From contig JANXEA010000027.1 in NCBI GenBank assembly GCA_025059045.1, positions 1 to 48,593 on the forward strand: a stretch of DNA of 48,593 nucleotides, read 5' to 3'. This stretch comes from Candidatus Bathyarchaeota archaeon (GTDB taxonomy: Archaea; Thermoproteota; Bathyarchaeia; Bathyarchaeales; DTEX01). Position 1 is the first letter of the stretch, and the number at the start of each line of letters is the position of its first letter. Below the pieces are notes generated by a model, which made no database searches, was not told the origin of the DNA, and worked only from the letters and a program-made list of their open reading frames with translations. Position numbers and translations under genes: made by a program. Shown piece by piece: positions 1-48,593 of this stretch.

Positions 1-1698
1 CGAAGAAGCCTCGAGGAAAGATTTGTTAACAATAATATTAGGCTTTTTCCCTAAGAATATTACGCGACCACCTGATTTCGAAAATGTTTTTAGCCGATTT
101 AATGCCGCTTTCGAAATCGCCGTGGACGATGGCACAATAACTGCTCTATAGGCCTGACCACTGAGATTGCGAAAGCATCCTTTCTCAAGTCTTAGTATAG
201 AAGCAAGCGTGTAATCGTCGACGAAATCAAAATCTATCTGATGCTCAAGAAGTTGTTTAGAAATATGCCAAACGCTTTTGTTCGCCTTCTCATCACCCAG
301 CCATAGACTCATCGTCGGAAAATAAACAGCAATTTGAGCAGCTGGTTTTCCTAGAGAGAGTAAATAGGACACGCGGTTTACATACTTAATCAAGGTGGGC
401 AAATAAATGAATTGGGGATGGCTTCTTTTTCCACCATTAAAGAAGCCTGACATGATAAGGTTAACTCCTCGAACAAACTGATAATCAATTACCCATTTAG
501 CTTGCTCTAGCGATAAGCCATGCCCATATACGGCGAAACTCTCAGTAAAAACTCGTTTTCTTCCAAAAAGATGCGCAACTGAAGAGGCAAGTTTCGGAAA
601 ATCTGAAACCTTATCCATCCATATCTGACGCCAAATAGCATCGATGGCTGGAACATGCACATGGCGCATGCATTTAAAAAAGTCGCCCTCAGATCTGACG
701 AGGAGCATCATCTGATCTTCATGGTTAAGATGCACCACATACCGAAGTCTATTCTTTTCGCACCACTCTGCTTGTATCTTGAAAAAGTTATCCCCAAAAA
801 GGTCGGACCAAACATCCCAATAGTCAGCTTTCGCTCTGCGAGCTTCCTCTGGCATTGATCGAGAAAAGAACCAAGGTATATAGAGCTTAGGGTCATAACC
901 TTTTCGACGTCTAAATTCTTCCAAGATTTTATCAGTATAAGGAATGCCCTGGATAGAATAGTCTGGTTCATCTCCAAAAAATCCTATCACGGTCTTGCCG
1001 AACTCATGGCCAATATATTTCTTGTATTCTTCATGCACATACTTTATGAATGTCATAGTAGCCTCCGGATTTAGATAATCGCAGAGAGAATAAGTAGTAT
1101 CTTTGACTTTCATTGGATGATGCACATATCTTGTGGGTGAGGTTCGAAAGTCGGCTTTAATGAGCCATATCTGCCAGTTTCCTTCAGGAGCGATCCAATT
1201 CAAAGTGCCTGAACGTGTATCTAGATTTATACTATCTCCCGTGGAGATGTCTACTGCGAGCGCACCTAGAGTATCCCCAGGAAGTCTCATTGAAATGACT
1301 TGTCCTGACTGAACATCTATCCGCTCTCCAACGACTAAGGCCTTCATTCTAAGTTCAGGACTGTCGCTGTTGAACTTGCCACCTGCAAATCCGCTTGGAT
1401 AAGTACCTTCATCCGCAATCCAGACATAAATATTTCTTTGCCTCGCTTGCTCAATTGCGAAACGAATCCTCTCAAACCAGCCAGCAGAAAGATATTGTGG
1501 ATTTACATCATATCCAGCGCCTATGAGAACATTAAATATTCCAAGTGAAACAAACTCCTCAAGTTCCCTTATTATTCTATCTTCTGACATCTCCCCAGAC
1601 CAGCTCCACCATAAAACTACACCATACTCGGTTGGCGGTGTTAGAAAATTATTTGAGATCTCTAATATACTGGGTTGCTCTATTCTTATTTTTATCAT
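1..1698 (-). CDS. GH106-like glycoside hydrolase, partial (C-terminus off the left edge)
   Basis: The reverse strand is open without a stop from an ATG at 1698 to base 1, giving 566 residues of an unfinished protein; an in-frame TGA at 1702-1704 lies just upstream, so the start is well fixed. The N-terminus has a PPTEYGVVLWWSW block (about residues 21-33) followed by a helix with ELEEF, the arrangement seen at the start of GH106 (alpha-L-rhamnosidase-like) barrels. Other blocks are ADEGTYPSGFAGG (95-107), GFFGDEPDY (239-247) and RVFTESFAVYGHG (382-394); E244 and E386 are candidate acidic catalytic residues. I see no signal peptide, so it is probably cytoplasmic. The family call is by remembered motifs. 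The substrate (rhamnoside or other plant/exopolysaccharide sugar) is inference. Confidence 0.6.
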   Translation of the reverse strand, partial: MIKIRIEQPSILEISNNFLTPPTEYGVVLWWSWSGEMSEDRIIRELEEFVSLGIFNVLIGAGYDVNPQYLSAGWFERIRFAIEQARQRNIYVWIADEGTYPSGFAGGKFNSDSPELRMKALVVGERIDVQSGQVISMRLPGDTLGALAVDISTGDSINLDTRSGTLNWIAPEGNWQIWLIKADFRTSPTRYVHHPMKVKDTTYSLCDYLNPEATMTFIKYVHEEYKKYIGHEFGKTVIGFFGDEPDYSIQGIPYTDKILEEFRRRKGYDPKLYIPWFFSRSMPEEARRAKADYWDVWSDLFGDNFFKIQAEWCEKNRLRYVVHLNHEDQMMLLVRSEGDFFKCMRHVHVPAIDAIWRQIWMDKVSDFPKLASSVAHLFGRKRVFTESFAVYGHGLSLEQAKWVIDYQFVRGVNLIMSGFFNGGKRSHPQFIYLPTLIKYVNRVSYLLSLGKPAAQIAVYFPTMSLWLGDEKANKSVWHISKQLLEHQIDFDFVDDYTLASILRLEKGCFRNLSGQAYRAVIVPSSTAISKAALNRLKTFSKSGGRVIFLGKKPNIIVNKSFLEASS

Positions 1699-1775
1699 TC
1701 TTCAGCCCGTAAATAGATCATGAGAACTTGCTGAATATAACTTTCTTGCCCGCTGGGCTTTCGCACTCCACTAAC

Positions 1776-1786
1776 CAAAAAATATT
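1776..1786 (+). promoter_or_regulatory. TATA-like box of pheA
   Basis: An A/T-rich AAAAAATATTA stretch lies about 50-58 bases before the ATG at 1835. With the usual archaeal spacing, transcription would start near 1808. This argues against the GTG at 1790 as a start and for the ATG at 1835. Confidence 0.4.
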
Positions 1787-1834
1787 AATGTGACAAGGCA
1801 TATGGGAAGAACCCGGATTAAAGGAGCTACTTTA

Positions 1835-2713
1835 ATGCTAAACAAAGAAAACCAAGGATCCGGTGAAATATCAAAGAAAAAAGTGAGGGTAGCGTTTCAA
1901 GGCGAGCCGGGAGCATATAGTGAGAGCGCAGTCTACTCTTACTTTGGGCAGTCATGCCAACCCGTTCCATGCGTCGGGTTCTCCGACGTCTTTAGAAGCG
2001 TAGAGATTGGTGAGGCTGAATTTGGAGTTGTTCCAATAGAGAACTCCATAGAAGGAAGCGTTAATCAGGTTTATGATCTTTTTCTAATGTATGACCATAA
2101 AGTCTGCGGCGAAGTGATCCTTAAGATTTCCCATTGTCTTATTGCTAACCCAGGAACGCGAATAGAAGATATTGATGTTATATATTCGCACCCTCAAGCC
2201 CTAGCTCAATGCAGAAGTTTTCTGGAAAGCAGAAAATGGGAGATGATTTCCACATACGATACAGCGGGAAGCGTTAAGATGATTAAGGAGAAACATTTAA
2301 CAAACGCAGGCGCGATAGCTGGGGAAAGAGCTGCAAAAATTTATGGTATGACCATCATTGCAAGGGATATTTCAGATACTCCTAACAATTATACACGATT
2401 TTTTGTTCTATCACATCAGGATTCGCCGCCAACAGGTAATGATAAGACATCGGTAATATTTTCTACAAAGCATATTCCAGGAGCGCTGTATCAAGCGCTA
2501 GGAGAATTTGCACTCAGGGAGATAAACCTGACGAAGATAGAGTCACGACCCACAAAACGTGTACCTTGGGAATACAATTTTTACCTTGACTTCGAAGGGC
2601 ATAGAACCGAAAAGAGATGCGCTGAGGCACTTGAGGGTCTTAGAAGAAAAGCGGTCTTCGTTAAGGTTCTGGGCTCTTACCCTAAAGCTCCAGAAATATC
2701 TAATTCCATTTAG
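1835..2713 (+). CDS. pheA: Prephenate dehydratase
   Basis: Converts prephenate to phenylpyruvate in phenylalanine synthesis. The catalytic domain begins at VRVAFQGEPGAYSE, includes GVVPIENSIEGSV, and ends in the NNYTRFFVLS segment that carries the Thr-Arg-Phe catalytic motif. A C-terminal ACT domain follows, with the GALYQAL and ESRP elements that bind phenylalanine, so feedback inhibition is likely. There is no fused chorismate mutase, and neither a mutase nor tyrA is seen in the window. The open frame reaches back to a GTG at 1790, but GGAG at 1823-1826 lies 8 bases before the ATG at 1835, which I prefer (292 residues). It is convergent with the UPF0280 gene and close to the shikimate cluster. 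Confidence 0.93.
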   Translation: MLNKENQGSGEISKKKVRVAFQGEPGAYSESAVYSYFGQSCQPVPCVGFSDVFRSVEIGEAEFGVVPIENSIEGSVNQVYDLFLMYDHKVCGEVILKISHCLIANPGTRIEDIDVIYSHPQALAQCRSFLESRKWEMISTYDTAGSVKMIKEKHLTNAGAIAGERAAKIYGMTIIARDISDTPNNYTRFFVLSHQDSPPTGNDKTSVIFSTKHIPGALYQALGEFALREINLTKIESRPTKRVPWEYNFYLDFEGHRTEKRCAEALEGLRRKAVFVKVLGSYPKAPEISNSI

Positions 2714-2725
2714 TTAAGAGATCAA

Positions 2726-3439
2726 TCACTGTTTGATTTTTACGATCCTAGGTATTCTGCCCCATACTCCAACAAGCCCCTCGCGAATGATGATGACACC
2801 TCTGACTCCCTTTATTTCTTGAGCCTTCTTCAACCCATTTAGAATTGACTCGCTGGGATATGTTCCTAATACTTCATTACATATCGCGGTGGCTGCCGCG
2901 TCTGCCAAGGCTGCGTCACGCGCAACAACTGTTACTGAATCAGCATCACCTAAGCTTAAAACTCGACCAGTCTTACTTGAGCTCGTAGATATTCCGAGTG
3001 GAGAATCCTCTTTAGATATTAGGAAGCCGATTTTTCCAGATAGTGAGTAGTCCTCAGACAAGATGGAAATTGTTATCTCAGATTCTGATGATATGGAGAC
3101 TTCACCGCCATCCTCAACAATTGCCGTTCTAGCTGAAGAATTGAGCATTGCCTCCACACCGATGTCTGCTATGGCTCCACCGACTGAGGCCATTGGACCA
3201 ACATTTGCTACCATGGAAGCCTCAATCATTTTCTGGACGATCTTTGGAGCGACATCCGTTTCTTCTACTGGTGTCAGCGAATATAGGAACTCGGGGTGTC
3301 TTCTCACGTAGTCCTTAAGTTCTCGTCTCTGACGCTTGATCTCCTTCAAGGCTGATAGAATAGCATCTCTACGGTCACTTTTCATGTGAATTTTTGATTC
3401 GCCTATTATGAATCCTCTTTCGAATAGAGTCCGAGACAA
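2726..3439 (-). CDS. UPF0280/COG2122 ApbE-like protein, sulfide assimilation for homocysteine
   Basis: A 237-residue protein matching the UPF0280 (COG2122) family, which is distantly ApbE-like. Visible family features are the LKDYVRRHPEFLYSLTPV block, the glycine/alanine-rich VGPMASVGGAIADIGVEAML segment, and SVTVVARDAALADAAATAI. In Methanosarcina acetivorans the COG2122 protein MA1715 is known to make sulfide assimilation into homocysteine efficient. Here it is the last gene of a reverse-strand set behind the NIL-ferredoxin and DUF39 genes, the same partnership. The start is a TTG at 3439; a GGAGG lies about 12 bases upstream, a rather long spacing, so the exact start is uncertain. Confidence 0.82.
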   Translation of the reverse strand: MSRTLFERGFIIGESKIHMKSDRRDAILSALKEIKRQRRELKDYVRRHPEFLYSLTPVEETDVAPKIVQKMIEASMVANVGPMASVGGAIADIGVEAMLNSSARTAIVEDGGEVSISSESEITISILSEDYSLSGKIGFLISKEDSPLGISTSSSKTGRVLSLGDADSVTVVARDAALADAAATAICNEVLGTYPSESILNGLKKAQEIKGVRGVIIIREGLVGVWGRIPRIVKIKQ

Positions 3440-3508
3440 ATTTTGTTTTTCCTCCAGGAGGAGCTAGAATTTGGAATGGAAATTGTTTTCGTGACCCTAA
3501 ATTGCCGC

Positions 3509-3901
3509 TTAGATCCTGATTCTAATTGCTTTGACAGGACATGCGTTAATGCAAGTTTTGCAAGCAATACATTTTTCCTCGTCATATTCTAGTCTCCAGT
3601 CGGACCCAAGCCATAATGCTCTAGTTGGACATGGTGATATACATGCCCCGCAAGAGATGCATCTTTCACGATCTACATTTAAGATTTCAGTGAATTTCTG
3701 AACCTGAACCCCTGCCTCTCTGAACATTTGTAAAGTCTGCTCTAGCTTATCGCCTGAGGCTGGTATAGCAACCACCATCTCACCTTTCTGTGCATTAATC
3801 TTTGCTTCGAGTATGTTAATTGCTAATCCTGTATTCAATATTATCCGTGCTAGAACCGGTTGCTCTACGACTTCAGGAGAATAGATCAGCCTAACTCTCA
3901 T
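3509..3901 (-). CDS. NIL domain plus two 4Fe-4S ferredoxin clusters (homocysteine biosynthesis)
   Basis: A 130-residue protein with an N-terminal NIL domain (about residues 1-75; RVRLIYSPEVVEQPVLARI) and two CxxCxxCxxxC motifs at C81/C84/C87/C91 and C111/C114/C117/C121, enough to bind two 4Fe-4S clusters. Its counterpart in Methanosarcina (MA1822) works with the DUF39 protein MA1821 to make homocysteine from aspartate semialdehyde and sulfide. It presumably donates electrons for the reductive step. Its start overlaps the end of the DUF39 gene by 11 bases, indicating co-transcription and translational coupling. Function by family and context is strong; the electron-transfer role is inferred. 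Confidence 0.88.
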   Translation of the reverse strand: MRVRLIYSPEVVEQPVLARIILNTGLAINILEAKINAQKGEMVVAIPASGDKLEQTLQMFREAGVQVQKFTEILNVDRERCISCGACISPCPTRALWLGSDWRLEYDEEKCIACKTCINACPVKAIRIRI

Positions 3902-5426
3902 GTTTTCTGTCTCCTATAATTGCTCTAGAAAGATCATCCGTTGTTAATATGCCAATGACGCGGTTTGCTTCGTCAACAACCGGAACGCCGGATATGTTAT
4001 GCTTAGCCATTCTTCTGGCAACAACATCGATCGTTTCATGTTTCGATGCTACAATAACATGCCGAGTCATGATCTCATCCAGCCTGTGTTTATCATTTGC
4101 AATGGCTCGGGCTAGATCCCATGAAGTAACAATTCCTACAACTCTGTTTTCATTATCTACAACTGGCAAATGGTCAATTCCTCTATCAACAAGTCGTTTA
4201 GCCACGGATTTTATGTCTTCATCAGGCTTAGCGGTGATAACATTCTTCCTCATTACATCTTCTACTATCGGCTCCCTTCTTCTAATCACTAAAGGTTTGA
4301 CTTCCCCGCTTTTAGGTAATGGCTCAACCGGTCTCGTGAGCAAAAATGTTCCCTCGAGGATCATCCTTTTTAGGTCCTCCGCTATTTCCCTTGCAACCTT
4401 ATAGCTTGATAGCGGCGATGATGGCACTTCCTTATCCCCAATTACTACCTTCCCCGACCTAAGCTCGGCATATGAAGCTTTTTTTACAATAGGTCTTAAG
4501 TCGGGTCGGGAAGGAACACCATAATCACGTATATTCACAAATATTTCATCATCTCTCAGTGCTGCTGTCCGCGCGACTCTTTCATTAATTATAGGTATTG
4601 GAACACCAATCCCAACATAAAGTGTGACACCGTATCGGTAAAATGAAGCGCCCCTCAGATACTTTTTGCTCATCTTCCTCAGGTCGCCTTTCACCATTAA
4701 AGTTCCGAAACCCGAGTTCGGGTTATGCTGGGTTCCTTCACCAATTATGTACCCAACTGCCCCGCCCAAAAAGATCCTAGAACCAACACCTAAAGTTTCA
4801 TAATATGGATCTTTGCACAAGGGATTTAGCTGGCCTGCGCCTGAAAACGTTACATTTCCGTAGTTCGGTAAAAGCGTGCCCATATAAGTGTATAGAACCC
4901 TGTCTGTACTGTTTGTCGCTGCGTCATATTTCTGATAGCAATTCCTAGGATTAACTAACATGGCGTAGTTTAGGTCGTGAATTGTGATAACGGTTTCCAC
5001 ATGTCTGCGCGGGTAACAGTCAGTTCCATACGACTCAGCTCTTAACTCGACTCCTTCCCCTGAAACAAGGTCTTCTATCACATGTCCGCCGCCATATTCA
5101 AATCCACGGGTCTCACTCAATGCTGTTGCACCAAGATATCCATCTACGGCTGCAAGCCCCTTGTAAACTGGAACATCATTTAGCCAGCATCTACTCATTT
5201 TTATTGGGGGGTCAGTATGCCCAAAATTCAGGAAAGCGCCTGAACTACACATTGCCCCGAATGTTCCCGAAGTTACTACATCAACCTCTTTAGCGGCAAC
5301 TTCTATCCCGCTGCTTTCTGCAAGTTTTATCATCTCCTCAGCAGTCAGCACAACTGCGTCTCCTTTCCTTATCTTATTATTGATCTCTTCTATTGTTCTG
5401 ATCGTTTCCAAATTTTGTTTCTCCAT
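3891..5426 (-). CDS. Homocysteine biosynthesis protein, DUF39/HcyBio with C-terminal CBS pair
   Basis: 511 residues. The DUF39 (COG1900) domain covers about residues 10-370 and the C-terminus carries two CBS domains (about 390-505; VEDVMRKNVITAKPDEDIK and LDEIMTRHVIVASKHETID). Cysteines at C60, C80 (SRCWLND) and C137 (GTDCYPRRHVETV) sit in conserved blocks and are candidates for the sulfur-carrying residue. The family (MA1821 in Methanosarcina) converts aspartate semialdehyde plus sulfide to homocysteine, replacing transsulfuration. CBS pairs usually sense adenylate nucleotides or S-adenosylmethionine, which would allow feedback control. It is the first gene of the three-gene set. No strong ribosome-binding site precedes the ATG, consistent with a short leader. 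Confidence 0.9.
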   Translation of the reverse strand: MEKQNLETIRTIEEINNKIRKGDAVVLTAEEMIKLAESSGIEVAAKEVDVVTSGTFGAMCSSGAFLNFGHTDPPIKMSRCWLNDVPVYKGLAAVDGYLGATALSETRGFEYGGGHVIEDLVSGEGVELRAESYGTDCYPRRHVETVITIHDLNYAMLVNPRNCYQKYDAATNSTDRVLYTYMGTLLPNYGNVTFSGAGQLNPLCKDPYYETLGVGSRIFLGGAVGYIIGEGTQHNPNSGFGTLMVKGDLRKMSKKYLRGASFYRYGVTLYVGIGVPIPIINERVARTAALRDDEIFVNIRDYGVPSRPDLRPIVKKASYAELRSGKVVIGDKEVPSSPLSSYKVAREIAEDLKRMILEGTFLLTRPVEPLPKSGEVKPLVIRRREPIVEDVMRKNVITAKPDEDIKSVAKRLVDRGIDHLPVVDNENRVVGIVTSWDLARAIANDKHRLDEIMTRHVIVASKHETIDVVARRMAKHNISGVPVVDEANRVIGILTTDDLSRAIIGDRKHES

Positions 5427-5466
5427 AGTTTGTTTGATTGATAAGTCAACAGTTAATTATTCCATA

Positions 5467-5478
5467 TTTTATATATTT
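5467..5478 (-). promoter_or_regulatory. TATA-like box of the homocysteine operon
   Basis: The sequence TTTTATATATTT (read on the plus strand) is nearly symmetrical A/T and sits about 45 bases before the ATG at 5426. This would place the transcription start about 20 bases upstream of the gene. A second A/T box at 5502-5512 could serve the divergent marC-like gene. Confidence 0.4.
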
Positions 5479-5573
5479 CGATGCGTTAACATGCATTATG
5501 GTAAATATTTAAGCATGAATATCGTGCTCGCCTTCCTATAGTCTCATATACTCGAACAACAGATGATGAATTT

Positions 5574-6191
5574 ATGTCGGAATTGCAGGCATTCCTGTTG
5601 CCACTGGTGTTGGATATAGCCAAGGCAACTATCGCCTTGTTCATAATAGTTGATCCGCTTGGGAACATCCCGATCTTCATAAGCTTGACGGAGAGCATGA
5701 AGGAAAAAGAAAGGAAAAAGGTTTTCCGAACCGCGACTTTGACTGGCTTCTTCCTTCTTCTAGCCTTTGCTCTGGCTGGGCAGTGGATATTGACACTTTT
5801 TGGGATCACCCTGCCTAGCTTCATGATTGCGGGGGGATTGCTCCTGCTTATTGTCGCAGTCAGAATTCTAATTTCAGGAGGACTCCGCGAATATTTATCA
5901 CACCCTGAAAGTATTGGCGCCGTTCCAATCGCCTGTCCGCTTCTTGTAGGACCCGGCGCAATAACAACGACGATACTAAATCTTCAATATTTCGGGATAG
6001 TCACAACAGTAACGTCGGTAATAATAACCTTCATCCTCGTATGGCTAAATTTGAGATTTATCGACCCCATATATCGTTTTCTCGGAAGAACTGGCTCCCA
6101 AGTGATTGCGCGAGTAATGGCCCTCTTGATAGCATCCATAGCCGTACAATTCATTATTGAAGGCATTAGACATTATGTCGTGTTAAAATAG
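5574..6191 (+). CDS. MarC/UPF0056 family integral membrane protein
   Basis: 205 residues with six predicted hydrophobic helices, the MarC family layout (a close relative of the SnatA amino-acid exporters). Family blocks visible are the N-terminal FIIVDPLGNIPIFISLT, the IAGGLLLLIVAVRIL segment, and AVPIACPLLVGPGAITT at the start of the second half. The two halves are internal repeats. The function is not settled in the family: E. coli MarC has no clear role, while archaeal SnatA-type members can move small neutral amino acids such as glycine and alanine. It stands alone, divergent from the homocysteine operon, with the ATG at 5574. Substrate unknown. Confidence 0.85.
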   Translation: MSELQAFLLPLVLDIAKATIALFIIVDPLGNIPIFISLTESMKEKERKKVFRTATLTGFFLLLAFALAGQWILTLFGITLPSFMIAGGLLLLIVAVRILISGGLREYLSHPESIGAVPIACPLLVGPGAITTTILNLQYFGIVTTVTSVIITFILVWLNLRFIDPIYRFLGRTGSQVIARVMALLIASIAVQFIIEGIRHYVVLK

Positions 6192-6235
6192 CTCTTTCTT
6201 GGCCGATTATCTGAATCATACCGAGAAAATACGGT

Positions 6236-6248
6236 AAAAAATATATAT
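6236..6248 (+). promoter_or_regulatory. TATA-like box of the SHMT gene
   Basis: The run AAAAAATATATAT lies 62-74 bases before the ATG at 6310. It is the strongest A/T element in the short intergenic region and is placed for a start of transcription near 6270. Confidence 0.4.
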
Positions 6249-6309
6249 TCGACACCCTTCTCTATGAAAAGGTCCCGGTTGCATCTTGTAAATTGAGGTA
6301 GAGGTTGAG

Positions 6310-7647
6310 ATGAAGGAGTTTTGGGAGCTAGCATTAGATCTGATCGAGGCAACGGAAAAGCATGAGCAGTACAGAGAATTAGAATGTATAAATCTGATAG
6401 CAAGTGAAGGAGTAAAGTCGCCAGCCGTTAGAGAGATGTTAAAGATATCTATGGATCTTGAGAGTAGGTATGCCGAAGGTGAAAATGACCCAGAAGGACA
6501 TGTTAGGAAAAGGTATTATCAGGGACAAAAATACATGAGTGTAATAGAAGACTGCGTAACAGACCTAATGAAAGATCTCTATAAATGTAACTGGGCTGAT
6601 GTGCGCCTTGTCTCAGGTACACATGCCAATCTAGCAGCTTTCAAAGGCTTATCGATGACAACACGAAATCATAAGATGGTTGTGACACCACTAAGTTGTG
6701 GCGCGCACATCTCTCACGATTATGCTGGCTTAGCTGGAATGGTACTAGGGCTTGTAAATATTGACCACGCATTTGATTTGAAAGAGATGAATATTGATCC
6801 GGATAAGTCTGCAAGCATAATAAGGGCAGCAAAGCCCGGTATTGTAACCTTTGGAGGAAGCCTCTTCTTATTTCCCCATCCGGTGAATGAGCTAAGATCT
6901 GTTGCTGATGAAGTCGGCGCATTTATTGTATACGACGCCGCTCATGTATTTGGTCTAATCGCGGGTGGAATGTTTCAAGATCCGCTGAGAGAGGGAGCTG
7001 ACTTCATAACCTCCTCAACACATAAAACCTTTCCCGGACCGCAAGGTGGAGTAATTCTGGGAGAAAGAAAAAACAGCCGCACGGAAAAGGCAATAAAAGA
7101 TATTCAGTACGCTATTTTTCCGCTCAGCACATCAAACACTCACTTAGGCAGATTGCCTGCAACCGGCATAGCAGCTCTAGAAATGAAAATTTTCGGTCAA
7201 GAACTGGCTAGACAGACGATTAAAAACGCTCAGACAGCAGGTCAGTATCTTTTCGAGCATGGGATGGAAGTTCTAGGCGAATCTAAAGGTTTCACACAGT
7301 CACATCAGCTTGCAGTGGATGTCAGAAAGTATGGCGGCGGAAAAAAGGTTGCAGAGGATCTAGAAGCGGCAAACATTATCTTAAATCGAAATCTATTACC
7401 ATATGATGACCAAAATAACCGTGATAACCCTTCAGGTATAAGAATAGGCTTTCAAGATGTGACAAGAAGAGGCTTCAAAGAGGGTGACATAAAGTATCTA
7501 TGTGATCTTATGTTGGACGTCATCACTGGAAGGCGAAAACCCCAAGATGTTAGGGAAGACGTTATCGCCCTGAGAAAAGAATTCAACAGGATAGAATATG
7601 GATTCCAAAGCGTTGAAGAAGCCTTAAAGTATCTGAGGAAAGTATGA
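6310..7647 (+). CDS. glyA: Serine hydroxymethyltransferase (divergent)
   Basis: A pyridoxal-phosphate enzyme of 445 residues that interconverts serine and glycine using a tetrahydrofolate or tetrahydromethanopterin carrier. Family marks are NLIASEGVKSP near the N-terminus, VSGTHANLAAF, the cofactor-binding VYDAAHVFGL (D209, H212) and the Schiff-base lysine in SSTHKTFPGPQGG (K239). The usual YAEG-PG-RYYGG block is altered: YAEGENDPEGHVRKRYYQGQKY has extra residues. It is therefore a divergent member whose substrate or pterin could differ. A GAGGTTGAG element directly precedes the ATG. It stands as a single gene, convergent with the aro operon. Confidence 0.85.
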   Translation: MKEFWELALDLIEATEKHEQYRELECINLIASEGVKSPAVREMLKISMDLESRYAEGENDPEGHVRKRYYQGQKYMSVIEDCVTDLMKDLYKCNWADVRLVSGTHANLAAFKGLSMTTRNHKMVVTPLSCGAHISHDYAGLAGMVLGLVNIDHAFDLKEMNIDPDKSASIIRAAKPGIVTFGGSLFLFPHPVNELRSVADEVGAFIVYDAAHVFGLIAGGMFQDPLREGADFITSSTHKTFPGPQGGVILGERKNSRTEKAIKDIQYAIFPLSTSNTHLGRLPATGIAALEMKIFGQELARQTIKNAQTAGQYLFEHGMEVLGESKGFTQSHQLAVDVRKYGGGKKVAEDLEAANIILNRNLLPYDDQNNRDNPSGIRIGFQDVTRRGFKEGDIKYLCDLMLDVITGRRKPQDVREDVIALRKEFNRIEYGFQSVEEALKYLRKV

Positions 7648-7663
7648 AGAGCCCCGCAACTGA

Positions 7664-8764
7664 TCACTCTCCAATCACTTTTGTAATCATGCCTGAACGA
7701 ATAATGTGATCTGCCAGCACAATAGCAAGGCATGATTCTACGACAGGCACAGCACGTGGGACAATGCATGGATCAAATCTGCCGTGCAATTTCAGTTCAG
7801 CTTCTTCCATCAGCTTCAGATCTACAGTCCTTTGAGTCTTCGAGATTGATGGAGTCGGCTTAAAAGCAACTCTAACAACAATCGGCATACCTGTGGATAT
7901 TCCGCCTAATATTCCCCCCGCGTTATTTGTCATCGTAATTATCTTTCCGTCCCGCAAGATGTATGGATCATTGTTTTCTGAACCCCTCAGTAAAGTACAA
8001 TTGAAGCCCGCCCCGAACTCCACACCTTTAACAGCAGGTATATTGAACATCATCTTCGCAATATCCGAGTCTAGCGAATCAAAAATAGGTTCGCCAATCC
8101 CGCATGGCACATTCAAGGCGACTCCCTCCACGACTCCGCCAACACTGTCCCCATCGTTTGCAGCCTCTATAACCTCTTTTTCCATGAGCGCAGCATATTC
8201 GGGAAGAGCGCACCTCACGGGGTTTGAATAAACATTCCTGCGAATATCCTCGTAGGAGATTTTTTCCTTCACCCTGACTCTACCAATCTGCACTACGTGC
8301 GCCAACACCTCTATTCCGAGGGTGCCGATTAATTTCTTAGCAATTGCTCCCGCAGCAACAAGACATGCGGTGATTCTGCCCGAAAATCTTCCTCCTCCCC
8401 TATGATCATTGTAACCTCCGTATTTGATGTATGCGGGGTAGTCGGCATGACCTGGGCGAGGCTTCCGCTTTATCTCCTCATAGGATTCAGAGTTGACGTC
8501 AATATTTCTTATGAGCAGGCAAATAGGAGCGCCAGTTGTACGTCCCCGATATAGACCGGATAAGATTTCAATTTTATCCTCCTCCCTTCTTTGCGTGCTT
8601 ACGAAAGTTGAACCGGGCCTCCTCTTATCCAATTCTCTTTGTATGTCATCCTCGTTTAGGGATAGGCCTGGAGGACAGCCATCAACAATTACACCTATAC
8701 AAGGACCGTGACTTTCACCGAAACTCGTAATTACGAATGCTTTACCTATCGAGTTACCGTTCAA
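7664..8764 (-). CDS. aroC: Chorismate synthase
   Basis: Last enzyme of the shikimate pathway; it converts 5-enolpyruvylshikimate-3-phosphate to chorismate with reduced flavin. 366 residues, normal length. The N-terminal ITSFGESHGPCIGVIVDGCPPG signature is intact, as are GRFSGRITA and the C-terminal HGRFDPCIVPRAVPVVE block. The start is a TTG at 8764 that overlaps the end of aroA by 11 bases, so translation is probably coupled. It is the last gene of the six-gene reverse-strand operon aroB'-D-E-K-A-C, and its 3' end nearly touches the convergent SHMT gene. Confidence 0.96.
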   Translation of the reverse strand: MNGNSIGKAFVITSFGESHGPCIGVIVDGCPPGLSLNEDDIQRELDKRRPGSTFVSTQRREEDKIEILSGLYRGRTTGAPICLLIRNIDVNSESYEEIKRKPRPGHADYPAYIKYGGYNDHRGGGRFSGRITACLVAAGAIAKKLIGTLGIEVLAHVVQIGRVRVKEKISYEDIRRNVYSNPVRCALPEYAALMEKEVIEAANDGDSVGGVVEGVALNVPCGIGEPIFDSLDSDIAKMMFNIPAVKGVEFGAGFNCTLLRGSENNDPYILRDGKIITMTNNAGGILGGISTGMPIVVRVAFKPTPSISKTQRTVDLKLMEEAELKLHGRFDPCIVPRAVPVVESCLAIVLADHIIRSGMITKVIGE

Positions 8765-10049
8765 TTATTTCCCCTCCAACCGAAGACAGATCTCTAAGGA
8801 AATTTGGGTACGATTTATTAATACATTCGGCTCCATGCACAATAGTGGCTCCCTCAGCTCTTAGTCCAGCAACGATGCATGCCATGGCGATTCTATGATC
8901 GCCGTGAGAATTAACTTCTGCGCCACGAATTTTCTCATCTCCAAAAATGACGAATGAATCATCAACTAAACTCATCTTTACGCCCATCTTTGAAAGTTCA
9001 TCCATTAATGAGACTATTCTATTCGATTCCTTGTACCTTAGCCTAGTGACACCTCTAATCCTTGACTTCCCACGAATGAATGATGATAGGACAACAAGTG
9101 GTGGAACGAGGTCGGGATGGTCTTCGGCATTAATATCCAACGGTTTTAGCCTCTTCTCAGCACCTAAAATTCTCACATGATCGTCGCCGACCTCAATTTG
9201 TACACCTATTTCTTGAAGGATATCGACGATGACTCGGTCCCCCTGTAACGAGTCTTTCCTAAGATTTTCAACTTTGAGATCCGAGCCTGTGATAGCCGCT
9301 GCTACAAAAAGAAATGCTGCAGAAGAATAATCCCCTTCAATTTTATGGTTAAAAGGTATATATGTCTGAGGAGCATGAATCTCAAACTTCTCATATTTCC
9401 CGTCAGCGTCAACTTTAACTCCATGCTTCTTAAGAATGTCCAATGTCATACTGACATATGGCTTAGATTCTAACGGAGAAGAAATAATTATCTGGGTTTG
9501 ACCTTTGGCAAGGGGGGTTGCAAAGAGGAGACCCGACACGAATTGCGAGCTTATGTCACCCGGAAGTGATGTTGCTCCCCCTCTGATTCCTCCCCCAAAA
9601 ACAATTAAGGGTGGATAACCGTCGCCCCGAGCAGAATAGCAAGGAACGCCAAGCCGACTAAGAGCATCCAAAATTGGTTTCATTGGTCTCTTACGTAAAC
9701 TAGGTCCGCCTGTAAGTATTGAAATCCCGTCCGCCAAGGCGCAGACTGGGGTCAGAAAGCGAATAGTCGACGCCGATTCTCTACAATTTATGACATTTTC
9801 AGGCGTGTCGGGTTTAGCTCGACCAATGACGAGGAACCTGTTTTCATGATCATTTGCGATTCTGGCTCCCAACATTTTGCATGCTTCTATTGTGGCTAAA
9901 GTGTCCTCACAGATTAGTGGATCTTCAATCGTTGAGAGCCCATCCGAAAGTGATGCTGCTATAAAGGCTCTGTGCGTAAGAGATTTTGATGGCGGGGCTC
10001 GCAGTGCCCCCCGGAGGCATTCCGTCTTTTTGACAATAACATCAGCCAA
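8754..10049 (-). CDS. aroA: 3-phosphoshikimate 1-carboxyvinyltransferase (EPSP synthase)
   Basis: Joins phosphoenolpyruvate to shikimate-3-phosphate. 431 residues with both inside-out alpha/beta domains. Substrate-binding signatures visible are PPSKSLTHRAFIAASLS (N-terminal lysine/serine block), LTGGPSLRKRPMKPI, the IEGDYSSAAFLFVAAA block, and the RYKESNRI and NSHGDHRIAMACIVAG blocks near the C-terminus. The start is a TTG at 10049, six bases after the aroK stop. It sits fifth in the aro operon. Confidence 0.96.
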   Translation of the reverse strand: MADVIVKKTECLRGALRAPPSKSLTHRAFIAASLSDGLSTIEDPLICEDTLATIEACKMLGARIANDHENRFLVIGRAKPDTPENVINCRESASTIRFLTPVCALADGISILTGGPSLRKRPMKPILDALSRLGVPCYSARGDGYPPLIVFGGGIRGGATSLPGDISSQFVSGLLFATPLAKGQTQIIISSPLESKPYVSMTLDILKKHGVKVDADGKYEKFEIHAPQTYIPFNHKIEGDYSSAAFLFVAAAITGSDLKVENLRKDSLQGDRVIVDILQEIGVQIEVGDDHVRILGAEKRLKPLDINAEDHPDLVPPLVVLSSFIRGKSRIRGVTRLRYKESNRIVSLMDELSKMGVKMSLVDDSFVIFGDEKIRGAEVNSHGDHRIAMACIVAGLRAEGATIVHGAECINKSYPNFLRDLSSVGGEIIER

Positions 10050-10055
10050 AGTTTT

Positions 10056-10925
10056 TCACACCGCATGAGCTTTTTCACGATTTATTTTCGACTCAATAAT
10101 TTTTCCATCATATTTTCTCAAAGCCTCTTTGACGCTGCTTACATTTTCATGTGGAACTACTGCTGCTACAGATGGGCCCTTACCTGACAATCCAGCCGCT
10201 ATGGCACCTGCCTCTAAAGCGTCTAATGGAATCTTGGGGTCGTATCCAAGCGCAGCAGCGTAAAGGAAACCGTTCACCGTCATAGCGGTCCAATAATCAC
10301 CTTGCAAGGCTAGTTTGTGGATTGCCTTTACTTGGCTCGCAATTATCTTCATTCTCTTTATATCTGACGTCGCAGTATATGATTTCCTCTCAGGAACATA
10401 AACCAAAACGATGTATCCTTCTTCGGGAATGAACTGCCTAAGGATCTTTCTTTCCATGTTATCCGTTATGACGACATTGCCAAAATAGGAAGCGCAAGCA
10501 TCATCGAAGGCTCCTGTTACTGTAACGCCGGCTTCAATTGCGGCGTCGACGCCTAGACCAATAACCTCAAGATCGCTAATGTCTTCATTAAGAGCGTCAA
10601 GGACAGCAAGCGCAACTGCGTTTGCAGCCGCACTACTACTCTTCAATCCGCGTGCTACTGGAATGTTTGATCTGGTTTCCACATAAGCCCCGTATTCCTC
10701 CTCTAGGTTGAAGTGTCTCAGCACTCGGCTAACGGTCTTCTGAATGAGAATAATGCTTTCGTTAGGATCAGAGAGGATGCGTCCTTCTATCTTTCCAGGC
10801 TCATTGGTCAATCTTACTGAGGCCTCCGTTTGTAGGTCGATGCCTAGAGCTGCTCCGAGACCGCATGAGATGGCATTAACAATTGTTACCGCGCCATATG
10901 CAACTGCTCTTCCCCGAGGAGTCAT
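10056..10925 (-). CDS. aroK: Archaeal (GHMP-type) shikimate kinase
   Basis: 289 residues. It phosphorylates shikimate with ATP but belongs to the GHMP kinase superfamily rather than the bacterial P-loop shikimate kinases. The GHMP glycine-rich loop is seen as VARGLKSSSAAANAVALAVL, and the C-terminal motif as AAGLSGKGPSVAAVV. The position between aroE and aroA supports shikimate rather than homoserine or mevalonate as substrate. The ATG at 10925 overlaps the aroE stop in an ATGA junction. Confidence 0.94.
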   Translation of the reverse strand: MTPRGRAVAYGAVTIVNAISCGLGAALGIDLQTEASVRLTNEPGKIEGRILSDPNESIILIQKTVSRVLRHFNLEEEYGAYVETRSNIPVARGLKSSSAAANAVALAVLDALNEDISDLEVIGLGVDAAIEAGVTVTGAFDDACASYFGNVVITDNMERKILRQFIPEEGYIVLVYVPERKSYTATSDIKRMKIIASQVKAIHKLALQGDYWTAMTVNGFLYAAALGYDPKIPLDALEAGAIAAGLSGKGPSVAAVVPHENVSSVKEALRKYDGKIIESKINREKAHAV

Positions 10926-11800
10926 CTATTTATCCCGCCTTTTTCCAATTGTAACATTCTCCTCTTGGCAACCTTGAGCATTAGATCTATTGGAGCCTTG
11001 ATGCCTGTCCATATTTCGAATGATGCTGCTCCTTGATGGACAAGCATAGACAATCCGTCGATAGTCTTGGCTCCGGCTAGCTTAGCATCTCTAAGCAACC
11101 TTGTCTCAATAGGCTCATAGACAAGGTCGAATACGACCAGGTTGCGTCTCAGCAGATTTGGGGGAACTGGTGTTTCAGTATCGGAATTCATGCCTATGGA
11201 AGTCGCATTTATCAAAATGTCAGAGTCAGATAACATAGCTTCCAGATTCTCCTTATTCAGTTCAAAGGCTAAAACCTCCGAGGCGACCCCGCTGTTCATT
11301 AAGTTCCCGGCAAGCATCTCAGCTTTTTTAACTGTTCTGTTAAGTATAACAATTTTTTTTGCCACTTTGGCCAAGGTGAATGAAATCGACCGTGAAGCTC
11401 CGCCAGCCCCCAAAATTAGGATTCTTTTACCGAAAGGATCCACGTTATTGTATTTCATCGCCATAAGCGCGCCTGCACCATCAGTTGTATATCCTATTAG
11501 CTTTCCGTTATCATTGAGGATCGTGTTGACAGAGCAGGCGGTCTTCGCCGACTCATCCAGCTCATCCAAGTATCGAATAACATCGATCTTATGAGGCATA
11601 GTCACGTTTATACCATGTATACCTAAACCCTTTATGCCGATAATAGCTTTTCCTAGATCTTCACTTTTAACACGAAAAACTACGTAGACATAGTCCAATC
11701 CAAGATGCTCAAACGCTGCGTTATGAATAAAAGGGCTGAGACTATGCTCTACTGGATCACCTATCAAAGCGCATACTCTGGTTTTTCCAGAAATAATCAT
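10922..11800 (-). CDS. aroE: Shikimate dehydrogenase
   Basis: NADP-dependent reduction of 3-dehydroshikimate to shikimate. 292 residues. Shikimate-binding residues appear in SLSPFIHNAAF and NVTMPHK (catalytic lysine), the nucleotide-binding loop is GAGGASRSISF, the NADP-type NRT motif follows at ILNRT, and the later NATSIGM block is present. The ATG start overlaps the aroD stop (ATGA) and its own stop overlaps the aroK start, so the operon is read with coupled translation. Confidence 0.95.
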   Translation of the reverse strand: MIISGKTRVCALIGDPVEHSLSPFIHNAAFEHLGLDYVYVVFRVKSEDLGKAIIGIKGLGIHGINVTMPHKIDVIRYLDELDESAKTACSVNTILNDNGKLIGYTTDGAGALMAMKYNNVDPFGKRILILGAGGASRSISFTLAKVAKKIVILNRTVKKAEMLAGNLMNSGVASEVLAFELNKENLEAMLSDSDILINATSIGMNSDTETPVPPNLLRRNLVVFDLVYEPIETRLLRDAKLAGAKTIDGLSMLVHQGAASFEIWTGIKAPIDLMLKVAKRRMLQLEKGGINR

Positions 11801-12498
11801 TCAAGAACACCTAGCTTGGCATACAGATTTCTGATCTCAACGATATCGATCTGGCCTGGTGCGGTCTCTAAACCTACTTGTAACGAAGCATAGGTGAAAA
11901 GGGCTCCATAAATTGGTGATAGTAGTCGAGAGACGATCCCCTTTCTACCCATTGCGAAACACACGATCTTAAACTTTCTACTAAATTTCTTCGTCAAATC
12001 TAAACATCTAATATTATCCGATAGATTATTTGCGGTTGTTATCAATTTGCAAACGTCAGCTCCTGCTTCGATTTGCGATCTCAGAATCTCCTCCATCTCA
12101 TTCTCTTCCGGAGTTCTTTCATAGTCATGGTGAGAGATTATGCAGGCCGCACCAGCATCTTTAATTTTTTGAACTGCGTCATGAATGTTTTCCGATGTCA
12201 GATCGACATCTACATACTGAAACCCTATCTGGGCAGCTGTGATCAGGGTTCCGATTCTATAATTTTCATCTTGGTACTTCCATCCTCCTTGCGTATGTTG
12301 TCTATTTGTCGCTATTAGCGGGATATTTGCCTGTTTTACAATTTCTTCTAATGTTTTTAGAGAGAAAGCCTCTTCCATATTCATGAAGTCTAAACGAACC
12401 TCTACCAAGTCTGCTCCTAAACGTTCAGCCTTCCTAATCATATAACCTAAGTCTTTAAGATTGCTTGCGGGAATAGAAACGCAGACCCGGGGGATCAC
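11797..12498 (-). CDS. aroD: 3-dehydroquinate dehydratase, type I
   Basis: 233 residues, class I enzyme that dehydrates 3-dehydroquinate through a Schiff base. Signatures are VEVRLDFM near the N-terminus, ISHHDYERTPEENE with the catalytic histidine, and the Schiff-base lysine in ADVCKLITTANNLSDN. The C-terminal SRLLSPIYGALFTYASL and ETAPGQ segments close the active site. The GTG start overlaps the aroB' stop in a GTGA junction. Confidence 0.95.
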   Translation of the reverse strand: MIPRVCVSIPASNLKDLGYMIRKAERLGADLVEVRLDFMNMEEAFSLKTLEEIVKQANIPLIATNRQHTQGGWKYQDENYRIGTLITAAQIGFQYVDVDLTSENIHDAVQKIKDAGAACIISHHDYERTPEENEMEEILRSQIEAGADVCKLITTANNLSDNIRCLDLTKKFSRKFKIVCFAMGRKGIVSRLLSPIYGALFTYASLQVGLETAPGQIDIVEIRNLYAKLGVLE

Positions 12499-13589
12499 CT
12501 TTCGATCACTCTCTCTTCCTTCACAAGTGTCCCGAAGTGTCTCCCTCCCTCTTCCAGATGTACCAGAACTTTTTCTCCTTCCTTGATTTCTCTGACTGAT
12601 CTGCTACCATCTTCTGTAACAAGCCTTATGGTTTCAGCGTCCTGTAATATCACCTTGATTCTCCTACCCTCACATTCTGCATCAACAAGCAGTAACGGTC
12701 TCCATTCAATCTTGACGCGGCAGATGTTCGTTACTCTAGTTTTCCCCTCACGGTCGACTATTAGAACTTCATCCCCAGCCCTTAATTCTGAGAGATACTT
12801 AGTCTTTCCTCCTGGAACCAGAACATAGAGGGCGATAGATCCTGCGTTCACTCTGAACGGGCGAGGGGCAACAAATTGAGTTTCATGAACTTCAGCCTCC
12901 ACCAAGAAGAAGCCGGAAGATTGGCATCCTAATAAAAGTCCTTCACCCGCTTTCATAATGTCGCAAGTGTCTATACATACCCTTGCGCCGGATCCGAGCG
13001 GTTTCGTCTCTACTACTTTAGCTTGCTGAAGTAATATCCTCTCTCCCTTTTCAATCTCCTCTGCCCTTGTCTTAACGTTCTTTACGATCCCATTGATTTC
13101 ATATATCTCCTTAACGTTATGACTATTTGTTACAATTCCATCCGCACCAATCTCCAATGTTTCAAGAATAAGCTTTGCCTCATGTATGTTAGAGACGGTC
13201 GCCAGAAGTAATGTTTTATCATGGATCTCCGCTATCAGGTTCTCTAATGGAATAACTTTCCAGTCTGGGCATTCGATCACTACATAATCGGCGTGAGCAT
13301 GTGCCGCTTCAATAACTTTCTTTTCGTCAGCCTTTGACTTGACAATAACCTCCATACAGGCTTTTTTACCCTTCATCTTAGTCTCCCTTAGAGATTCAAG
13401 ATCTCCTACAAGTTTAATGTCGGAATTATCCGAAGGGCTGACAATAATCTTTCCACTCAAATCTCTGACCAACTGAGTGTCTCCGGAATCGACAACAAAA
13501 GCAGAGACCAAGCTGGCGGTCTTCTTGATTAACTCTATCTTTTCGTCCTTATTAAGGGATGGGTCAACTCTCACCCAAAATTCTCTCAA
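12495..13589 (-). CDS. 3-dehydroquinate synthase II (archaeal AroB')
   Basis: 364 residues. This archaeal enzyme oxidatively deaminates and cyclises 2-amino-3,7-dideoxy-D-threo-hept-6-ulosonate to 3-dehydroquinate, replacing the bacterial DAHP-based AroB. Family marks include the N-terminal MREFWVRVDPSLNKDEK, VVECPDWKVIPLENLIAE, and the C-terminal beta-rich part with GSGARVCIDTCDIM, GEGLLLGCQSSGFFLVEAE and PRPFRVNAGSIA. The start is a TTG with an AAGGAGG ribosome-binding site 10 bases before it. It is the first gene of the aro operon, divergent from aroA', which makes its substrate. Confidence 0.94.
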   Translation of the reverse strand: MREFWVRVDPSLNKDEKIELIKKTASLVSAFVVDSGDTQLVRDLSGKIIVSPSDNSDIKLVGDLESLRETKMKGKKACMEVIVKSKADEKKVIEAAHAHADYVVIECPDWKVIPLENLIAEIHDKTLLLATVSNIHEAKLILETLEIGADGIVTNSHNVKEIYEINGIVKNVKTRAEEIEKGERILLQQAKVVETKPLGSGARVCIDTCDIMKAGEGLLLGCQSSGFFLVEAEVHETQFVAPRPFRVNAGSIALYVLVPGGKTKYLSELRAGDEVLIVDREGKTRVTNICRVKIEWRPLLLVDAECEGRRIKVILQDAETIRLVTEDGSRSVREIKEGEKVLVHLEEGGRHFGTLVKEERVIER

Positions 13590-13911
13590 TATTCGCTAAC
13601 CTCCTTTCTATGATGTGTTTACCCATCTTTTTAGGATTACCCCAAAAATGAAAATTATGTTTCGACTTAATACGCGAAAAGATGATGGCAAATCTTAGGC
13701 TGGGGACTGTCCGTTAAAGAAGCGCATCCTAGACCCCTTGCTCCACATCAATAGGTCGGCACTTTGCCTTCTAGAACATTGTAAAATATATAAGTTATAA
13801 GTCTTGTTTAATCTAAAAATCAGTGCATTGCTTATTGTAAATTTCTGACTTGAGATGATTAAGCTAAACTTTTTATCTTTAAACAGGATCATAATTCGCA
13901 TGTAAATAGTA
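13590..13911. other. Intergenic region between the divergent aroB' and aroA' genes
   Basis: A 322-base A/T-rich gap with no convincing gene. It holds the aroB' ribosome-binding site near 13598, a TATA-like AAAATATATAAG at about 13786-13797 that could act on either strand, and a second TATA-like element at 13869-13880 in front of aroA'. The stretch from about 13695 to 13770 is less A/T-rich than its surroundings and could be leader of the aro operon. A short reverse-strand open frame here has no protein-like composition. Confidence 0.4.
13869..13880 (+). promoter_or_regulatory. TATA-like box of aroA'
   Basis: CTTTTTATCTTT lies about 32-43 bases before the GTG at 13912, which would leave a leader of roughly 10 bases. 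This fits a nearly leaderless transcript. Confidence 0.35.
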
Positions 13912-14745
13912 GTGGTTAATAAAAGAGTGTTTGGGTGTCATGCCGTGACAGAGATTGGCAAAAGAATAAGGCTTGACCGCATAATGAACAGGGATACGAA
14001 AAGAACAGTAATAATACCAATGGATCATGGGTTGACGGTTGGTCCGATTAAGGGATTAGAGGATATGCGAACAACGGTTAATCAGGTCGCGGAAGGTGGA
14101 GCAAACGCTGTCCTCCTCCACAAGGGGATCATAAGGGCCGGCTATAGAGGTTATGGTAAAGACATAGGTCTCATACTTCACCTTTCGGGGAGTAGTGCGC
14201 TTGGACCTGACCCAAATAATAAGGTGCTCGTAGCAGATGTGATCGAAGCAATAAAATTGGGTGCTGACGCGGTCTCTGTACACATCAACGTCGGCTCCAA
14301 TACTGAGCCGGAGCAATTGAAGACATTGGGCAAGGTTGCTAAAATATGCGAAGATTGGGGGATGCCATTGTTAGCGATGATGTATCCAAGGGGCGAGAAA
14401 ATCAAGAATGAATTTGACGTTGATGTTGTGAAGCACGCGGCTAGAATAGGTGCCGAGCTTGGAGCGGACATAGTAAAGACTAATTACACTGGAAACCCGG
14501 AAACGTTCCGAGAAGTCGTGAAAGGATGCCCGGTTCCAGTTGTCATGGCTGGAGGACCTAAGACGAAGACTGACGAAGAGTTCTGCCAAATGGTATACGA
14601 CTGTATAAGGGCTGGAGGGGCTGGTGTAGCCGCCGGAAGAAACGTTTTCCAACATGAAAAACCAGCGAATATGGTTCGAGTTCTATGCGGAATTGTGCAT
14701 GAAGGCTTAGATGTCAAAAACGCCCTTGAAAAATACATGAAATAG
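13912..14745 (+). CDS. 2-amino-3,7-dideoxy-D-threo-hept-6-ulosonate synthase (archaeal AroA')
   Basis: 277-residue class I aldolase of the DeoC/FbaB type, like MJ0400. It joins aspartate semialdehyde with a 6-deoxy-5-ketofructose phosphate-derived unit to start the archaeal shikimate route. Family blocks are [20 protein letters not shown] followed by [15 protein letters not shown], the Schiff-base lysine in [13 protein letters not shown], and [15 protein letters not shown]. The MJ0400-like start suggests the first few residues may be extra: the GTG at 13912 is used here, and a later GTG in frame is possible. Its divergent partner aroB' catalyses the next step, so the two together make 3-dehydroquinate without DAHP. 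Confidence 0.92.
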
Positions 14746-14980
14746 CGCCATATTGATAGAAAAGTATTTATTAGTAATTATCAGCGATTATCTCTTCGAG
14801 TGATATGAAGTGAGGGGTCAAATTCACAGTGGGCGGTCGTCTTCATCTCTCTATTATCTGAAGAAATGCTAAGCTATGGAAGGGGAAGACCGCTACCAAA
14901 CACTGAACCTGTGGTTTCCTGCCTTTTGCTCAGTCTGATGGTAATGGTGCCCAAGAAATCAAGAAAAGTAAAAAACAGAA
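14746..14980 (+). other. Structured leader-like region before hisG
   Basis: A 235-base gap before the his operon with a TATA-like run near 14764-14775. Downstream, GCGGTC-GTC-TTC near 14834 can pair with GAAGACCGC near 14885 (about 9 pairs with a 3-base bulge), and CAAACAC pairs with GTGGTTTC just after that. A possible leader RNA, but no known riboswitch or box C/D pattern is recognised. A 45-codon frame from 14866 to 15003 overlaps hisG and lacks histidine-rich content, so attenuation by a leader peptide is not supported. Confidence 0.3.
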
Positions 14981-15973
14981 ATGGAGATGAAAATTTTGAA
15001 TAAAGTTAAATTTGCCATTCCAAAAGGCCACTTAGCAGAAGCAACATTAGAAACTCTAAGGAGAGCTGGATACATAGTCTCCGATATAGAGAACACTTAT
15101 CGTCCCGCAATAAATGATCCTTCAATAGAGTTAAAAATTCTCAGACCTCAAGAGATCCCAGTTTTTGTCGGGGAAGGGCTCCAAGACATTGGAATTACCG
15201 GTCTTGATTGGTTGAAGGAGACAAAAGCAGATGTCGAGATTCTACTGGATCTAGAGTACTCTAGAGTGAAAATTGTTCTGGCAGTTCCCAAATACTGGGA
15301 AGACATAAACTCTTTGTCAGATCTCTTGAAAGAATTCTATAATGAAAGAAGAGTCTTGAGAATATCCACCGAATATCTAAACCTTTCAGCTGATTATATC
15401 AAGGAGAACCTAGTGTACAAAGAACTTTACGGTGATGCCGACCCGTTATTGGTGACTCCATGGTGGAGAAAGGGCAATAACGATGCAGTCGCCCTCTTTC
15501 TATCATTTGGAGCGACTGAAGCTAAACCACCGGATAACGCCGATGCCATTGTTGATGTCATGGAGACGGGAACGACTCTTGAGAAGAATGACCTGAAGCC
15601 ACTCGATACTATTCTCGAGTCTTCGGCAATCCTTATCGCAAACAGAGAGTCATTGAAGGATCCTATCAAGGGAGAGAAAATATGCGACATATTAACGCTT
15701 CTCAAGGGAGTTGTGGACGGAAGAAAAAAGCTGCACATCTTCGTTAATGTGAATGAAAAGAATTTAGAAGAGTTGCTGAAGAAATTGCCTGCTCTCAAAC
15801 GCCCTACCATCGCGCCTCTTTCTGAGAAGGGATGGTACTCTGTTAACACAGTGATCGAGAAAGAAAAATTCTTGCAGCTATTGCCAGTGATCAGGAAGCT
15901 GGCTCAGGGCTTAGTGGTCTACGAACCCAGGCAAGTTTTGCCGCTTGACGAGATCTCTAAGAGGTCGGATTGA
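14981..15973 (+). CDS. hisG: ATP phosphoribosyltransferase, long form
   Basis: First step of histidine synthesis: ATP plus PRPP gives phosphoribosyl-ATP. 330 residues, in the long HisG class with a C-terminal regulatory ACT-like domain, so no HisZ partner is needed. Blocks are VKFAIPKGHLAEATLETLRRAGY, GEGLQDIGITGLDWL, and the phosphate-binding DAIVDVMETGTTLEKNDLK. The stretch from about 155 to 180 (DADPLLVTPWWRKGNNDAV) looks like a small lineage insertion before the PRPP-binding segment. The ATG at 14981 is preceded by weak A/G-rich sequence; the ATG at 14987 with ATGGAG ahead is an equal alternative. It is the first gene of the his operon and probably the feedback-controlled step. Confidence 0.93.
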   Translation: MEMKILNKVKFAIPKGHLAEATLETLRRAGYIVSDIENTYRPAINDPSIELKILRPQEIPVFVGEGLQDIGITGLDWLKETKADVEILLDLEYSRVKIVLAVPKYWEDINSLSDLLKEFYNERRVLRISTEYLNLSADYIKENLVYKELYGDADPLLVTPWWRKGNNDAVALFLSFGATEAKPPDNADAIVDVMETGTTLEKNDLKPLDTILESSAILIANRESLKDPIKGEKICDILTLLKGVVDGRKKLHIFVNVNEKNLEELLKKLPALKRPTIAPLSEKGWYSVNTVIEKEKFLQLLPVIRKLAQGLVVYEPRQVLPLDEISKRSD

Positions 15974-15974
15974 A

Positions 15975-17282
15975 TTGGACGCATTGCAATTAAGTGTGCA
16001 ACGAATCTCAAGCGCGTATACAAAGATTATGGCGCAGAGATGGCCTAAAGCTAAGTTTGGAGATTTTGAGGCAGCCGATTATGTAAGGCGAATAATAGAA
16101 GATGTGAGGATGCGTGGTGATAAGGCTCTCTTAGAATATACTGCAAAATTCGACAATGTGGAGCTTCCGCGGAGTTCAATTAAGGTGGAACGCTCAGATG
16201 TAGAAAAAGCATATTCAAATATCAGCGGTGAGCTGGTCAGAGCGATAGAGTTTGCGAAGAAACGCATTGAGCGATTTCAGAATGAGATATTAGCTAGGCT
16301 TAACTTTGAATATTTAGATCAAGGCACAAGGATTAGGAGCTGCCTTAGACCTATTCAAAGAGTAGGTTGCTACATCCCTGGTGGACAAGCTGCATATCCA
16401 AGTAGTGTTGTGATGACGGTTGCTCCAGCCAAAATTGCAGGAGTAAACGATATAATATTATGTTCACCTCCAAGAAAGAACGGTGAGATTGATCCGGCAA
16501 TCCTGGTTGCAGCAGACATCTGCGGCTCAACTGAAATTTATAGGGTCGGAGGTGTTGCGGCGATCGCTGCCATGGCTTATGGAACAGAGACTATCAGGCC
16601 AGTCGAGAAAATAGTTGGCCCAGGCGGCAAATATGTAACCTTGGCAAAAATGCTAGTGTCGAAGGATGTTCCAATCGATTTTCCAGCAGGGCCAAGTGAG
16701 ATCGTCATTTATGCAGATGAGACTGCTGACGCAAAGATCGTGGCTTCAGATATGATATCTCAGGTCGAACATTCGGATGGTATAGCCATTTTGGTTACTA
16801 TTTCCAGAAGATTTGCCGAATCCGTTGCGGAAGAGATTAACAGTCTAATATTATCATTGAAGGGGGACTTCGAAACTATTTATCAGAATCTTTCGAAGAA
16901 TTGTATGTTATTGGTAGGCGACAGCGTTGATGAAGCTGTTAGGTTCATAAATGATTTTGCGCCAGAACATCTAGAGCTGATGACAGAGGATGCTTGGAGT
17001 TTATCAGAAAAAATAAGATCTTCAGGTCTAGTCACGATTGGAAAATACACACCTGTTGCTGCCACCGATTACTGCTTAGGAACAAATCATATTCTGCCTA
17101 CAGGCGGTTTTAGCCGCGTCTATTCAGGCTTGTCCATCCTAAACTTTATGAGGCATCTTACAATTATCGAGGCAAATAAGGAAACTTTATTGAAGTGTCT
17201 AGAGAATGTAAGAGTTCTTGCTGAGGCCGAAGGTTTAATAAACCATGCTTTAGCCATCTCTAGGAGATTTGACATTGACTGA
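15975..17282 (+). CDS. hisD: Histidinol dehydrogenase
   Basis: Zinc enzyme that oxidises histidinol to histidine in two NAD-dependent steps. 435 residues. Visible blocks are VGCYIPGGQAAYPSSVVMTV, the EKIVGPGGKYVTLAK region, the zinc-ligand segment SQVEHSDGIAILVT, the catalytic Glu-His pair in DFAPEHLELM, and GFSRVYSGLSILNFMRHLT. The frame is open back to a TTG at 15945, but GAGGT at 15961-15965 lies 9 bases before the TTG at 15975, one base after the hisG stop, so I prefer 15975. Confidence 0.95.
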   Translation: MDALQLSVQRISSAYTKIMAQRWPKAKFGDFEAADYVRRIIEDVRMRGDKALLEYTAKFDNVELPRSSIKVERSDVEKAYSNISGELVRAIEFAKKRIERFQNEILARLNFEYLDQGTRIRSCLRPIQRVGCYIPGGQAAYPSSVVMTVAPAKIAGVNDIILCSPPRKNGEIDPAILVAADICGSTEIYRVGGVAAIAAMAYGTETIRPVEKIVGPGGKYVTLAKMLVSKDVPIDFPAGPSEIVIYADETADAKIVASDMISQVEHSDGIAILVTISRRFAESVAEEINSLILSLKGDFETIYQNLSKNCMLLVGDSVDEAVRFINDFAPEHLELMTEDAWSLSEKIRSSGLVTIGKYTPVAATDYCLGTNHILPTGGFSRVYSGLSILNFMRHLTIIEANKETLLKCLENVRVLAEAEGLINHALAISRRFDID

Positions 17283-18405
17283 GAGGAAACCAGGAATAAT
17301 CGAAGACATAATCGAAGAATGCAAATTTTTGGAGAGCTACGATTTAGGAGAAAGCGTTGAAATATTAGCTAGAAGATTGAACAAAAGTCCGCGAGATATA
17401 CTGAAACTAAACTCAAATGAAAACCTCTTTGTCCCATTGGATTTTCTGCGGCATATCCTGCATGAGGTTGCCGAGGAAGTTGATCCGAGAGTATATCCGA
17501 GAAGTGAGATAGAAGAGATTAGGGAAGTCTTAGGACGCAACCTAAAAGTTCCACCTGAATGTATAGTTATAGGCGCTGGAAGCGATCAACTTATCGACCT
17601 TATAATGAGAATGAGTGTAAGATGCGGGGAGGAGATACTCTCAATCTCTCCTACATTCTCAATGTATAAGGTCTTCTCATCAATACTGAGGGCTAATTAT
17701 AAATCAGTTAGTCTTAAAGACGATTTTTCGCTGGATGTAGAAAAGATATTCGCATCCTTCACGCCGAAGACTAAACTGTTAATACTTTGCTCGCCCAACA
17801 ATCCCACAGCCAACAAATTCAGACTTGAAGATATCGATTTTCTAGCCGAGAATTTTGAAGGATTGACCATTATAGACGAAGCATACGTAGATTTCTCTGA
17901 TGGTTCTGCGCTCAGTCTACTTAAAAATAATGAAAGAATAATTATTCTTAGGAGCTTCTCCAAAGTCTTCGGTATAGCAGGGTTAAGGTTGGGATACGCT
18001 GTCGCATCTCCTAGATTGGCAGAAGTTATGATAAGAAAGTTTCAGACACCGTTTCCAGTCGCCTCTGTGGCTGTTAAGACTTGTCTCAGGATCTTAAACA
18101 GAATTGATGTCATAGAAAACGCTGTCAAAAAAGTAAAGATTGAAAGACGTAGGATAACAGAAGGCCTTAATAAGATCGAAGGAGTCCAGGCGTTCAATTC
18201 AGAAACGAATTTTGTTCTCTATAGAACCGGAAAGAGCTCCTCGAAAGTTTACAGAGATCTTCTTAAGAGAGGTATAATTGTAAGAGAAATGGGACGCGTA
18301 TTAAGCTTTCAGAACTGTCTAAGGGTTACTGTTCCCCCCTCGCCAATGAGCGACTATTTCCTATCATCCATGGAAGAGGTTATGCAACAAGATGATAATG
18401 AATGA
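17275..18405 (+). CDS. hisC: Histidinol-phosphate aminotransferase
   Basis: PLP enzyme converting imidazole-acetol phosphate to histidinol phosphate. Visible marks are LNSNENLFVP near the N-terminus, VIGAGSDQLIDLIMR, the LCSPNNPTAN block, the IIDEAYVDFSD segment, and the Schiff-base lysine in LRSFSKVFGIAGLRLGYAV. The start is chosen as the TTG at 17275 because AGGAG at 17262-17266 gives an 8-base spacer; the TTG at 17269 would leave only two bases. The gene overlaps the end of hisD by 8 bases. About 376 residues, a normal length. Confidence 0.95.
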   Translation: MTERKPGIIEDIIEECKFLESYDLGESVEILARRLNKSPRDILKLNSNENLFVPLDFLRHILHEVAEEVDPRVYPRSEIEEIREVLGRNLKVPPECIVIGAGSDQLIDLIMRMSVRCGEEILSISPTFSMYKVFSSILRANYKSVSLKDDFSLDVEKIFASFTPKTKLLILCSPNNPTANKFRLEDIDFLAENFEGLTIIDEAYVDFSDGSALSLLKNNERIIILRSFSKVFGIAGLRLGYAVASPRLAEVMIRKFQTPFPVASVAVKTCLRILNRIDVIENAVKKVKIERRRITEGLNKIEGVQAFNSETNFVLYRTGKSSSKVYRDLLKRGIIVREMGRVLSFQNCLRVTVPPSPMSDYFLSSMEEVMQQDDNE

Positions 18406-19591
18406 ATATGTTGCTTTTGAAGGAGATAGTGGGACATTATACATTAAAGAAGACAGAATCGAAGATCTAAAAAAGATAGGGGCAGCCATATTCGATTGTG
18501 ACGGCGTTCTTTTGGATGTGAGAGGCTCATATAATAGAGCCATTTCCACTAGTTTCGCCTTTATCTTCCAGAGCTTGACTGGGTCAAGCATACCAGCAGA
18601 TCTAATCACTGATGAAATCATCTACTGCTTCAGAAGAACCGGCGGCTTCAATAACGACTGGGACACCGTATACGGTATAATTATGTTCTTTCTATGCAAT
18701 CTACCAAGTACTATCAAAAGCAGTCTTAAAGAATGCCTAAGCAATATTGAACTAAAAAAGGATCCTTATGAAAGATTATCGCTTGCTGCAAGCATGATGA
18801 AGGGAAGAGGGAGATTAGATATGTCATTTTTCAAAAAAATGCTGCGCGAGATCAAAGATTTTACAGATCTGTTAGACTATACAGGTGTTCGCGCTGTTGA
18901 TGCAGCACTGCAAAAAATAACTGATTCATCTGAAGATCTCGACTTCATAACTCTTGTAAAAACCTTCTTGAATCACCCGTCAGGCGTAAGGGAGGGCATA
19001 ATCTCAAGGGTATTTGAGGAATTCTTCTGTGGAGGTGAATTATTTCGAGAAACCTATGGTGCTGAACCAAAATTCAATAAGGGTCATGGCATGATCAATA
19101 ATGAAAAGTCCATAATAGAAATGAAGACTTTAAACTGGCTTGAGACCACATTCGGCAAGGAGAATCTCGGTATAGCTTCAGGAAGTAGGCTGAAGCCGGC
19201 GAAATATGCTTTGGGAAGCATCCTAGAAAAATTCAATCCAAAAGCAACAATCTTCCTTGATGATATTGAGATGATGGAGGACAAAATTAGGGTTGGAGCT
19301 GACTTCAAAGTTGACCTTAAGAAGCCAAACCCTTTTCCATTACTTAAGGCCTCCGAAGCCTTCGGATCCAATGTAATAGTCCTGTATGTTGGAGACTCAA
19401 TGGAGGATGCGTTGATGGTGAGGAGAGCAAATGAAGTTAGCAACCGTTTCTACTTTGCAGGCGTATACAAGTATTCTGGGGTGGAGAGAGCCGCCCTAAA
19501 CAGTTTCCTTGAAACGAAATGTGAAATCGTAATGCCGTCCGTTAATGAATTACCAGTTGTGTACCAAATATTGAGTGAGGGAAAATCATGA
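18392..19591 (+). CDS. HAD-superfamily phosphatase in the his operon, candidate histidinol-phosphate phosphatase
   Basis: 399 residues with all four HAD motifs: FDCDGVLLD with D35 and D37 (motif I), IASGSR (II), a lysine in DLKKPNPFPLL (III) and YVGDSMEDAL (IV). Between motifs I and II lies a large helical insert of about 200 residues, much bigger than a usual C1 cap. The operon carries no other histidinol-phosphatase (no PHP HisK, no fused HisB phosphatase). Placement between hisC, whose product is histidinol phosphate, and hisB, with overlaps at both ends, makes it the likely HolPase. HAD-type HolPases are known in archaea. The role is inferred from context, and the function of the large insert is unknown. 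Confidence 0.75.
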   Translation: MIMNEYVAFEGDSGTLYIKEDRIEDLKKIGAAIFDCDGVLLDVRGSYNRAISTSFAFIFQSLTGSSIPADLITDEIIYCFRRTGGFNNDWDTVYGIIMFFLCNLPSTIKSSLKECLSNIELKKDPYERLSLAASMMKGRGRLDMSFFKKMLREIKDFTDLLDYTGVRAVDAALQKITDSSEDLDFITLVKTFLNHPSGVREGIISRVFEEFFCGGELFRETYGAEPKFNKGHGMINNEKSIIEMKTLNWLETTFGKENLGIASGSRLKPAKYALGSILEKFNPKATIFLDDIEMMEDKIRVGADFKVDLKKPNPFPLLKASEAFGSNVIVLYVGDSMEDALMVRRANEVSNRFYFAGVYKYSGVERAALNSFLETKCEIVMPSVNELPVVYQILSEGKS

Positions 19592-20163
19592 GAGTCGGCG
19601 AAACGTCTAGGAGGACCAAAGAAACCGAGGTCTCCGTGAAGGTCAACTTGGATGGAACGGGCAACGCCAAGGTCAAAACAGGATACGGTTTTCTTGATCA
19701 TATGCTCTCCATATTTGCAATGCATAGTCTAATTGATCTAGAGGTAATAGCTTCTGGGGACTTAATTCACCATGTGGTTGAAGATGTTGCCATATGCCTA
19801 GGTGAGGCCATACTGAAGGCTCTAGGCGCAGCGGAGGGAATAAAGAGATTTGGTCACGCTATTGTGCCTATGGACTGTTCATTAGCAGTTGCAGCCGTAG
19901 ACTTGGCGAAAAGACCATATTGTAAGATAGAGATGAAAATGAGAGGCAAAAAGATAGAGGATATGCCTTGCGAGAATATACAGCATTTTCTAGAAACGCT
20001 TGCCTCCGCGATGCGCGCAAATGTTCACCTCATCGTGCACTATGGCTCTAATGATCACCACAAGGTTGAAGCCTCCTTCAAAGCGCTTGCCTTATCGCTT
20101 AGGGAAGCCGCATCCATAGATTCAAGAAGAATTGGAGTGCCAAGTTCTAAGGGGGTACTTTAG
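19588..20163 (+). CDS. hisB: Imidazoleglycerol-phosphate dehydratase
   Basis: 191 residues, a manganese-dependent dehydratase giving imidazole-acetol phosphate. The family blocks are TKETEVSVKVNLDGTG, TGYGFLDHMLSIFAMHS, the first metal motif HHVVED, PMDCSLA, the ENIQHFLETLA segment, and the second metal motif NDHHKVEASFKAL. Single-function, with no phosphatase domain. The ATG overlaps the end of the HAD gene by 4 bases. The 3' end carries a GGGGG run at 20151-20155 just before the stop, which matters for how hisH starts. Confidence 0.95.
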   Translation: MRVGETSRRTKETEVSVKVNLDGTGNAKVKTGYGFLDHMLSIFAMHSLIDLEVIASGDLIHHVVEDVAICLGEAILKALGAAEGIKRFGHAIVPMDCSLAVAAVDLAKRPYCKIEMKMRGKKIEDMPCENIQHFLETLASAMRANVHLIVHYGSNDHHKVEASFKALALSLREAASIDSRRIGVPSSKGVL

Positions 20164-20165
20164 AA

Positions 20166-20774
20166 ATCCCAAAAGTTGCAATAATCGACTATGGAATAGG
20201 CAATCTTTTCAGTATTTCATGTGCTCTAATTAGGGCAGGTATTGAGCCTAAGATTATTTCAAGCGAAATTATGAGCCTAAATGACGCAGATGCTATTATA
20301 TTGCCAGGTGTGGGAAACTTTAGGAAGGCCTCTCGTAGCCTAGAGGCGCAACAAACTGTCATAATGGAGGCTATCTCGTCTGGTGTTCCGGTATTTGGGA
20401 TATGTCTTGGTATGCAACTTTTTTTCGAAGAGAGCGAGGAGAGTGAGGGGAGAGGATTAGGCATTTTCGAAGGGAAGGTTGTGAGGCTGCCTAATTATGT
20501 GAAGAGGCCTCATATGGGATGGAATACGCTTCTGATATCTCAGCCGGACGGAATTCTATCCGGGATAGATGAAAATGATTACTTTTATTTCGTTCACAGC
20601 TACTATGTGAATCCTAGATCTAGGGAGATTGTAATTGCAGAAACGGAGCATGGTGTTAGATTTGCCTCTGTGATAAGGAGAAAGAACATCATAGGAGTGC
20701 AGTTTCATCCGGAAAAATCTGGCAGGCCAGGTAAACGTGTTATTCAGAATTTTGCGCGCATAATAAAAAGATAG
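20166..20774 (+). CDS. hisH: Imidazole glycerol phosphate synthase, glutaminase subunit (non-standard start)
   Basis: Class I glutamine amidotransferase that feeds ammonia to HisF. The frame reads PKVAIIDYGIGNLFSISCALIRA upstream of the first ATG (20271), and that block is the conserved HisH N-terminus, so the gene must start near 20160-20170. No ATG, GTG or TTG is available there: an in-frame TAA lies at 20148-20150 and the codons after it run GGG GGT ACT TTA GAA ATC CCA. I set the start at the ATC at 20166, 10 bases after the GGGGG run. The catalytic cysteine is in FGICLGMQLFFEE, the catalytic His-Glu pair in GVQFHPEKSG. Alternatives are a frameshift fusion from hisB at the G-run or an assembly error. 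Confidence 0.85.
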   Translation: MPKVAIIDYGIGNLFSISCALIRAGIEPKIISSEIMSLNDADAIILPGVGNFRKASRSLEAQQTVIMEAISSGVPVFGICLGMQLFFEESEESEGRGLGIFEGKVVRLPNYVKRPHMGWNTLLISQPDGILSGIDENDYFYFVHSYYVNPRSREIVIAETEHGVRFASVIRRKNIIGVQFHPEKSGRPGKRVIQNFARIIKR

Positions 20775-20792
20775 AGGGAATGGTGGGGGATA

Positions 20793-21512
20793 ATGGATAT
20801 TATCCCGGCTGTGGACATTATGGATTCCAGAATTGTCAGGCTTGAGAGAGGAGACATTAAACTCATCAGATTCTATGAAATGTTGGGTGACCCTGTCTCT
20901 CTTGCAAAGAGGTGGGAAAGCGAGGGAGCTCGCATTATACATGTTGTAGATCTGGACGCCGCGCTGGGAAGGGGAAATAACCTCAAAATCATCGAGCAGA
21001 TAATTAACCGAGTGAAGATTCCGATTCAGTTAGGAGGTGGTATACGAACAGAGGCATACGCTGAAATGCTGCTCAGGAAAGGTGTATATAGGATTATTTT
21101 GGGCTCACTTGCATTTGAGCAGCCGCACGCTGCAAAAAGTCTTCTTCAAAGATTTGGAGACGAACGTGTAATAGTATCACTGGACTATTCAGGTCAACAG
21201 GTTATGGTAAAAGGATGGCAATCATCAACTGGAATTAAATTAACTCATGCTATAAAAATGTTTAAAGAAATCGGTTTTAAGACCTTTTTTATAACATCTA
21301 TTGATCGTGACGGCACAGTAGCGGGGCCGGATGTAAAAACTCTGAGCAGAATTTGTCGATTCGGCGTGAAAGTAATAGCTGCAGGCGGAGTAAGGAGCTT
21401 AGACGATATAATTGCATTAAAGCGTTTAGGCGTGTACGGAGTTGTTATTGGGAGAGCCCTCTATGATGGTCTAATCACTTTAAGTAAAGCCTTAAGTGTC
21501 GCAGAGGAATGA
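20793..21512 (+). CDS. hisA: Phosphoribosylformimino-AICAR ribotide isomerase (ProFAR isomerase)
   Basis: 239-residue TIM barrel. The catalytic aspartates are in IPAVDIMDSRIVRL near the N-terminus and in FITSIDRDGTVAGPD at mid-barrel; phosphate is bound by LGGGIRT and AAGGVRSLDD. The half-barrel repeat with HisF is visible. A GGTGGGGGA ribosome-binding site precedes the ATG. No sign of dual PriA use, and trpF is not in the window. Confidence 0.95.
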   Translation: MDIIPAVDIMDSRIVRLERGDIKLIRFYEMLGDPVSLAKRWESEGARIIHVVDLDAALGRGNNLKIIEQIINRVKIPIQLGGGIRTEAYAEMLLRKGVYRIILGSLAFEQPHAAKSLLQRFGDERVIVSLDYSGQQVMVKGWQSSTGIKLTHAIKMFKEIGFKTFFITSIDRDGTVAGPDVKTLSRICRFGVKVIAAGGVRSLDDIIALKRLGVYGVVIGRALYDGLITLSKALSVAEE

Positions 21513-21536
21513 TAAAATTTTGGGGTCTGCTCATTT

Positions 21537-22340
21537 ATGGGTCTAGCGAAGAGAATAATACCATGCCTAGACGTTGATCATGGTAGAGTTGTCAAGGGAA
21601 TTAACTTTATGAACCTAAGGGACGCTGGTGATCCTGTAGAGTTGGGCAAGCGATACAGCGATGATGGCGCCGATGAACTCGTTTTTCTAGATGTATCTGC
21701 GTCTATCGAGGATAGAAAAATATTGATTAATGTTGTAAGATCAGTTGCCGCAGAGATAGATATTCCATTCACGGTTGGTGGCGGGATTAGAAGCGTTGAT
21801 GACGCTCGCTCAATTCTCTGTAACGGTGCGGACAAAGTTGCCGTTAACACTGCAGCAGTCCAGAATCCAAAACTAATAAGTGAGCTTGCAGAAACCTTCG
21901 GAACACAATGCGTTGTCGTTGCTATTGATGCAAAAAGAGATTATACGCTGCAAGAAGGCAAAATAATTGTGGAAACTGGTGACGGGGCCTGTTGGTATGA
22001 GGTATACATCTATGATGGGAGAAGGGCTACTGGAATAGACGCACTTCGATGGGCGATGGAAGTTGCAGATCTTGGCGCTGGAGAGATTCTTGTGACATCA
22101 ATGGACCGGGATGGCACGGAGGATGGATATGATCTTGATCTCACAAGAAGAATCGCCGAAAGCGTAGAAATCCCCGTAATAGCAAGCGGCGGCGCTGGAA
22201 ATCCAAGACATTTCCTAGAAGCGTTAACAATTGGAAAAGCTGATGCCGCATTAGCGGCATCGGTCTTCCATTACGACAAATATCCAGTCCGCGTTGTAAA
22301 ACGGTTTCTAGCCGAGAATGGGGTGAACGTTAGGCTTTGA
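21537..22340 (+). CDS. hisF: Imidazole glycerol phosphate synthase, cyclase subunit
   Basis: 267-residue TIM barrel that closes the imidazole ring using ammonia from HisH, releasing AICAR. Catalytic aspartates are in [15 protein letters not shown] and [14 protein letters not shown]; phosphate-binding loops are [12 protein letters not shown] and [11 protein letters not shown]. The stop overlaps the hisI TTG start by 4 bases. Forms a complex with the hisH product two genes upstream. Confidence 0.96.
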
Positions 22341-22699
22341 ATGAAACCAAAGAGATTTTGGATCTGGATGATATAGACTTTAAGAAAGGAGGGGGTCTAG
22401 TTCCAGTTGTTGTACAGGATACCAAAACCCTCAAGGTCTTATCACTTGCATATGCGAACCGTGAAGCTTTAGAGAAGACGATTAAGACCGGGTATGCACA
22501 CTTCTTTAGACGCTCGCTTGGTAGAGTAATGAAGAAGGGAGAAACATCTGGGCATGTTATGAGAGTTAAGGAAATACTAATCGATTGCGATCGGGATGCC
22601 ATACTATATCTCGTTGAGCCGTCTGGCCCGGCATGCCACCTGGGTGAGGAGACGTGCTTCCATAATTTGCTTAAGCATAATGAGAAGATAGGAGTCTGA
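22337..22699 (+). CDS. hisI: Phosphoribosyl-AMP cyclohydrolase
   Basis: 120 residues, zinc- and magnesium-dependent ring opening of phosphoribosyl-AMP. Metal ligands are visible in [10 protein letters not shown] and in the C-terminal [13 protein letters not shown] cysteines; the substrate block is [14 protein letters not shown]. It is the single-domain type: there is no fused HisE pyrophosphohydrolase, so phosphoribosyl-ATP must be hydrolysed by a separate protein. TTG start at 22337 overlapping the hisF stop. Last gene of the his operon. Confidence 0.94.
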
Positions 22700-22738
22700 T
22701 AATGAGAAAGACGGTAATGATCCCTGTAGGCTGATACT

Positions 22739-23446
22739 CTATTCTATAAGACGCAATATATCCTCCTGAATATATTTTATGAATTCATCAACTGTGCTCT
22801 TACTAAAGAGTGTTACTACACAGTTCCTAGTTATGCCAACTACGATCCCCCGTTTCTGGACCTCAAAAACGACGTACCAGATCCTTCCATGCTTCAAATA
22901 TTCATGGTATAATTCTGTATCAGCTATGTCTGATCCTGCAAGACAGAGCTTTTGGACACCTGGAATGTCAACTTCATCGAACCATATGAGCTTCGTCGCG
23001 GCTGGATTGGATTCATGGAGCACCTTCAGCGTTTCATGAGTAATCCTGGATTCTACAATGGCTCCGATCTTTATGAAGAGTATTTTACTAAGCTTATTTG
23101 CTACGGCTCCCGTGAGAAGTTTCTTGATGCCACGTGCAACTGAGGGTGCTAATATGATAAGGAATAATCTGTTGCCGAAGGGTTTTATCCAGAAAGGCGC
23201 TTCCTCAGTAACCGGCGTCTCTATCGGCTCTCTCCGAAAGAATCTAGTTCCAACAAAGTCTTGCGTGAAGACACCGGATAATAGGTCTCCTTGAAGTTTG
23301 AGATCAAGTATTTCTGTCCTCAAGTTTATTTGATGACCTGTTTCCGTGTGATATGGTTCCTCCTCACGGAAGTTTTTGAGTTTTTGAGCGATGAATACTA
23401 GGTCAACCTTTTCCTTGATTTCAAAGATTTTTGCTGGTAAAACCAT
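22739..23446 (-). CDS. Unrecognised conserved-looking protein
   Basis: 235 residues, mixed alpha/beta composition, no transmembrane segment, no signal peptide and no catalytic motif I can name. The N-terminus (MVLPAKIFEIKEKVDLVFI) and the central APFWIKPFGNRLFLIILAPS and KLIWFDEVDIPGVQKLCLAGSDI segments look like a folded domain, and the codon use resembles its neighbours, so I take it as a real gene. The C-terminal KSTVDEFIKYIQEDILRLI looks like an amphipathic helix. It faces the end of the his operon (convergent) and is divergent from the MazG gene. Function unknown. Confidence 0.7.
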   Translation of the reverse strand: MVLPAKIFEIKEKVDLVFIAQKLKNFREEEPYHTETGHQINLRTEILDLKLQGDLLSGVFTQDFVGTRFFRREPIETPVTEEAPFWIKPFGNRLFLIILAPSVARGIKKLLTGAVANKLSKILFIKIGAIVESRITHETLKVLHESNPAATKLIWFDEVDIPGVQKLCLAGSDIADTELYHEYLKHGRIWYVVFEVQKRGIVVGITRNCVVTLFSKSTVDEFIKYIQEDILRLIE

Positions 23447-23548
23447 GCTGGAATCCCGCCGAAAAGATTGTTTTAATTCACTTAATTATTTTTCGTTGAT
23501 AAAAGATTAAATCCAATCTTGGCTTAGTTATGCACGTGTTGAAGGGTA

Positions 23549-23908
23549 ATGCCGCTGGGGGAGAAGAGACGCATGGAGAGCTGCACTTTTAATAGGGCTA
23601 AACTGTTGGTTAGAAAGCTAGTGGCTGAGAAAGGTTTTCCAGACGATCGATCCGCGCTTGCGCAGAAGTTGCTATGGGCATTCGTTGAGCTCGGGGAGGC
23701 AGCAGACGCGTATAAGAAGGGTGAGGCATGGGAAGTTGTGAGCGAGGAGTTAATAGATGTTATTTTTTATATACTGGACTTTATAGGGATCGTAGAGAAG
23801 ACTGAAGGTGTTGAAATCGACGTCGATAGGCTCTTCATAAAGAAATGGATGAAGAACATGGAAAGGCCTGAAAGATACGGTCAAAAAAGGGATCTGCCCA
23901 TAGAATAG
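23549..23908 (+). CDS. MazG-like nucleotide pyrophosphohydrolase, candidate HisE substitute
   Basis: 119 residues, all-alpha NTP pyrophosphohydrolase of the MazG superfamily. The metal-binding pattern is visible as FVELGEAADAYKKGE followed by SEELIDVIFYILDF, matching the ExxE...ExxD arrangement. HisE belongs to the same superfamily, and the his operon about 0.85 kb upstream has no hisE, so this gene may hydrolyse phosphoribosyl-ATP. The alternative is a house-cleaning pyrophosphatase for dCTP-like nucleotides. The frame starts with the ATG at 23549; an inner ATG at 23573 with GGGGGAG ahead of it is an equal choice. Confidence 0.75.
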   Translation: MPLGEKRRMESCTFNRAKLLVRKLVAEKGFPDDRSALAQKLLWAFVELGEAADAYKKGEAWEVVSEELIDVIFYILDFIGIVEKTEGVEIDVDRLFIKKWMKNMERPERYGQKRDLPIE

Positions 23909-23922
23909 TACTTTTCTCCTTT

Positions 23923-24768
23923 CTATGTGAGCCCGGCTAACTTCAATACAACCATCAAATTTTCCTCATCACTTCTCCTGTAATCCTTAGGTGTCTCCAT
24001 TATTATGGGAAGACGGGAAAATTCGCTTAGTATAATACTCCTGAATCCCTCCTCCCCTATCATGCCTAGACCTATATGTTCATGTCGGTCAATTTTCGAG
24101 CCTAATCCGCCTGCAGAATCGTTAAGGTGAACTAGCTTTATTTTCTCAAAGCCGAGGGTATGTGAGATTTCACTTATAGTCTTCGCGACGGCATCTTTAG
24201 ATCTCAGATCATATCCGGCCGCAAAACCATGTGAGGTATCGAAACAGACTCCGACGTATTCAGGGTGATTAAGGTTATCAATTATCCTATTTATTTCTTC
24301 AAATCTGCTCCCGATGCTATTCCTTGTACCTGCAGTGTTCTCCAGCAACAAAGTTACTCCGCATTCACCATGCTCAAACGCCTCATTTATACCTCTAACT
24401 ATTCTATCAAACCCTATTTTGGATCCAAAACCTAAATGGCTCCCCAAATGCGTAACTAAGTAAGGGATTTCGAGTCTTCTACATCTTTCAAGCTCATCTT
24501 TCAGGGTCTTAATTGATTTTGAATGGACATCGTTTCTTGGAGATGCTAGATTGGAGAGATAAGGCATATGGCTGAAGATGGGGTTCAGCCCATATGTTTG
24601 AACTTGATCAATGAATGATCTTACTTCCTCATCTGTTAACTTTTTAGCCCTCCACGATCTTGGATTCCTAGTGAAGATCTGAAAGGTATTGCATCCAATA
24701 TCCGCGGCTCGCTTCGCCGCAAGGGCGATGTTTCCATAAATGGATATATGAAATCCAATCTTGAGCAT
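23923..24768 (-). CDS. nfo: Endonuclease IV, AP endonuclease
   Basis: 281-residue TIM barrel of the AP endonuclease 2 family that cuts DNA 5' of abasic sites. Zinc ligands appear in the usual order: the FSHMPYLSNLA histidine, VTHLGSHLG, LLLENTAGTRNSIGS (glutamate), CFDTSHGFAAGYD, HLNDSAGGLGSKIDRHEHIGLG and IMETP. Length is normal. ATG at 24768. It is convergent with the MazG-like gene and divergent from the LLM oxidoreductase. Confidence 0.93.
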   Translation of the reverse strand: MLKIGFHISIYGNIALAAKRAADIGCNTFQIFTRNPRSWRAKKLTDEEVRSFIDQVQTYGLNPIFSHMPYLSNLASPRNDVHSKSIKTLKDELERCRRLEIPYLVTHLGSHLGFGSKIGFDRIVRGINEAFEHGECGVTLLLENTAGTRNSIGSRFEEINRIIDNLNHPEYVGVCFDTSHGFAAGYDLRSKDAVAKTISEISHTLGFEKIKLVHLNDSAGGLGSKIDRHEHIGLGMIGEEGFRSIILSEFSRLPIIMETPKDYRRSDEENLMVVLKLAGLT

Positions 24769-24860
24769 GCAATTTCACTATAATTATTTCCAAATTAATT
24801 ATTCTATTCATTATTGAATACAAATTCAATGGTATCGATAGCTGCAAGGGATGTGAATGC

Positions 24861-25805
24861 ATGAAGAAGATAAAATTTGGACTAAGAGTTCCAAGTTTTC
24901 CCGTTGATGGAAGTTCAGGAAAGATATTCATAGATCAGATTTCAGTGTTCATCAGTGATGTTGAGGGCTTCTTTGACTCTGCGTGGATTGACGATCATTT
25001 TGTTCCTTGGGCGGAATCAGTTCCAAGAAGCACCCCGAATCTTGAATGTTTTACCACAATTAGCTTTCTTTCCGGAGTTTTCAGAAAACTTGAATTCGGC
25101 ACTCTTGTGCTCTGCGTCTCATATAGGCATCCCTCAATCGTCGCTAAGATGGGGGCAACACTCCATTCTTTGACTGGTGGCAGGTTCATTCTAGGCCTTG
25201 GCGCCGGGTGGAAGCAAGATGAATATCTTTCTTTCGGCTTTGAGTTTCCACCCCCAAAAGTGAGAATTAAGCAGCTTGAAGAGGCGGCCCAAATAATAAG
25301 GAGACTGTGGACTGAAGATGTTGTTTCCTTCAGAGGTGATTATTACCATCTTGAGGAGGCGGTCTGCTCTCCAAAACCTGTCCCTCCGCCTCCTATAATG
25401 ATTGGTGGAGGAGGAGAAAAATTGACCTTAAGGGTTGTTGCGCGTAATGCTGATTGGTGGAATATACCTAATGCGTCAATTGAAACTTATAGGCATAAAT
25501 CAGGTGTTCTTGAGAGGTACTGCTTGGAATGTGGAAGAGATCCTTCTTCAATCGTCAAGACCCTTGCAAGTATAGTTGCCATTCGACCAGATGAAAATGA
25601 TGCTTTGGTCTTGGCTTCTAAATGCCCTTTGATAAATATGGATTACAGGGACAATTATATTATCGGTGATGTATCAAAAATCATTGAAAGGATTGATAGA
25701 TACGTAGGGTTAGGTGTTCAGCATTTCATTTTGCGTTTTATAGACTTCCCAGGAACTGAGGGGGCAAGGCTATTCGCTGAGGAGGTTATGCCATCCTTCT
25801 CCTAA
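24861..25805 (+). CDS. LLM-class flavin/F420-dependent oxidoreductase
   Basis: 314-residue luciferase-like monooxygenase barrel. Family blocks are FFDSAWIDDHF near the N-terminus, LEFGTLVLCVSYRHPSIVAKMGATL, SLTGGRFILGLGAGWKQDEY, IIRRLWTEDVVSFRGDYYHL and PPPIMIGGGGEKLTLRVVARNAD. These resemble archaeal and actinobacterial F420-dependent members more than FMN monooxygenases. Substrate cannot be told from sequence. A single gene, divergent from nfo and convergent with ribL. Confidence 0.85.
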   Translation: MKKIKFGLRVPSFPVDGSSGKIFIDQISVFISDVEGFFDSAWIDDHFVPWAESVPRSTPNLECFTTISFLSGVFRKLEFGTLVLCVSYRHPSIVAKMGATLHSLTGGRFILGLGAGWKQDEYLSFGFEFPPPKVRIKQLEEAAQIIRRLWTEDVVSFRGDYYHLEEAVCSPKPVPPPPIMIGGGGEKLTLRVVARNADWWNIPNASIETYRHKSGVLERYCLECGRDPSSIVKTLASIVAIRPDENDALVLASKCPLINMDYRDNYIIGDVSKIIERIDRYVGLGVQHFILRFIDFPGTEGARLFAEEVMPSFS

Positions 25806-25833
25806 AACAGATCCTATTATTATTTCTGGCAGG

Positions 25834-26310
25834 TTATGGTTTGTCTCCTCTATATTCCTCTAGGATTTTCTGCTTTATCTTTGATGAGCTGACAAGATCT
25901 TTCTCTTCAAATCGACCAATTCTTACGACTTCGAATTTAATTTTCCCTTCACTTGCAATCTTTTTCAATTTTTCCTCGAGTTTTTCTTCGTCGTAGCCTA
26001 CTGCTATGATGTCCGGCTTGACCATTTCTATTATCTTTGCCATGTCTACCTCCTCATAGCCTAGTACGGCCTCGTCAACGACCTTCAAGGATTCTACAAG
26101 CGCCCTTCTCTGTTCTTCTGGGATTATAGGTTTTTTACCCTTAGACTTCTCTACGGTCCTATCCCGTGATACCACTACGATAAGCCTAGCGCCTTCCCCA
26201 CCTACCTTCTTGGCGTTCGTTAGATAGTACACGTGACCATAATGGAGGAGATCAAAGGTTCCTGCGGCAAGCACAATTTTTCCCTTTTTCGCCATTTCCA
26301 TCCTTATCAC
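25834..26310 (-). CDS. ribL: Archaeal FAD synthase (RibL-type nucleotidyltransferase)
   Basis: 158 residues. The HxGH nucleotidyltransferase motif is seen in GTFDLLHYGHVYYL, with the later VSRDRTVEK block and the C-terminal SSSKIKQKI. It resembles MJ1179, which transfers AMP from ATP to FMN. A glycerol-3-phosphate cytidylyltransferase is the main alternative. The frame starts with a GTG at 26310; ATG codons at 26301 and 26295 (MAKKGKIVL) are also plausible, the latter with AAGG about 6 bases before it. Last gene of a reverse-strand set dphB-DUF357-ribL, one base after the DUF357 stop. Confidence 0.87.
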   Translation of the reverse strand: MIRMEMAKKGKIVLAAGTFDLLHYGHVYYLTNAKKVGGEGARLIVVVSRDRTVEKSKGKKPIIPEEQRRALVESLKVVDEAVLGYEEVDMAKIIEMVKPDIIAVGYDEEKLEEKLKKIASEGKIKFEVVRIGRFEEKDLVSSSKIKQKILEEYRGDKP

Positions 26311-26311
26311 G

Positions 26312-26569
26312 CTACCATGAGAATTCTGCGAGGCCGATCATCCTCAAGGCATCCAATAGCCCCTCACAGTATGAGACGGAAGCCAAACTTACTTCAAACC
26401 TTTCACATTTATAGTAGTACTTTGCATCCTCAAGATATCTTCTAGCCTCTTCAAATACATTTCTTATCCTAGCCTCTTCTATAGGCTGAGGAACGTTAAC
26501 AAGTTTTATCTCTTTCAGGACTTTTTCGGTTTTTTCAATGTATTTTGAGGTCAAATCTTTAAGTCTCAT
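26312..26569 (-). CDS. DUF357 family protein
   Basis: 85-residue all-helical protein of the archaeal DUF357 family: KTEKVLKEIK at the N-terminus and ARRYLEDAKYYYKCERFEVSLASVSYCEGLLDALRM as the conserved HEPN-like helices. In many archaea it lies between dphB and ribL, as here, but its role is not known. The ATG overlaps the dphB stop in an ATGA junction, so the three genes are co-transcribed. Confidence 0.85.
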   Translation of the reverse strand: MRLKDLTSKYIEKTEKVLKEIKLVNVPQPIEEARIRNVFEEARRYLEDAKYYYKCERFEVSLASVSYCEGLLDALRMIGLAEFSW

Positions 26570-27372
26570 CCAATCCTCTCCTTAATGGATTCAGGTGCAT
26601 CTGCGAATCTCATTAAGGCCTCTGCCTCCATAAAATGGAGCTTATCCGCGATGAAGATTAGAGTGTATGGTGGTGGACCGAAGTTCATGGTTAGAAGTTC
26701 GCTGATCCTTCCCGCCTTCATGAGGGCATCCTTTGACCCAGCCCTAGCAATTACCACGGCAATGGCATCCATATTAATTATGCCCTTACGTTTTCTTTCT
26801 TCAACAGTCAAAAGCATCTTAAACGCTTCGTCTATGCTCAAGTACCTTTGCTTCTCCACGTCTATGTCGAGAAAGCATAGTGTGTGAAGGTTTCTAGCCT
26901 TATTTTCCGAGATCACCTCATATGGGGTCTCGGATATTATCCCTTGCTCACTGAATGGGATGGTGACGGTCCTGCCGAAGCGATAGTTTTGTAGGCCTGA
27001 AAGCCCGATAGCCGCTGAGATTATGGATACGCCGTGTATCACCCTTGTCTTTATTCCTCTTTTTTCAGCCTCAATCCTTAGCGCAACATGCGTTGTCGCA
27101 ATCAGCGGGTCCCCAGGAACCAGGAGAGCAACATTTGCTCTTCCTGCTTTTGAAAGTATGCATTCTCCGTTCTCATCTTCTAAAGTCTTTCTTGAAACCA
27201 CAGTGACCCTCTTGCCGATAATGCGTTCAAGATTCTTTAATGATATTGAGGGCATAACGCTAGTATAGAACTCTGCGAATACATGATCTGTTTTCCTCAA
27301 TTCTTCAACTGCACGGAGAGATAAGTCTAGCTCATCGGATAATCCTAAACCTATGAAGATGAGCTCGCCCAA
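26566..27372 (-). CDS. dphB: Diphthine synthase
   Basis: 268-residue SAM-dependent methyltransferase of the tetrapyrrole-methylase fold. It methylates the modified histidine of elongation factor 2 during diphthamide synthesis. Blocks are GELIFIGLGLSDELDLSLRA, ALLVPGDPLIATTHVALR (the GDP SAM-binding motif), VIHGVSIISAAIGLSGLQNYRFG and VVIARAGSKDALMKAG. The start is a TTG at 27372, which the MGELIFIGLG family N-terminus supports even though the GAGGG in front is almost touching it. First of three co-transcribed genes, divergent from the tRNA-Lys gene. Confidence 0.93.
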   Translation of the reverse strand: MGELIFIGLGLSDELDLSLRAVEELRKTDHVFAEFYTSVMPSISLKNLERIIGKRVTVVSRKTLEDENGECILSKAGRANVALLVPGDPLIATTHVALRIEAEKRGIKTRVIHGVSIISAAIGLSGLQNYRFGRTVTIPFSEQGIISETPYEVISENKARNLHTLCFLDIDVEKQRYLSIDEAFKMLLTVEERKRKGIINMDAIAVVIARAGSKDALMKAGRISELLTMNFGPPPYTLIFIADKLHFMEAEALMRFADAPESIKERIG

Positions 27373-27444
27373 CCCTCTGTCACACTCAGATAAGAAAAGG
27401 TTATTAGCAATATCTATAAGTTACCTATTCAGCGGTGGAAGTGC

Positions 27445-27602
27445 GGGCCCGTAGCTTAGCAAGGCAGAGCGGCGGTCCACCCCTAACCTGGGGATGGGTT
27501 GAAGCTCTTAAGCCTGACCCGATGTTAGGAGAAACCCGTAAAAATCTTGGGTAGCCCAGGATTTCGGGAAGGTCGAGGGTTCAACTCCCTCCGGGCCCGC
27601 CA
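27445..27602 (+). tRNA. tRNA-Lys(CUU) with three introns
   Basis: The 158-base gene folds to a perfect 77-base tRNA only if three segments are removed: 27476-27503 (28 bases, between positions 30 and 31), 27511-27533 (23 bases, position 37/38) and 27540-27569 (30 bases, near position 43/44; ends shiftable by one). The mature form has acceptor GGGCCCG/CGGGCCC, D stem GCTT/GAGC, anticodon stem GCGGG/CCCGT, loop CTCTTAA with anticodon CTT, variable AGGTC, T arm GAGGG-TTCAACT-CCCTC, discriminator G and an encoded CCA. Intron 2 is a hairpin (CCTGAC/GTTAGG) and intron 3 a 10-pair hairpin (27542-27551 with 27555-27564). A T-run follows the CCA. Exact cut sites are inferred from the mature fold. Confidence 0.9.
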
Positions 27603-27645
27603 CTTTTTGGACGCCGACCCCCCATGATATCATGGAGGCTGCTGA

Positions 27646-28443
27646 GTTACGGATCTCGGTCAGGTTGGATGTTTCAAGAGTGTTAGTAGTTCGGTTCCAG
27701 CCGATCAGCCTATTGCATACACAGATCAGAATTCAAAGATCGCCCACGAACAATTATTAGAAAAGGCTAGGAAAGGCCGCATTGATGTCTATTTCTTAGG
27801 CGATTCCATCACGCGCCGCTGGGGAGCATTGGACTATCCGGATTTCTTGGCTCATTGGAAACAGAACTTTTTTGGTTGGAACGCTGCGAATTTCGGCTGG
27901 GGCGGAGACACAACCCAGAACATTCTCTGGCGCCTTGAAAATGGGGAATTGGATAACGTGCATCCTAAGGTCATCGTTTTAATGGCTGGCACAAACAACA
28001 TCGGTAATATTCCCTACCAAGGAGAGAACGACCCTAGAATCGCAGACGTAACAAGGGGCATAAAGGCTATTCTGAACCTCTGCCGGAAGAAGGCTCCAGA
28101 GGCTACGATCATCCTTATGGGCATCACGCCTCGTAACGACAATCCCGACGATCCTACTGGTGTAATGCCAGTGATAAATAAGATTAATGAGAACATAGCC
28201 AAACTTGCCGACGGCGAGAAGATTCGATACCTCAACATTAATGACAAGCTTGCGGATAAGGAAGGTAAACTGTACGATGGGATGACTGTTGACAAGCTGC
28301 ATCTCTCACTTAAAGGCTATCAGGCGTGGGCCGACGCTCTCAGGCCAATCTTAATGGAACTGCTTGGTCCACCAGCCGAGGAAGACCACGCGCCACCCCC
28401 GACTGGTGACCCCCGCGCATTGAGTAAACCTACGAAAAGTTAA
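27646..28443 (+). CDS. SGNH/GDSL hydrolase of bacterial type, 5' end incomplete
   Basis: The frame is open from just after a TGA at 27643-27645 to the TAA at 28441. It encodes IDVYFLGDSITRRWG (block I with the catalytic serine), NFGWGGDTTQNILWRLENGE, VIVLMAGTNNIGN (block III) and VDKLHLSLKGYQAWADAL with the catalytic Asp/His. This pattern and the C-terminal EEDHAPPPTGDP tail are typical of secreted bacterial lipase/acylhydrolase proteins. There is no ATG, GTG or TTG before a TTG at 27829, which would remove the catalytic serine, and no signal peptide remains. It follows directly on the tRNA-Lys gene. I read it as a transferred gene that has lost its 5' end, though an unusual start cannot be excluded. 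Confidence 0.75.
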   Translation, partial: VTDLGQVGCFKSVSSSVPADQPIAYTDQNSKIAHEQLLEKARKGRIDVYFLGDSITRRWGALDYPDFLAHWKQNFFGWNAANFGWGGDTTQNILWRLENGELDNVHPKVIVLMAGTNNIGNIPYQGENDPRIADVTRGIKAILNLCRKKAPEATIILMGITPRNDNPDDPTGVMPVINKINENIAKLADGEKIRYLNINDKLADKEGKLYDGMTVDKLHLSLKGYQAWADALRPILMELLGPPAEEDHAPPPTGDPRALSKPTKS

Positions 28444-28626
28444 CTGCCGTTTCCATAGCAGAACAGAAAATCCCCTATATTAATCCAACATAATCAACCC
28501 GCCGACAAGAAGAATACTCATAATGTGGATTGCGAATATCTATATGACTCTAGATGCTGCTGCAACTAAACCTCAAATGGGACGGTCGCTGGAATTTGAA
28601 TATACTCATCGATGCTTATGGCTCTT

Positions 28627-29619
28627 TTAGCTTCTCCTTACGCTTATTTCTGGGTTAACAGCGTATCGAGGCGGGTTACCGTCAAGCACTCTAAGAACCT
28701 CCTCCGCTGCGGTAATCGCCATCCTTCTTCTGCATTCCCAGGTGCTTGAAGCCAGATGCGGCGTCAACACTACATTGTCCAGTTCGAGTAGGGGGTCATC
28801 TGCTGGTAATGGCTCCCTGTTAAAGACGTCTAGACCTGCTCCAGCTATCCATCCTTCACGTAGAGCTTTGACTAGGGCGCCATGATTGACTATCGGACCC
28901 CTTGCGACATTTATTAGGAACGCGGATTTCTTCATTCTGGATAATTCTTCTTCATCTAACAGGTTTCGAGTCTCATCTGTTAACGGGCATGAAATGAATA
29001 TGATGTCCGATTCCGCGAGTAATGCATCAAGAGATCGATATTCAGCCAGTAATTTATCCTCAATATCACTTTTTCTTACCGTGTCATAGTAGAGTATCCT
29101 CATTTTGAATCCTATTGCTCTCTCAGCAATTCTTGTCCCTATTCTCCCCAAGCCTATAATGCCCGCGGTCTTCCCCCAAACGTCTGTCCCCATGAATATT
29201 GATGGAGTTCTAGCGGTCCAGCCTTTAGACATCACATAATTGTGCCCTTTACACACGTTCCTCGCTAGAGATAAGAGAAGAGCAAATGCATGGTCAGCGA
29301 CTGTCTCGTCGAGGACGGGTGTAATGGTGACGTAGACCCCCCTCTCGGATGCCGCCTTGACATCCACATTATCATAGCCGACGCCATAACGGGCGATAAT
29401 TTTCAGGGATGGTATGCCTTCAATGACTTCCCTAGTGATCTTCTCAACATTTGTAACAACAATCATGCCGTCAGAATTCTGCCCAAATCTGATAAAATCT
29501 TCAACAGTTAAGGAATCCGCTGACTTATCTGGAAAGACCACTTCGGCCTGCCGCTCAAGAAGTTTTAAGCCATCCTCATGTATCCTAGCGGTAACAAAGA
29601 CTTTAAATCTATTCTTCAT
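28627..29619 (-). CDS. D-2-hydroxyacid dehydrogenase (3-phosphoglycerate or glyoxylate/hydroxypyruvate reductase type)
   Basis: 330 residues. The NAD-binding loop is GIIGLGRIGTRIAER, and the catalytic triad is visible as arginine in IARYGVGYDNVDV, glutamate in LDVFNREPLP and histidine in LTPHLASSTWE. Without a C-terminal ACT domain it is shorter than most serA products, so glyoxylate or hydroxypyruvate reductase is as likely as phosphoglycerate dehydrogenase. The ATG is at 29619. The gene stands alone between the SGNH hydrolase and the divergent epimerase. Confidence 0.9.
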   Translation of the reverse strand: MKNRFKVFVTARIHEDGLKLLERQAEVVFPDKSADSLTVEDFIRFGQNSDGMIVVTNVEKITREVIEGIPSLKIIARYGVGYDNVDVKAASERGVYVTITPVLDETVADHAFALLLSLARNVCKGHNYVMSKGWTARTPSIFMGTDVWGKTAGIIGLGRIGTRIAERAIGFKMRILYYDTVRKSDIEDKLLAEYRSLDALLAESDIIFISCPLTDETRNLLDEEELSRMKKSAFLINVARGPIVNHGALVKALREGWIAGAGLDVFNREPLPADDPLLELDNVVLTPHLASSTWECRRRMAITAAEEVLRVLDGNPPRYAVNPEISVRRS

Positions 29620-29808
29620 ATTGCATCATCTAGACAACATAATTGTATCTTGGCATAATTAAGCCCTTTCACCTTTCCACTCTACCTATAGCGTAAAATA
29701 ATTTAATTAACGGCTAAACCATGAGTTTGATGTTGCTAAAATTTCCGATTCTATGACAAATTATAAAAAACATGAGACCATCTCTATTATCCTAGAGGCT
29801 GTCATAAT

Positions 29809-30702
29809 TTGGAAGTTATTGTTACAGGCGGATGCGGCTTCATAGGCAGCAACCTTGTTGAGAGACTCGTGAGAGAGGACCACTCAGTTACAGTCATTGA
29901 TAACTTGCACACAGGGAGTCTGAAGAATATTGAGGGATTGGACGTGAAATTCTATAATGAGCCCTATAGTAGGCTTCGTGAGATCGTTGGCGGCGCGGAC
30001 GTAATATTCCATCTTGGCATTCCCTCATCATCGCCCATGTATAGGAGGAACCCGCGCTTGGTAGGTGAGGCGATAAATGACGCGATCGAAATATTCGAGT
30101 TCGCGAAGGATAAAAAGTGTAAGGTTGTATATGCAAGCAGCAGCAGCATATATAATGGCAATCCAGTTCCATATAGGGAAGATATGCCAATATATGTGAC
30201 TGATTATTATACGGAATGTAGATACCTCATTGAAAGGTTAGCAAATCTCTATAATACGCTCTTCGGCGTCAAGAGCGTCGGATTGAGACTCTTCAGCATC
30301 TATGGACCTAAAGAGGAGTTTAAGGGAACCTACGCAAACATCGTTTCCCAGTTTCTATGGTCGATGAAGAAGGATGAGCCGCCAGTAATCTTCGGTGATG
30401 GAACTCAGACCCGTGATTTTACCTATGTCGGCGATGTTGTTGAGGCTTTTCTGCTGGCTTGGAAGAAAGAATTTGAATGTGAGATCTTTAATGTTGGAAC
30501 TGGAAAGGCGTATAGTTTCAATGAGGTAGTAGAGATCTTGAATAGACTGCTTGGTAAAAACTTGAAACCGATTTACAAGCCGAATCCTATAAAAAATTAT
30601 GTTGAAAGGACGCTTGCAGATACAACAAAGGCGGAGAAACTCTTGGGTTTCAAAGCAAAAGTGTCCTTGGAGGAAGGGTTGAGATCATTGATTAATGCGT
30701 AA
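29809..30702 (+). CDS. NAD-dependent sugar-nucleotide epimerase/dehydratase (GalE-like) with YxxxR
   Basis: 297-residue extended short-chain dehydrogenase. The Rossmann motif is VTGGCGFIGSNLVERL, followed by DNLHTGS, DVIFHLG, VYASSSSIYNG, and the later GLRLFSIYGP and GDGTQTRDFTYVGDVVEAF segments. These mark UDP-glucose 4-epimerase or related sugar-nucleotide enzymes. The catalytic YxxxK is read here as YTECR: arginine stands in place of the lysine that lowers the tyrosine pKa. The codons around it are clear, so this is real in the given sequence. TTG start at 29809. Substrate unknown. Confidence 0.85.
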   Translation: MEVIVTGGCGFIGSNLVERLVREDHSVTVIDNLHTGSLKNIEGLDVKFYNEPYSRLREIVGGADVIFHLGIPSSSPMYRRNPRLVGEAINDAIEIFEFAKDKKCKVVYASSSSIYNGNPVPYREDMPIYVTDYYTECRYLIERLANLYNTLFGVKSVGLRLFSIYGPKEEFKGTYANIVSQFLWSMKKDEPPVIFGDGTQTRDFTYVGDVVEAFLLAWKKEFECEIFNVGTGKAYSFNEVVEILNRLLGKNLKPIYKPNPIKNYVERTLADTTKAEKLLGFKAKVSLEEGLRSLINA

Positions 30703-30717
30703 ACTTGTAGGATGCCG

Positions 30718-32022
30718 CTACTTCTCTGTTTTAGGTTTCTTGAACGATATCCTCGCAGTCACTATCCTTTCAGTTGTAAAGATCTTGGCTGCAAAATAGA
30801 GCAACGCGAAAGTAAACAATGATATGTAAAGTATGCTGCGGAGCATTACGAAATAATCTCCTAGAAAAGCCGCCTTGTACGCGAGTAATGAGTGTGTATA
30901 AGGTATGGCGTAAAGGATCATCTGGAACGGCAGTGGAAGAATTTCAATATCGGCAATCATGAGAATGATGCTTGGAATAACAACTATGAAGCTGATAGGA
31001 GTTACCATCGTTTGAGCGCTTCTAACGTTCTCAGAAAATGCAGCAATGCATACTGCAAGAGCTAAGGCTGAGACTAAGGTTACGAATACCGTAGCTGCCA
31101 GAAAACCATAGGCTATAGGCGAAATAGTGAAGCCGATTTCTTCCAGATTTAAACCTGCCGCTACAACTTGGCCCAGCAATGAACCCGTATAATAATTGAC
31201 ACCGATTATGGATGTGATAGCTCCTGCTATTGCAACAACAACGGATCCTCCAAGTTTTCCTAAGAGTATGCTCATTCTTCCTATTGGTAGGGTGAGAAGC
31301 GTCTCGAGGGTTTTTTCCTCCTTTTCGATGGATATAGAGGTTGCAGCCACCGACATGGCTACAAGTAAGAGTAGCATCATTGCCATTGGAAAACCGAGTG
31401 ATTGCGTCATCAGAATATTCGTGAAGAGCTGAGGTGAGGCTCTAATGACCTTATTCCTGAAGAATACATAGTTTTCTATTAAGATTGGATCAAGTATGTT
31501 TTCTGGTTGCATATTAGGAAAAGCTTGCGCAATCATCTGTCTAATAAAGAGGTTTTCATAAACCCTTATAGGTGTTGCAACTACTTCAGACTTAGCGATT
31601 TCAGTAACGCTGAAACTCCCAAATATGGAGTAGGCCTCTATGCTCGCCCTAAGGCCTGAGGTAATGTTTTTGCTAAAACCTTCAGGTATTACAATAAGAC
31701 CAGATATGTTGCCATATGAAAGATTCTTTAATACGACTTCAACGCTTGATCCGTTTACCTCAATAATTGTAGCGTTAAACGCCCTTAGGCTTGACACTAA
31801 GCTCTCGGTAACAGGACCTGGATCCTTGTTCAACAGTGCTAATGTTATACCCCTTAATGTTTCTTGAACAGCGGTCTCCATTGCTGTAGTCGAGACATTC
31901 ATCACACCACCCATCACCAAGAAGGATATGAGCGGCATTAATACGACGCCGACAAGGATCCTAGGATCTCTAAGCATCTCTTTTGTCTCTTTCATCATTA
32001 AGTTTGCCAGTCCTCTAACCAA
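30718..32022 (-). CDS. ABC-2 type exporter, permease subunit
   Basis: 434 residues. One membrane helix near residues 22-45 (ILVGVVLMPLISFLVMGGVM) is followed by a large outside domain of about 170 residues. Several helices in the C-terminal half then include TLLTLPIGRMSILLGKLGG, the inner coupling motif with TLPI of NatB/ABC2_membrane_3 permeases. It pairs with the ATPase just upstream, whose end it overlaps by 8 bases. NatAB-type sodium or drug efflux is the closest analogy, but the substrate is not shown. Confidence 0.88.
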   Translation of the reverse strand: MVRGLANLMMKETKEMLRDPRILVGVVLMPLISFLVMGGVMNVSTTAMETAVQETLRGITLALLNKDPGPVTESLVSSLRAFNATIIEVNGSSVEVVLKNLSYGNISGLIVIPEGFSKNITSGLRASIEAYSIFGSFSVTEIAKSEVVATPIRVYENLFIRQMIAQAFPNMQPENILDPILIENYVFFRNKVIRASPQLFTNILMTQSLGFPMAMMLLLLVAMSVAATSISIEKEEKTLETLLTLPIGRMSILLGKLGGSVVVAIAGAITSIIGVNYYTGSLLGQVVAAGLNLEEIGFTISPIAYGFLAATVFVTLVSALALAVCIAAFSENVRSAQTMVTPISFIVVIPSIILMIADIEILPLPFQMILYAIPYTHSLLAYKAAFLGDYFVMLRSILYISLFTFALLYFAAKIFTTERIVTARISFKKPKTEK

Positions 32023-32752
32023 TCTTTGTCGCCTCCATGAATGCTTCTTCTAAGTTTCCAGCATTATAAGTGGACTTCACCTGTTCTGGGGTTCCTTCCA
32101 TAACGATCTTGCCCTCGTTTATGAGAGCAACCCGGTCGCAGAGAAACTCGACTTCTAGCATATTGTGACTTGAAAGGAGAACCGTTAGCCTCTTCTCCAC
32201 CACATATTCTCTTATTATTCTCCTCACATGGAATGCATGAACGACGTCTAGGCCGCTTGTAGGCTCATCCAAAATTGCCAACTTCGGCTTTGTCATCAGT
32301 GCTCTGGCAATGAGCAGACGCCTATTCATACCTTTACTATAAGTCTTTACTTTGTCCTTCAATCTTGAACTGAGCCCAGAGATTTTAGAAGCAGTCTCAA
32401 CCATCTCTTGTATCTCATCTCTGCTGGAACTGTAAAATTTAGCCATAAACTCAAGGTACTCCCCTCCGGACAAATTCTTGTAGGCGCCAGCATCTTCAGG
32501 TAGGTAACTAATAATCTTTCTAACCTCTTGGGCTTCCTTCACTACGTCCAAGCCAAAGATCTTGGCCGAGCCGCTGGAAGGCTTTAGCAAAGTTGCCAAG
32601 ATGCGTAGAGTTGTAGTCTTTCCCGCACCATTCGGGCCTATCAAACCGTATATCTCACCAGTCTTAACAGCGAAACTTAGACCCTGCACTGCTCTAATTT
32701 GCCCAAAGTTCTTGACCAAGTTTTTAACATCGATGGCCTGCTCGTTCGCCAT
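32015..32752 (-). CDS. ABC transporter ATP-binding protein (NatA/CcmA-like)
   Basis: 245 residues with Walker A GPNGAGKTTTLRIL, Q-loop region SYLPEDAGAYKNLSG, signature YSKGMNRRLLIARAL, Walker B LAILDEPTSGLD and the switch histidine in LLSSHNM. The YSKGM signature is characteristic of the ABC-2 exporter subfamily. The downstream permease overlaps its 3' end, forming a two-gene operon. Start at 32752 near an A/T-rich intergenic region shared with trm5. Confidence 0.93.
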   Translation of the reverse strand: MANEQAIDVKNLVKNFGQIRAVQGLSFAVKTGEIYGLIGPNGAGKTTTLRILATLLKPSSGSAKIFGLDVVKEAQEVRKIISYLPEDAGAYKNLSGGEYLEFMAKFYSSSRDEIQEMVETASKISGLSSRLKDKVKTYSKGMNRRLLIARALMTKPKLAILDEPTSGLDVVHAFHVRRIIREYVVEKRLTVLLSSHNMLEVEFLCDRVALINEGKIVMEGTPEQVKSTYNAGNLEEAFMEATKIG

Positions 32753-33008
32753 TTATCATCTACTCAACCCATGTGAATTTTTTATCCTTACCTCCTTATT
32801 CATATTTAAAATGATTTTGTTAATAGCCAATGCCTTGGTATATTCTTTTTTTTACCGTTGCCCGCCATCTTTTCAGCTATTGTTGTCTCTTCTTAAAGCG
32901 GTGTCACCTTCTTATTATTGCTAGCTGTGTGGATTTAAACATGTGATCGCAGGTCTGGAGAGCCTTCTATAAGCAAAAATTTATGGATCCGTCGCTAGCT
33001 GATTTCTC

Positions 33009-34064
33009 GTGGTTAGAGCCTATTGCCTAAAGGTTCCAAAGGAGTTCGGCGAGAATTGCATTTTACTGGCCAAGTATTTAGGGATTTTAAATGCTAGTCT
33101 TAAAATTAGAGCGGACAATAACTTTCTTTATGTGCCGCTAATCAGTAAGCCAGATGAATCTCAATTGAAAGATATTGGCAAGCGAATCGAAAATTTTCAG
33201 ATTCAAACCGAAGACTTCTCAGTTCGGAAGAGACAAAAATGGGAACCCAGCGAGATAGCCGCAGAACACTTACCTCCACATCTTCTTAATAAGTTTCCAA
33301 GATCCATCGATTTTATCGGCTCAATAGCTATAGTTGAAATTCCCCCAGAACTTAAGGGTTTCAAGGAGGTGATAGGCGAATCTATCCTCCAGGCAAATAA
33401 ACATATTCACACGGTTCTGGCAAAGTCAAGTGAAGTTAAAGGTGTACATAGAGTCAGAGATTTAGAGCTAGTCGCAGGGGAACCTAAAACGGAGACGGTT
33501 CATCGAGAGAACGGTTGCCTCTACGTTCTCGACGTCAAGACGGTTTACTTCTCACCTAGACTCTCATACGAGCATGGGAGAGTGGCTGAACAAGTTAAGG
33601 AGAACGAAGTAGTCATAGACATGTTTGCCGGGATCGGCCCATTCTCCATTCTAATTGCCAAGACTCATCATAATGTCACAGTCTACGCGATAGACATTAA
33701 TCCAGAGGCAATAAGGTTCCTCGAACGAAACATTTTTCTGAACAGGGTTGTCGGTAAAGTGATGCCACTCCTGGGCGACGCAAGATCTGTCATCAAGGAG
33801 AGACTTAGAGGTACAGCGGACAGAGTGATTATGAATCTGCCTGAAAAGGCTAGAGAATATCTTGACTGCGCCATTGAGGCAATAAAACCTGGAGGGGGAG
33901 TAATACATTATTATGATTTCGTTAAAGGGAAAAATCCATTGACAAGAGCGGAAGCCAATATTATGGGTGTGCTTAAAAGAAATGGGAAAATTTTACAGGC
34001 TAGGGTTGTTAGGGAAGTAGCCCCTTTTAAGTGGCAAATCGTTCTTGATATACTTATAGGCTAA
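33009..34064 (+). CDS. trm5: tRNA (guanine37-N1)-methyltransferase Trm5
   Basis: 351 residues, archaeal/eukaryal type unrelated to bacterial TrmD; it methylates G37 of tRNAs. An N-terminal domain (about 1-170) with HLPPHLLNKFPRSIDFIGSIAI precedes a Rossmann methyltransferase domain: VYFSPRLSYEHGRVAEQV, VIDMFAGIGPFSILIAK (SAM-binding), AIDINPEAIRFLERNI, and VIMNLPEKAREYLD (NLPE motif). The start is a GTG at 33009. Convergent and overlapping by 4 bases with the DUF371 gene. Confidence 0.93.
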   Translation: MVRAYCLKVPKEFGENCILLAKYLGILNASLKIRADNNFLYVPLISKPDESQLKDIGKRIENFQIQTEDFSVRKRQKWEPSEIAAEHLPPHLLNKFPRSIDFIGSIAIVEIPPELKGFKEVIGESILQANKHIHTVLAKSSEVKGVHRVRDLELVAGEPKTETVHRENGCLYVLDVKTVYFSPRLSYEHGRVAEQVKENEVVIDMFAGIGPFSILIAKTHHNVTVYAIDINPEAIRFLERNIFLNRVVGKVMPLLGDARSVIKERLRGTADRVIMNLPEKAREYLDCAIEAIKPGGGVIHYYDFVKGKNPLTRAEANIMGVLKRNGKILQARVVREVAPFKWQIVLDILIG

Positions 34065-34492
34065 TCTGGGCATGATGCGATTATAGTTACTTTTATTATA
34101 CAATTAGGGTTACGCAATTTCTTCACGAACCTCCGCGAGAGATCAGCAGCCGATTTATCAGCCCATATGGTTAGCGTTCTATCGCATATGTATCCGCTTT
34201 TTCTAACCACCATGTCTTGAGGATGTGCGAATGTTAGTCTTGGATCACCTTTTCCAGTAATTATCTCTTTCTCCCCTTCAATCTCCAGAATGATTGTGAT
34301 TCTGGCATCCGACCTCTTTGCAATCGCCTTGATGTCTGGATTTAGATCTACACAAGCCTTCTCTGATTTGACCGCAACTATACAGTCACCCTTCTCTGTA
34401 ATCTCAGAGTCTTTCGTAATCTCTAGGGTAGTTCTATGCGTAGACCTGATTAACTTGTGACCATAGGCAATGAAATTTTCGGATTTTTCCAT
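34061..34492 (-). CDS. DUF371 family archaeal protein
   Basis: 143 residues matching the conserved archaeal DUF371 family: FIAYGHKLIRSTHRTTLEIT, GDCIVAVKSEKACVDLN, GKGDPRLTFAHPQDMVVRKS and CDRTLTIWADKSAADLSR. The family has no assigned function, is cytoplasmic and is widespread in archaea. Its 3' end overlaps trm5 by 4 bases and its 5' end lies close to the divergent phosphohexomutase start. Confidence 0.85.
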   Translation of the reverse strand: MEKSENFIAYGHKLIRSTHRTTLEITKDSEITEKGDCIVAVKSEKACVDLNPDIKAIAKRSDARITIILEIEGEKEIITGKGDPRLTFAHPQDMVVRKSGYICDRTLTIWADKSAADLSRRFVKKLRNPNCIIKVTIIASCPD

Positions 34493-34571
34493 CTATAGCA
34501 TCTCACAGATATCAATTCACTTTGGAAAAAAATTTAACAGTCAATCTATTTTTCTTATTTTGGTTTGCATA

Positions 34572-35936
34572 ATGGTCTGCGAGCGAATTTTTAGAGCATA
34601 TGACATTCGCGGGGTATATGGCGTTGAGCTAACCGAGGAAATTGTTGAGAGAATCGGAAGGGCGCTTTCCTCTTATCTGAGTGATGAAGGCAAAACTGTG
34701 CTCTTAGGTAGGGATGTTCGCCTCAGCAGTAAACCTTTAAGTGATGCCGTTGCTAGAGGGATGCTTTCAGGTGGTCTAAACGTTGAGGATATTGGCTTGG
34801 TGACGACTCCTATCCTCTACTTTTCATCCGTGCACCACAGAAAGAACGCAGGAGTAATGGTTACAGCATCTCATAACCCGCCTGAATGGAATGGTTTGAA
34901 AATATGGACTGAAAACGGCTTTGTAACGATGGGTAAAGGAATGGAAGAATTAAAGGAGCTCGTCCTGAATGGTCGATTTGAAATGGCAAGGACACGGGGA
35001 AAATTAAAGTTTAACCCAAATGTTCTGAAGGATTACGAGGAGTATGTGGCAGGAAAGATAAGCATAGAGAAGCGTCTAAAAGTTGTTGTGGATCCGGGAA
35101 ACGGCTCAGCTTCACTCTTAACACCAAGGGTCTTCGAGAAGGTTGGTTTGGAGGCTATCGCCATAAATAATGTGCCGGATGGATCATTTCCCGCCCATCC
35201 GCCACTCCCATCTATGGAGACATTGTCATATGCTAGGAGCCTCGTTATAGAATCTGAGGCGGATTTCGGTGTAGGCTTCGACGGCGATGGCGACAGAGCC
35301 CTGTTTATAGACGATAGAGGAAGGATCGTTCCAAGCGCAGCGATATTCATAACTCTGGCGGAGCATTATCTGGAGAGGCATAAGGGAGCCTCCATAGTTT
35401 ATGAGGTTAGCGCCCCCATGTGCATTGAGGAGACTATAAGGAATAAGGGTGGAAAACCCGTTGTCAGCCGGGTCGGTCACACATTCATTGTTGAGAGGAT
35501 GTTAGAGGAGAAGGCGCCCTTTGGAGGCGAGATGAGCGGGCACTATTACTTTATGGACCTCTACGGATTTGATGACGCAGTCTACGCAAGTTTGAAGGTG
35601 GCTGAAATACTTTCTGAAAGGAGAGAAAACCTCTCAAAAATTGTAGATTCTCTGCCAAAATATCCCTCTACTCCCTCAATAAACTTTTACTGTCCAGACG
35701 AGAAGAAATTCAGGGTTGTGGATGAGCTGGCGGAAGAGTTCAAATCCGAGGGTTTCACTGTGATTTTGCTGGACGGTGTAAAAGTGATTGAGGATGATGG
35801 ATGGTTCTTAGTACGTGCATCCAATACAGAGCCTATTATAAGGTTGACGGTGGAGGCTAGGAATGAGGAGGCCCTAAGGAGACTGACACTCTTTGCGGAA
35901 GAACGGATAAAGAAGGAGATGCAAGAGGGCGCTTGA
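34572..35936 (+). CDS. Phosphomannomutase/phosphoglucomutase family protein
   Basis: 454 residues, alpha-D-phosphohexomutase superfamily. The four domains are recognised by RAYDIRGVYG at the N-terminus, the phosphoserine loop VTASHNPPEWNGLKIW, the metal-binding loop GFDGDGDRAL, and the sugar-specificity loop GGEMSGHYYF. A C-terminal phosphate-binding LVRASNTEPIIRLTVEA completes it. The GEMSGH loop fits glucose/mannose phosphates; phosphoglucosamine mutase is less likely. The frame is open back to 34470, but MVCERIFRAYDIRG from the ATG at 34572 matches the family start. Confidence 0.92.
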   Translation: MVCERIFRAYDIRGVYGVELTEEIVERIGRALSSYLSDEGKTVLLGRDVRLSSKPLSDAVARGMLSGGLNVEDIGLVTTPILYFSSVHHRKNAGVMVTASHNPPEWNGLKIWTENGFVTMGKGMEELKELVLNGRFEMARTRGKLKFNPNVLKDYEEYVAGKISIEKRLKVVVDPGNGSASLLTPRVFEKVGLEAIAINNVPDGSFPAHPPLPSMETLSYARSLVIESEADFGVGFDGDGDRALFIDDRGRIVPSAAIFITLAEHYLERHKGASIVYEVSAPMCIEETIRNKGGKPVVSRVGHTFIVERMLEEKAPFGGEMSGHYYFMDLYGFDDAVYASLKVAEILSERRENLSKIVDSLPKYPSTPSINFYCPDEKKFRVVDELAEEFKSEGFTVILLDGVKVIEDDGWFLVRASNTEPIIRLTVEARNEEALRRLTLFAEERIKKEMQEGA

Positions 35937-37022
35937 TTACTCCTGAACTAGCGGGAACCTAAGCAGTGCAGCTATGCCGCCGAATGAATTAAGTTTTTCA
36001 CCCGCCTCATGTCCAGTGCTTATTATTGTGACCCTGCCGCCTTTCTGTTCAACATCTCTCATAAGCCGTTCGATGAGTTGTTTTTCCTCGCCGGATCCCT
36101 GCCCGAGGTAAACGTCGGTTACTAACATGTTTTCAACTGCCCCTAAAGCTGCGGCTTTTTCGATTTCTAGTAAACCGTAAGTTGCATATGGATTTTCCTT
36201 GACTATTCGTTCAAGAAACTCCTCAACTGCACGATTTTCCTCAAAAATTCTAAGTTTCTGTATCGCTTTACTAAGGATACCTGAACGCACGGCCTCGTAT
36301 ATTCCCGCTTCTCCGACACTGTTAACGCTTTTCACGTCTATCACTTTCCTAAATATCTCGGGTTTTTTCTCCTCAAGATACTTTATGAAATAATTTTTGA
36401 TGAATCCAAGTCCCACTATGGCTATTGGAAGTTTCTCTTCAATTAGTATGTTCTCTAGACATTTAGAGGCTGATTTGAAGAGTTCATTCAGAGCTTTTTG
36501 TCTTCCGCTTGAGTCAAGTTTTCCAGGTAAATTGATCTTTTCTTCGCTTTTTAGGTCCAGTCCAAAGCCTCGTAGGACAGCGACGCAATATCCCTCATCA
36601 TCAATTGCAATTATGATTAACGGGGAAACGCCTTTCTCTGTAGATTTCTTTAATTGGTCGATCTGATACTGCATCCACTTATTCTTCACGATTCTAAGAG
36701 GCCTGTCTAATGTTATGTTCAGCGTATGATGGGAACCAAGAGCGCCAATATCTTCAGGGCACTCGCATACTATTCCGTGAACTCTCAACCTATTCAAATA
36801 TCGGTCCCAAATTATCGAATCGACCAATACGCCTAACTGTATGGAAATTCTCCTCCCCTTCTCAGGTCTCTCATAACGATCGCCTAATTTCACCTCCCGC
36901 GTCGTCTTCGCGTAGACCCTGTCACCCTTCTGGATTATATTGTACAATACCCATAGGTCATCTAGAACCTCTGGTAACACTGATATGGAATCATGCTTAA
37001 TATCCATTTGAAGTATTCTCAT
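35937..37022 (-). CDS. pelA: Pelota (Dom34), ribosome-rescue factor
   Basis: 361 residues, archaeal pelota homologue of aRF1. The N-terminal Sm-like domain (about 1-130; MRILQMDIKHDSISVLPE, then EDLWVLYN-like DDLWVLYNIIQKGDRVYAKTT) replaces the codon-recognition domain. The central domain has no GGQ motif, as expected. The C-terminal part carries YGLLEIEKAAALGAVENMLVTD and GGRVTIISTGHEAGEKLNSFGGIAALLRFP. It helps split stalled ribosomes with aABCE1. Convergent with the phosphohexomutase. Confidence 0.95.
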   Translation of the reverse strand: MRILQMDIKHDSISVLPEVLDDLWVLYNIIQKGDRVYAKTTREVKLGDRYERPEKGRRISIQLGVLVDSIIWDRYLNRLRVHGIVCECPEDIGALGSHHTLNITLDRPLRIVKNKWMQYQIDQLKKSTEKGVSPLIIIAIDDEGYCVAVLRGFGLDLKSEEKINLPGKLDSSGRQKALNELFKSASKCLENILIEEKLPIAIVGLGFIKNYFIKYLEEKKPEIFRKVIDVKSVNSVGEAGIYEAVRSGILSKAIQKLRIFEENRAVEEFLERIVKENPYATYGLLEIEKAAALGAVENMLVTDVYLGQGSGEEKQLIERLMRDVEQKGGRVTIISTGHEAGEKLNSFGGIAALLRFPLVQE

Positions 37023-37116
37023 AGAGATCCGTTGCGTTGCCCTTCATCAGACTGAATACAATAATACAATTGAAATATTGTTAAACATATCGATCAGTTG
37101 ATATGATTTTGAACCC

Positions 37117-37168
37117 GGTTCTGTTAACTCTTAGTGTGTTAACTTTTGGTTGTTAATTTTTGTGGGAT
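37117..37168 (+). repeat. Left terminal inverted repeat of the 578-bp element
   Basis: 52 bases, the exact reverse complement of 37643-37694. It begins GGTTCTGTTAACTC and ends TTTGTGGGAT. It contains two GTTAAC sites. Confidence 0.95.
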
Positions 37169-37333
37169 GGTTTTAAAGGCTTCTAATGAATTGTTTATAC
37201 TCCTCCTCCCCCATCTTTTTTGCAATTTTTTCTCCAACTCATAAAACTGGTCTTGAATATAAGAAACTTCGCTGGCGAACTTTTTTATAATGTTTGAAAC
37301 TGCTGGTTGAGTTAACCCAAGGAGTTTGCCAGC
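37139..37333 (-). pseudogene. Helix-turn-helix protein remnant within the element
   Basis: The reverse strand is open for 64 codons, from a TAG at 37334-37336 to the TAA at 37139-37141. It encodes AGKLLGLTQPAVSNIIKKF, a clear helix-turn-helix, then a coiled part SYIQDQFYELEKKLQKRW and a tail read through the left inverted repeat. It has no start codon before the helix-turn-helix. It is probably the 3' remainder of a second gene of the parent element, divergent from the transposase. Confidence 0.5.
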
Positions 37334-37658
37334 CTACCATGACGCCTTCAAAAAAGAGTTCTTCACGTTAAGAAAGCCTAGAACGGAGCACGTCAGCGCC
37401 GTAAGGCTCAGGGGAGACCTAAACACAAACATCATGGAAAGGCTGCATGGAACAAGAAGGGATAGAGAAAAGGTTGTAAGGAGGTTGAAAAAGGAAGAGT
37501 CGCCGTTCGTGAATGGACAGGACATATTCTACAACTTCATAAGGAAACACATGGGATTGAAAGGATTGACGCCAGCCCAAGCATCTAACGTAGGCTTTGG
37601 ATTGGGAAGAAACAAGTGGCTGGGACTAATCAAAAAAGCTTTATCCCACAAAAATTAA
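37326..37658 (+). pseudogene. DDE transposase, 3' remnant
   Basis: 110 codons encoding YHDAFKKEFFTLRKPRTEHVS, NTNIMERLHGTRRDREKVVR, and a C-terminal block ending FIRKHMGLKGLTPAQASNV. The pattern N..MER..G..RDREK then FIR.H.GL.G.TP matches the C-terminal third of archaeal DDE (IS6-like) transposases, and the glutamate in MER would be the third catalytic acid. The first two catalytic aspartates and the N-terminus are missing, so it is inactive. The TTG at 37326 is at the deletion junction and need not be a real start. Confidence 0.8.
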
Positions 37659-37694
37659 CAACCAAAAGTTAACACACTAAGAGTTAACAGAACC
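37643..37694 (-). repeat. Right terminal inverted repeat of the 578-bp element
   Basis: 52 bases, the perfect reverse complement of the left end. The transposase remnant's stop codon (37656-37658) lies inside it. Confidence 0.95.
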
Positions 37695-37709
37695 TTGAAC
37701 CCAAAAATT

Positions 37710-37717
37710 TATAAAAA
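37710..37717 (+). promoter_or_regulatory. TATA box ahead of the hairpin RNA candidate
   Basis: TATAAAAA about 28 bases upstream of the predicted 5' end of a long hairpin. It is one of the best TATA matches in the window and has no protein gene behind it. It lies only 8 bases from the target duplication of the neighbouring element. Confidence 0.5.
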
Positions 37718-37737
37718 TCAATCTCTTGTATTTAACA

Positions 37738-37815
37738 TGCCGAGAAACCCAACCTGTCTAAGAAAAAGAAACCCCCTTCTCATCTCCCAGACAGCTTGGG
37801 CTTCTCGGTTTCTTC
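37738..37815 (+). ncRNA. Candidate small structured RNA (18-pair hairpin followed by a T-rich tract)
   Basis: Bases 37740-37746, 37748-37752 and 37754-37759 pair with 37802-37808, 37796-37800 and 37789-37794, giving 7, 5 and 6 pairs separated by single A-C and C-C mismatches. The loop is 29 bases, A-rich then C/T-rich. A TATA box lies about 28 bases before the stem and a T/C-rich tract follows it, on the same strand. No reading frame fits the stretch. It could also act as a terminator region between two transcription units, but nob1 approaches from the other side, where no T-run follows the stem. Function unknown. Confidence 0.5.
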
Positions 37816-37856
37816 CTTATTCCTATGTTTAGAAAAGCCGCCAAAATACGTCAGTC

Positions 37857-38399
37857 TCACTCCATTCTTCTCTGCAAAAGTGTTTTCTGTAAAGGTTTTC
37901 TCTTCAATTGTGTTCCGCAAATCTCGCATACTGGTTTTCTGTAATCTGGCTGGTATTTCTTGCGGCATCCTGGGCAGTATAAAAGCCACTTAAAGTGAAA
38001 ACGTATGCCAAACGTTAGAAGTGGTTCAAAGCAGATGCCCATCTGTCTTGCGACGTTTTGAATTGAGTAATCATCAGTTATGATTGTGGGTAAGTATCCA
38101 TCAGATTTGAGTTTTGCAGCCAAGGCGAGAATCTGCACATCCGAATCAGAAAGATGAGTTAAATCTCCAATCTCTTCCGATATTTCTTTTACCATCTCAA
38201 TAAAAATCACATCTGGCTGCATTATATTGATCTTTCTTTTCTGCACCGACGCATCAAATCTTATTTTAGGTAGAGACCCCTCTGTAAGTTCATTCCCAAC
38301 TGCTGGGACGGAATAAATTGGCAAATTGGTATTCATCGGATCAAATCCCGCAATGAATGCGGAGGTATCAAGTATTATCACTTTATTTCTCTTTTTCAC
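37857..38399 (-). CDS. nob1: Nob1-like endoribonuclease (PIN domain and zinc ribbon)
   Basis: 180 residues. The PIN domain (about 1-120) starts with VIILDTSAFIAGF (D11), continues with FIEMVKEISEE and LSDSDVQILALAAKL, and ends with ITDDYSIQNVARQMG, supplying the four acidic metal ligands. A C-terminal zinc ribbon follows: CPGCRKKY and CEICGT. Nob1 cuts the 3' end of 16S rRNA precursor. Its start overlaps nadK's stop by 17 bases, so the two are co-transcribed. Confidence 0.92.
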   Translation of the reverse strand: MKKRNKVIILDTSAFIAGFDPMNTNLPIYSVPAVGNELTEGSLPKIRFDASVQKRKINIMQPDVIFIEMVKEISEEIGDLTHLSDSDVQILALAAKLKSDGYLPTIITDDYSIQNVARQMGICFEPLLTFGIRFHFKWLLYCPGCRKKYQPDYRKPVCEICGTQLKRKPLQKTLLQRRME

Positions 38400-39246
38400 T
38401 TTCGTATCCTTCTTCTCTGGAAAACAGTAACCTAGTATTCAGACGCTTGTAGAAGTCTCCTCTAAATCTGATGAATGAGGATTCCCATTCGGACTTTTTA
38501 ACCAAAATGCTGGAGCCCCTACCATTTATCCTTTTCTGATAATCTCCGTCAATCACAAGCATTGCGGTCTCCGGCTTTATCAATTCTATTCTTACCTCTA
38601 AATCGGACGGAAATACAAATGGCCTAGCGAGGGTTGCTGGGCATACTGGAGTGAGGACAAAAGCATCAAGGCTTGGATCCAAAACCGGACCTCCCGCTGA
38701 GAAAGCGTAGGCGGTTGAACCAACCCTTGAAGATATGATAATACCATCTGCCCTGCAGTCCATAACCATTAAATCGTCTCTCCATATGCGAACATAGAGA
38801 AGCTTAGCGAGATGTCTTGAAGTTATGAAAACTTCGTTAAGCGCGTCTGGCAGTCTTGCTCTTCCAATGAAAGATGCAAGTTTGCCATAACGTTCAATAA
38901 AATACCTGCCACCAAGATAATTCTCGATGGCCTCCATTGCCTCATTAGGTTGAACTTCTGTTAAAAAGCCTCGAGCCCCCATATCAATTGCAAGGATGGG
39001 AGGTTCAGGTTTAGGGAGCCTTAGGCACGTCCTAAGAATGGTTCCATCTCCACCAATCGTTACCACTAAATCAGTCTTCATCTTCCGTATTGTCATTGAT
39101 TTTTCTGTCTGACCTAGATTTGTTGCGAGACTGGGTTCCAGAAAAACCTTTATCCCTCTATCTTCAAGATCATCCACTACCTTGGATGCAAGATCAATGG
39201 ATTCTTTTCTGTCTGTCCGAGCGATGATGCCTACGGTTCTTGTCAA
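38383..39246 (-). CDS. nadK: NAD kinase
   Basis: 287 residues. The GGDGT motif is seen in VVTIGGDGTILRTC, with the later NE block DALNEVFITSR, DGIIISSRVGSTAYAFSAGGP, and the C-terminal LTPVCPATLARPFVFP. It phosphorylates NAD to NADP. TTG start at 39246. It is divergent from aIF5A and overlaps nob1 downstream. Confidence 0.94.
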   Translation of the reverse strand: MTRTVGIIARTDRKESIDLASKVVDDLEDRGIKVFLEPSLATNLGQTEKSMTIRKMKTDLVVTIGGDGTILRTCLRLPKPEPPILAIDMGARGFLTEVQPNEAMEAIENYLGGRYFIERYGKLASFIGRARLPDALNEVFITSRHLAKLLYVRIWRDDLMVMDCRADGIIISSRVGSTAYAFSAGGPVLDPSLDAFVLTPVCPATLARPFVFPSDLEVRIELIKPETAMLVIDGDYQKRINGRGSSILVKKSEWESSFIRFRGDFYKRLNTRLLFSREEGYESEKEK

Positions 39247-39345
39247 GATTTCACACGCCGATTGGTCAATAGGTATGAAGCATTAAAGTTATAAAAGCAT
39301 TCATAGGTAAAAGATATGCGATAATTTGGGAAGAGGTTAGCATAA

Positions 39346-39738
39346 TTGAGCAAGCCTGTTGACGTAGGAAGTTTGAAGCCTGGCACATATGTGATCATAG
39401 ATGATGAACCCTGCCGAATAGTCGATCTGGCCAAATCCAAGCCTGGAAAACATGGCTCCGCTAAGGCGCGTGTTGTTGCAATCGGGGTTTTTGACGGTGT
39501 AAAAAGAACTTTCGTTAAACCAGTTGACGCGAAGGTTGATGTTCCAATGATAGATAAGAGAAGCGGACAAGTGATCGCTGCTTTACCGACAGGAGTGCAG
39601 ATTATGGACTTAGAAACCTATGAGGTATTCGAGGCCTCATACCCACAAGAAGAGGACGTGAAGTCCAGGATAACTCAAGGAGTTGAGGTTGAATACTGGA
39701 GGATACTTGGCAGGACCAAGATAATGCGTGTGAAATAA
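39346..39738 (+). CDS. Translation factor aIF5A
   Basis: 130 residues. The modification loop SKPGKHGSAKARVVAIGVFDG contains the lysine that becomes hypusine or deoxyhypusine in archaea. The C-terminal OB fold has VPMIDKRSGQVIAALPTGVQIMDLETYE. It promotes peptide-bond formation at hard sequences. TTG start at 39346, with GAGGT 8 bases upstream. Divergent from nadK. Confidence 0.95.
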   Translation: MSKPVDVGSLKPGTYVIIDDEPCRIVDLAKSKPGKHGSAKARVVAIGVFDGVKRTFVKPVDAKVDVPMIDKRSGQVIAALPTGVQIMDLETYEVFEASYPQEEDVKSRITQGVEVEYWRILGRTKIMRVK

Positions 39739-39759
39739 TGGAATAGGCTGGAGAGTTAT

Positions 39760-40836
39760 TCATCTTTTAAATTCCTTCACCACTTCATCTACTGCGCCGA
39801 GTGTTATGTCAATATCCTCACTACTGACGCCGCGATGGGTCACCATGCGGACTTTGGTCTGACCGAACTTTAATGCGAGAACGCCTCTCTCGCGAAGATT
39901 ATCCACAAATTTTTCTGCTTCAACACCGAGCCCGCGCACGTCAAATATGACTATGTTTGTTTGCACTCTCCTAAGGTCAATATATATTCCCTCAATTTTC
40001 GCCAGTCCTTCGGCAAGTTTGCGAGCGTTCCTATGATCCTCCTCCAAACGGTCAATCATCTTTTCAAGGGCTATAATTCCTGGTGCTGCAATCACTCCAG
40101 CCTGTCTCATCCCACCTCCAATCATCTTCCTAATCTTTCTCGCCCTTTCTATGAACTCTTCATCACCAACTATTATTGAACCGACTGGGCAACTCAGCCC
40201 CTTCGACAGGCAGAACATGAGATTATCCACATACTTCGTGAACTCCCTGACATCGGTCTTTAGAGCAACTGCAGCGTTAAAGATCCTAGCTCCGTCCATG
40301 TATAGGGTTAGACCATGGCTTTTGGCGGCTCTGCTGACATCACGTATCTGAGATGGAGTAATTATTGTGCCGCCAGCCCTATTATGTGTATTTTCTATGC
40401 AGACAAGAGTCGTCTCGGCTGTATGAATCTCTTTCTCCCTAATAGCCTCCTCAATATCCTTTGGCCTCATAAAACCGAATTCACCTTTGACCGGGATTGG
40501 AAGTACACCGGCGATTGAAGAGATTCCGCCAACCTCATACCAGTAGATGTGAGATTCGGCCTCCAATATGATGCTGTCCCCCCTTTTCGTGTTGCTCATC
40601 ACAGAAACAAGATTTGCCATAGTTCCGCTTGGAACAAGTAGAGCTGCTTCTTTACCCATCTTCTTCGCAGCCATTTCTTGAAGCTTCTCAACTGTCGGAT
40701 CTTCTCTAAAGACATCGTCTCCAAGCTCGGCATTCCGGATTGCTTCAAGCATTTCCTCTGTCGGCAGAGTTACCGTGTCGCTTCTTAAATCAATCAATCT
40801 TTGCGAAAAACCCGCTTTACGCATTTTTTCCACCAT
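39760..40836 (-). CDS. ltaE: Threonine aldolase (low specificity type)
   Basis: 358 residues, PLP fold type I. Family blocks are LIDLRSDTVTLPTEEMLEA, LGDDVFREDPTVEKLQ, LLVPSGTMANLVSVM, the aspartate in LYMDGARIFNAAVAL, and the Schiff-base lysine in MFCLSKGLSCPVGS, then RKMIGGGMRQAGVIAAPG. It cleaves threonine to glycine and acetaldehyde. Together with the SHMT gene, the window has two routes to glycine. Convergent with aIF5A and divergent from srp54. Confidence 0.93.
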   Translation of the reverse strand: MVEKMRKAGFSQRLIDLRSDTVTLPTEEMLEAIRNAELGDDVFREDPTVEKLQEMAAKKMGKEAALLVPSGTMANLVSVMSNTKRGDSIILEAESHIYWYEVGGISSIAGVLPIPVKGEFGFMRPKDIEEAIREKEIHTAETTLVCIENTHNRAGGTIITPSQIRDVSRAAKSHGLTLYMDGARIFNAAVALKTDVREFTKYVDNLMFCLSKGLSCPVGSIIVGDEEFIERARKIRKMIGGGMRQAGVIAAPGIIALEKMIDRLEEDHRNARKLAEGLAKIEGIYIDLRRVQTNIVIFDVRGLGVEAEKFVDNLRERGVLALKFGQTKVRMVTHRGVSSEDIDITLGAVDEVVKEFKR

Positions 40837-40976
40837 GTAGCCAACTATGTTATGTTCGAGGTGATAAAGATTAGCGATCCGCAGCCTTCTTAGGAGATAT
40901 AGATTTAAGGAAACCGCATTATAAATAGCTCAATTAAATCTACCTTTCATGAAGACCACTAAATGGAGATAACTCG

Positions 40977-42299
40977 TTGGCTCTTGAGAAACTAGGATCA
41001 GCAATCTATGAATCTTTGAAGAAAATATTGCGATCCTCAGTAGTAGATGAGATGGCGGTTAAGGAACTTGTCCGTGACCTGCAAAGGTCTCTTTTACAGG
41101 CCGACGTAAACGTAAGGCTTGTTCTTGAGCTTTCCAAACGTGTTGAAGAAAGAGCCCTAAAGGAGAAGATACCCCCAGGGATTCCTAGGAAAGAGCATGT
41201 AATAAAAGTTGTCTATGAAGAGCTGGCTCGTTTCTTAGGCGAGAAACCTATTCCTCTATCGGTGAAGCCTGGAAATAGAAATGTCTTTATGCTTGTAGGA
41301 ATACAGGGTTCGGGAAAGACGACTACTGCAGCGAAACTTGCAAAGTATTTTCAGAAAAGAGGATTTAGGACTGCTCTAATCTGCGCAGACACTTTTCGGC
41401 CTGGAGCTTTCGCGCAGCTCAAGCAGTTGGCAGATCAGATTAACGTGCCAATTTATGGGGATGAAGGGGAGAAGGATGCAGTAAAGATCGCTATTGATGG
41501 CTTGAGGAAATTTGAGGATTACGAGGTAGTTATCGTTGATACGGCAGGGAGACATAAAGATGAGCACAGCCTGATTGAGGAGATGAGAATGCTTGAAAAA
41601 GCCATAAAGCCAGATGAGATCATAATGGTCATTGATGGGACGATTGGACAGCTAGCTTCCGCCCAAGCTGAAGCCTTCAACAAGGCAACTACGATAGGAT
41701 CAATCATAGTGGCGAAGCTTGACGGTTCTGCTAAGGGAGGCGGGGCCCTCTCGGCGGTTGCATCCACTGGTGCACCGATAAAATTTATTGGTGTTGGGGA
41801 AAAAATTGATGCATTGGAGCCTTTCGACCCTCCAAGATTTGTCGGTAGACTTCTAGGGATGGGAGACCTACAGAGTCTAATAGAGAAGGTTCGCGAGGCA
41901 GAGGTAAAGATACCGGAGAAGAAGGCAAAAGACTTCCTCAGCGGAAAATTCACTCTCTCAGACATGTATGAACAGTTTGAAGCAGTCAAAAAGATGGGTC
42001 CCTTAGACCGCATATTCAGGATGATTCCCGGTTTGGGGTATGAAATTCCACAAGATAAGCTCGATGTTGCAGAAGAGCAGCTCGGTAAATGGAGAGTCAT
42101 AATACAATCGATGACCCCTGAGGAGAGAGAAAACCCTAAGATAGTGAATTCCTCTAGAATCCGTCGAATTGCAAGGGGATCTGGCACAACGGAAAAGGAT
42201 GTTAAGAGTTTGATTCAGCAGTATTTCATGCTGAGAAAGATGATGAAGTCTTTGAAGAGGAAGAGACTTCCCTTTTTTGGAAGGAAAATTGGCCTTTAG
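40977..42299 (+). CDS. srp54: Signal recognition particle 54 kDa protein
   Basis: 440 residues, a GTPase that recognises signal sequences with 7S RNA. N domain about 1-90; G domain with GIQGSGKTTTAAKLAKYF (G1), DTFRPGAFAQLKQL (G2/insertion box), VIVDTAGRH (G3), VAKLDGSAKGGGALS (G4) and FIGVGEKIDALEPFDPPRFVGRLLGMGD (G5). The C-terminal M domain is relatively short, with MKKMGPLDRIFRMIPG-like and RIRRIARGSGTTEKDV (RNA-binding) segments. TTG start at 40977 with GGAG 8 bases before it. A 7S RNA is not in the window. Confidence 0.96.
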   Translation: MALEKLGSAIYESLKKILRSSVVDEMAVKELVRDLQRSLLQADVNVRLVLELSKRVEERALKEKIPPGIPRKEHVIKVVYEELARFLGEKPIPLSVKPGNRNVFMLVGIQGSGKTTTAAKLAKYFQKRGFRTALICADTFRPGAFAQLKQLADQINVPIYGDEGEKDAVKIAIDGLRKFEDYEVVIVDTAGRHKDEHSLIEEMRMLEKAIKPDEIIMVIDGTIGQLASAQAEAFNKATTIGSIIVAKLDGSAKGGGALSAVASTGAPIKFIGVGEKIDALEPFDPPRFVGRLLGMGDLQSLIEKVREAEVKIPEKKAKDFLSGKFTLSDMYEQFEAVKKMGPLDRIFRMIPGLGYEIPQDKLDVAEEQLGKWRVIIQSMTPEERENPKIVNSSRIRRIARGSGTTEKDVKSLIQQYFMLRKMMKSLKRKRLPFFGRKIGL

Positions 42300-42422
42300 C
42301 ATCTGGGAAATATATGGCTTATCAATCTCCGCTGGTATGATGCTGCAAGACAATGAAAACTGTTTTTAAGGTGTTTCCCTGACTTGTTAGCATTGGATCC
42401 GGTGTAATGCTGGAGAAAAAAA

Positions 42423-43613
42423 ATGGGGACGGAAAGTAGGAGGGAAAGTGAAGGCTCCGATTACAAGAACGTGTTTGCCCTAGGTTTTGTGAGTTTCTTC
42501 ACAGATATTTCAACGGAGATGGTTCTAAGTTTACTACCAAACTTTATCGTCAATCTTCCCGGTTCAAATGAAGCCATCTTAGGATTAATTGAGGGATTCG
42601 CCGAGGCTGTTAGCTATGGATTGAGGGCGATTTCAGGCGTTTTCTCCGACAGGTTCAGAAGAAGAAAGGCGATTGTTCTCTTGGGATACACGATCTCCAA
42701 CATCGTCAAGCCTCTGTTCTACATTGTACAGACGGCATCTGAGGCATTTGCAATCCGCGTGGCTGATCGTGTCGGTAAGGCGGTCCGAACGGCTCCCAGA
42801 GATGCTTTAATAAGTGAGTCTATTTCTGAAAAGCATAGAGGCACGGCGTTCGGTCTTCACAGAACTCTTGATCAGGCTGGAGCTATAATAGGGCCGCTTA
42901 TCGCTTTAGGATGCATATTATTCCTCGGATTGTCCCAAAGAGATGTCTTTCTACTCTCTTTCTTACCTGGCATAGTTGCTGTGCTTATTCTACTGATCGG
43001 GGTTAAGGAACGAGTTGCCGCGTCAACAAGAAAGCTGAGTCTCCTCCGCGATATAGGAACAGCTGTGAAAGGCAATTTCCTATTTCTCCTCATAATAGTT
43101 GCAATTTTTTCCTTAGGCTCATTCAACTATTCATTCGTACTCATATATGCCGAGGAATCGGGCATTCCCATATATATGGTCCCTCTATTCTACACGATCA
43201 TTAATATAGCCCACACCATAATCGCCATTCCGATCGGCGTTCTCTCTGATAGGATTGGAAAGGAGAAGGCGCTCCTAATTGGTTATGGAGCCTTTCTTTC
43301 TGCTGCGGGATTAATGGCCGCGGGCCCACACTTTCTCTTTAGCCCGATCCTTGTATCAGCCGCATTCGGTCTTTATGCAGGCATCGTTGAGACCGTCCAG
43401 AGGGCTATGGTACCGGAATATGTAGATAGGGAATTGATAGGGACCGCCTACGGAGTTTACTATTTGGTAGTCGGAATTGCCATGCTTTTCGCAAATACCA
43501 TTTTCGGATCTTTGTGGCTTCAATTCGGCTCTCGATCAGCTGCTCTCTATAGCATATCCTTCGCTTTATTCGCAATGATTGGAATAATGATCTTTATGCT
43601 GCGTAAAAAGTAA
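42423..43613 (+). CDS. Major facilitator superfamily transporter
   Basis: 396 residues with about 12 hydrophobic helices. The first loop motif is seen as VSYGLRAISGVFSDRFRRRKAIVLLGY (the G-x-x-x-D-R/KxxRR/K signature), and the equivalent in the second half as IGVLSDRIGKEKALLIGY. FVSFFTDISTEMVLSLLPNFIVN at the start resembles a subgroup of uncharacterised MFS proteins in archaea and bacteria. Substrate unknown. A single gene downstream of srp54 with its own GGAG site. Confidence 0.87.
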   Translation: MGTESRRESEGSDYKNVFALGFVSFFTDISTEMVLSLLPNFIVNLPGSNEAILGLIEGFAEAVSYGLRAISGVFSDRFRRRKAIVLLGYTISNIVKPLFYIVQTASEAFAIRVADRVGKAVRTAPRDALISESISEKHRGTAFGLHRTLDQAGAIIGPLIALGCILFLGLSQRDVFLLSFLPGIVAVLILLIGVKERVAASTRKLSLLRDIGTAVKGNFLFLLIIVAIFSLGSFNYSFVLIYAEESGIPIYMVPLFYTIINIAHTIIAIPIGVLSDRIGKEKALLIGYGAFLSAAGLMAAGPHFLFSPILVSAAFGLYAGIVETVQRAMVPEYVDRELIGTAYGVYYLVVGIAMLFANTIFGSLWLQFGSRSAALYSISFALFAMIGIMIFMLRKK

Positions 43614-43642
43614 TCGGTGTCGCTGAGTTCTTACTGTTTTAA

Positions 43643-45478
43643 TTAATTTATTTTTAATTCTGAGATTCCGTTCTCTAATGCCCAGGATGTGATGAATTTC
43701 CAGTATTGCCGGTATCTTCTATCCATTAGGAAGAAGTGGCACCAGTCATCTCTGTGGCGGATCCCCCTTCCCATGGCTTGGTTTGAAGCCCTGAAGGCAT
43801 CCATGATATACCATAAATCTCCAAGTTTCGGATGCTTTTTATTGAAGTAGTTTATTTGAGCCCTTACAAGCGGGTCCCGATAATCAGCGTATGGAAGACC
43901 GATATTGAATATTGCCCTTGCTTCCTCGTATGGGAAGTTTGAGCCTTCAGCGTTACGTCCTCTAAATACAGCAAATAGAACGGCGCCTTCTCTTGTCTTT
44001 GCCCTTTTCTTGTATTCATCAACTATCTTCGAGTTTTCTGAAGCTCTCAGTCCCTCTATAAAAATAGGCTTGCCATTCAAATAGAGTTCTCCATTCCACT
44101 CTTTTATGAAACCGTTTTCACGCCATAATTGAAGGGCATCCATCATAAGCTTTCTTTGCGGGAAAAAGATTAATGCGCCATTCGGTACCTCCGCTAATAT
44201 CTTGAATATATGCTCTCCATATAGCTTCAGCATCTCCGGATTTCTCTCGGCGTATCGGGTTGTAACCCCCACATCAATGAAGGTTCGTATGTTCTTTTTG
44301 GCCATTGTGGCAGAGTACGTCCTGGTTTCAGCCTCTTTTAAGCCTAATACCTCAGTGAAAAGAGCCAGCGGTGAGAGGGTTCCGGACATTATCAACGTTG
44401 CATAGACCTCATCCAGGACTGGTTTTATTGCTAGACTAAGGTCTAAACAGCGGTATTCAATTAGATTGATCCCTGAAGATGATTTCCGATAGATTGCAGC
44501 ATAGCTATCCTTGTTGCTTGATTGTACGAGCATTAGAAAGCTGAGTATCCCATTTAGGTGGCAAATCGGGGGCTCTCCACGCCTAATTTTGTAGTCTCGA
44601 ATATCATCTACCATAGGCTGATATGAGTCTACAATTTTTGGTATGTCGCCGCCAAGTACATCTTCAAGGTCTTGATGAAGTTCAGAGCCGTCTTTAACCT
44701 GAGGCTCCTCTGAGACGCTGCGGCTTAAATAGCCAATTAGCTCGTTAATGAAGAATGATGAGACCCCAAGCCGCTCAAGTTCTCTTCTTGCATTATTTAA
44801 CCCCCTTTCAGAGAGAGTATCGCTTAAAGCATCCTGACCGATTTTATCAGCGTTATGTGCCTCGTCAAAGATCAAGATTTTCCCATTCATATTGATTTTC
44901 GTGGAGGATCGAATTGCCTCGTTGAAGACATACTGGTAAGGCGAAACTATCACCGTACATCTTTCAGAAATCTTTCTAGCGAGAAAATATGGGCATAACC
45001 TTTCGGATTTCCCAAACTTGATGAGCCGTTTAATTGAGAGTATTATTGGTATGTCAAGACCGTAAAGGCTGAATTCGGACTTGTACGGGCATCTTCTACC
45101 CTTCCTTAAAGACCTACATACTTCGGCGGCTTCGACTGGAGGCAGTCGAACACATACCTTGTTGAGGCAGAGGATCTGCCTGCTAGCCAAAGCAACTCCA
45201 GTGAACTCCTCCCCGGTCTTCTTATTAATCTCTTCAACCTCCTGGAGAACCTGCCGAACCTGCTCATGTGTTCTTGTTGCATAGATTATTTTTCGACCCA
45301 ATGAGAGGGCTACAGACAAGGCGCAAGCAGTTTTTCCAAAGCCATTACAGGCTTCAGCAATTAGGATTCCCCCTGAAGATAAGACTCTTTGGGCATCCCT
45401 CATAAAGTCAAGTTGCTGAGGATATGGCTCGTATGGGAAGAAATCCGTGAAGAGGTCGTGATTTTCAGTAACTTTCAT
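43643..45478 (-). CDS. XPD/Rad3-type ATP-dependent DNA helicase
   Basis: 611 residues, superfamily 2 with an iron-sulfur domain. Walker A is EACNGFGKT (about 42-50) and DEAH lies at about 205-208. Cysteines C104, C121, C130 and C162 give the spacing of the XPD iron-sulfur cluster (C109 is an extra). Motifs later in the chain are LIMSGTLSPLALFTEVLG, ALIFFPQRKLM, AVFRGRNAEGSNFP and QAMGRGIRHRDDW. It unwinds DNA 5' to 3' in repair. Convergent with the MFS gene. DinG is the alternative, but the cysteine pattern fits XPD better. Confidence 0.93.
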   Translation of the reverse strand: MKVTENHDLFTDFFPYEPYPQQLDFMRDAQRVLSSGGILIAEACNGFGKTACALSVALSLGRKIIYATRTHEQVRQVLQEVEEINKKTGEEFTGVALASRQILCLNKVCVRLPPVEAAEVCRSLRKGRRCPYKSEFSLYGLDIPIILSIKRLIKFGKSERLCPYFLARKISERCTVIVSPYQYVFNEAIRSSTKINMNGKILIFDEAHNADKIGQDALSDTLSERGLNNARRELERLGVSSFFINELIGYLSRSVSEEPQVKDGSELHQDLEDVLGGDIPKIVDSYQPMVDDIRDYKIRRGEPPICHLNGILSFLMLVQSSNKDSYAAIYRKSSSGINLIEYRCLDLSLAIKPVLDEVYATLIMSGTLSPLALFTEVLGLKEAETRTYSATMAKKNIRTFIDVGVTTRYAERNPEMLKLYGEHIFKILAEVPNGALIFFPQRKLMMDALQLWRENGFIKEWNGELYLNGKPIFIEGLRASENSKIVDEYKKRAKTREGAVLFAVFRGRNAEGSNFPYEEARAIFNIGLPYADYRDPLVRAQINYFNKKHPKLGDLWYIMDAFRASNQAMGRGIRHRDDWCHFFLMDRRYRQYWKFITSWALENGISELKIN

Positions 45479-45672
45479 TCCCTTATCTTACCCTCAACCT
45501 ATAATGTTTAAGTTTCAATGAGATTCCTTACAACAACATGAGCTTGCTAAAACGTTAAAAATATTATTCTCGCCAAGGCAGAAAGCATTTTTTAGATTCG
45601 TATGTAAAGGTGTTCTAAAAATTAGACATAAATAATTGCCTCTCCTCCTATTTATTGGGCAGGCACTAGAAG

Positions 45673-46035
45673 ATGGCGAAAATCATAACAGTTGCTGTAG
45701 CTGCAACTATTCTAGGTTTTTTCTTAATGTTACTTCCTCCTGCGCTAATGACTTTTTATGGAGCGTTTAGGGCTGGAATTGAGGATGGGGCTCAGCAGGC
45801 ATTGGGAAAGGATGTAAATCAGACGAGAACAGTTGCCGAAGACATGAGTTATGGAGATCTAAGTAGCGGGCTGCGGGTCTTCGAAGAGATTAGGAAGGAA
45901 GCTCTAATTCTCGGTCAGACTGACGCAACACCTGTGATTTTCCCACATAATCTAGCCTACATTGTACCTATTATCATTGTAAGCACGATTGCAGCGGCTG
46001 TTGTCTCCCTCTGTTACAGGTATAGGCTACTGTAG
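45673..46035 (+). CDS. Small two-helix membrane protein of unknown function
   Basis: 120 residues. A hydrophobic helix at about 5-30 (ITVAVAATILGFFLMLLPPAL) and another at about 92-114 (LAYIVPIIIVSTIAAAVVSL) flank a polar, acidic middle part of about 60 residues that should lie on one side of the membrane. The start is an ATG at 45673. The first helix could be an uncleaved anchor. No family is recognised. Convergent with nep1, overlapping it by 9 bases. Confidence 0.6.
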   Translation: MAKIITVAVAATILGFFLMLLPPALMTFYGAFRAGIEDGAQQALGKDVNQTRTVAEDMSYGDLSSGLRVFEEIRKEALILGQTDATPVIFPHNLAYIVPIIIVSTIAAAVVSLCYRYRLL

Positions 46036-46752
46036 CCTAGACTTTGATGTGGATTTGATTTTCGATAGCCTCTTACTTGGAAGCAAAATTCTCCTTTCAT
46101 ATTCGTAGACGAGCCTTGAGGTGACGGTCCAAGCTTCTAACGTCTCTGGATCTATGCATATACTCCTGTGTGCTAGTGAAAGTGTTTCGCTTGAGAAGTG
46201 ACCGGATGGGAAGCCTCCTATGATCGTAGCAAGGTTGGACGCTTCATCTATCTCGGATAGCGTTTCCTCAAGTGTTAAGGGTTGTCCCATCCTAGTAAAT
46301 GCAATGAGAGATGATGGTTTTATGGTGTTGAGAAGGTTGCGAAGCGTCATTTTCTCAAGGATGAGTAGAGGCGAGCCTTCTATTGGAACTTTCCCATACT
46401 CGAAAAGTTGCTCCATGAGTCCTATGAATCGGTTCTGGTTTCTTGGGAGTCTTACATGTGGCGTAATGTGTATTATATAATCATTATAGGTGTGAACGTA
46501 AATCTTGAGTAAGCCTTCCCTGTTTAGCGGTGAATTCAATGCTTCCAAAAGGCAGAAGTGAACGATGTCCGGTCTCCCCCTCTTTTCGTTGTTCGCAAGT
46601 CTCTTCATAGCTGAGTGATGATATGACCTGTCGAGGATTATGCGGCTTGGATGTTTTCCACGTTTCTTAGAATATCGCCTTATCCCCGGATGGTCCCAAA
46701 GTTCTTCTGGAACCGGCTCCAAAGCCGACTCTGCCAGAATTATCGTCAGCAT
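46027..46752 (-). CDS. nep1: 16S rRNA pseudouridine N1-methyltransferase Nep1 (EMG1)
   Basis: 241 residues of the SPOUT family. Family blocks are ILDRSYHHSAMKRLANNEKRG, RPDIVHFCLLEALNSPLN, LLKIYVHTYNDYIIHITPHVRLPRN and FIGLMEQLFEYGKVP, then a C-terminal IGGFPSGHFSSETL (SAM-binding knot). It methylates the hypermodified pseudouridine near the decoding site of small-subunit rRNA. It has a GGAG directly before the ATG at 46752. Other small-subunit maturation (nob1) lies 8 kb away. Confidence 0.94.
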   Translation of the reverse strand: MLTIILAESALEPVPEELWDHPGIRRYSKKRGKHPSRIILDRSYHHSAMKRLANNEKRGRPDIVHFCLLEALNSPLNREGLLKIYVHTYNDYIIHITPHVRLPRNQNRFIGLMEQLFEYGKVPIEGSPLLILEKMTLRNLLNTIKPSSLIAFTRMGQPLTLEETLSEIDEASNLATIIGGFPSGHFSSETLSLAHRSICIDPETLEAWTVTSRLVYEYERRILLPSKRLSKIKSTSKSRLQ

Positions 46753-46820
46753 CTCCTAATCCCTTCATAACTCTTCCATAACCTTCATATTAAATAGGAG
46801 CTCGTATCTTAGATCATCAT

Positions 46821-47483
46821 ATGATAGAGGCTATTCTCTTCGATCTCGGAGGCACCTTGATAAAGACTGCATCGCCTCACATAATCCTTGAAAAGATTCT
46901 AGCCGCCCATGGGATTCAAAGTCAGCCGGAGAGAATCTTTAAGGCATATGAGGAATCAAGCTTGGAGATTAAACCTGAGGAATACCTTCTGCCCTATGAA
47001 GATTTCTGGAGACTATTCAATGGAAGAATACTCCGCAAGATTGGCGTACAGGATGACGGCAGGCTAGCTGACGCGATAACCACCGAATGGTGGGACAATG
47101 CTGACCTCTCACTTTATCCAGATGTTAGGGAAACGCTGAAGGAGATCAGAAAATTAGGTCTTAAAACAGGGATAGTAACAAACGGATACTCAGACGACAT
47201 CACCGAGGTTCTCCGAAGGACTTACTTGGATGGGCAGTTCGAGGTTCTTATAGGAGCCGATTCGGTAGGGGCGCGGAAACCGAGCCCCGCAATATTCTTG
47301 TATGCAACCGATAAGCTTAGAGTGTATCCCTCAAATGTCCTCTTTGTCGGAGATGATCTTAAGATGGATTATAATGGTGCTGAGAAGGCTGGTCTCAAAC
47401 CGCTTTTGATCGACAGAGAAGGCTTGGTGAGGGCTAGTGTCAGAAAGGTTAGCAGTTTAAGAGAGATATTAAACCATATCTGA
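46821..47483 (+). CDS. HAD-superfamily hydrolase
   Basis: 220 residues with complete HAD motifs: ILFDLGGTLIK (I), IVTNGYS (II), GARKPSPAIFLYATDKL (III) and FVGDDLKMDYNGAEKAG (IV). The small helical cap lies between motifs I and II. It is similar to archaeal phosphoglycolate phosphatase/haloacid dehalogenase-like proteins (subfamily IA), but the substrate is not fixed. It reads rightwards just after the divergent nep1 start and is convergent with psmB. Confidence 0.88.
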   Translation: MIEAILFDLGGTLIKTASPHIILEKILAAHGIQSQPERIFKAYEESSLEIKPEEYLLPYEDFWRLFNGRILRKIGVQDDGRLADAITTEWWDNADLSLYPDVRETLKEIRKLGLKTGIVTNGYSDDITEVLRRTYLDGQFEVLIGADSVGARKPSPAIFLYATDKLRVYPSNVLFVGDDLKMDYNGAEKAGLKPLLIDREGLVRASVRKVSSLREILNHI

Positions 47484-47484
47484 G

Positions 47485-48135
47485 TTAGCGAGTTTCCTTC
47501 TTTAGTAGATTTTTTTTCTCCTCCTCGCTCAACTCGACGAAGCCTTTCTCTTCCGTTATGATTGCGATATCAAAGTTGTCCCCTGTATAGACATCCCTCT
47601 TCATAGCCGACATTATAGCTCTTGCCGCCAATTCTAAACCATCCTTTAACTGGATCTTCTCGTTATAGCCGCTTTCGAGAACACCATAGGCCACTGGTGA
47701 TCCTGAACCGGTCGCGATAAGGTTGTCCTCAATTGTGCTTCCAAAAGGGTCCAAATTGAAGAGGTGGTAACCTTCAGAGTCATATCCTCCGAGAATAACC
47801 TGAATCATGTAGGGGTAGTATCTCTGAGAGAAGAGCAGCGTTGAGGCTAGACTTGCCACAGCCCTTACAGGAACAATTCTCTTCCTCTGATATTGATAGA
47901 TTGAGGCGTTAGCCCTAAGAATATCGAGCAGATTAATAGCTTCAGCTGGAACCCCCGCAATCGTCATGCCAATATTCCTAGTCACCATATAAAGTTTCTT
48001 CACCCTCTTATGCGCAACAAAGCCTGGAAGCATCGTCGCCCTCGTATCAGTCGCCATAATCACACCATCAGCGCATTTGAGGGCCAATGTAGTCGTCGCC
48101 TTCAACTTCCACCCATCAGGATTATTAAGATACAT
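47485..48135 (-). CDS. psmB: Proteasome subunit beta
   Basis: 216 residues with a 13-residue propeptide (MYLNNPDGWKLKA) cut before TTTLALKCADGV, which makes Thr1 the nucleophile; D17 (ATDTRA) and K33 (HKRVKKL) complete the active site. The later GGYDSEGYHLFNLDPFGS and ATGSGSPVAYGVLE are family blocks. Alanine stands at the -1 position where glycine is usual. The frame is open back to 48171, but GGGGAG five bases before the ATG at 48135 makes that start the best. The alpha subunit is not in the window. Confidence 0.93.
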   Translation of the reverse strand: MYLNNPDGWKLKATTTLALKCADGVIMATDTRATMLPGFVAHKRVKKLYMVTRNIGMTIAGVPAEAINLLDILRANASIYQYQRKRIVPVRAVASLASTLLFSQRYYPYMIQVILGGYDSEGYHLFNLDPFGSTIEDNLIATGSGSPVAYGVLESGYNEKIQLKDGLELAARAIMSAMKRDVYTGDNFDIAIITEEKGFVELSEEEKKNLLKKETR

Positions 48136-48260
48136 GTAAACTCCCCGGGCAAGCATGAAAAATAGAAGCACAATATATAAACTTTTGGAAGTTGAGGGAC
48201 GATTAGAAGTTTAGGGAAAAACTCTTATAGCGAAAGGAGAAACAGAAATAACTAGTTGAA

Positions 48261-48338
48261 GGGCCGGTGGCTCAGCATGGCTAGAGCGTTCGGCTGATAA
48301 CCGAAAGGTCGCCGGTTCAAATCCGGCCCGGCCCACCA
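48261..48338 (+). tRNA. tRNA-Ile(GAU), no intron, CCA encoded
   Basis: Acceptor GGGCCGG/CCGGCCC, D stem GCTC/GAGC, anticodon stem TTCGG/CCGAA with loop CTGATAA (anticodon GAT), variable AGGTC, T arm GCCGG-TTCAAAT-CCGGC, discriminator A and encoded CCA (48336-48338). A T-run follows. Unlike the tRNA-Lys it is uninterrupted. Confidence 0.95.
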
Positions 48339-48388
48339 TATTTTTTAAGTGAATCCTTAAATATCAGAACATGGTCCCCCTCTAATTG

Positions 48389-48496
48389 ATGAGTATGAAG
48401 GCTAAGTACGCGCATCTGCTTGGGGATGTGGATGTTAGGCGTTGGTTTGAGAATTTTGCATTTCAAATCGAGATGCAAAAGAATATGCCAACTTAA
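48389..48496 (+). pseudogene. Possible N-terminal fragment of an integrase (tyrosine recombinase)
   Basis: A 35-codon frame encodes SMKAKYAHLLGDVDVRRWFENFAF, which resembles the DVxRWY.N start of archaeal site-specific recombinases. It then stops at 48494-48496, and no longer frame continues within the 97 bases left in the window. It lies 51 bases after the tRNA-Ile gene, a common integration site. The match is short and the call is tentative. Confidence 0.35.
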
Positions 48497-48593
48497 TCGT
48501 AAGTATAACCGTTTATGGAATTAAGCCGAATAAACCGCGGCGGTGCTAAACGTTATGGCCTTTGAAAACTATTTTCAGAATTTGCAGCTTGAA

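Follow-up and report, generated by a model that had tools for sequence, protein, structure and literature searches.

A tRNA-Lys(CUU) gene with three bulge-helix-bulge introns at a syntenic locus of Bathyarchaeota

Can a short stretch of archaeal DNA in which tRNA finders see nothing encode a functional tRNA, and if so, how might its transcript be processed? The locus in question lies on the plus strand at 27445–27602 of the window (the whole stretch of DNA analyzed, 48,593 nucleotides), which comes from a MAG of 1.42 Mb in 27 contigs. The uncut gene is detected in the window by neither ARAGORN nor Rfam, and the sole Rfam match in the window is a different tRNA. An initial annotation had proposed that excision of three small introns from this locus yields a 77-base tRNA with anticodon CTT and an encoded CCA. 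We found that the locus encodes a tRNA-Lys(CUU) with three introns inside it, and the parts of the gene and its flanks are as follows.

26566–27372, minus strand: dph5 (diphthine synthase), divergent neighbor (NCBIfam TIGR00522, 310.8 bits)
27394–27407, plus strand: promoter-like box AAAAGGTTATTA (BRE/TATA-like), 38–51 nt upstream of the tRNA; putative promoter
27445–27475, plus strand: exon 1, tRNA positions 1–30 (ARAGORN on the spliced sequence)
27476–27503, plus strand: intron 1, 28 nt, site 30/31 (strict hBHBh′ motif)
27504–27510, plus strand: exon 2, G31–A37, containing the CUU anticodon at 27507–27509
27511–27533, plus strand: intron 2, 23 nt, canonical site 37/38 (relaxed hBH motif)
27534–27540, plus strand: exon 3, positions 38–44 (anticodon-stem 3′ strand and A44)
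27541–27570, plus strand: intron 3, 30 nt, site 44/45 in the variable arm (relaxed HBh′ motif)
27571–27602, plus strand: exon 4, G45 to the encoded CCA (ARAGORN on the spliced sequence)
27604–27608, plus strand: T5 run directly after the gene; putative terminator, judged by its sequence only

Exon 1 comprises the acceptor 5′ strand, the D arm, and the first four anticodon-stem bases, and it is invariant or nearly so among orthologues; exon 4 comprises the remaining variable loop, the T arm, the acceptor 3′ strand, G73, and CCA. When the three segments were excised, ARAGORN called the product (GGGCCCGTAGCTTAGCAAGGCAGAGCGGCGGGCTCTTAACCCGTAGGTCGAGGGTTCAACTCCCTCCGGGCCCGCCA, 77 nt) as tRNA-Lys(ctt) with a full cloverleaf, a CTT anticodon, and an encoded CCA, the outcome expected when bulge-helix-bulge (BHB) introns are excised. 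Lys(CTT) was called solely when all three segments were removed. Six of the seven other excision combinations gave no tRNA call, and removal of introns 1 and 3 gave a spurious tRNA-Leu. A purpose-written, independent parser that enumerates BHB-supported excisions returned as its best parse the splicing first proposed, except that intron 3 was placed at 27541–27570, and the product was identical. We also shuffled the approximately 100 middle bases of the gene with dinucleotides kept and the acceptor, D, and T arms untouched (n = 400). Some parse was possible for 43 of the 400 shuffles, but the real score was reached by none, and none had a Lys anticodon. Together, ARAGORN and the shuffles confirm the proposed 77-base product, and we conclude that, by the available computational tests, the locus is a real and apparently functional tRNA-Lys(CUU) gene. 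Its four exons are contiguous within 158 bp, unlike the halves of a split tRNA, each of which has its own locus and promoter. Group I and group II self-splicing introns, which have a conserved catalytic core and span hundreds of bases, are excluded by the intron lengths of 23–30 nt.

Relatives of the gene were identified by exon 1, and most are named Candidatus Bathyarchaeota. Three introns at the same sites are present in 16 genomes: 14 of the window's family (the source genome included), G022 of family f3, and Bathyarchaeota BA2. Two introns (30/31 and 37/38) are found in B26-1, B26-2, and genus g4 of the window's family. Many relatives have a single intron at 30/31, B24-2 has one at 37/38 alone, and four orthologues have none. 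Every orthologue with two or three introns has the one at 30/31, as do most of those with a single intron, and the gene belongs with the multiple-intron tRNAs, in which two or three introns are conserved in relatives. The gene adjoins dph5 in nearly all of the three-intron loci where the neighborhood is visible and in most relatives, which indicates that this is one orthologous locus. A block, AAAA(A/G)GTTATTA, is conserved upstream of the orthologous genes, and the sequence surrounding it is not.

Among 257 genomes of the class, the intron 3 pattern was matched only in the window's family, in G022, and, apparently by chance, in G064 and G114; screening 398 genomes sampled across the phylum added nothing convincing. 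The spacers in G064 and G114, and in the only two matches from outside the class (G456 and G579), are unlike intron 3, and all four matches look like chance, as judged by the matched letters. Described by taxonomy labels, the distribution suggests that the 30/31 intron is widespread and the 44/45 intron restricted. The Lys(CUU) gene was not found in five genomes of the family (G001, G008, G009, G011, and G019), either through assembly loss or through divergence. Separately, a contig filed under Heimdallarchaeota AB_125 (MEHH01000131.1) carries, beside dph5, a tRNA-Lys(CUU) gene that matches its counterpart in a Bathyarchaeota MAG letter for letter, and this contig is likely misbinned.

In the BHB parse, all three sites have a 4-bp central helix (H; 4 of 4 pairs in each case) and two 3-nt bulges. 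Intron 1 has a central helix CGGC/GUUG, an outer helix (h) AGAG/CUCU, and an inner helix (h′) of CCA followed by CCCC/GGGG. Intron 2 has a central helix CUCU/GGAG and no conserved inner helix, and its outer helix is the anticodon stem as it stands after excision of intron 1. Intron 3 pairs CCCG (27535–27538) with CGGG (27565–27568) and has no outer helix, and its inner helix is 10 bp long (AAATCTTGGG/CCCAGGATTT). Relaxed forms that lack one flanking helix, as at introns 2 and 3, are known substrates of this type of endonuclease. The same three motif forms recur, with few exceptions, across the 16 three-intron genes. Summed over these genes, the inner-helix pairs number 84 for intron 1 (shuffle mean 8.7), 105 for intron 3 (shuffle mean 9.5), and 8 for intron 2 (shuffle mean 7.8), which indicates that introns 1 and 3 retain their inner helices despite changes in sequence and length and that intron 2 has none to retain. 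Introns 2 and 3 had each been credited with a hairpin of their own; that of intron 3 is the conserved 10-bp helix, but that of intron 2 is present here and not in the orthologues (mean z −0.6).

Neighboring motifs share exon bases. Intron 1 draws on CUCU (27505–27508) for its outer helix, and intron 2 draws on the same bases for its central helix; CCCG (27535–27538) likewise serves as both the central helix of intron 3 and the anticodon-stem strand needed for the outer helix of intron 2. Because of this sharing, introns 1 and 3 would be expected to be excised before the canonical intron 2. With a nearest-neighbor model at 37°C, the calculated cost of forming the BHB motif in the full window precursor is 0.2 kcal/mol for intron 3, 8.2 kcal/mol for intron 1, and 18.3 kcal/mol for intron 2. 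The cost for intron 2 is 9.0 kcal/mol after loss of intron 1 and 5.7 kcal/mol after loss of introns 1 and 3, and its motif is cheaper once both are gone in 16 of 16 orthologues; as the energy models are not fitted to BHB motifs, the splicing order is a prediction. In the minimum-energy fold, the stem of intron 1 is shifted in register, leaving a GG/AA internal loop, and the BHB register is not favored by the model. Ordered removal of the introns, imposed by shared exon bases rather than by pairing between CCTAAC and GTTAGG, is likely. The transcript would be cut at its three BHB motifs by a heterotetrameric (αβ)2 splicing endonuclease, introns 1 and 3 would be released before intron 2, and the exons would be joined by RtcB. 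That one intron may need to leave before the motif of another can form is also a premise of tRNAscan-SE 2.0 (PMC8450103). We entertain, tentatively and with more doubt than belief, the further possibility that the precursor is interlocked, the 37/38 intron being unrecognizable until those at 30/31 and 44/45 are gone; the added introns would then force an order, and the syntenic orthologues with zero, one, two, and three introns would record the gains.

Might the introns instead act as a regulatory switch, in which pairing of CCTAAC (intron 1) or CCTGAC (intron 2) with GTTAGG delays or orders splicing? The initial annotation had noted that both motifs complement GTTAGG and had suggested competition between the introns. 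The complementarity is strong in the window sequence: pairing between introns 1 and 2 is worth −20.6 kcal/mol, which is unusual in that only 2 of 1000 shuffles did as well, and the fold predicted at 70°C includes it. Across the 16 orthologues, however, true intron 1/intron 2 combinations pair no more strongly than combinations swapped between species (averages of −11.2 and −10.7, respectively), and several orthologues have almost no such pairing. The pairing is not a conserved feature; the swap test leads us to reject a conserved cross-pairing switch, and we regard the regulatory explanation as improbable.

It is very unlikely that the splice sites differ from those listed above, for example, that intron 3 lies at 27540–27569 as first read. 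Positions 27540 and 27570 are both A, so either boundary yields the same RNA product, but 27541–27570 gives a regular 4-bp central helix and two 3-nt bulges (UA^A and AA^G here) in all orthologues, and 27540–27569 does not. The asymmetrical bulge reported at the base of intron 3 was therefore an artifact of a one-base shift in the boundary. Two noncanonical sites had been claimed, and the claim is confirmed by their conservation in 15 other genomes, by the conserved helices of the introns, and by the matching splicing enzymes that the genome encodes: one site is 30/31, and the other is 44/45 rather than approximately 43/44.

A second, intact tRNA-Lys(CUU) gene elsewhere in the genome would argue against this interpretation. 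We looked for one with the spliced sequence and found none in the assembly, which supports the initial interpretation; the nearest matches are tRNA-Lys(UUU) genes, one each on contigs C26 and C21. The tRNA inventory was compiled from Rfam, a T-loop pattern, and BLAST searches, which genes with atypical T loops could escape, and because the MAG is 98% complete, a small chance is left that a second Lys(CUU) copy was missed. The tRNA-Lys(UUU) copy on contig C21 (position 3875) has its 3′ acceptor end broken off after CGGGT; it may be a truncated gene or what is left of an integration event. That the tRNA-Lys(CUU) locus is a decayed pseudogene with chance insertions, its job taken over by another tRNA, is scarcely credible: generic tRNA finders do overlook it, but its exons are intact, 15 other genomes have the same sites and conserved intron helices, and the assembly holds no other Lys(CUU) gene.

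Does the genome encode enzymes that could process such a transcript? We found two EndA paralogues and a gene for the ligase RtcB. The 185 aa EndA α is best matched by the catalytic subunits of A. pernix (3p1z) and S. tokodaii; it carries catalytic-type Tyr, His, and Lys motifs (DFVVY, DHAPY, and RLATTVKKR), and its K39 is aligned with K44 of the A. pernix Crenarchaea-specific loop. In A. pernix EndA, this loop lysine is needed for broad substrate specificity (PMC6379350). The β-like paralogue (187 aa) has KSTADY at the place of the catalytic His motif and lacks the catalytic His, as a structural β subunit would be expected to. The two proteins may form an (αβ)2 tetramer. At the gene level, the source genome thus has what relaxed BHB motifs require of a host, namely a candidate broad-specificity EndA, such as an (αβ)2 enzyme with the Crenarchaea-specific loop. 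We consider it almost certain that this tRNA-Lys(CUU) gene is functional, occurs in a single copy, and carries three BHB introns; an (αβ)2 endonuclease would cut its transcript, and RtcB would join the exons.

Other tRNA genes of the source genome also contain introns. On contig C11 (approximately 9264–9370), a tRNA-Arg(UCG) has introns of 18 nt at approximately 29/30 and 12 nt at 37/38; on contig C6 (approximately 20.4 kb), a tRNA-Asp(GUC) is interrupted near 47/48, immediately ahead of the T stem, by an intron of 29 nt; and on contig C7 (26350), a tRNA-Arg(CCG) with a 20-nt anticodon-stem intron is miscalled as tRNA-Leu by ARAGORN. A gene on contig C10 (63786–63920), called tRNA-Pyl(CUA) by ARAGORN, reads better by eye as tRNA-Arg(UCU) with two introns, one at 37/38 and the other within or ahead of the D arm. 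Inspected by eye, the Lys introns have no obvious likeness to the others listed, and we set aside intron transposition between tRNA genes of this genome.

The gene illustrates cleanly how introns accumulate step by step and is not a new kind of gene; its value lies in its interlocked motifs and in the syntenic zero-to-three-intron series. It adds Bathyarchaeota to the range of the three-intron tRNA class; in the literature covered by our search, which took in few subscription journals, we found no report of three-intron tRNA genes from this group. Syntenic orthologues with zero, one, two, and three introns should be useful for dating tRNA intron gain, and the series could test whether a relaxed-specificity EndA permits such gain. 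Because common tRNA finders miss the gene, the tRNA inventories of these MAGs look incomplete.

Every kind of site used by this gene has published precedent: 30/31, the canonical 37/38, and the variable arm. In Staphylothermus and Nanoarchaeum equitans, tRNA-Lys(CUU) is split, and its parts are joined at 30/31 (PMC3218864). The tRNA, the site, and the canonical BHB are the same as here, but those halves are separate genes spliced in trans, whereas the Bathyarchaeota gene has a short cis intron; the presence of a cis intron at this site in many genomes is relevant to the question of whether split tRNAs arise from intron-bearing ones. Variable-arm introns have been confirmed in both A. pernix tRNA-Lys genes, and that of tRNA-Lys(CUU) lacks the helix that would flank the central one between the exons (PMC4307357). 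It resembles intron 3 in tRNA type, in its variable-arm position, and in having no outer helix; the A. pernix genes have one intron rather than three, and the likeness in position is drawn at the level of the variable arm.

In A. pernix tRNA-Trp(CCA), experiment has confirmed an intron that lies 31 bases from the 5′ end (PMC4307357), a distance equal to the length of exon 1 in the gene described here. At four tRNA-Trp(CCA) loci of Thermoproteales and A. pernix, we found the same 31-nt exon 1 length and 30/31 site, and a fifth adds 37/38; these genes are of another isotype and have no intron 3. In all five loci (Thermoproteales and Desulfurococcaceae), exon 1 is nearly the same as that of the Bathyarchaeota tRNA-Lys(CUU).

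The closest parallel in intron number is in Pyrobaculum and other Thermoproteales, in which archaeal tRNAs have up to three introns at canonical and other sites (PMC4390854, PMC8450103), as the initial annotation had noted of multi-intron tRNAs in Thermoproteales and some other TACK archaea. Three-intron examples are tRNA-Glu(UUC) of P. calidifontis and tRNA-Pro(UGG) of P. islandicum (PMC4390854). Like these, the gene described here has three BHB introns at a mixture of canonical and noncanonical sites; unlike these, which are of other isotypes and from another archaeal class, its set of introns is common to 16 genomes at a syntenic locus.
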